Positions 1 through 41,930 of a stretch of 41,930 nucleotides of DNA are shown piece by piece; positions within the stretch are counted from its first letter, which is position 1; each line of letters starts with the position of its first letter. The position numbers and the translations under genes are program-made. The notes beneath the pieces are model-generated. The model ran no database searches, had not been told where the DNA came from, and saw only the letters and a list, made by a program, of their open reading frames with translations. Source of the DNA: Lachnospiraceae bacterium (GTDB lineage Bacteria > Bacillota > Clostridia > Lachnospirales > Lachnospiraceae); contig JAILNN010000095.1 of assembly GCA_024691565.1 (NCBI GenBank), forward strand, positions 1-41,930, written 5' to 3'.

Positions 1-12
1 TGACAAACTATA

Positions 13-135
13 CTCAGTCGGGGTACAAGCTCCGACTGAGTTAAACGCTCCGCGAGGATGCGCACGGATTCGGACAGGAATTTGTCTGCTGAAGCAGACC
101 CGAATCCGGCGCGCAAGACTCGCGAGCGAGTCTTG
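13..135 (+). other. GC-rich region with three consecutive strong stem-loops upstream of the NRPS (candidate structured RNA or repeat element)
   Basis: Stem 13-23/30-40 (CTCAGTCGGGG..CTCCGACTGAG); stem 65-73/100-108 (CGGATTCGG..CCGAATCCG) enclosing 84-89/94-99 (GTCTGC TGAA GCAGAC); stem 114-122/127-135 (CAAGACTCG..CGAGTCTTG). Confidence 0.7.
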
Positions 136-184
136 ACATTATGAAAAATGAAGAAGAAAAATCTATTTTATTAAGGAGGATGCT

Positions 185-3100
185 ATGGGAAAGCAAGATC
201 AGCTTACGGAAGATGAAATTATGAAGTTAGATAGCTTTAATGATACTGTTGAAAGTTATGATGACACACAGACGGTGGTTTCACTCTTTATGAAGGCGGT
301 TAAGGATTATCCAAGAAATACTGCTGTGGTTTTTAAGGAGAATGCCTATACCTATGCTGAACTTAATCGTAGGAGTGATGCAATTACAGCTTACTGTCTT
401 GAAAAAGGACTTGGAAGGGGCGATGTAGTTTCAATTTTGATTCCACGTGGAGAATATGAAGCTATTGCATCTCTGGGTGTTTTGAAGGCGGGATGCGCAT
501 ATCAGCCACTTGACGATTCATATCCTGAGGAAAGACTTAACTTTATGGTTAATGATGCAGGTGCTAAGCTTTTAATTACGACTGAGGAGCTTTCAGGATG
601 TATCACTGATTTTCAGGGTGACAGACTCATGCTTTCAGAAATAAAGGTTGTTGATAAAGCTCTTGAATTACCAGAGGTTAAACCTGAGGATTTATTTATT
701 TTGCTTTATACATCTGGAAGTACGGGTGTTCCAAAGGGAGTTCGCCTGACTCATGGAAATCTTGTTTGTTTTGCGGATTGGTATCATAAGTATTATGGTC
801 TTACAGAAGATGACTGTGTTGGTCAGTATGCGAGTTACGGATTTGATGCATGTATGATGGATATGTATCCTGCACTTACAAGGGGTGCGACACTTTGTAT
901 TATTCCTGAGGAAATTCGTCTAAACTTGAATGAGTTAAATTCATATATGGAGAAGAATCATATTACTCATCAATTTATGACTACACAGGTTGGTCGTCAG
1001 TATGCAATGGAGGCTTCAGAGCCATATTTAAGACATTTATCTGTTGGTGGAGAAAAGCTTGCTACAGTTACACCTCCTACAGATTTTAAATTACATAATG
1101 TATATGGTCCTACAGAGTGTACGATTCTTACAACTGTTTATCAGGTTACTGAAAGGGAAGAAAATATCCCAATCGGTAAGCCTCTTGATAATGTTAAGCT
1201 CTATGTTGTTGATAATGAGGGGAATAGACTTCCTTGTGGGGAAACAGGAGAGCTTTGGATTGCTGGACCTCATGTAGCAGATGGTTATTTAAATCGTCCT
1301 GAAAAGACTGCTGAGGTTTTTATTGATAATCCATTTGATGATGATCCAAAATATAAGAATGTATATCGTTCAGGTGATTTAGTTTATTACAAGGAAGATG
1401 GAACAATTATTTTTGCAGGACGTGCTGATGGACAGGTTAAGATTAGAGGTTTTAGAATTGAGCTTAGTGAAGTAGAAGCAGTTGTTCGTGAGTTTGATGG
1501 TGTTAAGGATGCAACTGTTGTTGCCTTTGATAGTCCATCAGGTGGAAAATATATTGTAGCTTATGTTGTTGGTGATGAGGAAATTGATGTTGAGGCTTTA
1601 AATAGCTTTATTGCAGAGAGAAAGCCTCCATATATGGTTCCTGCTTCAACAATGCAGTTGGATAAGATTCCTTTGACTCAGAATCATAAGGTTGATAAGA
1701 GGTCTCTTCCTGTTCCTGAAGTTAAGACTTTTGATGATGAAGATGATGGAAGAGGAAGGACAGAATGCGAAGAAAAGCTTCTTCCAATGGCGTCAAAAGC
1801 CCTTGGTTTTGATTTTAATTCAGTTTCTGTAGATTTGGTTTCTGCAGGACTTACAAGTATTTCTGCAATTTCTTTTGTAACTAATATTGAAAATGAATTT
1901 GGTGTAGCCCTTTCAGTTAAAGAGTTATTAAGGGGATGCACAATTCTAGATATAGAAAATATGATTTTTAAGGAGCTTATTAATAAGAGTTCTGTTAAGG
2001 CTACAGAAGAGGAGAAAAAAGAACTTAAGAATAGATATCCACTTACACAGACTCAGTTTGGTATTTATTCTGAGTGTATGCTTAATCCTGATTCGACTAT
2101 GTATAATATTCCGTATTCATATAGGATGGATAAGGAAATCGAGGTTAGTAAGCTTGTTTCGGCTGTTTCTAAGGTAATTGATGCACATGGAGCAATTAAG
2201 TGTACGATTTCTGCGGCTGACGATGGTGAGGTTTATCTCTTCCCACATCCTGATAGAAAGCCTGAGATTAAGGTGAAAAAAGGCGGTGAAGTTGATGCTC
2301 TTGCTTACTGGGATGACTTTATTAGACCATTTGATATGGCAAATGGACCTCTTTACAGAGTTTGCGTTTTTGAGACTGAAAGAAGTATTTATTTATATAT
2401 TGATTTCCATCATATTATGTTTGATGGAAGCTCCCTTAATATCTTTATGAGCGATTTGGATAAGGCTCTTAAGGGTGAGGAAATTGAGGCTGAGAAATAT
2501 ACAATTTTTGATGTTTCTGAGGCTGAACAAAAGACTATTAAGGACGGTGGAGAGAAGAGAGCTAAGGATTATTATGATGGTCTTATGCGTGGCTCTAATG
2601 GATGTACTGTTCCTGATGGTGATAGAGACATTAAGGTTGAAATTTGTGGTGAGGCCAATTACCTATGTGAGGGACTTTCTAGCGAAGAGGTCAAGAAGTT
2701 CTGCGAAGAAATTGGCGTTACAGAAAATGCCTTCTTCCTTTCTGCAATGGGATTTGTTCTTCAGAGATATACTGCTGCAGAGGATGTGAGCTTTACAACA
2801 ATTTACAATGGAAGATCTGACCTTAAGACAGAAGGACTATTTGGTATGCTTGTTAAGACGCTTCCTGTTCGTTGTTTCCCAGAGGATGAGAAACTTACTG
2901 TTGACTATGTTAAAGAAACTGCTCGTCAAATCCTCTCTAATATGGCTAATGATATCTATTCATTTGCAAAGATTAGCCGTTCTTCTGGACTTCGTTCAGA
3001 CTTTATGATGGTTTATCAGGGAGATTTGTTTGCCTGGGATAGTCTTGGTGGACATAAGATAGAAACAAAGGTTGGTGCCTCAAATATGGCTATGTCTGAT

Positions 3101-6100
3101 GTTTCTATGGATGTTATTAAGGAAGATGGAAAGTATAGACTTTGCACACAGTATCGCGCAAATAAATATAGTGAGGATTATATTCTTAAACTTAGTGATT
3201 CTCTAGCGACTGCAGCTAAGAGTTTACTTAAGTCTAGTAAACTAAAGGATGTTATTATTTGCTCTGAAAAGGAAGCCGCCGTTATAGATAGTTTTAATAA
3301 TACTGATTATACAGTTGAATTGATGGCAGAGCACAAGTTATTTGAGAATTGGGTTGAGAAGATACCGGAGACTCTTGCTTACATTGGAGCTGGAGAAAGA
3401 ATTAGCTATAGCGAGATGAATAGAAGGGCTAATTGTATTGCTAATGCTCTTATTGATAGGGGAATTGAAAAGGAATCAATTGTTGGACTTGTTTTACCAA
3501 GGACTGCAGCAGTTCCTGTTAGTGAATATGGTGTGTGGAAGGCGGGAGGCGCCTTTTTACCAATGGTTCCTGAGTATCCTGATGATAGAATTGAGTATTG
3601 CTTAGAGGATGCGAACAGCCGTTTTTGTATTACTACGGAGGCAGTTAAAAAGGAGAGGGCTGAGCTTTTCTCTCCGGATAAGCCATATGTAACACTTACT
3701 GTGGAAGAGCTTTTAGAGAGCGGTAAGGAAGATAATCCAAATATAGATGTTGATCCTGAACAGCTTGCATATTGTATTTATACATCTGGTTCAACTGGAA
3801 AACCTAAGGGTGTTATGATTGAACATAGAAATCTATGCAACTTTGTTAATGCAAATGAGAAAAACATGGAAACCTATGAATTTGTGAAGGGCGGAAGTGT
3901 TGCACTTGCCTTAGCTTCGATTTCATTTGATGTTTCAATGATGGAGATGCATATTTCTTTTGCAAATGGTATGACCGTTGTTATGGCTGAAGAGGATGAT
4001 ATTCATGATCCGCTTGCCCTTGCAAGGCTTATTAAGGCTGAAAATGTTCAAGTTATTTGTGCTACACCTTCATTCCTTACAAATATTATTGAATTACCGG
4101 AAGTTAGGGATGCTCTTAAATCTGTTAAGATGTATGATCTTGGAGCGGAAGCCTTTCCTGGTGCGCTTTATGGTAAGATTAGGGAGGTAAGTTCTGAGGC
4201 TTCAATTGTTAATGGATATGGACCTACTGAAACTACAATTAGTTGTATAGCTAAAAAGCTTACTAGTGGTGAAAATATTACAATCGGAAGCCCTGCATCT
4301 AACGTTAAAGCCTATGTTATGGATAGTGCGAGACATCTTTTACCAATGTATGCTAATGGAGAACTTGTTATTGTTGGTAAGGGAGTAGGTAGAGGATATG
4401 TTAACCTACCTGAGAAGACTAAGGATGTTTTCTTTGAATATAATGGTGAGAGAGCATATAGAAGTGGCGATTTGGTTAGATATAATGCTGATGGAGAGAT
4501 TGAGTTCTTTGGAAGATTAGATAACCAGGTTAAGCTTCGTGGTCTTAGAGTTGAGTTAGATGAAATTGAGAATGTTATTAATTCATATTCTGGCGTTAAG
4601 ATGAGTAAGGTCGTTGTTAGGAATAATGGTAAGGAAGATTATCTTGCTGGATTCTTTACAGCTGAAACTGAGGTTTCTCTTGAGGATTTGACTTCTTATC
4701 TTAAATCTAAGCTTACTTACTATATGGTTCCTTCTGTGCTTAGACAGCTTGCAGAAATGCCACTGACAGTTAATGGTAAGATTGATAAGAATCAGCTTCC
4801 TGATATTGAATATACTGGTGAAGATAGACCTTATGTTGAACCTGTTACTGAGCTTGAAAAAGAGCTTTGTGAAGCATATCAGCAGATTTTAAGTGTTGAT
4901 AGAGTAGGAGCAACAGATAGCTTTTTTGAAATCGGTGGAACATCTCTTAGTGCAACGAGAGTTGTTATGTTTGCGATGACAAAGGGATATGAAATTGTTT
5001 ATAAGGATGTATTTACATATCCAAGTCCTCGTGAATTAGCTGCATTTATTACTGGAGAGGTAGTTGAAAATACTTCTGATGATAGTGCTGCTAATCGTAG
5101 TGCATCTGACTATGACTATGGAAAGATTGAAAGTAAACTTAAGATAAATAGCATGTCAAATATTGAGAATGTTACTCGTCGTCCTTTGGGTAATATTATT
5201 CTAACTGGAGCAACTGGTTTCCTTGGAAGTCATATTTTGCATGAATTCCTTGAAAACTATGATGGTAAGGTGTGGTGCCTAATTCGTAAGGGTGGATATG
5301 ATTCCTGTGATATGAGACTAATCACAATTCTTCGTTATTACTTTGAAAAGGGTTATGAAGATTTGTTTGGTACCAGAATATTCTGTGTTGAGGCTGATAT
5401 TACAGATACAAATTCACTTGAACAGTTAGATTCTATTGATGCTGATACAATTATTAACTGTGCTGCCTGTGTTAAGCATTTTGTTCAGGATGATACCTTG
5501 GATAGAATTAATGTTGGTGGTGTTAAGAACTTGATTGAGGTTTGTTTAAGAAGTGGAAAGAGAATAATTCAGATTTCTACGACTTCAATTGCTGAGAATG
5601 GTTCGAAGGAACTCTCTGGAGCGGTTCTTCATGAGAATGAGCTCTATATTGGTCAGGATATGGGTAATGACTATGTTAGAACAAAGTTCCTTGCAGAGAG
5701 AGCTGTGCTTGAAAGTCGCGCTACTAAGGGGTTAGACGGAGTTGTTATTAGAGTTGGCAACCTTATGAGTAGAGCTTCTGACGGTGAGTTCCAGATTAAC
5801 TTTGTAACTAATGGTTACATGCGTTCTCTTAAGGCATATAGAAAATTAAAGATGTTCCCGGCATCGGCACTCGATGAACCACAGGAATTTTCTCCAATTG
5901 ATTCGACTGCAGCAGCGATATTAAAGCTTGCTGAGGATGGTAGTGAGGCCTGTGTTTATCATGCATATAATAATCATTTGATTTCTATGGCTGATGTTAT
6001 TCATGCTATGAGAGATTACGGTTTTGAAATTGAGGTTGTTCCTGATGAAACCTTTGCAAATGCTGTTTCACGTGCGGCTAAAGATCCTGAAATGAGTGAT

Positions 6101-6283
6101 ATTGTGCTTGGTATTGTGGCATATAATAGTAATGATGAGGGTGCTACGGCATATATTGGTCAGGATAATCGTTTTACAACGAATGTGCTTTATCGTTTGA
6201 ATTGGAAGTGGCCGATTACAGATGATGATTACTTGCTAGATTCAATTCGTGCCCTTGATACTTTGGATTTTTTTGAGGAGTAA
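185..6283 (+). CDS. Dimodular nonribosomal peptide synthetase, A-T-C-A-T-R (terminal thioester reductase)
   Basis: 2032 aa; A-domain motifs LYTSGSTGVPKG and IYTSGSTGKPKG, YGPTE in both; carrier motifs GLTSIS (Ser558) and GGTSLS (Ser1587); condensation motif HHIMFDG; C-terminal NAD-binding GATGFLG plus YxxxK (YVRTK); RBS aaggagg upstream. Confidence 0.95.
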   Translation: MGKQDQLTEDEIMKLDSFNDTVESYDDTQTVVSLFMKAVKDYPRNTAVVFKENAYTYAELNRRSDAITAYCLEKGLGRGDVVSILIPRGEYEAIASLGVLKAGCAYQPLDDSYPEERLNFMVNDAGAKLLITTEELSGCITDFQGDRLMLSEIKVVDKALELPEVKPEDLFILLYTSGSTGVPKGVRLTHGNLVCFADWYHKYYGLTEDDCVGQYASYGFDACMMDMYPALTRGATLCIIPEEIRLNLNELNSYMEKNHITHQFMTTQVGRQYAMEASEPYLRHLSVGGEKLATVTPPTDFKLHNVYGPTECTILTTVYQVTEREENIPIGKPLDNVKLYVVDNEGNRLPCGETGELWIAGPHVADGYLNRPEKTAEVFIDNPFDDDPKYKNVYRSGDLVYYKEDGTIIFAGRADGQVKIRGFRIELSEVEAVVREFDGVKDATVVAFDSPSGGKYIVAYVVGDEEIDVEALNSFIAERKPPYMVPASTMQLDKIPLTQNHKVDKRSLPVPEVKTFDDEDDGRGRTECEEKLLPMASKALGFDFNSVSVDLVSAGLTSISAISFVTNIENEFGVALSVKELLRGCTILDIENMIFKELINKSSVKATEEEKKELKNRYPLTQTQFGIYSECMLNPDSTMYNIPYSYRMDKEIEVSKLVSAVSKVIDAHGAIKCTISAADDGEVYLFPHPDRKPEIKVKKGGEVDALAYWDDFIRPFDMANGPLYRVCVFETERSIYLYIDFHHIMFDGSSLNIFMSDLDKALKGEEIEAEKYTIFDVSEAEQKTIKDGGEKRAKDYYDGLMRGSNGCTVPDGDRDIKVEICGEANYLCEGLSSEEVKKFCEEIGVTENAFFLSAMGFVLQRYTAAEDVSFTTIYNGRSDLKTEGLFGMLVKTLPVRCFPEDEKLTVDYVKETARQILSNMANDIYSFAKISRSSGLRSDFMMVYQGDLFAWDSLGGHKIETKVGASNMAMSDVSMDVIKEDGKYRLCTQYRANKYSEDYILKLSDSLATAAKSLLKSSKLKDVIICSEKEAAVIDSFNNTDYTVELMAEHKLFENWVEKIPETLAYIGAGERISYSEMNRRANCIANALIDRGIEKESIVGLVLPRTAAVPVSEYGVWKAGGAFLPMVPEYPDDRIEYCLEDANSRFCITTEAVKKERAELFSPDKPYVTLTVEELLESGKEDNPNIDVDPEQLAYCIYTSGSTGKPKGVMIEHRNLCNFVNANEKNMETYEFVKGGSVALALASISFDVSMMEMHISFANGMTVVMAEEDDIHDPLALARLIKAENVQVICATPSFLTNIIELPEVRDALKSVKMYDLGAEAFPGALYGKIREVSSEASIVNGYGPTETTISCIAKKLTSGENITIGSPASNVKAYVMDSARHLLPMYANGELVIVGKGVGRGYVNLPEKTKDVFFEYNGERAYRSGDLVRYNADGEIEFFGRLDNQVKLRGLRVELDEIENVINSYSGVKMSKVVVRNNGKEDYLAGFFTAETEVSLEDLTSYLKSKLTYYMVPSVLRQLAEMPLTVNGKIDKNQLPDIEYTGEDRPYVEPVTELEKELCEAYQQILSVDRVGATDSFFEIGGTSLSATRVVMFAMTKGYEIVYKDVFTYPSPRELAAFITGEVVENTSDDSAANRSASDYDYGKIESKLKINSMSNIENVTRRPLGNIILTGATGFLGSHILHEFLENYDGKVWCLIRKGGYDSCDMRLITILRYYFEKGYEDLFGTRIFCVEADITDTNSLEQLDSIDADTIINCAACVKHFVQDDTLDRINVGGVKNLIEVCLRSGKRIIQISTTSIAENGSKELSGAVLHENELYIGQDMGNDYVRTKFLAERAVLESRATKGLDGVVIRVGNLMSRASDGEFQINFVTNGYMRSLKAYRKLKMFPASALDEPQEFSPIDSTAAAILKLAEDGSEACVYHAYNNHLISMADVIHAMRDYGFEIEVVPDETFANAVSRAAKDPEMSDIVLGIVAYNSNDEGATAYIGQDNRFTTNVLYRLNWKWPITDDDYLLDSIRALDTLDFFEE

Positions 6284-6289
6284 TTTATT

Positions 6290-8050
6290 ATGCTTAAACG
6301 TAATGAAAAACTAATAAAATCTAAGCTTTGGCAATATTTGATTCCGTCGATTATGACTAATATGGCTTTGCAGATTGGTAATGTTGTGGATACTATCCTG
6401 GTTGGTAATATTCTTGGTGCAAAGGCCATGTCAGCAGTGCAAATTGGTGGCACAATAATGCTACTTATTCAGATTCCAGGTTATATGCTTGGAATTGGCG
6501 GTAGTATTATGGCTGGAAATCGACTGGGTAAGAGAGATGTTAAGGGTGCTAGTAATGTGTTTTCAGCATCCCTTCTTACATCACTTATTGCTGGTATTAT
6601 TTTGATGGCATTAGCTTTCTTTTCGGCGCCGATTTCAGCGTTTTTAACAGGCGGACAGGGGGCACTTACAAAGGATGTTACAGATGTTGTTCGTGTTTCT
6701 TTTTTAGGAACGCCGATTTTAAGTGCCGGTTTAGTTATGATTAACTTTATGGCGGTTGATAATAACCCGTCACTTTCGACAGTATATGTTGTGACGTCTA
6801 ATGTATTAAACTTACTTGCGGATTATTTCTTACTTAAATATACAAAGATTGGTCCAGCAGGTTCTTCACTTTCTACCTTCATTGGTTACGGCGTTGCCCT
6901 GATTGTGGTAATTCTTTATGTACGTTCTTCTAAGAGGATGCTTTCACTTAGGATTAGTTTTGAAGGTCTTAAGGATGCCTTTATTACAGGTGTTCCGGCC
7001 ATGCTTTCAATTGTTTGTGAGATGATTAGAAATTCTGTAATGAATATTATGATTCTTAGACTTATTGGAGATGATGCAGTTGCAATTTACACAATTTGCT
7101 TGAATCTCGTTATGGTTTGTGAACTCTTCCTGGGTGGAATTATTGAAGCCATGAATATGATTGGTGGGGTGGTATATGGAGAAAAAGATTACTTTGGACT
7201 TAGAAGTTTATCTAAGTATATTTTGAGGTATAGCTATACTGTTTTATTTGTTCTTACAATCATTTTAGTAGCATTTACAAGACAGTCAGCGGCAATGTTT
7301 GGAGTTACTGATGCTTCGCTTTTAGATGCGTCAGTTCCTGCGCTTAGGTTATTCTTAATTGCTCTTCCAGGCTATGTATTTAACCGCTTCTTTATTGCAT
7401 ATTATCAGACAACAGAGAAGACTGTTTACTCTAATTTGATTACTATTTTACAATTCTGTGGAGTACTCCTTCCTGCGGTTTTTGCCTTTGTAAAAATTGC
7501 CATTGCTTTAGGATTAAATACCTTAAATGCGGCAATGCTTGGTATGGCAGCTGGAGAGGTCTTTACTGCAATAATTATGGTTATTGTGGTTAATATAACG
7601 AATAAGCGTGCAGGTCTCCTTTGTATTCCTAAGGATGTTAATGAGGATGTTTTAGATATGTCTGTTTCGCCAGATGCTAAAGAAGCTAGTAGAGTTCCAA
7701 GGGAAATCATCGCATTTTGTAAGGATAAGATTGATTCTACACCAGCTACTCAGATTGCGATTGCAGCAGAAGAGATGGCTGTGAATGCTATTACCTATGG
7801 TGGAAATAGCCTATCTAGTATTGATGTAATGCTTTGTATTACAGATGATTCAGTGCTTCTCAGACTTCGTGATAACGGAATTCCATTTGACCCTACAAAC
7901 TATGAATATGATGATAAGAACTATGAATATAGTGGTATTGAGCTGGTTAGAAGGATTACAAATAGGATTACCTATCTTAGAACCTTGGATTTTAATAATA
8001 CGACCTTGGAGATAGATAGAGAAAACCTAAAGGCAGAAGCACAAGCATAA
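6290..8050 (+). CDS. MATE-family efflux transporter with C-terminal RsbW-like HATPase_c_2 domain
   Basis: About 440 aa of multi-TM MATE sequence, then a soluble domain with GHKL-type boxes (EEMAVNAITYGG, DNGIPFDP, YSGIELVRRITNRITYLRT). Starts 6 nt after the NRPS stop, with gaggag RBS inside the NRPS end. Confidence 0.88.
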   Translation: MLKRNEKLIKSKLWQYLIPSIMTNMALQIGNVVDTILVGNILGAKAMSAVQIGGTIMLLIQIPGYMLGIGGSIMAGNRLGKRDVKGASNVFSASLLTSLIAGIILMALAFFSAPISAFLTGGQGALTKDVTDVVRVSFLGTPILSAGLVMINFMAVDNNPSLSTVYVVTSNVLNLLADYFLLKYTKIGPAGSSLSTFIGYGVALIVVILYVRSSKRMLSLRISFEGLKDAFITGVPAMLSIVCEMIRNSVMNIMILRLIGDDAVAIYTICLNLVMVCELFLGGIIEAMNMIGGVVYGEKDYFGLRSLSKYILRYSYTVLFVLTIILVAFTRQSAAMFGVTDASLLDASVPALRLFLIALPGYVFNRFFIAYYQTTEKTVYSNLITILQFCGVLLPAVFAFVKIAIALGLNTLNAAMLGMAAGEVFTAIIMVIVVNITNKRAGLLCIPKDVNEDVLDMSVSPDAKEASRVPREIIAFCKDKIDSTPATQIAIAAEEMAVNAITYGGNSLSSIDVMLCITDDSVLLRLRDNGIPFDPTNYEYDDKNYEYSGIELVRRITNRITYLRTLDFNNTTLEIDRENLKAEAQA

Positions 8051-8087
8051 GTTGATTTATAATTATATATAATCTTGATTTTTAGAT

Positions 8088-8116
8088 TTGACAAAATAAT
8101 CGCTCATTGATATAAT
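8088..8116 (+). promoter_or_regulatory. Consensus sigma-A promoter TTGACA-N17-TATAAT with TGn extended -10
   Basis: TTGACA 8088-8093, TATAAT 8111-8116, 17-nt spacer, TG at 8108-8109. Confidence 0.8.
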
Positions 8117-8132
8117 CGTGGGCGATTATTTT
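8093..8132 (+). terminator. Inverted repeat overlapping the promoter; possible terminator of the MATE gene and/or operator
   Basis: AAAATAATCGC (8093-8103) and GCGATTATTTT (8122-8132), followed by a short T run. Confidence 0.5.
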
Positions 8133-8225
8133 TGTGAGAGTTATAGCATTTTTTAGATTTAGTTTTTCAGATTTAAATCAATCTAGATGCTTTGAGATAT
8201 GAATTTATGTAAGGAGGGAGTAGTA

Positions 8226-8537
8226 ATGAGCAACTCTAAAAGTTCTAAATTTAAGTTAGCTATTGCTAGCATCATGAGTATAGCGATACTCGCCTTTGTA
8301 CTATTCTCTGCCTTTTTTATTGCTGAAGAGATTCACCATGATTGTTGTGGTGAGGATTGTCCAATTTGTGCATGTCTCGAACAATGTGAAAATACTCTTA
8401 CTCAAATTTGCGATGGTTTAGTCGCTCAATTTGCTGTTATTATACCAGTAGTTTCTTTATTATTGGCAATTATTATTCTGGATTGTCAAAATTCTTCTGA
8501 GACTCTCGTCTCAAAAAAAGTCCGATTAGACGATTGA
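8226..8537 (+). CDS. Small Cys/His-rich membrane protein, likely metal-related
   Basis: Start at ATG 8226 (RBS aaggagg) preferred to 8199; two hydrophobic segments flank HHDCCGEDCPICACLEQCE; located upstream of a ZnuA-like gene. Confidence 0.65.
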   Translation: MSNSKSSKFKLAIASIMSIAILAFVLFSAFFIAEEIHHDCCGEDCPICACLEQCENTLTQICDGLVAQFAVIIPVVSLLLAIIILDCQNSSETLVSKKVRLDD

Positions 8538-8670
8538 TTTATCCTCCACCAAGGGTGAAGTATGCCTATTTTTAAGCTTTTATGAGTTAAAATATTTCAC
8601 TTATAATTTAGGAAAGAAAATTTGAATAGTTTACAATTTAATATGTGAATTAACATTTTGGAGGATTATT

Positions 8671-9804
8671 ATGAAAAAGTATATACCGTTTTTTGTTGCC
8701 ACTGCCATGATGGTAGGTGGTCTTTCAGCGTGCAGTTCTAATGTAAAAACAAGTGATTCAAGTAACTCATCTGATTCAGGAAGTAAATCTGATAAGATTC
8801 AGATTGTTACAACAATATTCCCTGAGTATGACTGGGTTATGAATGTTCTAGGTGATAAGAAGGATAATGCTGATGTTACAATGCTTCTTGATAATGGAGT
8901 TGATCTTCACAGTTACCAGCCAACAGCTGATGATATTTTAAAAATTTCAACCTGTGACCTTTTTGTTTATGTTGGTGGTGAGTCTGATGAATGGGTTGAA
9001 GATGCATTAGCAGAGGCTACTAACAAAGATATGGTAGTTGTCAATTTGATGGATGTCATTGGAGAGGCTGCCAAGGAAGAAGAGATGGTTGAAGGAATGC
9101 AGGAATCAGAGCATCATCACGACCATGAAGATGGTGAAGAGCATGAACACGAGGACGCTGAGGAGCATGAACATGAGGATGCAGAAGATCACGACCATGA
9201 GGATGGTGAAGAACATGAGGACGCTGAGGAGCATGAACATGAGCACGAGCATGAAGAGGGTGAAGTTGAGTATGATGAGCATGTTTGGCTTTCTCTCCGC
9301 AGTGCAGCTACTTTAGTAGATAGCATTTCAGAGGCCCTTCAGAAGGTTGATGCAGATAATGCTGATACATATAAGAGTAATGCTGAAAGTTATATTTCTG
9401 AATTAAATAGCCTTGATGAGGAATATGAGACAGCTGTTTCTGAGGGTGATAAGGATACAATTCTTTTTGGAGACAGATTCCCATTCCGTTATTTAGTTGA
9501 TGATTATGATTTAAATTACTATGCTGCATTTGTTGGTTGTTCAGCTGAAACTGAAGCTAGTTTTGAGACAATTACCTTCCTTTCTGAGAAGGTTGATGAG
9601 CTTGGTCTTAAGGCTGTTTTAACTATTGAGAGCAGTGATAAAAAGATTGCTGAGACCATTGTTGAAAATACAGAGTCTAAGGATCAACAGATTCTTACAA
9701 TGGATTCTATGCAGTCAACAACATCTAAGGATGTTGAAGATGGAACAAGTTATTTATCGATTATGAAGGATAATTTAGACGTCCTTAAAGAAGCGCTTAA
9801 ATAA
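8671..9804 (+). CDS. Metal (probably zinc) ABC transporter substrate-binding lipoprotein, ZnuA/AdcA-like
   Basis: Lipobox LSAC; TTIFPEYDW and LHSYQPTADDILKI typical of the family; long His/Glu/Asp-rich loop; DEHVWLS after the loop. Confidence 0.9.
   Translation: MKKYIPFFVATAMMVGGLSACSSNVKTSDSSNSSDSGSKSDKIQIVTTIFPEYDWVMNVLGDKKDNADVTMLLDNGVDLHSYQPTADDILKISTCDLFVYVGGESDEWVEDALAEATNKDMVVVNLMDVIGEAAKEEEMVEGMQESEHHHDHEDGEEHEHEDAEEHEHEDAEDHDHEDGEEHEDAEEHEHEHEHEEGEVEYDEHVWLSLRSAATLVDSISEALQKVDADNADTYKSNAESYISELNSLDEEYETAVSEGDKDTILFGDRFPFRYLVDDYDLNYYAAFVGCSAETEASFETITFLSEKVDELGLKAVLTIESSDKKIAETIVENTESKDQQILTMDSMQSTTSKDVEDGTSYLSIMKDNLDVLKEALK
9106..9270 (+). repeat. His/Glu/Asp-rich in-frame degenerate repeats within the ZnuA-like CDS
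   Basis: Repeated units such as EEHEHEDAEEHEHEDAEDHDHEDGEEHEDAEEHEHEHEHEEG. Confidence 0.85.
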
Positions 9805-9858
9805 ATATGCGTATAAAAGTGGGGGTTTTTCATATTGGAATTCAGAAAGGGAAAATAG

Positions 9859-10548
9859 ATGAAAAAGTTTTACAGTCTTTGCTTAAGTCTTTTAATTGCA
9901 TTCTTGATAGTGGGATGCAGTGATGGTGAAAAAAGTGCAGTTAGAAAAAATGAAAATTCAAATAGTGTCCAGAATGCATTAGATGCTGGTGTAGCAGAGG
10001 CTGATGGGGAAGGGGATGTGCCGGAAAATGCGCAATCTTCATCTGAAAGTGATTCTAGCGTGGGAGGGAATAGCTCAGAGGATGAGGGTGCGCAAGATGC
10101 TCCGGTTGATGGTGATAAACTTCAAGGTGAAGATACTAATAGGCCAACACCTTCTGTTGATTCATCTGAGGAAAATCAGGATGGGGAGGATAGTGAAAGT
10201 AAGAAGGTAGACATTAATCTAACGAAACTTTCTAGCAATATGGTTTATTCTGAAGTGTTTTCAATGATGAGTAGTCCTGAAAAATTTGTTGGTAAGATTG
10301 TTAAAATGAGAGGAACATATACAAGTATTTATAATCAGGAAGAAGACGTGCGATATCATGCATGTATAGTTAAAGATGCGATGGAGTGCTGTTCTGAAGG
10401 AATTGAGTTTAATTTGACGGATGATTATAATTATCCAGATGATTATCCTATTGAGGGTGATGAAATAACCGTTTTAGGTGAGTTTACTACATATGACCAA
10501 GATGGTCTTACTTATGCAACGCTAAAAAATGCCAGGTTAATTAAATGA
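9859..10548 (+). CDS. Putative lipoprotein with Ser/Asp/Glu-rich linker and C-terminal possible OB-fold domain
   Basis: Lipobox LIVGC; C-terminal domain PEKFVGKIVKMRGTYTSIYN...YHACIVKDAMECCSEGIEF...EGDEITVLGEF. Confidence 0.6.
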   Translation: MKKFYSLCLSLLIAFLIVGCSDGEKSAVRKNENSNSVQNALDAGVAEADGEGDVPENAQSSSESDSSVGGNSSEDEGAQDAPVDGDKLQGEDTNRPTPSVDSSEENQDGEDSESKKVDINLTKLSSNMVYSEVFSMMSSPEKFVGKIVKMRGTYTSIYNQEEDVRYHACIVKDAMECCSEGIEFNLTDDYNYPDDYPIEGDEITVLGEFTTYDQDGLTYATLKNARLIK

Positions 10549-10554
10549 TTGATA

Positions 10555-10581
10555 AAAAAACGCGTATAAATCGTGTTTTTT
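10555..10581 (+). terminator. Rho-independent terminator
   Basis: AAAAAACGCG (10555-10564) pairs with CGTGTTTTTT (10572-10581), just after the stop at 10548. Confidence 0.65.
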
Positions 10582-10799
10582 GATTATAAATATAAATTTT
10601 TTCTTGAATGTAAGAAATAATTGTTATATTATTATTGTATCACTTGGGAGAGCGTATATCTTCATATTTATCTAAAAAGAGAAAACTTTTTTATAGGTGT
10701 TTTTTGTGTGTTAATAATATGCGGATATATGGTGATATTTAGATATTTTAAGGGGGATTATTGGATTTTAAATAGGGGAAATTCGATAAACCTAAATGT

Positions 10800-12965
10800 A
10801 TGAATGAAAATAGGACTAAAGATAGCAAACGTAAAATTTATAGCTTGATAAATGGTATATTAGTATTATTGATAGTTCTCATTGCCTTTGTTCTTGGAGT
10901 GTGTCTTAAAGATGACTGGATTGCTCCTAAGGCAGACAATACAATGAATTTAAATAGCTGGACTAGAATTAATCAAGATGGTACTGAAGAAGAGGTATAT
11001 GGAGAGTTTAGCATAGGTAAAAGTGCGCCAGTTACCTTTTATCGAGTACTCCCTGATGGAATATCAGATGACCGTATTCTTAGGATTAAATGTCCGTATT
11101 ATTCGGTTGATGCTTATATTGAAGATGAACTAATCTATCATGCAGGTCCTGCTAGTGCTGGACAGTTAAAAACTACTTTGGGAAATGTTTTTGCATTAAT
11201 TCCTTTAAAAAGTGAATATTCTGGAAAGAAGATTACAATTACAGTAAAGCCTAGAAACTATGGTTTTGAGGTTCTAATTAAAGACGCTGCAATTACAACA
11301 ATGGCTAACTATGCCTATCTAAGGATGAAGGAGTGCGTTCCTTACTTTACTCTTTCTGCAATTCTTTTACTTATATCCATAATTTCAATTATTCTATATG
11401 CGACCTTCCATGTTTCTTCTGCTGAAACGGAAAAGTACATATCCTTTGGATTCTTACATCTTGGATTCTTTGGTTTTTCTGCAATTGCGTGGATTATTGC
11501 TGATTATCATATTTGGGGTATGATTTCAGGACGAATGGCATTGTCAGGTATGATTAATTATGTTGGATTTATGCTTTGTCCTCTAATGTTTAGTGGGCTT
11601 CTATTAAGTGTTTTTAAAAAGAATGTATTCTTTAAAATACTCTACTATATTTCTGAAGCAAATTTCGTTATTCAAATGCTCCTGTTTTTCTTTGGTGTGA
11701 TTGATTTACCACAGGGATTAATTGTTTCGCAAATAATCATTGTTTTACTCGTTTTTGCAATTGTATTTTTTGGAGTTACAATGATAAAGAATTTTGCAAA
11801 AAAGAGTTTTGTTCTCTTGATTATTCCAACGATTTGTTTTGTATTATTTTCAATTATTGCATTGATTTGTTATGTGTTAAATTTAGAATGGATGCTTTTT
11901 GTTGCATTGGCATTGACTTTCTTTGCATTTGCAGTAATAGATTATTTGCTTTTAAATCTTTTTGGAGCACTTGAGGATAACAAGAAGTTTGATGAAGTTA
12001 AAGAAATTGCTTACCACGATAATCTTACAAATGCTGAAAATAGAAGAGCCTATGATGAATATATTAACTTCTTAAATGAGAGAATTAAGACTGGTGAAAT
12101 TGATGAGACTCTTTCTACAATTATGATGGATGTTAATGGTCTTAAGAAGGTTAATGATCTTTTGGGACATGCAGCTGGAGATGAAATTATTATAGGAGCC
12201 GCTGAATGTATTAGTAAAGTATTTGGAGAATATGGTAGATGCTTTAGAACAGGTGGAGATGAATTTGTTGTTATTGCTCCTATGGAACATGAATTCTTCT
12301 TGAGAAAGTATGAGGAATTAGAGAAGGAGCTTTCCGTTTGGAAGGGTGTTCATGTTGAAGGAATCTCGATTTCTGTTGGTAAGGCTGATAGAGGAGAATT
12401 TCCACATTATAAAATTGAGAAACTCTTAAATATTGCAGATAAAAGAATGTACGAGAATAAGCAACACTACTATGCGAGCTTATTGTCTGTTGACGATGAA
12501 TTTGTGGAAAGTGTTGTTGGAGATGTTAAGAAGAAGCGTAAGAAGAGATATTCTGATAACTTTGCGCTTACAAAATATACTATGCCTGTTATTAGGCAGA
12601 TGGCAGAGGTTATTCCTGGTGGTTTCTTTATTTATCAGGAGGATGAAAAGAGAGAACTTATCTATCAAAATAGAAAGGTTCTTGAATTGTTTGGTTGTAA
12701 CACACTTCATGAGTTTAAAGAGCTTACTGGCTATACATTTGAAGGAATGGTTCATCCTGATGATTTCCGTAAGATTCAGGATTCTATTGATACACAGATT
12801 TTTTCTGAAGACGGAGATGGAATGGACCATGTAGTATATCGAATCATTAGAAAAGACGGAAGTGTAAGGCTTATTGATGATTATGGTCATTTTAGTCATT
12901 CTGATGATTATGGAGATATTTACTATGTATTTATAAATGATATAACAGATAAAAAAGTTGATTGA
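10800..12965 (+). CDS. Membrane diguanylate cyclase (GGDEF) with N-terminal extracytoplasmic/7TM sensor and C-terminal PAS domain
   Basis: FRTGGDEFVVIAP; N-terminal TM, extracytoplasmic region, then multi-TM; C-terminal PAS-like IPGGFFIYQEDEKRELIYQN...HPDDF...YVFINDITDKK. Confidence 0.85.
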   Translation: MNENRTKDSKRKIYSLINGILVLLIVLIAFVLGVCLKDDWIAPKADNTMNLNSWTRINQDGTEEEVYGEFSIGKSAPVTFYRVLPDGISDDRILRIKCPYYSVDAYIEDELIYHAGPASAGQLKTTLGNVFALIPLKSEYSGKKITITVKPRNYGFEVLIKDAAITTMANYAYLRMKECVPYFTLSAILLLISIISIILYATFHVSSAETEKYISFGFLHLGFFGFSAIAWIIADYHIWGMISGRMALSGMINYVGFMLCPLMFSGLLLSVFKKNVFFKILYYISEANFVIQMLLFFFGVIDLPQGLIVSQIIIVLLVFAIVFFGVTMIKNFAKKSFVLLIIPTICFVLFSIIALICYVLNLEWMLFVALALTFFAFAVIDYLLLNLFGALEDNKKFDEVKEIAYHDNLTNAENRRAYDEYINFLNERIKTGEIDETLSTIMMDVNGLKKVNDLLGHAAGDEIIIGAAECISKVFGEYGRCFRTGGDEFVVIAPMEHEFFLRKYEELEKELSVWKGVHVEGISISVGKADRGEFPHYKIEKLLNIADKRMYENKQHYYASLLSVDDEFVESVVGDVKKKRKKRYSDNFALTKYTMPVIRQMAEVIPGGFFIYQEDEKRELIYQNRKVLELFGCNTLHEFKELTGYTFEGMVHPDDFRKIQDSIDTQIFSEDGDGMDHVVYRIIRKDGSVRLIDDYGHFSHSDDYGDIYYVFINDITDKKVD

Positions 12966-13027
12966 TGTTTTTATGATTTTGTGGTATTATATTCTGCAGA
13001 GGTTTAATGTATTGGGGGATTTTTATT

Positions 13028-14350
13028 ATGGCAAATCCATATTTACCTAATTGGGAGTATATTCCTGATGGGGAACCTAGAGTCTTTGGGGAAAGAATCT
13101 ATGTTTATGGTTCTCATGATGTTGTTGATTCAGATTATTTTTGTGATTATATTTTAAAGGTTTGGTCTGCACCTGTCGAGAATCCGAGCCAGTGGACTTG
13201 CCATGGAATCTCCTTCAGAACAAGATCTAAAATTGATAATCCATCTGATGTTGATTGGTCAGAAAAGCAATTATATGCGCCTGACGTGGTTTATAAAGAT
13301 GGAAAGTATTATCTTTATGCTTATATTCTAGATAGCAAGGGCTGTGTGGCTGTTAGTGATAAGCCAGAGGGTCCATTCAAACTTATTTCCCAGTATAAAT
13401 ACAATATTCCTAATCACTATGATAAGGGTACATTTATCGATCCGGGTGTTTTAGTTGATGACGATGGAAGAGTATATGTTTATTGTGGATATTTAGGCTC
13501 ATATATGTGTGAGTTGAATCCTGATAATATGTATGAGGTTATTGATGGAAGCTATCAGGAGAATATAATTCCTGTTGAAGAACCGTTTGAGTTTTTTGAG
13601 GCTTGTTCGCCTAGGAAGATTGGAGATACATATTATCTTATTTATTCACCTAAAAGAGGCTGTAGACTTGCATATGCTACTAGTGATAAACCTACAGGTC
13701 CTTTTAAATATCGAGGATTTATTGTTGATAATGGGATTGATTATCCGGGTGGAAATGATCATGGTTCGATTTGCAAGATTAAGGACCAATGGTATGTTTT
13801 CTATCATAGGATGACTAATGGTACTCTTTTTTCGAGAAGAGGCTGTGTTGAGAAGATTGAAATTTTACCAGATGGAAGTATTCCAACAGTTGAGATGACT
13901 TCCCTTGGATTTGAGGATTCTCTTAATCCTTATGATATTACATTAGCAGAGACTGCCTGTGTACTTAAGGGAAATGATGATAAAATTCTAATAACTGAAT
14001 TTGATAGCTTTACAAGAGTTATTACTAAGATTATTGACGGTTGTGTTATGGGTTGGAAGTATTTTGATTTTGGTGATGATTACTCGAGTAAGACAATGAC
14101 ACTTGAACTTAAGGTTATACCTAGGGGATGTAGAAGCCGTGTTCATGTCCATATTGATAGTGAAGACGGCGAAGAAATAGGCGTTATTGATGTTGGTTAT
14201 GGTGATAGAATAGCGAGAGGTGAGGTAAAACTTGTTACAGGTAGACATTCGTTATTCTTTGTTGTTGAAGAGGGACATACTGGATGGTCAAAGGATGCAT
14301 TTTTGCATCGTGAACTTTTTGATTTAGAAGCGTTTGTTTTTAGAAAATAA
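13028..14350 (+). CDS. Glycoside hydrolase family 43-like enzyme
   Basis: NPYLPNWEYIPDGEPRVFGERIYVYGSHD, YAPDVVYKDGKYYLYAY, FIDPGVLVDDDGRVYVYCG, FFEACSPRKIGDTYYLIYS; start at MANPY with gggg-type RBS. Confidence 0.9.
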   Translation: MANPYLPNWEYIPDGEPRVFGERIYVYGSHDVVDSDYFCDYILKVWSAPVENPSQWTCHGISFRTRSKIDNPSDVDWSEKQLYAPDVVYKDGKYYLYAYILDSKGCVAVSDKPEGPFKLISQYKYNIPNHYDKGTFIDPGVLVDDDGRVYVYCGYLGSYMCELNPDNMYEVIDGSYQENIIPVEEPFEFFEACSPRKIGDTYYLIYSPKRGCRLAYATSDKPTGPFKYRGFIVDNGIDYPGGNDHGSICKIKDQWYVFYHRMTNGTLFSRRGCVEKIEILPDGSIPTVEMTSLGFEDSLNPYDITLAETACVLKGNDDKILITEFDSFTRVITKIIDGCVMGWKYFDFGDDYSSKTMTLELKVIPRGCRSRVHVHIDSEDGEEIGVIDVGYGDRIARGEVKLVTGRHSLFFVVEEGHTGWSKDAFLHRELFDLEAFVFRK

Positions 14351-14411
14351 AATAATTGAAATATTGAATGAGCTATGATTGAATTTTAAAATTTAATATA
14401 ATACTTATATG

Positions 14412-14454
14412 GTCTGCAATCCTTTTAAATTAAAAGGGTTGCAGACTTTTTTTT
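14412..14454 (+). terminator. Rho-independent terminator after the GH43 gene
   Basis: GTCTGCAATCCTTTTAA / TTAAAAGGGTTGCAGAC stem followed by a T tract. Confidence 0.9.
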
Positions 14455-14583
14455 ATTTCAAGTTTTTTTAAAACTTTTTTAAATAATTATTTGAAAATTA
14501 TGATTATATGGTATAATAGTAGCATTGAAAACGAAAAATAACGATTTATATTGTTATAAACTATATGAAAAAGGAAAGAATAT

Positions 14584-17500
14584 ATGAAAAAGAATAAGTT
14601 TAGAGCCTTATCTCTTTTGCTCGCGGGAGTTCTTGCTGTTTCACAGCTAGGTGAGTATGGAGAAGCAAAGGCTGAAAAAAAATTAGCTTTAGAAGCCAGT
14701 GAGAGTCTTATTTTGGACTCTGATGAAAATCTATATGAGGGTAGAGAATTTGTTGAAGATGATAAAACTATTTTACATCTAACAACAGCCGGGGAAATTG
14801 ATAGGGTAGAGTACCTTGGTGAGAATTCAGAGTTAAGTGAGATTGAGTTTGATTATGAAAAAGAAATAGAAGATGAAACTTCGTCTTATTCTAAGTCTAA
14901 TAAGAATTCGTCTAGAATTCTATTAAGAGATAATCCGTCTTCAGGAAGTGCTATTAGTTCAGGAGAAGATGTTAGTTCTGGAAGTGCGATTAGTTCAGGG
15001 ACTGCAACAGAATTAACAAAGAGAGAAAGATGGCATGAAATGTATGTTGATGCCTCTAGTAGTTACGCTTTTGACCAGATGGGCACTGAATTCTCTGGAA
15101 CAATTAAACAACGTTTTTATATGCGTGCACTTAGTCTTTTTGAAGAAATTCTTTATTATGATGGAGACTATGAAAATATTGAAGTTTGGGGAGAGAATGT
15201 ATCGTCAAGAAAAGGGTATTACACTGGTAAACTAAGGTATTCTGATTTAGGAATTTCTGGAAGTGAAGCGGTTCATGTAATTGATTTCTTTGTGTTGGAT
15301 CATCCAATAATTTTCTTCCAGGAATCTACTTTTTATGATGATAATTATTTATATTTTTTTATGAATAGTGATTATGCAGAGGGTGAAATTAGGCATGGTT
15401 TATTAGATTATATTTTAGAATATCTAGTGAGTGTTCAGAAAACCATTGATGAAGATCCAGAGAAATATGATTCGAATTATGATATTATCAAATATGTTCA
15501 TGATCAGGTAGTAAAAAAAGTAAATTATATGCATAATTATAAAGACGAAAGTCTTGTACAAAAGGCTCACAATATTATCGGATTTTTTAGAGATTTTTTT
15601 GGTGATGAACCAATGTTTGTTTGTGATGGTTATTCGAGAACTAATCAGTTGATTCTGAGTTACCTGGATGTTTTTTGTATTACCATGATAGGCAAGGCTT
15701 GTTCTGCTGATGAGTATTATGATTCGGATGCAGGACATGCTTGGAATGTTGTCGGCTTAGGTAATGGACTTTATTACTATATGGACCTTACGTGGGATGA
15801 TAACCTTTCAAGCCAAACAACGGGAACTGATAATATTTCATATGCTTATTATTTCAAAGGAAAAACCCAGTTTTTAACTAACCATACAAGTTTCAGACAA
15901 GTTGATGGCGGAAGTTGTCTTCAGGAACCTGAAATACCTGATGATAATTTTGATATGAATTTAGGTGAAGAAGATGTTAGAAGAAACTTAGATAATCCTA
16001 CTTATACGATTTGTGATTGTGATGAATTAGAAGAAGTTACATTTTCTTATTCGTCAGATGGGACTCTAACATTTTCTGGTAATGGTATTCTTTACACAGA
16101 AAAAAACTATCTTTTAAACTCTTGGGAAAAACATAAATACAGCACCAAAAAGATTGTATTTGAAGAGGGAATTGTTGCTATTGGTGCAAGTGCATTTAAA
16201 AACTTCATTTATCTTGAAGATATAGAGTTTTCAAATACTATTAAAGCAATTGGCTCGTATGCGTTTTACGGATGCTCAAGATTAAAAGAGGTTGAATTAT
16301 CAGATTCAATCGTGACAATTGGCTCGTGTTCTTTTGGAGATTGCTCTAATCTAACTGATTTTAGATTAGGTAAAATGACTGGCGCAAAAGATTTTAGATA
16401 TGATGTTAAGATATATAATGACTTTATTTATAGTTCAAATAATGTTGAAAGTTTAACTGTTGATGAGGAAAACGAGGTTATTAAGGTTATAGATAATGTT
16501 TTGTTTTCTAAAGATGGAACGAATTTAATTTTGTATATAAAGAATAAAAAAGATGAGAATTATGTGATTCCAGATGGTGTTACTAAACTATATAATGAGT
16601 CGTTTTCTAGAAACCCTTATCTTAAAGAGGTTACTCTTTGTGATGGTATTACTGAATATGGTGATTCAGTTTTTACTGGTTGTATTAAGCTTAAAACAAT
16701 TAATTTTATGAATCCAGGAACTGATAAAGTAAACTATTCTAAGTCATTTTTATATAGCACTAATGTTGAAAATATTACGGTTTCTGAAGATAATGCCTAT
16801 TTTTCATTAGTTGATGGCGTATTATTTGCAGATCATGGAAAAAAACTTATTTATTATCCTGATGGAAGAGAAGAGACTGAATACTGCATTCCGTCTGGAT
16901 GTCAAACAGTTTGTTGTTTTTCGTTTGATAGTCCTAATAATCTCACTAAAATTACTATGGCTGATAGTGTAAAAGTACTTGAAATGGAAGCCTTTTTCTA
17001 TTTATATAATCTTGATGAAGTAGTTATTGGAAAAGGTGTTAATAGTATAAATGATAGTGCTTTTTGGGGTTCATATAGTATTTTAAAAATTGTTAATAAT
17101 TCAAATACCAATTGTAAATTGAAGCAATTTGGTTACCGTACAGTTGATGGTGTTACGGGATATTATTATTGGGTTAATTCGGAATCTGGTGAGTATATTG
17201 ATAAAATATCAAATGGAACAGCTGAATTAAAAATGAAATCACTTGCTATGGGAGTGAATAAAGAATTTGAAAAGGATGGAATCACATATATAATTGAAAG
17301 CTATTCTGATTGGGTTTTTGATGGAAAAAGAACTATGGATAATAAAAAGGATTGGACTTTTACCCTTGATGAGTTAAATAATAGCAAGGATTTTGGTGTT
17401 GTTTATGCGTATAGTGATGATGATTTTGAATTAGATATTCAGAGTGTTGAATTTGAAGGATGGAACTATGAAGTTAAGAACGGATTGAGAGCTGTGGTTT

Positions 17501-19131
17501 TAGAAGACGGAACGATGAAGGTTTACGGTGAGGGTAAATTATCTCGGGATTGCTTTGGAAACAAGTTAGAATCCTATAAGGAAACTGTTACAAGTATTGT
17601 GATTGGCGGTTTGATAACTGAAATAGACGATGAAACCTTTGAAGGATTTTCTGAAGTAAAGTCTGTTCGGATTAGTTCTAGTGTTAAGAGGATTGGTGAT
17701 AGAGCGTTTGCTAGGATGGATAGTTTAACTGTTCTATTTATTCCGGCTACTGTTACTGAAATTGGTGAAGATATTACCTGGTATTCAAATAGACTTCAGA
17801 TGGTTTCTAATCTTTCTAGTGCAGATTTATCACTACCAATTACGGCGACTTATTTAAATGATAGTGTGAATGTTACTTACTATAAAAAGCCGGGAACAGA
17901 TGGAAATCAGGCGTGTGATAGTATTTCTTCTGGTAATGTTGCTATTAAAGAAAGTTTAAAGGGTTTACTTTTACTTGATGAAGAGGTTGAGATTAATGGG
18001 TTTAAGATGAAACTTGCAGGGTATAGTAATAGTGAATGGATTAAATTTTCAAATAAGGCAGCTAAGAAAGAAGAGGTTTCTATTTCTAGTAATGCATTTA
18101 ATTCTATTGATTGTCTTGGATATCTAAATGTATATGACTATGGAAGTGATTATACATTAGATACTGAGATACCTGAGGTTTGTGATACAGTTAAAGTTGA
18201 TGATTTTACATATATGATTCAGAGTGTTAAGCTTCCTGAATATAATCCAAATCCAACGAATACACCTGAAATTACAAAGGAACCTGAGGTGACAAAAGAG
18301 CCTGAGAATACAAAGGAACCTGAAGTTACGGATGTGCCTGAAATTACGAGTAGTCCAGATGCTCCTGCAACTTCGGTATCACCTAAGAGTACACTAACTC
18401 CTTCGAAAGATTTAGAAACTAAAGAACCTGTTAATCCATATAATACTGTTTCACCTTCGAAACCTTATGAATCGAGTGCTCCAGGTGAAAAAGATGCATT
18501 AAGTACATCAAGACCTTATCCGACATTTATTGTTGCAGAGTTTGATGAGACCAATGATGATGACAAGTATTCTAAGTTAACTGAAAGTACAGGTGTTAAT
18601 AATACCGAGGCTGTTATATCGGTTGTTTCGACAAATTCTTCGGTTAAGAATCAGAGTGAAGGTGCTACACCGGTTGCAAGTGCTTATAACGCAGAAATCG
18701 ATGCTTCAGCGTTATATAAGGCTGGAAAATGTATTTACCGTATAATATCAAAAGACGCATCGAATCTTCAAGTAGAGTGTTACGGTTTATTGAATAGGGA
18801 TGGTAAGGGGGTTACTATTCCTAAGGCAATAGAAATTAATGGTAAAAAATATGCTGTAACACAGATTTCTAAGAGTGCATTTAAGGGTATGGAAATTCGA
18901 AAAGTAGTTATTCCATCGACAATTCAAAAAATTGGGGCAAATGCATTTAAGAATTGTATTTATTTGAAGAAGATTGTTGTTAAGACGAATAAGCTTAAAA
19001 AATCGACAGTTGGGAAAAATGCCTTTTTAAATATTTATAAAAGTGCAAAATTTACCGTCCCTAAATCGAAACGAAAGAGCTATTTCTCGATATTTAGAGC
19101 AAGGGGAGCAAGTGATTATATAAGATTTTAA
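14584..19131 (+). CDS. Large secreted surface protein: transglutaminase-like domain, LRR_5 (BspA-like) repeats, Thr/Pro/Glu linker, C-terminal LRR_5 module
   Basis: Signal peptide; FVCDGYS...DAGHAWNVV...YMDLTWDD (Cys-His-Asp); repeats such as VAIGASAFKNFIYLEDIEFSNTIKAIGSYAFYGCSRLKEVEL; TKEPEVTKEPENTKEPEV linker; C-terminal ISKSAFKGMEIRKVVIPSTIQKIGANAFKNC. Confidence 0.88.
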   Translation: MKKNKFRALSLLLAGVLAVSQLGEYGEAKAEKKLALEASESLILDSDENLYEGREFVEDDKTILHLTTAGEIDRVEYLGENSELSEIEFDYEKEIEDETSSYSKSNKNSSRILLRDNPSSGSAISSGEDVSSGSAISSGTATELTKRERWHEMYVDASSSYAFDQMGTEFSGTIKQRFYMRALSLFEEILYYDGDYENIEVWGENVSSRKGYYTGKLRYSDLGISGSEAVHVIDFFVLDHPIIFFQESTFYDDNYLYFFMNSDYAEGEIRHGLLDYILEYLVSVQKTIDEDPEKYDSNYDIIKYVHDQVVKKVNYMHNYKDESLVQKAHNIIGFFRDFFGDEPMFVCDGYSRTNQLILSYLDVFCITMIGKACSADEYYDSDAGHAWNVVGLGNGLYYYMDLTWDDNLSSQTTGTDNISYAYYFKGKTQFLTNHTSFRQVDGGSCLQEPEIPDDNFDMNLGEEDVRRNLDNPTYTICDCDELEEVTFSYSSDGTLTFSGNGILYTEKNYLLNSWEKHKYSTKKIVFEEGIVAIGASAFKNFIYLEDIEFSNTIKAIGSYAFYGCSRLKEVELSDSIVTIGSCSFGDCSNLTDFRLGKMTGAKDFRYDVKIYNDFIYSSNNVESLTVDEENEVIKVIDNVLFSKDGTNLILYIKNKKDENYVIPDGVTKLYNESFSRNPYLKEVTLCDGITEYGDSVFTGCIKLKTINFMNPGTDKVNYSKSFLYSTNVENITVSEDNAYFSLVDGVLFADHGKKLIYYPDGREETEYCIPSGCQTVCCFSFDSPNNLTKITMADSVKVLEMEAFFYLYNLDEVVIGKGVNSINDSAFWGSYSILKIVNNSNTNCKLKQFGYRTVDGVTGYYYWVNSESGEYIDKISNGTAELKMKSLAMGVNKEFEKDGITYIIESYSDWVFDGKRTMDNKKDWTFTLDELNNSKDFGVVYAYSDDDFELDIQSVEFEGWNYEVKNGLRAVVLEDGTMKVYGEGKLSRDCFGNKLESYKETVTSIVIGGLITEIDDETFEGFSEVKSVRISSSVKRIGDRAFARMDSLTVLFIPATVTEIGEDITWYSNRLQMVSNLSSADLSLPITATYLNDSVNVTYYKKPGTDGNQACDSISSGNVAIKESLKGLLLLDEEVEINGFKMKLAGYSNSEWIKFSNKAAKKEEVSISSNAFNSIDCLGYLNVYDYGSDYTLDTEIPEVCDTVKVDDFTYMIQSVKLPEYNPNPTNTPEITKEPEVTKEPENTKEPEVTDVPEITSSPDAPATSVSPKSTLTPSKDLETKEPVNPYNTVSPSKPYESSAPGEKDALSTSRPYPTFIVAEFDETNDDDKYSKLTESTGVNNTEAVISVVSTNSSVKNQSEGATPVASAYNAEIDASALYKAGKCIYRIISKDASNLQVECYGLLNRDGKGVTIPKAIEINGKKYAVTQISKSAFKGMEIRKVVIPSTIQKIGANAFKNCIYLKKIVVKTNKLKKSTVGKNAFLNIYKSAKFTVPKSKRKSYFSIFRARGASDYIRF

Positions 19132-19176
19132 AGCATTTTCTATATGTATTTGGTTGGGAGACAAAGGGGGTATTTT

Positions 19177-20517
19177 ATGTTTATGGATTTTGAGAAGGAG
19201 TATTTAAAAAAATTAAGAACTCCGGAAATGGCTGTAGCAGTTGTTAAGAGCGGTGATTGGGTGGATTACACGAGTTCTCTTGGTAAACCTGTACTTTTGG
19301 ATGAAGCATTGGCTAAAAGAAGAGATGAACTCTTTGATGTTAAGATTAGAGGTAATCTTCTTGATGGTCCAATTCATGTGGCGGAGTGCGATGAGAGTAA
19401 AGAGCATTTTATTTATCACAGTTGGCATTGCTCTTCATACGAGAGAAAACTTTGTGATAAAGGTCTTTGCTATTATATTCCTATGGTGTTCCATAATAAT
19501 GCTGCCTATTATGAGTTTTTCTTGGATGTTAATGTTGTAATGGTTAGTGTTGCACCTATGGATAAGCATGGATACTTTAATTTTTCTGTTAACACGGGTG
19601 TTGCTGCGCCTATTACAAGGATGGCTGATATTGTTATTGTTGAAGTAAATGAAAATATGCCTGTTGTTCATGGTGGATATGATGAATCCATTCATATTTC
19701 TGAGGTTGATTTTATTGTGGAAGGTGAACATGCGCCTTTTGAGTATCATAAAAAGATTAAGCCTACATCGGTGGATAGACAGATTTCTAAACATATTTTA
19801 CCTTATTTAGTTGATGGTGCGACTCTGCAACTCGGAATTGGTAGTATGCCAAATGCACTTGGAGAACTTATTGCGGAGTCTGATCTTAAGGATTTGGGAA
19901 TGCATACTGAGCTTTGCTCTGATGCTTTTCTTAGTCTATATAAATCTGGGAAGCTTACAAATAAGAGGAAGAAGATTGACAGAGGAAAAGGTGTCTTTGG
20001 TTGTGCAATTGGTTCTAGAGAACTATTTGATTGGCTGGATGATAATCATGGAATTGCGGCATATCCATTGGAATATGTTAATAGACCTTCTGTTATTGCG
20101 CAGATTGATGATATGGTTTCGATTAATAGTTGTGTGGCTGTCGATATTTATGGTCAGGTTGCTGCTGAAAGTACAGGTGTTAGGCAGATTAGTGGAACCG
20201 GAGGACAGCTTGATTTCCTTATTGGAGCATCTGCATCTAAGGGTGGTAAAGCCTTTATTTGTATGAGTTCGACATATAAGGATAAGGATGGAAGGAAACA
20301 TTCTAGAATTGTACCCAGATTTAATGGTGATATTATTACATCTCCAAGAAGTCAGGTTTACTTCCTTGCAACAGAATATGGTGTAATTAATTTGGAAGGT
20401 AGGTCCACCTGGGAGAGAGCAGAAGCGCTTGTTTCTGTGGCTCATCCTGATTTTAGAGATAGATTAATTAAGGTTGCTGAGGAACAAAAAATTTGGAGAA
20501 ATTCAAATAAAAGATAA
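19177..20517 (+). CDS. Acetyl-CoA hydrolase/transferase family CoA-transferase (butyryl-CoA:acetate or 4-hydroxybutyrate type)
   Basis: LQLGIGSMPNAL, ISGTGGQLDFLIGASASKGGKAFICMSST, VYFLATEYGVINLEGRS; RBS aaaggggg before ATG 19177 preferred to 19144. Confidence 0.88.
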   Translation: MFMDFEKEYLKKLRTPEMAVAVVKSGDWVDYTSSLGKPVLLDEALAKRRDELFDVKIRGNLLDGPIHVAECDESKEHFIYHSWHCSSYERKLCDKGLCYYIPMVFHNNAAYYEFFLDVNVVMVSVAPMDKHGYFNFSVNTGVAAPITRMADIVIVEVNENMPVVHGGYDESIHISEVDFIVEGEHAPFEYHKKIKPTSVDRQISKHILPYLVDGATLQLGIGSMPNALGELIAESDLKDLGMHTELCSDAFLSLYKSGKLTNKRKKIDRGKGVFGCAIGSRELFDWLDDNHGIAAYPLEYVNRPSVIAQIDDMVSINSCVAVDIYGQVAAESTGVRQISGTGGQLDFLIGASASKGGKAFICMSSTYKDKDGRKHSRIVPRFNGDIITSPRSQVYFLATEYGVINLEGRSTWERAEALVSVAHPDFRDRLIKVAEEQKIWRNSNKR

Positions 20518-20544
20518 AAGAATTTAGAGGGGAAGAATATATTT

Positions 20545-20946
20545 ATGTATCCAAGAATCAATGAAGTTGTTGAGATTACTGAAAAAGAATTAAAGTGCAA
20601 ATTTAGTCCTATTTCAGATTTTGATTTTATGTTTGAGGCTGGTAAAGACTATTGCCTTTATGCACCGCTTTCTATGTATGCTAATGATGAATATTTTGTT
20701 TTTAAATTATATGAGCCTGAGTATGAAAAGCTTATTGAACATGTGATTTCACTACTTGTTATCAGACATTTTGGCGGGTTTATTTCGATTTTAAAATTTA
20801 GTAGCTTGAAAAATGTTTTGACGAAGAAAACATTTATTGAAAATGAGGAGACTAATGAAAAGTATTATGAGCTGCACATTTACAAGGATCATATTCAAGC
20901 TAAAAATTCTCAAATTGTAATTAAAACTGATTTGATTCAAGTTTAG
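20545..20946 (+). CDS. Hypothetical protein (133 aa)
   Basis: Intact ORF with gagggga RBS, collinear with its neighbours; no family recognised. Confidence 0.7.
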   Translation: MYPRINEVVEITEKELKCKFSPISDFDFMFEAGKDYCLYAPLSMYANDEYFVFKLYEPEYEKLIEHVISLLVIRHFGGFISILKFSSLKNVLTKKTFIENEETNEKYYELHIYKDHIQAKNSQIVIKTDLIQV

Positions 20947-20982
20947 ATTTTTAAATATTTATATTTTTTTATGGGTGAATTG

Positions 20983-21561
20983 ATGGATAAAAGTGGCTTA
21001 AAGATTAATATAATTAGGAGTCGAAGAAAGACTATGAGTCTTGAGATTTCTGGTGAAAATGAGGTGCTTGTTAGGGCACCACTAAGAATTTCTAAAAGAG
21101 AAATTGTTGCCTTTGTTGATAAAAGTTCTCCTTGGATTGAAAAGCATATGGAGATGTATTTAGAAAAAAAGTCTAGAAAAGAAAGTATTAAAGGCTTAAG
21201 TGAGGATGAGCTTCAAAACCTTAAAGATAGGGCGTTGCAGGTGTTTCCTGAAAAGGTTAAGTATTATGCTTCTCTTATTGGTGTGGATTACGGAAGAATT
21301 ACTATTAGGAGCCAGAAGACTAAGTGGGGGAGTTGTACTGAGAGAGGTAATCTAAATTTTAATATTGCTTTACTTCTTGCACCTGAGGAAGTGCTTGATT
21401 ACGTGGTTATTCACGAGCTTTGTCATCGAAAAGAGATGAATCATTCTAAGAGGTTTTGGGACGAAGTATCTAAGGTTATGCCTGACTATAAGGTTCATAG
21501 AAAATGGTTGAAAGACAATGGTGATATGATTATGGAAAGGATTAGATTGAGTCTGAATTGA
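20983..21561 (+). CDS. YgjP/M48-like metal-dependent hydrolase
   Basis: VVIHELCHRKEMNHSKRFW with HExxH-like HELCH zinc motif; TKWGSCTERGNLNFN; start at 20983 or 20971. Confidence 0.85.
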   Translation: MDKSGLKINIIRSRRKTMSLEISGENEVLVRAPLRISKREIVAFVDKSSPWIEKHMEMYLEKKSRKESIKGLSEDELQNLKDRALQVFPEKVKYYASLIGVDYGRITIRSQKTKWGSCTERGNLNFNIALLLAPEEVLDYVVIHELCHRKEMNHSKRFWDEVSKVMPDYKVHRKWLKDNGDMIMERIRLSLN

Positions 21562-21587
21562 AAATTAGAATGATGAATTGATGAAAA

Positions 21588-21630
21588 CTTGCACAAATTT
21601 GACACACATTTTTGTGCAAGTTGCACAAAT
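21588..21630. promoter_or_regulatory. Cluster of three TTGCACAAA-type half-sites (one inverted)
   Basis: CTTGCACAAA 21588-21597, inverted TTTGTGCAAG 21611-21620, TTGCACAAAT 21621-21630. Confidence 0.55.
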
Positions 21631-21675
21631 TAAACATTTTCGAAACAGGTTAAGTAAATTGATTTTTTGGTAATT

Positions 21676-21700
21676 TTTTACGAAAATCATTTTCGTAAAA
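21676..21700. promoter_or_regulatory. 25-bp perfect palindrome TTTTACGAAAAT-C-ATTTTCGTAAAA, candidate operator
   Basis: 12-bp arms with a 1-nt centre, upstream of the GH5 gene. Confidence 0.6.
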
Positions 21701-21762
21701 TTATTTTCATGTACAAATTGAGGCGCTTTTGATAAAATTTCTTCAGAGCGTATTATTAAATT

Positions 21763-21828
21763 AATAGAGACTGAGCGGCATTTGGTTCGTTATTTCGAAC
21801 CTAAGTTGAATAGTTTCTATTTTTTTTT
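21763..21828 (+). terminator. Branched terminator-like structure (end of upstream operon, or attenuator in the GH5 leader)
   Basis: Outer stem AATAGAGAC (21763-21771)/GTTTCTATT (21813-21821); inner GGTTCG (21784-21789)/CGAACC (21796-21801); T tract 21820-21828. Confidence 0.6.
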
Positions 21829-22193
21829 GTGTTCAAAATTGTCTGCGGCGTGGGACCCGTATGCATACTAGTCATTTACATAGTTTAAAAACTTAAAACT
21901 AAAAAGCGAGCGTAAAACATGTGGGGTGTAGCAAGCTTTTATATATAGACTAGGTTTTGCATAGACTTTTTACAGTGATTTGTGATTGTGGGAATTATAA
22001 GTCTTGAATTTAAGTCCTGACAATTTGAACGCAGAGGCCGTGTTTTTTCTGCGTTCGTGAACATTTTATTGGAGTGAATTTCTTATGTTTGCTTCAATGT
22101 CGCATCTATTTTCTTTTGTCATTTGTAATTGGGGCACTGCAAATGTCATTCAAATTCATATTCTTTTTCGTGCTCCGGAATGGAGGTATTTTC

Positions 22194-24269
22194 ATGTACT
22201 TAAAAAAATTAGTTTCATTTGCGCTTGCTTCAGCGCTCGCTCTTACGGCTGTGATCGGTGGTCCAGTTTACAGTAAGGATGCTAAGGCAGCAAGCACAAG
22301 CACTTTTGAGGATCTTTCTCAGAGTGAAATTGTTTCGGCAATGGGAGTTGGCTGGAACCTTGGAAATCAGCTCGAGGCTAACTCGAACGGAACACCAAAT
22401 GAAACAGCGTGGGGAAATCCTACAATCAACGAAAGCCTTATTAAGGCTGTCAAAGCACAGGGATTTAATACAATCAGAGTTCCTGTTTCTTACCTCAGCT
22501 ACATTGGTAGTGATAGTTCATACACAATTAATTCTAGTTGGTTAAACAGAGTTCAAGAAGTTGTTGATATGTGTATTGATAATGATCTTTATGTAATTAT
22601 CAATATCCATGGGGATGGATATAATTCAGTATCTGGTGGATGGCTTCTTTGCAATGGCTCAGATCAGACTACAATCAAGGCTAAATACAAAGCAGTATGG
22701 AAACAGATTGCTAACAAATTTAAGAGCTATGATGAGCATCTTATTTTTGAATCAATGAATGAGGAATTCGATGGTACATATGGAACACCTAATTCAACAT
22801 ACTATGACAATATTAATGATTATAATCAGATTTTTGTAGACACAGTTAGACAGACAGGTGGAAACAATGCATCTCGTTGGCTTATGCTTCCTGGTTGGAA
22901 TACAAATATTAATTATACAGCCGATGATTATGGATTTGAAATCCCATCTGATAACTACAGATCTAGTTCAATTTCATCAAGCGAAAAGAGAATTATGATT
23001 TCAGTTCATTATTATGATCCTTGGGAGTTCTGTGGAGAAGAGTCTAGTTCTGTTACTCAGTGGGGCGATAGTGCTACAAGTAGCTCTAAGGTTGCTAGTT
23101 GGGGAGATGAGTCTTATATGAATTCTCAGCTCTATAAGCTATACAGCACATTTACAAGCCAGGGTTATCCTGTTGTAATTGGTGAATTTGGAGCAATTGA
23201 TAAGTCTGCATATGATTCTACAAATACAGCTTGCCGTAAGGAATGGGCTAAGAAGTTCGTTACATATTCTAAGAAATATGGCTGCGTTCCTGTATGGTGG
23301 GATAATGGTGATACAAGTACATATGGATTTGCTTTATTTAACAGAAATACTTATGCAGTAACTCAGAGTGATTTGATTTCTACTATGATTTCAGCAATGG
23401 GATCTAGTTCATCAAGCTCAAGCTCAAGTAGTAGTTCTTCATCAAGCACTACTGAAACAGTAATTTTCTCAAATGGTTCTGCAAATACTTCATATAGCAC
23501 AAGTGATGCTTCATGGCTTACAGATGCAGCTGACAGCGATGTTATTACTATCAAATATGCATGTACAAATTCAAGCTATTCTTATTGGGGAATTCTTGGA
23601 TGGGGTGCATCAGTTGATGGAAGCTGGGTTAATGGACCAAGCTATGCTGCAGCTTCAACAGCTACTGATGAAGTTACAGTCACAACAACTGCTAGTGAAT
23701 TAAAGTCTGCACTTGGTATTTCAAGTTCATCAACAGTTGGATATCTTGCATTAAGTGCTTACAATGATGGAAAGATTAATAGCATTACAATCAGTTCTAC
23801 ATCATCAAGCTCTAGCAGTTCATCTTCAAGTGCGTCTGCAGGAACTGATACATCAATGTCTGCTAATGATATGACAAATGGAACATATACTTCTGATTTT
23901 ACTTGTGGTGATTTCACAATTGGAGCATCTTCAAGTAAATATGCTACAGTTAGAAGCGCATCAGTTACAATTGATGGAACTTATTATTCAAAGCTTCTTA
24001 ACTTAAATGGTGGTGCTAATTCAACAGGCCGCTACATTAAGTTTACAACAACTGGTGCTTGTACAGTTAACGTTGATATCGCATCTACTAATTCTTCTTC
24101 ATCTAGAACAATTAGACTTGCAAAGGATAGCGTTGGCGGTACAACAATTGCTGACAAGACTGTTAGCTCAGCTACAACACTTTCATATTCAATTACTAGC
24201 GCAGGAACATATTATCTCTATTCAAAATCTTGCGGAATTAATGTTTATGGAGTGGAAGTAGACTATTAA
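22194..24269 (+). CDS. Secreted glycoside hydrolase family 5 endoglucanase-like enzyme with two C-terminal accessory modules
   Basis: MGVGWNLGNQLEA, YVIINIHGDGY, LIFESMNEEFD, YPVVIGEFGAID; two Ser-rich linkers followed by two beta-rich modules. ATG 22194 (RBS atggagg) gives a good signal peptide MYLKKLVSFALASALALTAVIG. Confidence 0.92.
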   Translation: MYLKKLVSFALASALALTAVIGGPVYSKDAKAASTSTFEDLSQSEIVSAMGVGWNLGNQLEANSNGTPNETAWGNPTINESLIKAVKAQGFNTIRVPVSYLSYIGSDSSYTINSSWLNRVQEVVDMCIDNDLYVIINIHGDGYNSVSGGWLLCNGSDQTTIKAKYKAVWKQIANKFKSYDEHLIFESMNEEFDGTYGTPNSTYYDNINDYNQIFVDTVRQTGGNNASRWLMLPGWNTNINYTADDYGFEIPSDNYRSSSISSSEKRIMISVHYYDPWEFCGEESSSVTQWGDSATSSSKVASWGDESYMNSQLYKLYSTFTSQGYPVVIGEFGAIDKSAYDSTNTACRKEWAKKFVTYSKKYGCVPVWWDNGDTSTYGFALFNRNTYAVTQSDLISTMISAMGSSSSSSSSSSSSSSSTTETVIFSNGSANTSYSTSDASWLTDAADSDVITIKYACTNSSYSYWGILGWGASVDGSWVNGPSYAAASTATDEVTVTTTASELKSALGISSSSTVGYLALSAYNDGKINSITISSTSSSSSSSSSSASAGTDTSMSANDMTNGTYTSDFTCGDFTIGASSSKYATVRSASVTIDGTYYSKLLNLNGGANSTGRYIKFTTTGACTVNVDIASTNSSSSRTIRLAKDSVGGTTIADKTVSSATTLSYSITSAGTYYLYSKSCGINVYGVEVDY

Positions 24270-24325
24270 TTATCGCTTATCCCCTTTGGTTAATAGAAAA
24301 CCATTTAATTAAAATCCTTACAAAC

Positions 24326-24378
24326 TTCGGCCTCTTAAGCGTTGGAGCCTCCCAGCGTTTAAGGGGTCGAACTTTTTT
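24326..24378 (+). terminator. Rho-independent terminator after the GH5 gene
   Basis: TTCGGCCTCTTAAGCGTTGG / CCAGCGTTTAAGGGGTCGAA stem, then cTTTTTTg. Confidence 0.85.
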
Positions 24379-24542
24379 GTCTTTATTTAGATATTTTTTA
24401 CTTGGATACTTGTGGGTTATTGCTTAAATTCGTAGAAAATTCACATTTTAAGTTGATTAAATGGTGATTTGTGTTAAAATTATATAGTAAATTAGGAACT
24501 TGAGGCTTAGATGTCTTTAACACAGAATTATAGGATAAGATT

Positions 24543-24953
24543 ATGAAAAATACGAAGTCAGAATATAAAACTAAAACTAGAATGATGATAATCGAATTCT
24601 TAAAGGAGAATTCAGATAAGTGTTTTACTGCAAATGATATATATTTAAATCTTACTCAAAATGGGCAGAGTATTAATCGCTCTACTGTATATAGAAATAT
24701 TGAGAAGCTTTGTAATGAAGGAAAGCTTGTTAAGTATAAGGAAGCAGACTCAGTGGCTACAGTTTATCAGTATTCTGAAGGTCATGACCACTGTGATAGG
24801 CATATGCATGCGCAGTGTAGTGAGTGTGGTAAGATTTTTCATTTAGAGAGTGAATTTGTTGAAGAATTTGAGAATAAGATTCAGTCTTGTTATGGAATAG
24901 ATGTTGATTGTTCGAAGACTATTATTGTAGGTAAATGTGACGATTGTAAGTGA
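24543..24953 (+). CDS. Fur-family transcriptional regulator (Fur/Zur/PerR type)
   Basis: Winged helix INRSTVYRNIEKLCNEGKL; GHDHCDRHMHAQCSECGKIFHLE; terminal CDDC. Confidence 0.9.
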   Translation: MKNTKSEYKTKTRMMIIEFLKENSDKCFTANDIYLNLTQNGQSINRSTVYRNIEKLCNEGKLVKYKEADSVATVYQYSEGHDHCDRHMHAQCSECGKIFHLESEFVEEFENKIQSCYGIDVDCSKTIIVGKCDDCK

Positions 24954-24965
24954 TGAGGGAGATAT

Positions 24966-27900
24966 ATGATATTTAACAGTATGAATATGACTAAGAATAT
25001 ATATAAATATTTTAAAAATAAGGGTTTTATGGTAGTATTAGCCCTTTTTTTAGTGTGCAGTCTTGTTTGTGGAGATTTGGATATTGTTAAGATTAATGCA
25101 GAGAGCGCTGATGAGTCTGATTTATCTCAGATTTCTAATCCTATTGTTGTTGAAGATTCTACGACTCGCTCTGGACAAAGAACAACTTATTCGATTATTA
25201 CCTTTGGCTCATATCCTCAGAGTGAGGTTTTGTCGGATGATGAGGAATACAGTAAATTAGAAAATGCGACTGATTGGGATTCTGCAAATGTTACAACTAT
25301 TGATGGTGTTAAATATAAGAGAATTACAAAGAGTGATGCCAGAAGAGTAGATTGGCAAGTTATGGATCGTTTTAGTGGAGATGGTGTATGTTCTTATAAT
25401 TGGGAGGATAGTACCAGTTGGCACTACTTTAGGTTTGAGCCTATTAAATGGAGGGTTCTAGAAAAGAGTGATGATGAATTATTATGTTTATCTGAACTTG
25501 GATTGGATACATATGATTATTGGGATAGTACTGATAATAATAATAATTCTGGTTCTAGGGTATATGAAAAAACAGAGTGGCTTACATCCTTGATAAGATA
25601 TTTTTTAAACTCTTATGATGTTGAAAATGGTTTTCTTGATACTGCATTTAGTGATGATGAGCAAAATGCTATTGTTGGAAATTTAGTTGATGAGGGAGTA
25701 TATGATAAGATAGTGCTTCCTGATTTTGATATGATTTATAGTGGTTCTAAGTCTTTAAGTTACGGTTTTTGTTCTTCTGCAGATGCTATGGATGATGCTC
25801 GATTGTGTAATGCATCAGATTATGGAAGAGCAATGGGGATTGTAGTACGTAATTCAAAGGATTATGTTAATTGTTGTCGGTGGCAAACCTCTGAGAGAAT
25901 AAATGGTAATCAGTATATGGGATATGTAGATTTCGATGGTAAAGTTATTGATAAGTATAATTCTGATTATAGCACTCTTGGTTGTGGAATAAGGCCTATT
26001 ATTCAAATTGATACAACAAAGGATAATATTGAAGAGTTAATTGATTATTCTTATCAATGTGATACAACTACTCAGATAGAAAAACAAATATTGGAGTACT
26101 ATTCAAAAGTTGAAAGTGAAAAAGATTTTTTTTATTTGGGAAATAAAAGGGTTTGCGGTTCTTATTATGTAGAGGATACTTGTTTTCGTTATGTGAATTT
26201 TGGTTCGTTTCCAAAGACTGAAATTAAAGAGGATAATGCGATTTATGGTACTCTTAGTTCAGAAGATGCCTCATGGAGTAATAATGAAATAGAAATTGAT
26301 GGTGAAAAATATCTTAGATTGACTAAAGATGAGGTTAATGTGTTTGATAGTGGTGGTAGTCATTGGTACTCATATTACGATTGGAGTGCATCTGATGCGG
26401 AGTATAGATATATTAAATATGAGCCGATTAAGTGGTGTGTGGTCGCTGTCGAAGATGGAAAGGCATTGCTCTTATCGGACGAATGTATATACAATTGGGG
26501 GATTACTGGAGATACAAGTACATCCGCAAAGTGGTCGGTTTCGTGTCTTAGATCTTACTTAAATGGATATACTAAAGATTATAATACTAAAGAAATTGAT
26601 TTTAGTAATAATTCATTTGTTGGTAAAGCTTTTAGTGAGGATGAAAAAGACATAATTGTAGGTGGAACTATAGATAATGATAAATATGGATTACCATCAA
26701 AAGATATGGTCCTAATTCCATGTAAAGATGAGATAGAGGATTATTCTGGTGCAACTAGTGGTGAGTTATATAATACTGATAATACTGATTATAGTTATAT
26801 ACTCGGATCTGTCAAATGTTTTGATAAGGTATATTGTCCAATCAGATCAACTTCGAATAGTATTGAGGTGGATGATCCTTTTTATGGTAACTTTACTCCG
26901 AGTATTGATGCTATGTGTGTCAGAGTTTGTGTTTGTGTTAATGTTTCTGATACGGAAAAACTATCGGATGTAATGACATATGAGGGATTATATAATCCGA
27001 CATTTGGAATGTTAGGTGCTAATGATGAATATCCTGTTGAAGATATTTCTGGAGAAGGATCTACATCGACACCAACAGCAACGGCAGTATCGACAATAAA
27101 ACCAACAACGACACCAACAGCAAAGCCTACAGTAACACCTACGGTGAGCCCAACAGCTTCTGTTTTGCCGACGGCTGAGGTAGTAAGTAGTGCGTCCCCA
27201 GTGCCTACTGAAGAAGTAGATATAAGTGAGAGTAGTTCTCCAGTTCCTAATGATGATGAGTCGGAGGTTACAGGTTCTCCTGATAATACTGATGGACCAA
27301 GTGTTTCTAGTAGTCCGAGTAAAGATGGTGATTTAAGTACGGAAAGTCCTGAAGATGATTTAAGTACTGAAAGTCCGACGAGTTCATTGAGCCCAGCTAG
27401 CTCTGCAAGTCCTAGTCCAACTAGCTCTGTAAGTCCTAGTCCAACTAGCTCTGTAAGTCCTAGTAATACTAGCTCTGCAAGTTCTACGCCGGCTAGTTCA
27501 TCAATTTCTAGTACAGCTTCAAGTGTGAGCTCTGGAGGTGCTTCTACTGCGAGTGATACTGATGAAACAATTATTTATAAAGGAATTAAATATAGGATTA
27601 AAGGTAATAAGGTTGTTGTTTGTGGAATTTCTAAGAAGATGGTAAGTGTTAGAATTCCTGAAAAGATTAAGTATAATAAAAAGTCCTATAAGGTTACAGA
27701 AGTTTCTGCAAATGCATTTAAGGGAAATAGATTTATTTGCAATGTGCGAGTTGGCGATAATGTAACTAAAATTAATGAATGTGCTTTTATGAAATGCAAG
27801 AAGTTACAAAATATAATTATTGGTAAAAGTATAGTAAATATTGGTACTAAGGCTTTTGCAAATGATAAGAAATTAGTTTTTGTTAAGATTACAAGTAAAA

Positions 27901-28016
27901 GATTAAAGAAGGTTAAAAAAGGAGCTTTTGATGGAATTAGTTCAAAGGTTACTTTTAGAGTTCCGACTTCTAAGTTAAGAGCCTATCAGGTGATTATTAA
28001 GAATAGTAAGAGATAA
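24966..28016 (+). CDS. Secreted surface protein: two DUF6273-like modules, Ser/Thr/Pro linker, C-terminal LRR_5 module
   Basis: N-terminal hydrophobic signal; repeated pattern ITFGSYPQSE...FEPIKWRVLE...LLCLSELGLDTYDYW...FSDDEQNAIV and VNFGSFPKTE...YEPIKWCVVA...ALLLSDECIYNWG...FSEDEKDIIV; C-term VTEVSANAFKGNRFICNVRVGDNVTKINECAFMKCKKL. Confidence 0.8.
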   Translation: MIFNSMNMTKNIYKYFKNKGFMVVLALFLVCSLVCGDLDIVKINAESADESDLSQISNPIVVEDSTTRSGQRTTYSIITFGSYPQSEVLSDDEEYSKLENATDWDSANVTTIDGVKYKRITKSDARRVDWQVMDRFSGDGVCSYNWEDSTSWHYFRFEPIKWRVLEKSDDELLCLSELGLDTYDYWDSTDNNNNSGSRVYEKTEWLTSLIRYFLNSYDVENGFLDTAFSDDEQNAIVGNLVDEGVYDKIVLPDFDMIYSGSKSLSYGFCSSADAMDDARLCNASDYGRAMGIVVRNSKDYVNCCRWQTSERINGNQYMGYVDFDGKVIDKYNSDYSTLGCGIRPIIQIDTTKDNIEELIDYSYQCDTTTQIEKQILEYYSKVESEKDFFYLGNKRVCGSYYVEDTCFRYVNFGSFPKTEIKEDNAIYGTLSSEDASWSNNEIEIDGEKYLRLTKDEVNVFDSGGSHWYSYYDWSASDAEYRYIKYEPIKWCVVAVEDGKALLLSDECIYNWGITGDTSTSAKWSVSCLRSYLNGYTKDYNTKEIDFSNNSFVGKAFSEDEKDIIVGGTIDNDKYGLPSKDMVLIPCKDEIEDYSGATSGELYNTDNTDYSYILGSVKCFDKVYCPIRSTSNSIEVDDPFYGNFTPSIDAMCVRVCVCVNVSDTEKLSDVMTYEGLYNPTFGMLGANDEYPVEDISGEGSTSTPTATAVSTIKPTTTPTAKPTVTPTVSPTASVLPTAEVVSSASPVPTEEVDISESSSPVPNDDESEVTGSPDNTDGPSVSSSPSKDGDLSTESPEDDLSTESPTSSLSPASSASPSPTSSVSPSPTSSVSPSNTSSASSTPASSSISSTASSVSSGGASTASDTDETIIYKGIKYRIKGNKVVVCGISKKMVSVRIPEKIKYNKKSYKVTEVSANAFKGNRFICNVRVGDNVTKINECAFMKCKKLQNIIIGKSIVNIGTKAFANDKKLVFVKITSKRLKKVKKGAFDGISSKVTFRVPTSKLRAYQVIIKNSKR
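27393..27488 (+). repeat. Four 24-bp in-frame tandem repeats (PTSSVSPS-like) in the surface-protein linker
   Basis: Units of ccaactagctctgtaagtcctagt at 27393, 27417, 27441, 27465; the middle two are identical. Confidence 0.85.
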
Positions 28017-28073
28017 GCTTGTATATTTTTTGTATAGGAGATACTGCATTGTGTTTTTAGATTTGGCAGTTTA

Positions 28074-29798
28074 GTGATTATGAATAAACAGAGTTTAACT
28101 AATAATACAATTCTAAAAGAAAAATATATAATTGAAAATTGCATTGGTATGGGTGGTTTTGGAATTACCTATAAGGTTCGTGATATAGGCTCTGAAAAGC
28201 TATATGCTATTAAGGAGTATTATCCTACGGATTTTGCTTATAGGGATGATGATAATTGCCTTACGGTTGTTTCTGATAAGGAGGTTTATTTTCAGAAAGA
28301 GAAGGAGAGATGCATTCAAGAAGCTAAGGTACTTAGTGAGCTTAGTTATTTAGACGGTATTGTTGAATTTGTTGAGTGTTTTGAAGAAAATAATACAGTC
28401 TATCTTGTTATGCAATTTATTGATGGAATTACCCTGAATGAGTATCTTAAATATAATGGGACTCTTTCTTATAGAGAGATTGTTTTGTTGCTTAAACCTA
28501 TTTTGACATCACTTGCGAGGATGCATAAAAGGGGATATGTCCATAGAGATATTAGTCCTGATAATATTATGATTGGAACTGATAATAAGTTTTATTTAAT
28601 TGATTTTGGTGCTGCATGGGTTGATTCTAATCGTTTTGAAAGTGATGAAGATTATACTAAATCGCAGACTGTTATCTTGAAGAATGGATATGCTCCACCT
28701 GAGCAATATATAAAAAATGGTAATACTGGCACGTGGAGTGATGTATATGCGATTTGTGCTTTGATTTATAAGAGTGTTTGTGGTGTTCGTCCTGTTGAAT
28801 CTATTGCTAGACTTCAAGGAGCTGAGTTGAGTGATTTGGATTCTTTGGAAAAGAAAGACGACGGTGAAGAAAAAATCATTAAATGGCAAAAAGACGTTAT
28901 ACTTAAAGGTCTTAGTCTTAATGCTAATGAAAGATATAGAGATGCTGGGGAACTTTTAGATGCTCTTTTAGTTGAACCGGTAGTAAGGAAAAAGGAGAGT
29001 ACTGGTAGTATCCCTTCAGGTGATGGATTTTCATATAACATAAGGAATATTACTGGGGAAGAAGTAGATAATTTAAAGGATGATAAGAATTCGTCTTCTG
29101 GAAAGAAGATAATTATTATTATTGGAGTTATTGTTTTAGTTATTATTATTGGTATTTTGGCCCTGGTTTTTAGTGATAAATTTAAGGGTGGAACTAGTAG
29201 TAATACACAAAATAATCTTGAAAGTGAACAACCTTTATTGAGCGGAAGTGATAGTTCTAGTTTTGAGAATAGTTCTGGAGATGATAGCTCTTCTAGTGAT
29301 GAGAATACTTCAAGTGAAGAAAATACATCTAGTGAGAGTTTACCTAATGAGAGTGATTCTCCAGAGGTGGTTGATGAAACTGTAACTATGGTTTCTCTTA
29401 AGAATAAAAGTCTTTCTAGTGCTAAGAAAAAAATCAAGGCGCTTGATAACAAGATTAAGGTTAAGATTAAAAGAAGCTACAATAATAAATATAAAAAGGG
29501 AAGAGTTATTAAACAAAGTGTTGTTCCAAATACGACCTTCAATAAGGGTAGTATTAAGAGTATGATTTTATGGGTTAGTAAGGGTAAGAAACCTGAAAAA
29601 TCAAATACATCAAGTGGAAGTACAACCACATATGATTCGAGTTCTTCGTCTGGTAGTTCAAATAGTAATTCAACCACTAGTAATTCTTCTTCAAGTAGTC
29701 AAAGTTCTGGATCTTCTGGTAGTGGAAGTTCTGAGAATAGTGATTCAAATGACAGTGGTTCTAATAAGAATTCAAATTATTCTGATTTTACATTTTGA
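28074..29798 (+). CDS. Transmembrane Ser/Thr protein kinase with one PASTA domain and a Ser/Asn-rich tail
   Basis: Gly loop GMGGFG, AIKEYYP, HRDISPDNIMI, LIDFGAAW, APPEQY; TM KKIIIIIGVIVLVIIIGILALVF; PASTA-like TMVSLKNKSLSSAKKKIK...GRVIKQSVVPNTTFNKGS. Start may be 28080. Confidence 0.9.
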   Translation: MIMNKQSLTNNTILKEKYIIENCIGMGGFGITYKVRDIGSEKLYAIKEYYPTDFAYRDDDNCLTVVSDKEVYFQKEKERCIQEAKVLSELSYLDGIVEFVECFEENNTVYLVMQFIDGITLNEYLKYNGTLSYREIVLLLKPILTSLARMHKRGYVHRDISPDNIMIGTDNKFYLIDFGAAWVDSNRFESDEDYTKSQTVILKNGYAPPEQYIKNGNTGTWSDVYAICALIYKSVCGVRPVESIARLQGAELSDLDSLEKKDDGEEKIIKWQKDVILKGLSLNANERYRDAGELLDALLVEPVVRKKESTGSIPSGDGFSYNIRNITGEEVDNLKDDKNSSSGKKIIIIIGVIVLVIIIGILALVFSDKFKGGTSSNTQNNLESEQPLLSGSDSSSFENSSGDDSSSSDENTSSEENTSSESLPNESDSPEVVDETVTMVSLKNKSLSSAKKKIKALDNKIKVKIKRSYNNKYKKGRVIKQSVVPNTTFNKGSIKSMILWVSKGKKPEKSNTSSGSTTTYDSSSSSGSSNSNSTTSNSSSSSQSSGSSGSGSSENSDSNDSGSNKNSNYSDFTF

Positions 29799-29826
29799 TT
29801 TGTTTTTATACTTTGATATAAATAAT

Positions 29827-29860
29827 AAAAGGACAACCATGGTTATTGGCTGTCCTTTTT
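29827..29860. terminator. Bidirectional terminator between convergent kinase and FHA-like genes
   Basis: AAAAGGACAACC...GGCTGTCCTTTTT stem with one mismatch; A tract 5' and T tract 3'. Confidence 0.8.
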
Positions 29861-29896
29861 AATATAAATTCTATGAGGGAACAAATTTAGTTTTTT

Positions 29897-30382
29897 TTAC
29901 CAAGTAAAATCTTCGTTACAGAGTGCCACGAATATGTATTTATTTGAGTCGACAGTGATAATTGCTCTGTCATTTAATGGTGATGATTTTGTTATTGAAT
30001 CATCATCTATTGTGACATTTCTTTTATTTGGATTTAAGATAAATCCTTTTGTTATTGAGTAGGTAATTGTGATTTGTCGATTCTCTGATGATGATTTAAG
30101 GGAATCTTTATCGTAGTTAATCTTACCTATGGTATTTCTTCCTTCATATAGGTTGATGCATTGCCCAGCATTTTCTCCTGAGATGGATGTTATCCAACCT
30201 ACAGTTTTTCTTTTATTTAAGGTGTCGTAGAAGTTTCCTTCAGATACAACAGTTTCACTTTCAGAATAGCCTTTAAGGATTTCTTTTTCAGAAATTCCTG
30301 CACTTATCATTGCGCAATGTGGACATTGTTCAAATTTATCAAAGTCATAGTAATGGCCATTTGGACATTTAATTAGATTCAT
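29897..30382 (-). CDS. Zinc-ribbon plus degenerate FHA-like domain protein
   Basis: CPNGHYYDFDKFEQCPHC ribbon; GWITSISGENAGQCINLYEGRNTIGK resembles an FHA start. RBS gaggagg on the minus strand. Confidence 0.7.
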   Translation of the reverse strand: MNLIKCPNGHYYDFDKFEQCPHCAMISAGISEKEILKGYSESETVVSEGNFYDTLNKRKTVGWITSISGENAGQCINLYEGRNTIGKINYDKDSLKSSSENRQITITYSITKGFILNPNKRNVTIDDDSITKSSPLNDRAIITVDSNKYIFVALCNEDFTW

Positions 30383-30417
30383 TTTTTGCCTCCTCTTTTT
30401 GTTATATTTTAATATAA

Positions 30418-31593
30418 TTAACCTAATTTGAAAACAACACTTTTATCACCAAATGATATGGTGGTGTCTGGCTCTAAAATATAACGCTCGTTTTTAACAA
30501 GACGGTTTTCACCATTAATGAAGGTACCGTTTGTTGAATCATCAATTATTTCATAATGATCGAGAGAAGAGTTATATAAAATTTTACAATGTATCTTACT
30601 TACCTTTGGAAGGTTTACAATAAAGTCTGCTACGTTTATATCGCGACCGATTATTATTTCTATGTCTGACTTAAAGTTTATATTTACACCTGTATATGGA
30701 CCGCTGATGCCTGTTATTGAAGCGCGTGACCGAGGTGCTTTATAAGTCATCTTTACTATTTCTGAACTTGAAAGCGGTTCAAATTTAGTTTCTTGATTTG
30801 TAGTAGAATGTTTTACTTCATTCTTTGCATCTGTAGCTTTGAGATTTGAGCTATCTGATATGTTTATCTTTTCATTAGCCTGACTTTCAAAAAGTGATTT
30901 CAGACTGTCTTTATATTGTCTACTAACAGGAACTTGGAAGGCACCCATTTCAACAGTTGTGGTTCCGATAGATGTGATTTTATCATAAGAAATTAAAAAG
31001 CTTTGGTGACATCTAATGAAACCATATGGCTTTAGAGCAGCTTCGAGAGCGGAAAGCTTCTCGTAGTATTCAATATCTTTATTTTGGGTATGAACAATAA
31101 CTTTTCGGACGTTACTTTCAATATAAATAATGTCCTGAATTGGAATTCTTACATCTTCATTCCTTTTATGGATATCTAAATATATAGTTTCAGAAAGTAG
31201 CTTCTTTAAATACATTTTAATTACAGATTCTAAAGCAGTTCTTGTGACTGGTTTTAAGAGATTTGCAAATGCATTGTATGTATATCCATATGAAAAGTTG
31301 TCGGCAGAAGATGAGATGAAAATCATATCTGTATCTAGTTGATTGTTATTTATCAAACGAGCAACTTCGATTCCGTTTTCATCATCTGAAAAGATGTCAA
31401 TTAACATTAAATCAACATCGAATTCATCTTCCTCGATTTCATCGAGAACTTCTGTGTAATCATCATAAATAATTATTTCTTTTTGTATGTAGCGAAATGT
31501 TTTGGAATCAAAAAGATTTAGAATGTCTTTTTTGTAATCTTCATTATTCTTACAAAGACCGATTTTAAAAGTAGTATCGTTCATAGCTTTCAA
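30418..31593 (-). CDS. Response regulator with REC, LytTR DNA-binding and C-terminal FHA domains
   Basis: REC: DLMLIDIF, FISSSAD, LLKPV; LytTR: IIYIESNVRKVIVHT...FIRCHQSFLISYDKI...VPVSRQY; FHA: EIIIGRDINVADFIV...VSKIHCKI...STNGTFING. Confidence 0.88.
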   Translation of the reverse strand: MKAMNDTTFKIGLCKNNEDYKKDILNLFDSKTFRYIQKEIIIYDDYTEVLDEIEEDEFDVDLMLIDIFSDDENGIEVARLINNNQLDTDMIFISSSADNFSYGYTYNAFANLLKPVTRTALESVIKMYLKKLLSETIYLDIHKRNEDVRIPIQDIIYIESNVRKVIVHTQNKDIEYYEKLSALEAALKPYGFIRCHQSFLISYDKITSIGTTTVEMGAFQVPVSRQYKDSLKSLFESQANEKINISDSSNLKATDAKNEVKHSTTNQETKFEPLSSSEIVKMTYKAPRSRASITGISGPYTGVNINFKSDIEIIIGRDINVADFIVNLPKVSKIHCKILYNSSLDHYEIIDDSTNGTFINGENRLVKNERYILEPDTTISFGDKSVVFKLG

Positions 31594-31806
31594 TTATCCC
31601 CTGTTAAATTTAATATGTAATATTACTTAATCGTTTACAGACTGATTTTATTACATATAAGATAGGCTTGTCAAATTCATAAATGCTTAAAAATCGCTAT
31701 ATGTTAAAGTTGGTATGTTAATTGTAAAAAATAGCAGAAGTAGTAAAGTGCCTATTTTATGTATTTATTATGTACTTATATAGTAGAAATTTTTTTTGAA
31801 ATTTTG

Positions 31807-31835
31807 TTGACAAACGTGCGGTTCGGTAATATACT
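31807..31835 (+). promoter_or_regulatory. Promoter of the str (rpsL) operon, TTGACA-N17-TATACT
   Basis: TTGACA 31807-31812, TATACT 31830-31835, about 108 nt upstream of the rpsL ATG. Confidence 0.75.
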
Positions 31836-31943
31836 ATCGGAGTGTGCGTTTTTTGATGGTACATTTATGCCTTATTTTAGGGCATTCTAGTAGCTTTAAG
31901 AAATGCATAAAAAACAAATTTAAATGCAAGGAGGTGAAAATTA

Positions 31944-32357
31944 ATGCCAACATTTAACCAATTAGTAAGAAAAGGTAGAAAGTCTTCAACAAAGAAGTCT
32001 AATTCTCCAGCTTTACAGTACACTTACAATTCTTTAAATAAGAGAACAGTTAACATGTCTTCTCCACAGAAGCGTGGTGTTTGTACTGCAGTTCGTACTG
32101 CTACACCTAAGAAGCCTAACTCAGCTCTTCGTAAGACAGCCAGAGTTCGTCTTTCAAACGGTATCGAGGTTACAACTTATATCCCTGGTGAGGGACATAA
32201 CCTTCAGGAGCACTCAGTTGTTCTTATCCGTGGTGGTAGAGTAAAGGACCTTCCTGGTACAAGATATCATATTATTCGTGGTACTCTTGATACAGCAGGA
32301 GTTCAGAACAGAAAACAGGCTCGTTCCAAGTATGGAGCTAAGAGACCTAAGAAGTAA
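31944..32357 (+). CDS. rpsL: 30S ribosomal protein S12
   Basis: [48 protein letters not shown]. Confidence 0.99.
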
Positions 32358-32402
32358 TTTTAGGACTTTCGTATGGAAGAAAACTTACATTGATTGGTGA
32401 GT

Positions 32403-32438
32403 GCCGGATTAATTTTTGCTTATTAAAATAATCCCGGC
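32403..32438 (+). promoter_or_regulatory. Stem-loop in the rpsL-rpsG intercistronic region
   Basis: GCCGGATTAATTTTT...AAAATAATCCCGGC in a 140-nt spacer; an analogous E. coli region is bound by S7. Confidence 0.5.
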
Positions 32439-32497
32439 GCGAAACACTTACAAAGTGAGTACCGATGAATTAATAATTTATTAAGGAGGGAAGAGAC

Positions 32498-32968
32498 GTG
32501 CCACGTAAGGGACATATACAGAAGAGAGATGTTCTTGCAGATCCAGTTTACAATAGCAAGGTTGTTACTAAGCTTGTAAACAACATCATGCTTGATGGTA
32601 AGAAGGGTGTTGCACAGAAGATCGTTTATGGTGCTTTCGAAGAGGTTGCTGAGAAGAGTGGTAAGGATGCTCTTGAAGTATTCGAAGAGGCAATGAATAA
32701 TCTTATGCCTGAGCTTGAAGTTAAGGCTAGACGTATCGGTGGAGCTACATATCAGGTACCTATCGAAGTAAGACCTGACAGACGTCAGGCGTTAGCTCTT
32801 AGATGGCTCACTGTATTCGCAAGAAGCAGAACTGAGAAGAACATGAAAGATAGACTTGCTAATGAGATTCTTGATGCTTCAAATAATACAGGTGCAGCTG
32901 TTAAGCGTAAGGAAGAAATGCACAGAATGGCTGACGCTAATAAGGCTTTTGCTCATTATCGTTGGTAA
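32498..32968 (+). CDS. rpsG: 30S ribosomal protein S7
   Basis: [28 protein letters not shown]...AFAHYRW; GTG start with aaggagg RBS. Confidence 0.99.
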
Positions 32969-33051
32969 TTATATAGCTTATTTTCTATATAATCAGCTAT
33001 GCAATAATAACAATTATTATAATTTTGAATTTATAGAAGGAGGATAAATCC

Positions 33052-35166
33052 TTGGCTGGAAGAGAATATCCACTTGATAGAACCAGAAATATCGGTATCA
33101 TGGCGCATATTGATGCAGGTAAGACAACTCTTACAGAGCGTATCTTATACTATACCGGTGTTAACTATAAGATTGGTGAGACTCATGACGGTGCTTCAAC
33201 AATGGACTGGATGGAGCAGGAAAAGGAAAGAGGTATCACCATTACATCTGCAGCTACAACTTGCCACTGGACACTTCAGGATCATCACAAGGTTAAGCCA
33301 GGTGCTTTAGAGCATCGTATCAACATTATCGATACTCCTGGCCACGTTGACTTCACAGTTGAAGTTGAGCGTTCACTTCGTGTACTTGATGGTGCAGTAG
33401 GTGTATTTGATGCTAAGGCAGGTGTTGAGCCACAGTCTGAGAATGTTTGGCGTCAGGCTGACACATATCATGTACCACGTATGGCTTTCATTAATAAGAT
33501 GGATAAAATGGGTGCTGATTTCTTCATGTCAGTTCAGACAATTATTGATAGACTTGGTAAGAATGCTATCCCAGTACAGATTCCTATTGGTAAGGAAGAT
33601 GATTTCAAAGGTCTTATCGATCTTTTCGAAATGGAAGCATATATTTACAATGATGACAAGGGTGAGGATATCACCATTGGAGAAATTCCTGATGACTATA
33701 AAGATTTAGCTCAGGAGTGGAGAGATAATCTCCTTGAGAAGGTTTGTGAATTAGACGATGACCTTCTTGAAAAATACCTTGAAGGTGAGGAGCCTACAGT
33801 TGATGAACTTAAAGCTGCTCTTCGTACAGGTACAATCGCAAGTGAGGCAGTTCCTGTTTATTGTGGTTCTGCTTATAAGAATAAAGGTGTTCAGAAGCTT
33901 CTTGATGGTATCATCGAATTCATGCCAGCACCTACAGATATCCCTGATATCAACGGTGTTGATGAAGATGGAAACGAAATCGTTCGTCATTCTTCAGATG
34001 ATGAGCCTTTCTCAGCTCTTGCATTTAAGATTATGGCTGACCCATTCGTTGGTAAGCTTGCATTCTTCAGAGTTTACTCTGGTGTATGTAACTCAGGTTC
34101 ATACGTTCTTAATGCTACAAAGGGTAAGAAGGAAAGAGTTGGTCGTATCCTTCAGATGCACGCTAATAAGAGATCTGAGCTTGATAAAGTATATTCAGGA
34201 GATATCGCAGCTGCTGTTGGATTTAAGTTCACAACAACTGGTGATACAATCTGTGATGAGAAGAGCCCAGTTATCTTAGAGTCTATGGAATTCCCTGAGC
34301 CAGTTATCGAGCTCGCTATCGAGCCTGATTCAAAGGATGCTCAGAGTAAGCTTGGTGAAGCACTTCAGAAGCTTGCAGAAGAAGATCCTACATTTAGAGT
34401 ACATACTGATGAGGATTCAGGACAGACAATTATCGCCGGAATGGGTGAGCTTCATCTTGATATCATCGTAGATCGTCTTCTTCGTGAATTTAAGGTACAG
34501 GCTAAGGTTGGTGACCCACAGGTTGCTTACAGAGAGACATTTACAAAGCCTGTTGACGTTGATTCTAAGTATGCTAAGCAGTCTGGTGGACGTGGTCAGT
34601 ACGGACACTGTAAGGTTAAGTTTGAACCAATGGATCCTAATGGTGAAGAGACATTCAAGTTCGAGTCAACTGTAGTTGGTGGTAACATTCCTAAGGAATA
34701 TATCCCAGCAGTTGGTGAGGGTATTGAAGAGGCATCACAGGCTGGTATCCTTGGTGGATTCCCTGTTCTTGGTGTTCATGCTACAGTTTATGATGGATCA
34801 TACCATGAAGTAGACTCATCTGAAATGGCATTCCACATCGCTGGTTCTATGGCATTTAAGGATGCTATGAAGAAGGCTGATCCAGTTCTTCTTGAACCTA
34901 TCATGCGTGTCGAGATTACTATGCCTGAGGAGTACATGGGAGACGTTATCGGTGACGTTAACTCTCGTCGTGGACGTATCGAAGGTATGGAAGATATCCC
35001 TAGTGGAAAGATGGTTAAGGCTTTCGTACCACTTGCAGAGATGTTTGGATACGCTACTGACCTTCGTTCTAAGACACAGGGTCGTGGAAACTACTCAATG
35101 TTCTTTAATAACTATGAGAAGGTTCCAAAGAACGTTATGGAAAAGGTTCTTTCACAGAAAGCTTAA
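33052..35166 (+). CDS. fusA: Elongation factor G
   Basis: [43 protein letters not shown] start with agaaggagg RBS. Confidence 0.99.
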
Positions 35167-35322
35167 TTTTTTGAGAAACACCTTATTATTTAGCGTTTAG
35201 TTATAATATTTATAAAAAAATTACTTGAAAAATAATGTTGCGTAGAATATAATACTTTCATGTGCGACAAATGAAAAATATTCCGGTAAAACCGGTTTAA
35301 AATTTAAGGAGGAATTTTTAAA

Positions 35323-36516
35323 ATGGCAAAAGAGAAGTTTGAAAGAAGTAAACCGCATTGTAATATCGGTACCATTGGTCACGTAGATCATGGTAAAACA
35401 ACACTTACAGCAGCTATCACAAAGGTACTTGCAACAAAGATGCCTTCAGCTGTTAACAAAATCGTAGATTTTGAAAACATTGATAAGGCTCCAGAAGAGC
35501 GTGAAAGAGGTATCACAATCTCTACAGCTCACGTTGAGTATGAGACAGAGAACAGACATTACGCTCACGTTGACTGCCCAGGCCATGCTGATTATGTAAA
35601 GAACATGATCACTGGTGCTGCACAGATGGACGGTGCTATCCTTGTTGTTGCTGCAACTGATGGTGTTATGGCTCAGACAAAAGAGCATATCCTTCTTGCA
35701 AGACAGGTTAACGTTCCTTACATCGTAGTATTCCTTAACAAGTGCGAGATGGTTGATGATGAAGAACTTATCGAGCTTGTAGAGATGGAAGTTACAGAGC
35801 AGCTTGAGGAATATGGTTTTGAAGGTTGCCCAATCATCAAGGGTTCAGCTCTTAAGGCTCTTGAAGATCCAAACGGAGAGTGGGCTGACAAGATCATGGA
35901 ACTCATGAACGAAGTTGATTCTTATATTCCAACTCCAGAACGTGATACAGATAAGCCATTCCTTATGCCTGTTGAGGACGTATTCACAATCTCAGGTCGT
36001 GGTACAGTTGCTACAGGTAGAGTAGAAAGAGGAACACTTCACCTTTCAGATCCTCTTGAGATCCTTGGTGTTAAGGATGACAAGAAGGAAACAGTTGTTA
36101 CTGGTATCGAAATGTTCCATAAGATGCTTGATGAAGCTCAGGCTGGTGATAACATCGGAGCTCTTCTTCGTGGTGTTAACCGTGATGAAATCATCCGTGG
36201 ACAGGTTCTTGCTAAGCCAGGAACAGTTACTTGCCACAAGAAATTCAAGGCTCAGGTTTACGTTCTTAAAGAGGAAGAGGGAGGACGTCATACTCCTTTC
36301 GTAAATAACTATCGTCCACAGTTCTACTTCAGAACAACAGACGTTACTGGTATCTGCGCTCTTCCAGCTGATACAAAGATGTGTATGCCTGGTGATAATG
36401 TAGAAATGACTGTAGAACTTATTCACCCAATCGCTATGGAGCAGGGACTTAGCTTCGCTATCCGTGAAGGTGGTAGAACAGTAGGTTCAGGACAGGTTAC
36501 AGAAGTTATCGAGTAA
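35323..36516 (+). CDS. tuf: Elongation factor Tu
   Basis: [36 protein letters not shown]; full length to SGQVTEVIE. Confidence 0.99.
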
Positions 36517-36570
36517 TTATATACTGAATTAAGTGCCTTTAAAGCATTTTATGCTTTTGGCGTTATATGG

Positions 36571-36609
36571 CAGGTGCCTTAGACTTAGGTTTAAGGCACC
36601 TGTTTTATT
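36571..36609 (+). terminator. Rho-independent terminator of the str operon
   Basis: CAGGTGCCTTA (36571-36581)/TAAGGCACCTG (36592-36602) then TTTTATTT. Confidence 0.92.
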
Positions 36610-36643
36610 TCGGGGTGATTATATTACTGGTGTGATCATATTA

Positions 36644-36693
36644 CGCTGAGATAAACGCTCTACGAGGATGCGATTAGATAGTAAAGCTATCTA
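36644..36693. repeat. Second copy of the short element shared with the NRPS upstream region
   Basis: CGCTGAGATAAACGCTCTACGAGGATGCG (36644-36672) versus GACTGAGTTAAACGCTCCGCGAGGATGCG (34-62); then hairpin TAGATAG..CTATCTA (36675-36693). Confidence 0.7.
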
Positions 36694-36713
36694 TTGATTA
36701 TGTTTGGAAAATA

Positions 36714-36758
36714 AAAGGTGAACATAAGTTCGACAATTCGAAATTTATGTTCACCTTT
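36714..36758. terminator. Bidirectional hairpin between convergent tuf and pyrophosphorylase genes
   Basis: AAAGGTGAACATAA (36714-36727)/TTATGTTCACCTTT (36745-36758), nested TTCG/CGAA. Confidence 0.75.
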
Positions 36759-36790
36759 ATTATTAGTGCGATTATGTAAAATACCTAAGT

Positions 36791-38023
36791 TTAAAGTTCT
36801 ATACCATTTTCCTTTAGTAATTCTCTTGCTGATTCAATGGAATCAACACCTGATTTATTCTTTATTGGAGCAAACTCTTTGTTTCTTACCACCTCAAATG
36901 GAAGACATGAATCAAACATTTCAATCATATCTAAGATGAGTGTTTCATATTTATAGCCATTTGGTTCTGTTGGTGAGATTAATTCGCCGTTTTCATCGAT
37001 GTATGGAATCTTCTTTTCTACAACGTGCCATGGAAGAGCAGCTGAGCTTATTTTTATTAGTGATTCTACATCGAAGAGGTAGTTTAGTATTACGCCGAAA
37101 TTATAGGCTGGATCTCCATTTTCATCTTTAGTATTCATTAATTCGTCTGTTAATTCGTAGTATTCAACTACTGATGGAGCATTATCTTTTAAGCACATTA
37201 CGCCTACTTTTTCATCTGGAGCACTTTTCTTTACAACCTTAGCGCCGCATTTTGCGTTTCTTTTTATTGTTGCACCTACAAAGATTGGATCTGCAATTCG
37301 TTGTAGAACATTATCTACTGCAAATACATTTAACCATTTGATTCCTACTTTTTTGATTAAGTCTAGTAGGCCTGATTTCTCAAGAGATAAAAACCATCCG
37401 CCATTTCCGTTAGGTGAATCAGCCATATGTGACTTTGAATCCATAAATACTTTGCAATCCCTGTCTGTTGCGATTGCCATTTCTTGCTTAAAGAAGTGTA
37501 CATAGTCTTTTTCGTATCCAAAGAAATTATGTTCTGTTATGAAACTAACAGTCTCATCGTTGTTTTTATCACTTGTCATAATAAAGAGATGAATTGATGT
37601 GCCGGTTTCTTTAACAACATCTAAAAGGTTTGTAAAAATCCTTTCGAATATAAATACAGGCTTAGTTATTCCTATATCGCAAACTCCCTTTGGACCATTG
37701 TTACCCAGACGAGTACCCATTCCACCTGCAAGTAGAACAGCACCTACTTCGTTATTCTTAATTGCCTTAACTCCAGCTTCCTTAAATTCATCTTTATTTT
37801 CGTTGATTTCATTAAGTTGAATTGCCTTAATTGGAGTGATTTTCTTCTCTGATGGCTTTGCATTTTTGTAAGAATCAAAGGAGTGCTTTATAATTTGAAA
37901 ATCAGTGGTCTCAATTTGAGCAGATAACGCTTTTCTTTCTTCATCATTTAATTCATCCCAATACTTTAAAACATGTTCTTGTGAAGCGTCAGTAAGTTTT
38001 TTTAGTAATGTATTCTTTTCCAT
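36791..38023 (-). CDS. UTP-hexose-1-phosphate / UDP-N-acetylhexosamine uridylyltransferase family protein
   Basis: VGAVLLAGGMGTRLGNNGPKGVCDIGI; NGNGGWFLSLEKSGLLD; WLNVFAVDNVLQRIADPIFVG. Confidence 0.9.
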   Translation of the reverse strand: MEKNTLLKKLTDASQEHVLKYWDELNDEERKALSAQIETTDFQIIKHSFDSYKNAKPSEKKITPIKAIQLNEINENKDEFKEAGVKAIKNNEVGAVLLAGGMGTRLGNNGPKGVCDIGITKPVFIFERIFTNLLDVVKETGTSIHLFIMTSDKNNDETVSFITEHNFFGYEKDYVHFFKQEMAIATDRDCKVFMDSKSHMADSPNGNGGWFLSLEKSGLLDLIKKVGIKWLNVFAVDNVLQRIADPIFVGATIKRNAKCGAKVVKKSAPDEKVGVMCLKDNAPSVVEYYELTDELMNTKDENGDPAYNFGVILNYLFDVESLIKISSAALPWHVVEKKIPYIDENGELISPTEPNGYKYETLILDMIEMFDSCLPFEVVRNKEFAPIKNKSGVDSIESARELLKENGIEL

Positions 38024-38304
38024 AGTAACCTCTCTTTTAATTATTTTTTTGTAATCTATATATAAAAATCAATTGCAATAGATTATATCGTCTTTACATA
38101 AATTTAGTCGGATTTCGCCGACTTCATGTTACATAGAAGTATAAGCGATTTTTAGCTTTTTTTCAATATACTATTCAAAGATTTCCTTTTTTTATTAGGG
38201 TAAATGTGATACAATGTTATGGATTTTAGCGATTAAAAGAATCTCGCTAAATAAAAGCTTTTAATAAATGTTTCAAACATGCCATTTGGATTGGAGATGA
38301 TTTT

Positions 38305-38697
38305 TTGGTATTTGGCGTTGGCACTGATATTATTGATGTTGAGAGACTTTCAAAGCCTTTTGGTAAGAAGGGTGTTAAGAGGATTTTTACAGAGACTGAA
38401 CTTGATTTTATTTGGTCTGGTGCGTCTGAGAGTACTAGTTTTCAGCGAGCTGCTGGTAATTTTGCTGCTAAAGAGGCGATTGTTAAAGCGTTTGGTACTG
38501 GTTTTGTAGGAATGAATCCTTCTGATATTGAAGTCCTTAGAAGAGAAAGTGGAGCCCCGTATGTTAGATTATATAGGGGTGCTAAGAAGTTTGTTAAAGA
38601 AAATAATATTACTAAGATTCATATATCTATTAGTAACCTTAAGAGTTATTCAACTGCTGTAGCGGTTTGCGAGGCTGAAGAGATAACTGAGGAATAA
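38305..38697 (+). CDS. acpS: Holo-[acyl-carrier-protein] synthase
   Basis: VFGVGTDIIDVERL, NFAAKEAIVKAFGTGF, HISISNLKSYSTAVAV; TTG start. Confidence 0.95.
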   Translation: MVFGVGTDIIDVERLSKPFGKKGVKRIFTETELDFIWSGASESTSFQRAAGNFAAKEAIVKAFGTGFVGMNPSDIEVLRRESGAPYVRLYRGAKKFVKENNITKIHISISNLKSYSTAVAVCEAEEITEE

Positions 38698-38738
38698 AAC
38701 TTTAGGAATAAATCTTTAATTAGAAGGAGACAATTTTT

Positions 38739-39695
38739 ATGAGAATTGTCCATGAAAATGAATTTGATTTTAGAACACTAGAGGATGAAGATATTAAGCT
38801 TCTTCTGCCAAATAGAAGGGGTAGAAAGAATAAAGGAAGCTTTGGTAAGGTTCTAATTATTGCTGGTTCTTCCGAGATTTTTGGGGCTGCTTTTCTTTCT
38901 GCTATTTGTGCTTATCGTATTGGTGCTGGTCTTGTTAAGATTTGTACTGATAGGGCTAATGAGAATGCTATTAAGACTCTAATTCCTGAAGCGTTATTTA
39001 GTTTTTATTTGGATGAGGACTTTAAGGATGATGCTTTTTTAAAGGATAGTTTAAGTAAGAGTATTGAATGGGCAGATGTTGTTCTTTGTGGCCCTGGTAT
39101 TGGAATAAGCGATAATTCAAGGAAAATGGTTGAATTCTTGACTTGTATCAGGAATAAACCTATAATACTAGACGCGGATGCATTAAATATCTTGTCAAAG
39201 AATGACGGAAATGCTTTTAAGAACCTAACGAGTAATTTTATTTTGACACCACATCTTATGGAAATGAAGAGGATGGTTAAGAACTTTTCAATCGATGAGA
39301 TTAAGGATGATATGGTTTACGTTCTTAAGACTTTTAATAAGGATTTTTCTGGTATTACAGTTTTAAAGGATGCCAGGACTATTGTTAACTTTGGTGAGAT
39401 TTTTTATTTGAATCAAAGTGGAAATTCAGCTCTTTCTAAGGGTGGTTCAGGTGATTGTTTAGCAGGTATTATTGCTGGTTTAATTGCGCAATACCCTGAT
39501 ATATTAAGTGGATTTAAAAGTTACTCTGAAAAGAATCCAAATGGTTTTGATATAGAAATAATTCAAAAGACAATTGAAATTGTTTCGCTTGCAGTTTTTA
39601 TTCATGGAAAAACTGCTGATAATTATGTTAAGAAAAATAGCGAATTTTCAATGCTCGCAAGAGATATTGGAGAGGAATTAAAGCATATAATTTAA
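38739..39695 (+). CDS. nnrD: ADP-dependent (S)-NAD(P)H-hydrate dehydratase
   Basis: NKGSFGKVLIIAGSSEIFGAAFLSAICAYRIGAGLVKI, LCGPGIG, ILDADALNIL, SGNSALSKGGSGDCLAGIIAGLIAQ. Confidence 0.93.
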   Translation: MRIVHENEFDFRTLEDEDIKLLLPNRRGRKNKGSFGKVLIIAGSSEIFGAAFLSAICAYRIGAGLVKICTDRANENAIKTLIPEALFSFYLDEDFKDDAFLKDSLSKSIEWADVVLCGPGIGISDNSRKMVEFLTCIRNKPIILDADALNILSKNDGNAFKNLTSNFILTPHLMEMKRMVKNFSIDEIKDDMVYVLKTFNKDFSGITVLKDARTIVNFGEIFYLNQSGNSALSKGGSGDCLAGIIAGLIAQYPDILSGFKSYSEKNPNGFDIEIIQKTIEIVSLAVFIHGKTADNYVKKNSEFSMLARDIGEELKHII

Positions 39696-39746
39696 ATATA
39701 TAAATTATATAAAAATTTACATAAATCTAAAGGGGACTTTTATCTT

Positions 39747-40910
39747 ATGAAGGAACTAAGTAGAGTTAAGGCTGTTATTGATTTAGATGCGATTTATGAG
39801 AATGTTTTTAATGCTAAGAAACTTTTAGCTGATGGCACGGGAATTATGGGTGTTATCAAGGCTGATGGATATGGACATGGTGCAGTTCAGGTTGCTAAGA
39901 CTATTGACGAGCTTGTTTCATATTATGGAATTGCAGTTTTAGAAGAGGGAATTGAACTTAGAAAGAATGGAATTAAGACTCCTATGTTAATTTTGGGATA
40001 TACTAATCCATTGCTTTATGAGGATATGATTGAATATGATATTGATACGGCGGTTTTCTCTATGGAAATGGCTGAGAAGATTTCTGAAACTGCTGTTAAG
40101 GCTGGTAAAGAAGCAGGTATTCATATTGCCATCGATACTGGAATGAGTAGAATTGGTTTTGATTTATCTGATGAGTCGATTGATAAGGTGGTTAAGATTA
40201 GTAAGCTTCCTAATGTTAGAATTGATGGAATGTTTACTCATTTTGCTACTATGGATGAGAAAGATAAGAGTAAGGCTTTTGAGCAGTTTGATAAATATAT
40301 GGACTTTAATAGTCGTTTAGAGAAGAAGGGAATTCATATTCCAATTAAGCATGTTTCTAATAGCGCTGGAATCACTGAGGCTCCACAGGCTCATCTTGAT
40401 ATGGTTAGAGATGGCATCTGTGTTTATGGTCTTTATCCTTCTGATGATGTTGATAAGGCTAAGCTTCCTCTTAAGCCTGCGATGGAAATTAAATCCTATG
40501 TTTCATTTGTTAAGACTATTCCTGCTGGTACCCATATTGGATATGGAGCTACCTTTACAGCTGATAAGGAGATGACTATTGCGACAATTCCAATTGGTTA
40601 TGCTGATGGTTATCCTAGAAGCTTATCAAACCTTGGATGGGTTTTAATTCGTGGTAAGAAGGCGCCTATTACTGGTAGAGTTTGTATGGATCAGTTGATG
40701 GTTGATGTTTCTGATATTCCTGGAGTAACTGAGAATGATGAGGTTACACTTGTTGGAAGAGATGGAGATGAATTCATTTCTGTAGAGGAAATTTCAAATC
40801 TAGCTGGTTCCTTTAACTATGAATTTGTTTGTGATGTTGGAAAGAGAGTTCCTAGAGAATATATTAAAAATGGTGAGAGGGTTGCCATTGGAAGTTATTT
40901 TAAAAAATAA
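39747..40910 (+). CDS. alr: Alanine racemase
   Basis: MGVIKADGYGHGAVQVAK (PLP lysine motif), HIAIDTGMSRIGF, GRVCMDQLMVDVSDI. Confidence 0.97.
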   Translation: MKELSRVKAVIDLDAIYENVFNAKKLLADGTGIMGVIKADGYGHGAVQVAKTIDELVSYYGIAVLEEGIELRKNGIKTPMLILGYTNPLLYEDMIEYDIDTAVFSMEMAEKISETAVKAGKEAGIHIAIDTGMSRIGFDLSDESIDKVVKISKLPNVRIDGMFTHFATMDEKDKSKAFEQFDKYMDFNSRLEKKGIHIPIKHVSNSAGITEAPQAHLDMVRDGICVYGLYPSDDVDKAKLPLKPAMEIKSYVSFVKTIPAGTHIGYGATFTADKEMTIATIPIGYADGYPRSLSNLGWVLIRGKKAPITGRVCMDQLMVDVSDIPGVTENDEVTLVGRDGDEFISVEEISNLAGSFNYEFVCDVGKRVPREYIKNGERVAIGSYFKK

Positions 40911-40952
40911 TATTGTGGGAAAAAATATTTGATATAGAAACGGTGAATAAAT

Positions 40953-41897
40953 ATGGTTGAAATTAATAGTACAAGCGCAATTGCAATGTTGGAGGTTGGA
41001 CTTCTTTCGTTCATTATTCCTATTGGTATGCTTGTTGTTTGGAAAATTAAAAATAAGAAAACTGAGAATGTAAGTGTTGTTCCATTCTTTGCAGGTATCT
41101 TTTCTTATATTTTGTTTGGATTTATTATTAAATCTTTAGTTAATGCAATTTGTGTTGGATTTAAGACGCCATTTTCGGTTCTTGTAGGTTCTAATATTTT
41201 TGTGTCTTCAATTTATTTTGCATTTGTTGGTGCAATTTTTGATCAGCTTGGAAAACTTTTTGTTTTTAAAAATGTATTTATAAAGAGTATAAAGAAGTAT
41301 ACAGGTCCTAAGGATGTAATTACCTTTGGTATTGGTTTTGGTGCTGTTGAGGCTGTTCTTAGTCTTGGTATCGTGTATATTCAGAATTATGTTTATGCAT
41401 CCCTTGTTAATAATGGTACAATGGATCAAATCCTTCAGGATTATGCTAAGAGTGGTGATTCTACGGCAATTGACAATATTAATTATAAGTTGCAAGAAAT
41501 TGCTACTATTACACCTATTGATTGTATGTTATATGCAGTTGATAGAGTTGCTATGATTTTCATACAGATTGCTCTTTGTATTTTGGTTTATTCTTCAATT
41601 GTTAATTATAGAAAAATGGATTTTCATTTTGCATGTATTATTCATTTTCTTACATTGAATATTTTTTACTTCTCAACTAAGGCTGGAAGTATTGCTAATA
41701 ACTTGATTACTGAGTTTTGTGCTGTTGTTGTTACAGCGGTAATTGTTTATTTAGCATTTATTACATATAAATCATTTGATAAGAATATTAAATTCGATGA
41801 TTCTGGAAATAGCATTCCAGAGGCATCTGAAAAAGAAGTTAAGACAGAAAAAGAAGAGAAGTCTATTTCTAAAGTTGCTAAGGGAAAATATAATTAA
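40953..41897 (+). CDS. YhfC-family putative intramembrane metalloprotease-like protein
   Basis: Multi-TM; AFVGAIFDQLGKLFVFK, DVITFGIGFGAVEAVL, acidic/Lys C-terminal tail. Confidence 0.65.
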   Translation: MVEINSTSAIAMLEVGLLSFIIPIGMLVVWKIKNKKTENVSVVPFFAGIFSYILFGFIIKSLVNAICVGFKTPFSVLVGSNIFVSSIYFAFVGAIFDQLGKLFVFKNVFIKSIKKYTGPKDVITFGIGFGAVEAVLSLGIVYIQNYVYASLVNNGTMDQILQDYAKSGDSTAIDNINYKLQEIATITPIDCMLYAVDRVAMIFIQIALCILVYSSIVNYRKMDFHFACIIHFLTLNIFYFSTKAGSIANNLITEFCAVVVTAVIVYLAFITYKSFDKNIKFDDSGNSIPEASEKEVKTEKEEKSISKVAKGKYN

Positions 41898-41930
41898 TAA
41901 TATATTTTATAATGAATTATTAATTATATT

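Follow-up and report, generated by a model that had tools for sequence, protein, structure and literature searches.

A MATE exporter with a SpoIIAB-like C-terminal domain: possible output of a partner-switching module in clostridia

Introduction

MATE pumps are commonly viewed as driven by gradients and controlled through transcription, and domains of the RsbW/SpoIIAB type are normally found in sigma-factor regulators. A Lachnospiraceae gene that joins the two, directly downstream of a nonribosomal peptide synthetase (NRPS) gene, raises the question of what such a domain would do at the end of an exporter. The stretch analysed here, hereafter the window, spans the whole of contig C234 (41,930 nucleotides). 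A first-pass annotation made from its sequence alone had guessed that export is linked to STAS partner switching; the observation of the fusion itself was confirmed, the link gained support from fold, motif and neighbourhood evidence, and the overall reading was partly supported. We propose, with a probability of about one half, that the MATE exporter is the output of a partner-switching module, in which a SpoIIE-type phosphatase acts through a STAS protein on the HATPase domain to gate export.

Results

The exporter ends in a SpoIIAB-type domain

The fusion gene, its domains and the gene upstream are as follows.

185..6283, + strand: two-module reductase NRPS, A-T-C-A-T-R, 2032 aa (Pfam and NCBIfam)
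6290..8050, + strand: MATE-HATPase fusion gene, ATG start, 586 aa, full length kept in relatives
6290..7618, + strand: MATE transporter part, residues 1-443 (PF01554 in two stretches)
7619..8047, + strand: HATPase_c_2/SpoIIAB-like domain, residues 444-586 (PF13581, AlphaFold and Foldseek)
7769..7786, + strand: N-box, Glu494-Glu495...Asn499 (profile alignment to SpoIIAB)
7871..7888, + strand: G1 box, Asp528-Asn-Gly530-Ile-Pro-Phe (profile alignment to SpoIIAB)
7928..7936, + strand: G2/ATP-lid motif, Tyr547-Ser548-Gly549, lacking the first Gly of the usual GxG

The NRPS gene ends at 6283 and the ATG of the fusion gene lies at 6290, leaving the 6-nt intergenic gap given in the first-pass annotation. 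The synthetase contains two AMP-binding, two PP-binding, one Condensation and one NAD_binding_4 Pfam domains. Its top NCBIfam match was AusA with 1269 bits, which does not reach the equivalog cut-off of 2500 for aureusimine synthetase, and its product is predicted to be a dipeptide aldehyde or pyrazinone.

The 586-aa protein passed the cut-off of Pfam MatE (PF01554, 9.7e-32, 110.3 bits against 24.9). It shares with MATE transporters of the DinF/NorM type the two MatE repeats and the acidic residue of TM1 (Asp34, invariant across 14 aligned fusions), but differs from them by an additional GHKL domain of ~140 aa and by a TIGR00797 score of 118, under the cut-off of 147. Residues 477-565 matched HATPase_c_2 (PF13581, 3.8e-7, 30.6 bits against a cut-off of 27.4). 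Furthermore, the AlphaFold model of residues 444-586 (mean pLDDT 74, pTM 0.73) adopted a SpoIIAB-type GHKL fold, with the SpoIIAB-SpoIIAA and SpoIIAB-sigmaF crystal structures 1th8, 1til and 1l0o as top Foldseek matches (E 1.5e-7 to 3.4e-7, TM 0.67-0.70), followed by UsfX and RsbW. Both halves of the fusion thus held as first described. In the model of the full-length protein (pLDDT 70), confidence was low at the ATP lid. A phmmer search of the PDB with the single domain gave weak matches (E 0.6-0.9); a profile built from 14 such domains retrieved SpoIIAB at 3.5e-4 and RsbW at 0.004. The domain is expected to lie on the cytoplasmic side of the membrane.

An assembly or frame accident was considered as the source of the fusion and rejected, because the full-length architecture recurs in four other records (58-62% identity) and in many genomes of the same family. 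Directly 3' of the gene, at 8088-8116, we observed a perfect (12/12) TTGACA-17-TATAAT promoter-like site upstream of a 112-aa ORF at 8199.

Residues of the ATP site are largely kept and the lid is altered

In the profile alignment, E495 aligned with the N-box Glu of SpoIIAB and N499 with its N-box Asn. With the tails of L131 and L132, which are not recognisable as HATPases, counted in, E495 was present in 18/20, N499 in 16/20 and the G1 aspartate D528 in 18/20 of the NRPS-linked fusions, and in 23/23, 22/23 and 22/23, respectively, of the others. G530 was kept in 17/20 NRPS-linked fusions and in 6/23 others, 17/23 of the latter having Cys. The first lid glycine was found in none of the 20 NRPS-linked fusions and in one of the 23 others (1/43 in total), against 8/8 comparison HATPases, either SpoIIE-linked or stand-alone; the second, G549, was kept in most fusions.

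Judged from these residues, ATP binding by the domain is plausible. Kinase activity is uncertain and should not be assumed, because the GxG of the lid is altered and the domain at L052 is degenerate, retaining neither the N-box Asn nor the G1 Asp although its STAS neighbour is still in place. The two MATE genes with the unrecognised C-terminal tail of ~136 aa (L131:5863-7563 and L132:10445-12145) lie right before a reductase NRPS gene.

STAS and SpoIIE genes terminate another contig of the same genome

The earlier remark on the lack of a visible STAS partner was accurate for the window and did not hold for the genome. The window begins 184 bp ahead of the NRPS gene, and the orthologues of the STAS and SpoIIE genes found in related clusters sit at the 3' end of a different contig, C126, which explains their absence from the window.

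C126:12633-12923: STAS protein, 96 aa (PF01740, 6.5e-17)
C126:12920-14869: SpoIIE-HATPase membrane protein, 649 aa, its gene overlapping the STAS gene (PF07228, 3.4e-48)
Window 1..83, + strand: 83-base identity to the 3' end of C126, exact overlap

The SpoIIE protein combines a SpoIIE phosphatase domain, in which the PP2C motifs GGDFYD, TDGITDA and FDDMT are present, with an intact HATPase_c_2 domain, and has a HAMP match slightly under the cut-off. Ser54 of the STAS protein aligned with Ser58 of SpoIIAA, a position occupied by Ala in chain 1tid_B, and the aligned serine is also kept by the STAS proteins inspected from related clusters.

The 83-bp overlap was rejected as proof that the two contigs join, because the 83-mer is part of a multi-copy repeat with 13 matching places, which terminates C192 as well and occurs within C163. 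Support for the join came instead from synteny, since L019 has the order SpoIIE-HATPase, NRPS, MATE-HATPase. Furthermore, the C126 proteins are closer to those of the L021 cluster than to their own-genome paralogues (STAS, 64% vs 41% identity; SpoIIE, 40% vs 32-34%, the latter figure covering just the phosphatase part). Together with the repeated 83-mer, and mainly through synteny with L019, L021, L045 and L046, these observations make it probable that C126 adjoins the window in the genome.

The repeat is a structured intergenic element of ~137 bp (window 1-137, fold z-score -8.2) inside which contigs break. Its 13 matching places are on the window, C163, C153, C243, C92, C90, C206, C43, C192, C126 and C58 (G000), and an Rfam scan of the window, repeat included, gave no match.

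Partner-switching genes recur beside MATE-HATPase genes, with and without an NRPS

In clostridia, MATE-HATPase genes recur with STAS, SpoIIE, APH-kinase or RsbW genes whether an NRPS is present or absent. Gene orders are given below in the direction of transcription (MATE-H, MATE-HATPase; SpoIIE-H, SpoIIE-HATPase), first for the clusters with an NRPS.

L019: SpoIIE-H directly before NRPS, MATE-H; contig cut
L021: NRPS, MATE-H, STAS, SpoIIE-H
L045: MATE-H, NRPS, STAS, SpoIIE (truncated where the contig stops)
L046: SpoIIE-H, STAS, NRPS, MATE-H
L048/L055: MATE-H, NRPS, short gene judged by eye to resemble a phosphopantetheinyl transferase, STAS, SpoIIE
L049/L056: STAS, MATE-H, 449-aa gene, NRPS, SpoIIE
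L052: MATE-H, NRPS, STAS
L096: NRPS, STAS, APH kinase, MATE-H
L106: STAS, NRPS, MATE-H

Because gene order varies among these clusters, the association cannot be put down to a single frozen operon. The following loci are NRPS-free.

L178: STAS, SpoIIE, MATE-H, STAS-APH-HATPase protein
L174: MATE-H, STAS-APH
L175-177: MATE-H, SpoIIE, two further genes (one with a weak GNAT match), RsbW-like HATPase; a conserved operon of another clostridial family (L175:6625-11541, L176:6421-11416, L177:6825-11340)
L105: fusion with STAS/SpoIIE genes, plus genes for an ECF sigma factor and for a stand-alone RsbW-like protein
L100 and L179: fusions adjoining STAS/SpoIIE genes

STAS or SpoIIE genes occurred within 6 kb of 8/26 NRPS-free fusions vs 0/32 plain MATEs (Fisher p = 0.0008), a comparison based on non-random sampling, in which L175-177 come from related genomes, leaving at most six independent cases, and in which the plain MATEs derive from one query in one family and several positive loci from other families. 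The link of the MATE-HATPase to partner switching is therefore independent of the NRPS. The remaining 18/26 NRPS-free fusions and many NRPS-linked ones had no STAS/SpoIIE gene in the flank read.

These counts bear on a reading that we consider quite unlikely, namely that the HATPase is a degenerate structural or stability element unrelated to STAS, its clustering with partner-switching genes reflecting shared operon regulation. Most NRPS-free fusions indeed lack a partner nearby, the lid is altered, degenerate copies exist at L052 and L136, and the NRPS-linked MATEs of L131 and L132 have a tail unrecognised as HATPase. However, the Glu, Asn and Asp residues are kept in 80-100% of copies while the whole proteins are down to 19-30% identical, which exceeds the needs of a spacer, and STAS/SpoIIE clustering was absent around plain MATEs.

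APH-family kinase genes directly adjoin MATE-HATPase genes at five loci (L178:11451-13040, L174:8817-10025, L096:5804-6808, L179:11079-12062 and L104:1316-2206); the kinases are fused to STAS twice, once to a HATPase too. They are possibly a second kinase of MATE-HATPase modules.

A proposed STAS-gated exporter and the direction of control

The fold, the motifs and the recurrent STAS/SpoIIE neighbours, with and without an NRPS, lead us to predict a STAS-gated MATE, as do the clusters of L055 and L056, in which no HATPase other than that of the MATE was found. A signal would reach the membrane SpoIIE-type phosphatase, built of an extracytoplasmic sensor, HAMP and PP2C parts and here also its own HATPase, which would set the phosphorylation state of Ser54 in the small STAS protein. 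This protein would then dock on the C-terminal HATPase of the MATE, as SpoIIAA does on SpoIIAB, the domain serving either as its kinase or as its receptor, and docking would gate export of the NRPS product, the presumed cargo. We suggest more tentatively, at somewhat less than even odds, that the STAS phospho-cycle gates the MATE directly through its built-in RsbW-like domain without the participation of a sigma factor; export would then be switched post-translationally.

Control could also run in the opposite direction, which we regard as fairly unlikely. The MATE-HATPase would then be the sensor (a transceptor), substrate load or membrane energy altering the kinase activity of its HATPase on STAS, and phospho-STAS would inform another target, either an anti-sigma/sigma pair or the NRPS. 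Such a role is consistent with the SpoIIAB-type Glu, Asn and Asp residues being largely kept, and with the clusters of L055 and L056, whose SpoIIE proteins are without HATPase, so that the MATE domain is the sole HATPase found and the only kinase candidate there. The ECF sigma and stand-alone RsbW-like genes of the L105 cluster also fit. It is less easily reconciled with the altered GxG of the lid, with the intact HATPase that the SpoIIE protein of the window genome already carries, and with the NRPS clusters read, which yielded neither a sigma nor an anti-sigma gene.

This last observation also argues against an ordinary sigma-factor partner switch acting on transcription of the cluster, with the MATE domain incidental, a possibility that we find very unlikely. 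Such a switch would account for the SpoIIE genes that accompany reductase NRPSs without a MATE at L138 and L139, loci at which the switch could act on the NRPS pathway in some other way. Yet NRPS-free fusions still adjoin STAS/SpoIIE genes, and the HATPase belongs to the transporter polypeptide itself.

Relation to known systems

The predicted STAS-gated MATE shares with the SpoIIAB-SpoIIAA-SpoIIE and RsbW-RsbV-RsbU systems a STAS protein with an aligned phospho-serine, a PP2C/SpoIIE phosphatase and a SpoIIAB-type HATPase fold. In contrast to these systems, the HATPase here forms the tail of a membrane exporter and its lid is missing the first glycine, and the NRPS clusters yielded no sigma factor. 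The NRPS resembles AusA (aureusimine/phevalin) and the gut reductase NRPSs (ruminopeptin, dipeptide aldehydes) in its A-T-C-A-T-R organisation with a terminal reductase, but its cluster holds MATE-HATPase and STAS/SpoIIE genes, for which we found no description in the literature searched. The gut and rumen reductase NRPSs considered here are kin of the makers of protease-inhibiting dipeptide aldehydes, and the NRPS link, if true, would make the timing and route by which these compounds leave the cell directly testable.

Non-sigma outputs of partner switching have been described: BtrU/BtrW act on secretion, and SypA is an output whose target is not known (PMC8256260). The SypE-SypA and Btr systems have in common with the present one a HATPase, a PP2C phosphatase and a STAS protein with a non-sigma or unknown output, and differ in that the HATPase is not carried by a transporter. 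A further precedent is MlaB, a STAS protein that binds the ATPase of an ABC transporter and stabilises it (PMC7367683), and thus also acts on a transport complex; MlaB-MlaF differs in that the transporter is of the ABC type, its ATPase being an ABC ATPase and not a GHKL domain, and the abstract of that paper describes no PP2C/kinase cycle.

The literature searched, which omits many subscription papers, contained no description of a MATE-HATPase fusion or of a MATE-NRPS-STAS cluster. The parts are known, and the wiring of MATE-HATPase, STAS and SpoIIE appears to be new. If the proposed module is real, it would add a post-translational layer of control to MATEs and a transporter output to partner switching, and the extracytoplasmic domain of the SpoIIE protein would be the predicted sensor of the trigger.

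Most NRPS-linked fusions fall in one subclade

The first-pass annotation had coupled the fusion to the NRPS, and the search for further fusions and their co-occurrence with reductase NRPSs upheld this strongly from the NRPS side and partially from the MATE side. Among 250 family genomes we found 22 reductase-domain places. Sixteen had E < 1e-80, and 12 of these have an adjacent MATE-HATPase gene (one degenerate); the other four comprise two with a MATE bearing a different tail and two on contigs cut nearby. No MATE match accompanied the six more distant reductases.

From the MATE side, a C174-type query matched in 19/200 family genomes at E < 1e-30, and fusions also occur outside the family. 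An NRPS domain was absent within 12 kb of 26/53 fusions in a sample that was not random, and the reading of the fusion as an NRPS-specific accessory was rejected on this count. The window genome has two further fusions, with no reductase NRPS or STAS gene nearby.

C174:5920-7680 (L024): MATE-HATPase fusion
C38 (L025:7037-8812): MATE-HATPase fusion

In a tree of the transporter part, 17/21 NRPS-labelled fusions fell in one clade of 18 rows (99/97), L022 being labelled by kinship rather than by observed neighbours since its contig starts in the MATE gene; the NRPS-labelled L096, L129 and the L131/L132 pair fell outside this clade. The MATE-HATPase fusion is thus a broad clostridial family, and the NRPS link is mainly that of one subclade.

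At the reductase NRPS loci with a SpoIIE gene and no MATE match nearby (L138:11227-12801 and L139:11760-13615), L139 also holds a stand-alone RsbW-like HATPase. The C174 fusion is followed by a gene for a 1282-aa protein that combines alpha/beta-hydrolase and AMP-binding domains.

Follow-up and report, generated by a model that had tools for sequence, protein, structure and literature searches.

The window analyzed here, a stretch of 41,930 nucleotides from a Lachnospiraceae bacterium, encodes a protein that joins a receiver domain (REC), a LytTR DNA-binding domain and an FHA domain. This architecture is genuine and conserved, and it is embedded in a module with a membrane Ser/Thr kinase (STK). 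Reading of phosphothreonine probably controls the LytTR domain, in which case the regulator would be the transcription-factor end of the STK module.

Architecture of the Fusion Protein

The fusion gene and its domains are as follows:

30418–31593, minus strand: REC-LytTR-FHA fusion, 391 aa from TTG (open reading frame, Pfam, AlphaFold, 68%-identical relative)
31195–31569, minus strand: REC domain, aa 9–133 (Pfam, residue table, AlphaFold elements)
30859–31182, minus strand: LytTR DNA-binding domain, aa 138–245 (Pfam; Foldseek to AgrA and ComE LytTR structures)
30421–30726, minus strand: FHA domain, aa 290–391 (Pfam and alignment of 28 fusions)

An in-frame ATG at 31584 (codon 4) is a likelier start than the TTG, because a same-genus relative (L032/L093), which is full length and 68% identical to the window fusion end to end, starts at that codon. 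The preliminary description of this DNA had placed all three domains in one protein, and Pfam, AlphaFold and Foldseek bear this out. The LytTR domain is clear (Pfam, 1.7e-22, aa 148–235; Foldseek, ComE and AgrA); the FHA match is similarly so (6.2e-14, aa 313–382), and the Response_reg match (2.9e-07, aa 42–125) lies barely over the cut-off. An AlphaFold model built on a 32-row alignment of relatives (mean pLDDT 84) contains three confident domains, REC at 9–133 with its beta/alpha elements, LytTR at 136–245 and FHA at 277–391, and a disordered linker at 244–288. The top Foldseek match is full-length ComE (4cbv), over REC-LytTR, followed by FHA structures for the C-terminus and by LytTR structures.

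The FHA domain is canonical, as had been described: alignment places all of the phosphothreonine-binding residues (R317, S332, H335, N355, and G356). The REC site reads K15, N16, D66, S94, and K114, so that the phospho-acceptor Asp and the Lys are kept, as was also described; the Mg-binding acidic pair, previously called weakened, is in fact replaced outright, DD having become K15/N16 (31546–31551). With that pair lost, the site of two acidic residues, Asp, Thr/Ser and Lys is incomplete, and the window REC is probably not phosphorylated.

Neighboring Genes and the Host Genome

Four features lie beside the fusion gene:

24966–28016, plus strand: secreted/surface protein with repeats that we take to be DUF6273-like and a C-terminal LRR_5 (BspA-like) region (Pfam LRR_5, 1.1e-12)
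28074–29798, plus strand: transmembrane PASTA-type Ser/Thr kinase, 574 aa (Pfam, motif alignment)
29827–29860, no strand: inverted repeat with flanking A and T runs (found by eye, unscored)
29897–30382, minus strand: zinc-ribbon and degenerate-FHA protein, 161 aa (alignment, AlphaFold, Foldseek)

The kinase matches Pkinase (9.3e-34) and a single PASTA domain (1.1e-09); catalytic Lys, HRD, and DFG are intact in the alignment, and a hydrophobic transmembrane segment lies near aa 346. Its activation-loop Thr is T199 (28668–28670), with Leu at +3; among kinases of the module the catalytic Asp and DFG are kept in 18 of 18, and the activation-loop residue is Thr in 17 and Ser in one. Judged by its score, which is far under the Stk1/PknB equivalog cut-off (151.8 against 450), the kinase is related to the housekeeping PrkC/Stk1 enzymes but distinct from them. 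The gene for the LRR protein ends 57 nt upstream of it. A DUF6273-like domain is common to this LRR protein and to L070:14329–17698, and it recurs near STK/LytTR/FHA loci, where such proteins could be outputs or sensors.

The kinase gene had been described as convergent with the fusion gene at a distance of 620 nt; the distance is correct from stop to stop, but the intervening gene at 29897–30382 was overlooked. It lies 35 nt downstream of the fusion gene in the same orientation, forming one operon with it, and the inverted repeat between it and the convergent kinase gene is a probable bidirectional terminator that would end both transcripts. The encoded protein, for which Pfam gave zero matches, carries a zinc ribbon (CPNGH...CPHC) and an FHA fold (AlphaFold, Foldseek); the Asn-Gly positions of the FHA domain are lost in the aligned zinc-ribbon-FHA proteins beside fusions. 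Between ribbon and FHA domain, T44 (30251–30253) corresponds to a linker Thr kept in 19 of 19 members of the module, where it lies within Q..[IV][DEP]T. Apart from T44 the linker is poorly conserved, and with pLDDT below 50 at 40–49 it is probably disordered. At that place the Thr is mostly missing from zinc-ribbon-FHA paralogues of PP2C/STK clusters. Some paralogues beside PP2C genes (L197–L223) repeatedly show a different motif in the linker, KTVG/KTIG, which may mark another class of phospho-Thr site.

No cognate histidine kinase adjoins the fusion gene among the neighboring open reading frames, in agreement with the preliminary description. No LytTR protein besides the fusion was found in the genome (2.64 Mb, 94% complete, 260 contigs), which holds nine STKs and four Pfam FHA matches; several unlinked PF06580 histidine kinases have no response regulator gene in the examined flank (L189, L190, L193). 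Given these nine STKs and several histidine kinases, the neighboring STK is a candidate partner of the fusion, and some histidine-kinase input may exist. HATPase_c_5 matches in the genome were rejected as LytTR-type cognate kinases, their sequences and adjacent response regulators marking them as OmpR/NarL-type. Elsewhere in the genome an FHA fragment at a contig start is followed by PP2C and CpaF-like ATPase genes (L233/L037; G000:C114:1–1740).

A scan for pairs of the strict LytTR direct-repeat consensus found none in the whole window, nor in intergenic sequence of the window or of L093. A defense-system reading of the module was rejected; the padloc match was a generic kinase alone (PD-T4-6/mad6-like), with no other module gene. 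Farther off in the window, a large non-ribosomal peptide synthetase gene (NRPS; 185–6283, plus strand) encodes two adenylation, one condensation and two carrier domains and ends in an NAD-binding domain of the reductase type, which suggests an aldehyde-type product. Directly after it, 6290–8050 (plus strand) encodes an unusual fusion, a MatE protein of the multidrug-transporter type that carries an HATPase_c_2 (anti-sigma-kinase-like) domain at its C-terminus.

Conservation of the Module

LytTR-FHA fusions were gathered by scanning 84,980 species genomes with an alignment as the query, together with genome searches; a scan of genome contigs with a one-protein query returned zero relatives, which the alignment-based scan did find. 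Together these yielded 28 distinct fusions, 17 with REC and 11 without. Nearly all come from gut and rumen Clostridia labeled Lachnospiraceae or Clostridia, one of them (G743, L156) from another family of the class; among 399 genomes sampled from the whole phylum (E ≤ 1e-22) the only fusion was the window's own.

Within 6 kb, an STK gene accompanies 19 of 28 fusions vs. 3 of 46 ordinary LytTR loci from the same scan (Fisher p = 3e-8), a zinc-ribbon-FHA gene 20 of 28 vs. 0 of 46 (p = 5e-12, with a profile made from module members, which favors finding such genes in modules), and an LRR5 gene (BspA-like LRR surface protein) 15 of 28 vs. 2 of 46 (p = 2e-6), all p values being for loci that are phylogenetically non-independent and, at several fusions, cut by contig ends. 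The neighborhood profiles were made from sequences of this analysis rather than taken from Pfam; that for histidine kinases rested on one sequence, and low histidine kinase counts were therefore not used as evidence. The unit is accordingly larger than the kinase and regulator first described: it also takes in the zinc-ribbon-FHA protein and, usually, a surface protein with LRRs.

This module of four parts, an LRR protein, an STK, a LytTR-FHA protein that may or may not carry REC, and a zinc-ribbon-FHA protein, is found again and again in varied gene orders, and its genes in many loci overlap or sit a few tens of nucleotides apart. In another Lachnospiraceae genus (G147, L045) the four genes follow one another in that order on one strand; the LytTR-FHA protein lacks a receiver domain, and identity to the window is 36% for the kinase domain, 38% for LytTR-FHA, and 29% for zinc-ribbon-FHA. 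Six of the 28 fusions (L092, L094, L095, L097, L099, L109) have neither an STK nor a zinc-ribbon-FHA gene nearby; L095 is cut by a contig end and may be incomplete. Four of the REC-less fusions have no STK in view (L092, L094, L095 at 3840–4487, L099 at 3906–4586); L095 and L099 lie on long branches and the others on short contigs, and these fusions may answer to an unlinked kinase.

At nine further distinct loci a REC-LytTR gene is directly followed by a separate FHA gene, within larger STK/FHA clusters, some with PP2C. A dense cluster at L071 (1–14000; G040:C16) contains STK, PP2C, several zinc-ribbon-FHA and FHA proteins and a REC-LytTR regulator, along with an FHA-containing ABC transporter and a VWA-like protein with FHA. 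In Eubacterium sp. MSJ-21 (L098, 6729–8681), tandem REC-LytTR and REC-LytTR-FHA genes lie near an STK gene, and the first REC site is degraded (DENTR). A plasmid origin was rejected; among the plasmid matches listed, all of them ordinary LytTR regulators, query cover is 45–66% and none reaches 80%.

Decay of REC and Retention of FHA

With an intact REC site defined as [DE][DE]-D-[TS]-K, 7 of the 28 fusions have an intact site, 10 an altered one and 11 no REC at all, whereas the FHA binding residues R-S-H-N-G are complete in 24. The sister-species protein (L093) reads KSESK, having lost the Asp as well as the acidic pair, here K-S. Readable REC sites are intact in unfused REC-LytTR proteins beside an FHA gene, and the site is intact in about 100 of 118 non-fused proteins, some duplicates counted (p = 2e-4 against the fusions). 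In the REC-less L088–L090 the immediate upstream neighbor is the STK gene (−23 to +65 nt), so there is no room for a lost separate REC gene.

A tree of concatenated LytTR and FHA sequences unites 24 fusions with good support (100/99) and separates them from the unfused loci; the LytTR-only tree is too short for resolving deep forks. On the concatenated tree the absence of REC needs four changes, at least three of them forced by starred branches. Repeated loss of REC is thus probable, and unproven because the AU test (p = 0.06) does not formally reject one clade of all REC-less fusions.

Taken at the level of sequence, REC is the dispensable input and FHA the retained one. Because REC is lost or altered while FHA is kept, in a conserved STK module, the pattern supports replacement of a phospho-aspartate input by an STK/phosphothreonine input; phospho-Asp input may persist in the seven fusions with a full REC site. 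The earlier suggestion that a LytTR regulator reads an STK signal is likewise supported by the STK linkage, the FHA residues and the loss of REC, but its term hybrid may overstate the case for the window protein, since the REC of that protein is probably not phosphorylated.

Proposed Mechanism and Alternatives

We infer the signal, the kinase-substrate relations, the FHA ligand, and the effect on DNA binding as follows. The membrane STK would sense an envelope signal through its PASTA repeat, perhaps linked to the neighboring LRR surface protein, and would phosphorylate Thr in proteins of the module, the best candidates being T44 of the zinc-ribbon-FHA protein and its own T199. The intact FHA domain of the LytTR protein would bind the phosphothreonine, docking or the resulting oligomerization would alter DNA binding by LytTR, and the N-terminal REC would be an inherited dimerization domain or a relic. 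T44 is the one invariant Thr of a disordered linker, in a protein whose gene neighbors encode a kinase and an FHA protein, and in this it appears to resemble the expected kinase-made FHA ligand. Against it, classical FHA domains prefer Asp or Ile/Leu at +3, where module members mostly have Pro/Ser/Thr/Val. The activation-loop Thr of the kinases is an alternative candidate ligand. The adaptor step through T44 is a possibility to which we would not give even chances.

A contender, itself short of an even chance, is that FHA merely docks the regulator on the autophosphorylated STK, which then phosphorylates the regulator on Thr and so changes its dimerization and DNA binding. EmbR of M. tuberculosis and ComE are the precedents: the FHA domain of EmbR is required for interaction with and phosphorylation by PknH, although phosphorylation of EmbR went undetected in vivo when growth was normal (PMC9239209, PMC4601284); ComE, a REC-LytTR regulator, is phosphorylated by StkP on Thr128, which raises its DNA affinity about 5-fold (PMC6010298), so a LytTR regulator can take STK input. 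ComE is also the top structural match of the fusion, and the kinases have the conserved activation-loop Thr (T199), with Leu at +3. Yet REC, the site of ComE Thr128, is missing in 11 of 28 fusions, and this account leaves the conserved linker Thr, T44 in the window, unexplained. This alternative overlaps control by phosphothreonine reading and does not exclude it.

A true hybrid, with REC phosphorylated by an unlinked histidine kinase or a small phosphodonor and the FHA/STK branch modulating, seems unlikely: the window acidic pair is K-N and that of L093 K-S with the Asp gone, 11 fusions have no REC, and the window gene has no adjoining cognate kinase, even though D66 and K114 are retained, 7 of the 17 RECs have a complete site, and the genome has the histidine kinases without a flanking response regulator gene noted above. 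It is rather improbable that FHA serves for structure or membrane tethering and reads no phosphothreonine, the linkage reflecting a general STK/FHA-rich neighborhood. FHA domains can act without phosphothreonine and related clusters hold many FHA proteins (L071, L100, L101), but R-S-H-N-G persists in 24 of 28 LytTR FHA domains whereas neighboring zinc-ribbon-FHA proteins lost Asn-Gly, and the STK is a recurrent partner. Chance fusion or a metagenome assembly artifact, for which one could cite the 260-contig assembly, is already refuted by recurrence, in the same-genus relative and across 28 loci in many assemblies, including records not labeled as metagenome-assembled (Eubacterium sp. MSJ-21, bacterium D16-51).

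Control by phosphothreonine reading remains our preferred account, and we extend it only tentatively to a distinct transduction class, in which an STK/FHA cluster captured a histidine-kinase response regulator that became fused to FHA, REC was then repeatedly lost, and a dedicated zinc-ribbon-FHA phospho-adaptor relays, through its linker Thr, from kinase to LytTR. The loci can be read as a natural series, from REC-LytTR beside a separate FHA gene, through fusions whose REC is intact and fusions whose REC is altered, to fusions that lack REC, and this series shows a route by which a response regulator could change its input from phospho-aspartate to phosphothreonine. To our knowledge few targets are known for non-housekeeping membrane STKs of gut and rumen Clostridia, and the module names a testable kinase-adaptor-regulator chain in these poorly studied bacteria.

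Comparison with Known Systems

The literature searches made turned up no open-access paper that combines LytTR with FHA. The closest functional likeness is to EmbR/PknH: both comprise a DNA-binding transcription factor with a C-terminal FHA domain, which in the window has its phosphothreonine-binding residues, encoded beside a transmembrane STK. EmbR has an OmpR-type winged helix and BTAD (SARP family) and neither LytTR nor REC, and the passages cited describe no zinc-ribbon-FHA partner for it (PMC9239209, PMC4601284). By analogy the window fusion would work like EmbR, but it is not a member of the EmbR family, because LytTR (Pfam) replaces the SARP architecture.

ComE/AgrA-type response regulators (4cbv, 3bs1) share REC and LytTR with the fusion; they lack FHA, are paired with a histidine kinase and have an intact acidic pair. 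GarA and OdhI, among the Foldseek matches of the zinc-ribbon-FHA partner, likewise have a conserved Thr before FHA, whereas the window partner differs in its N-terminal zinc ribbon, in the degenerate pocket of its FHA domain and in the LytTR regulator alongside. In systems of the HdrRM/BrsRM type the membrane partner is an inhibitor. These LytTR Regulatory Systems (PMC6193735) resemble the fusions in having REC-less LytTR regulators with a membrane partner, but that partner is no kinase and FHA is absent. Pseudo-response regulators such as RitR, as discussed in PMC4601284, have also lost REC phosphorylation residues and taken other inputs; the window family differs from them in its fused FHA, a second signal-reading domain, and in the deletion of REC in some lineages.
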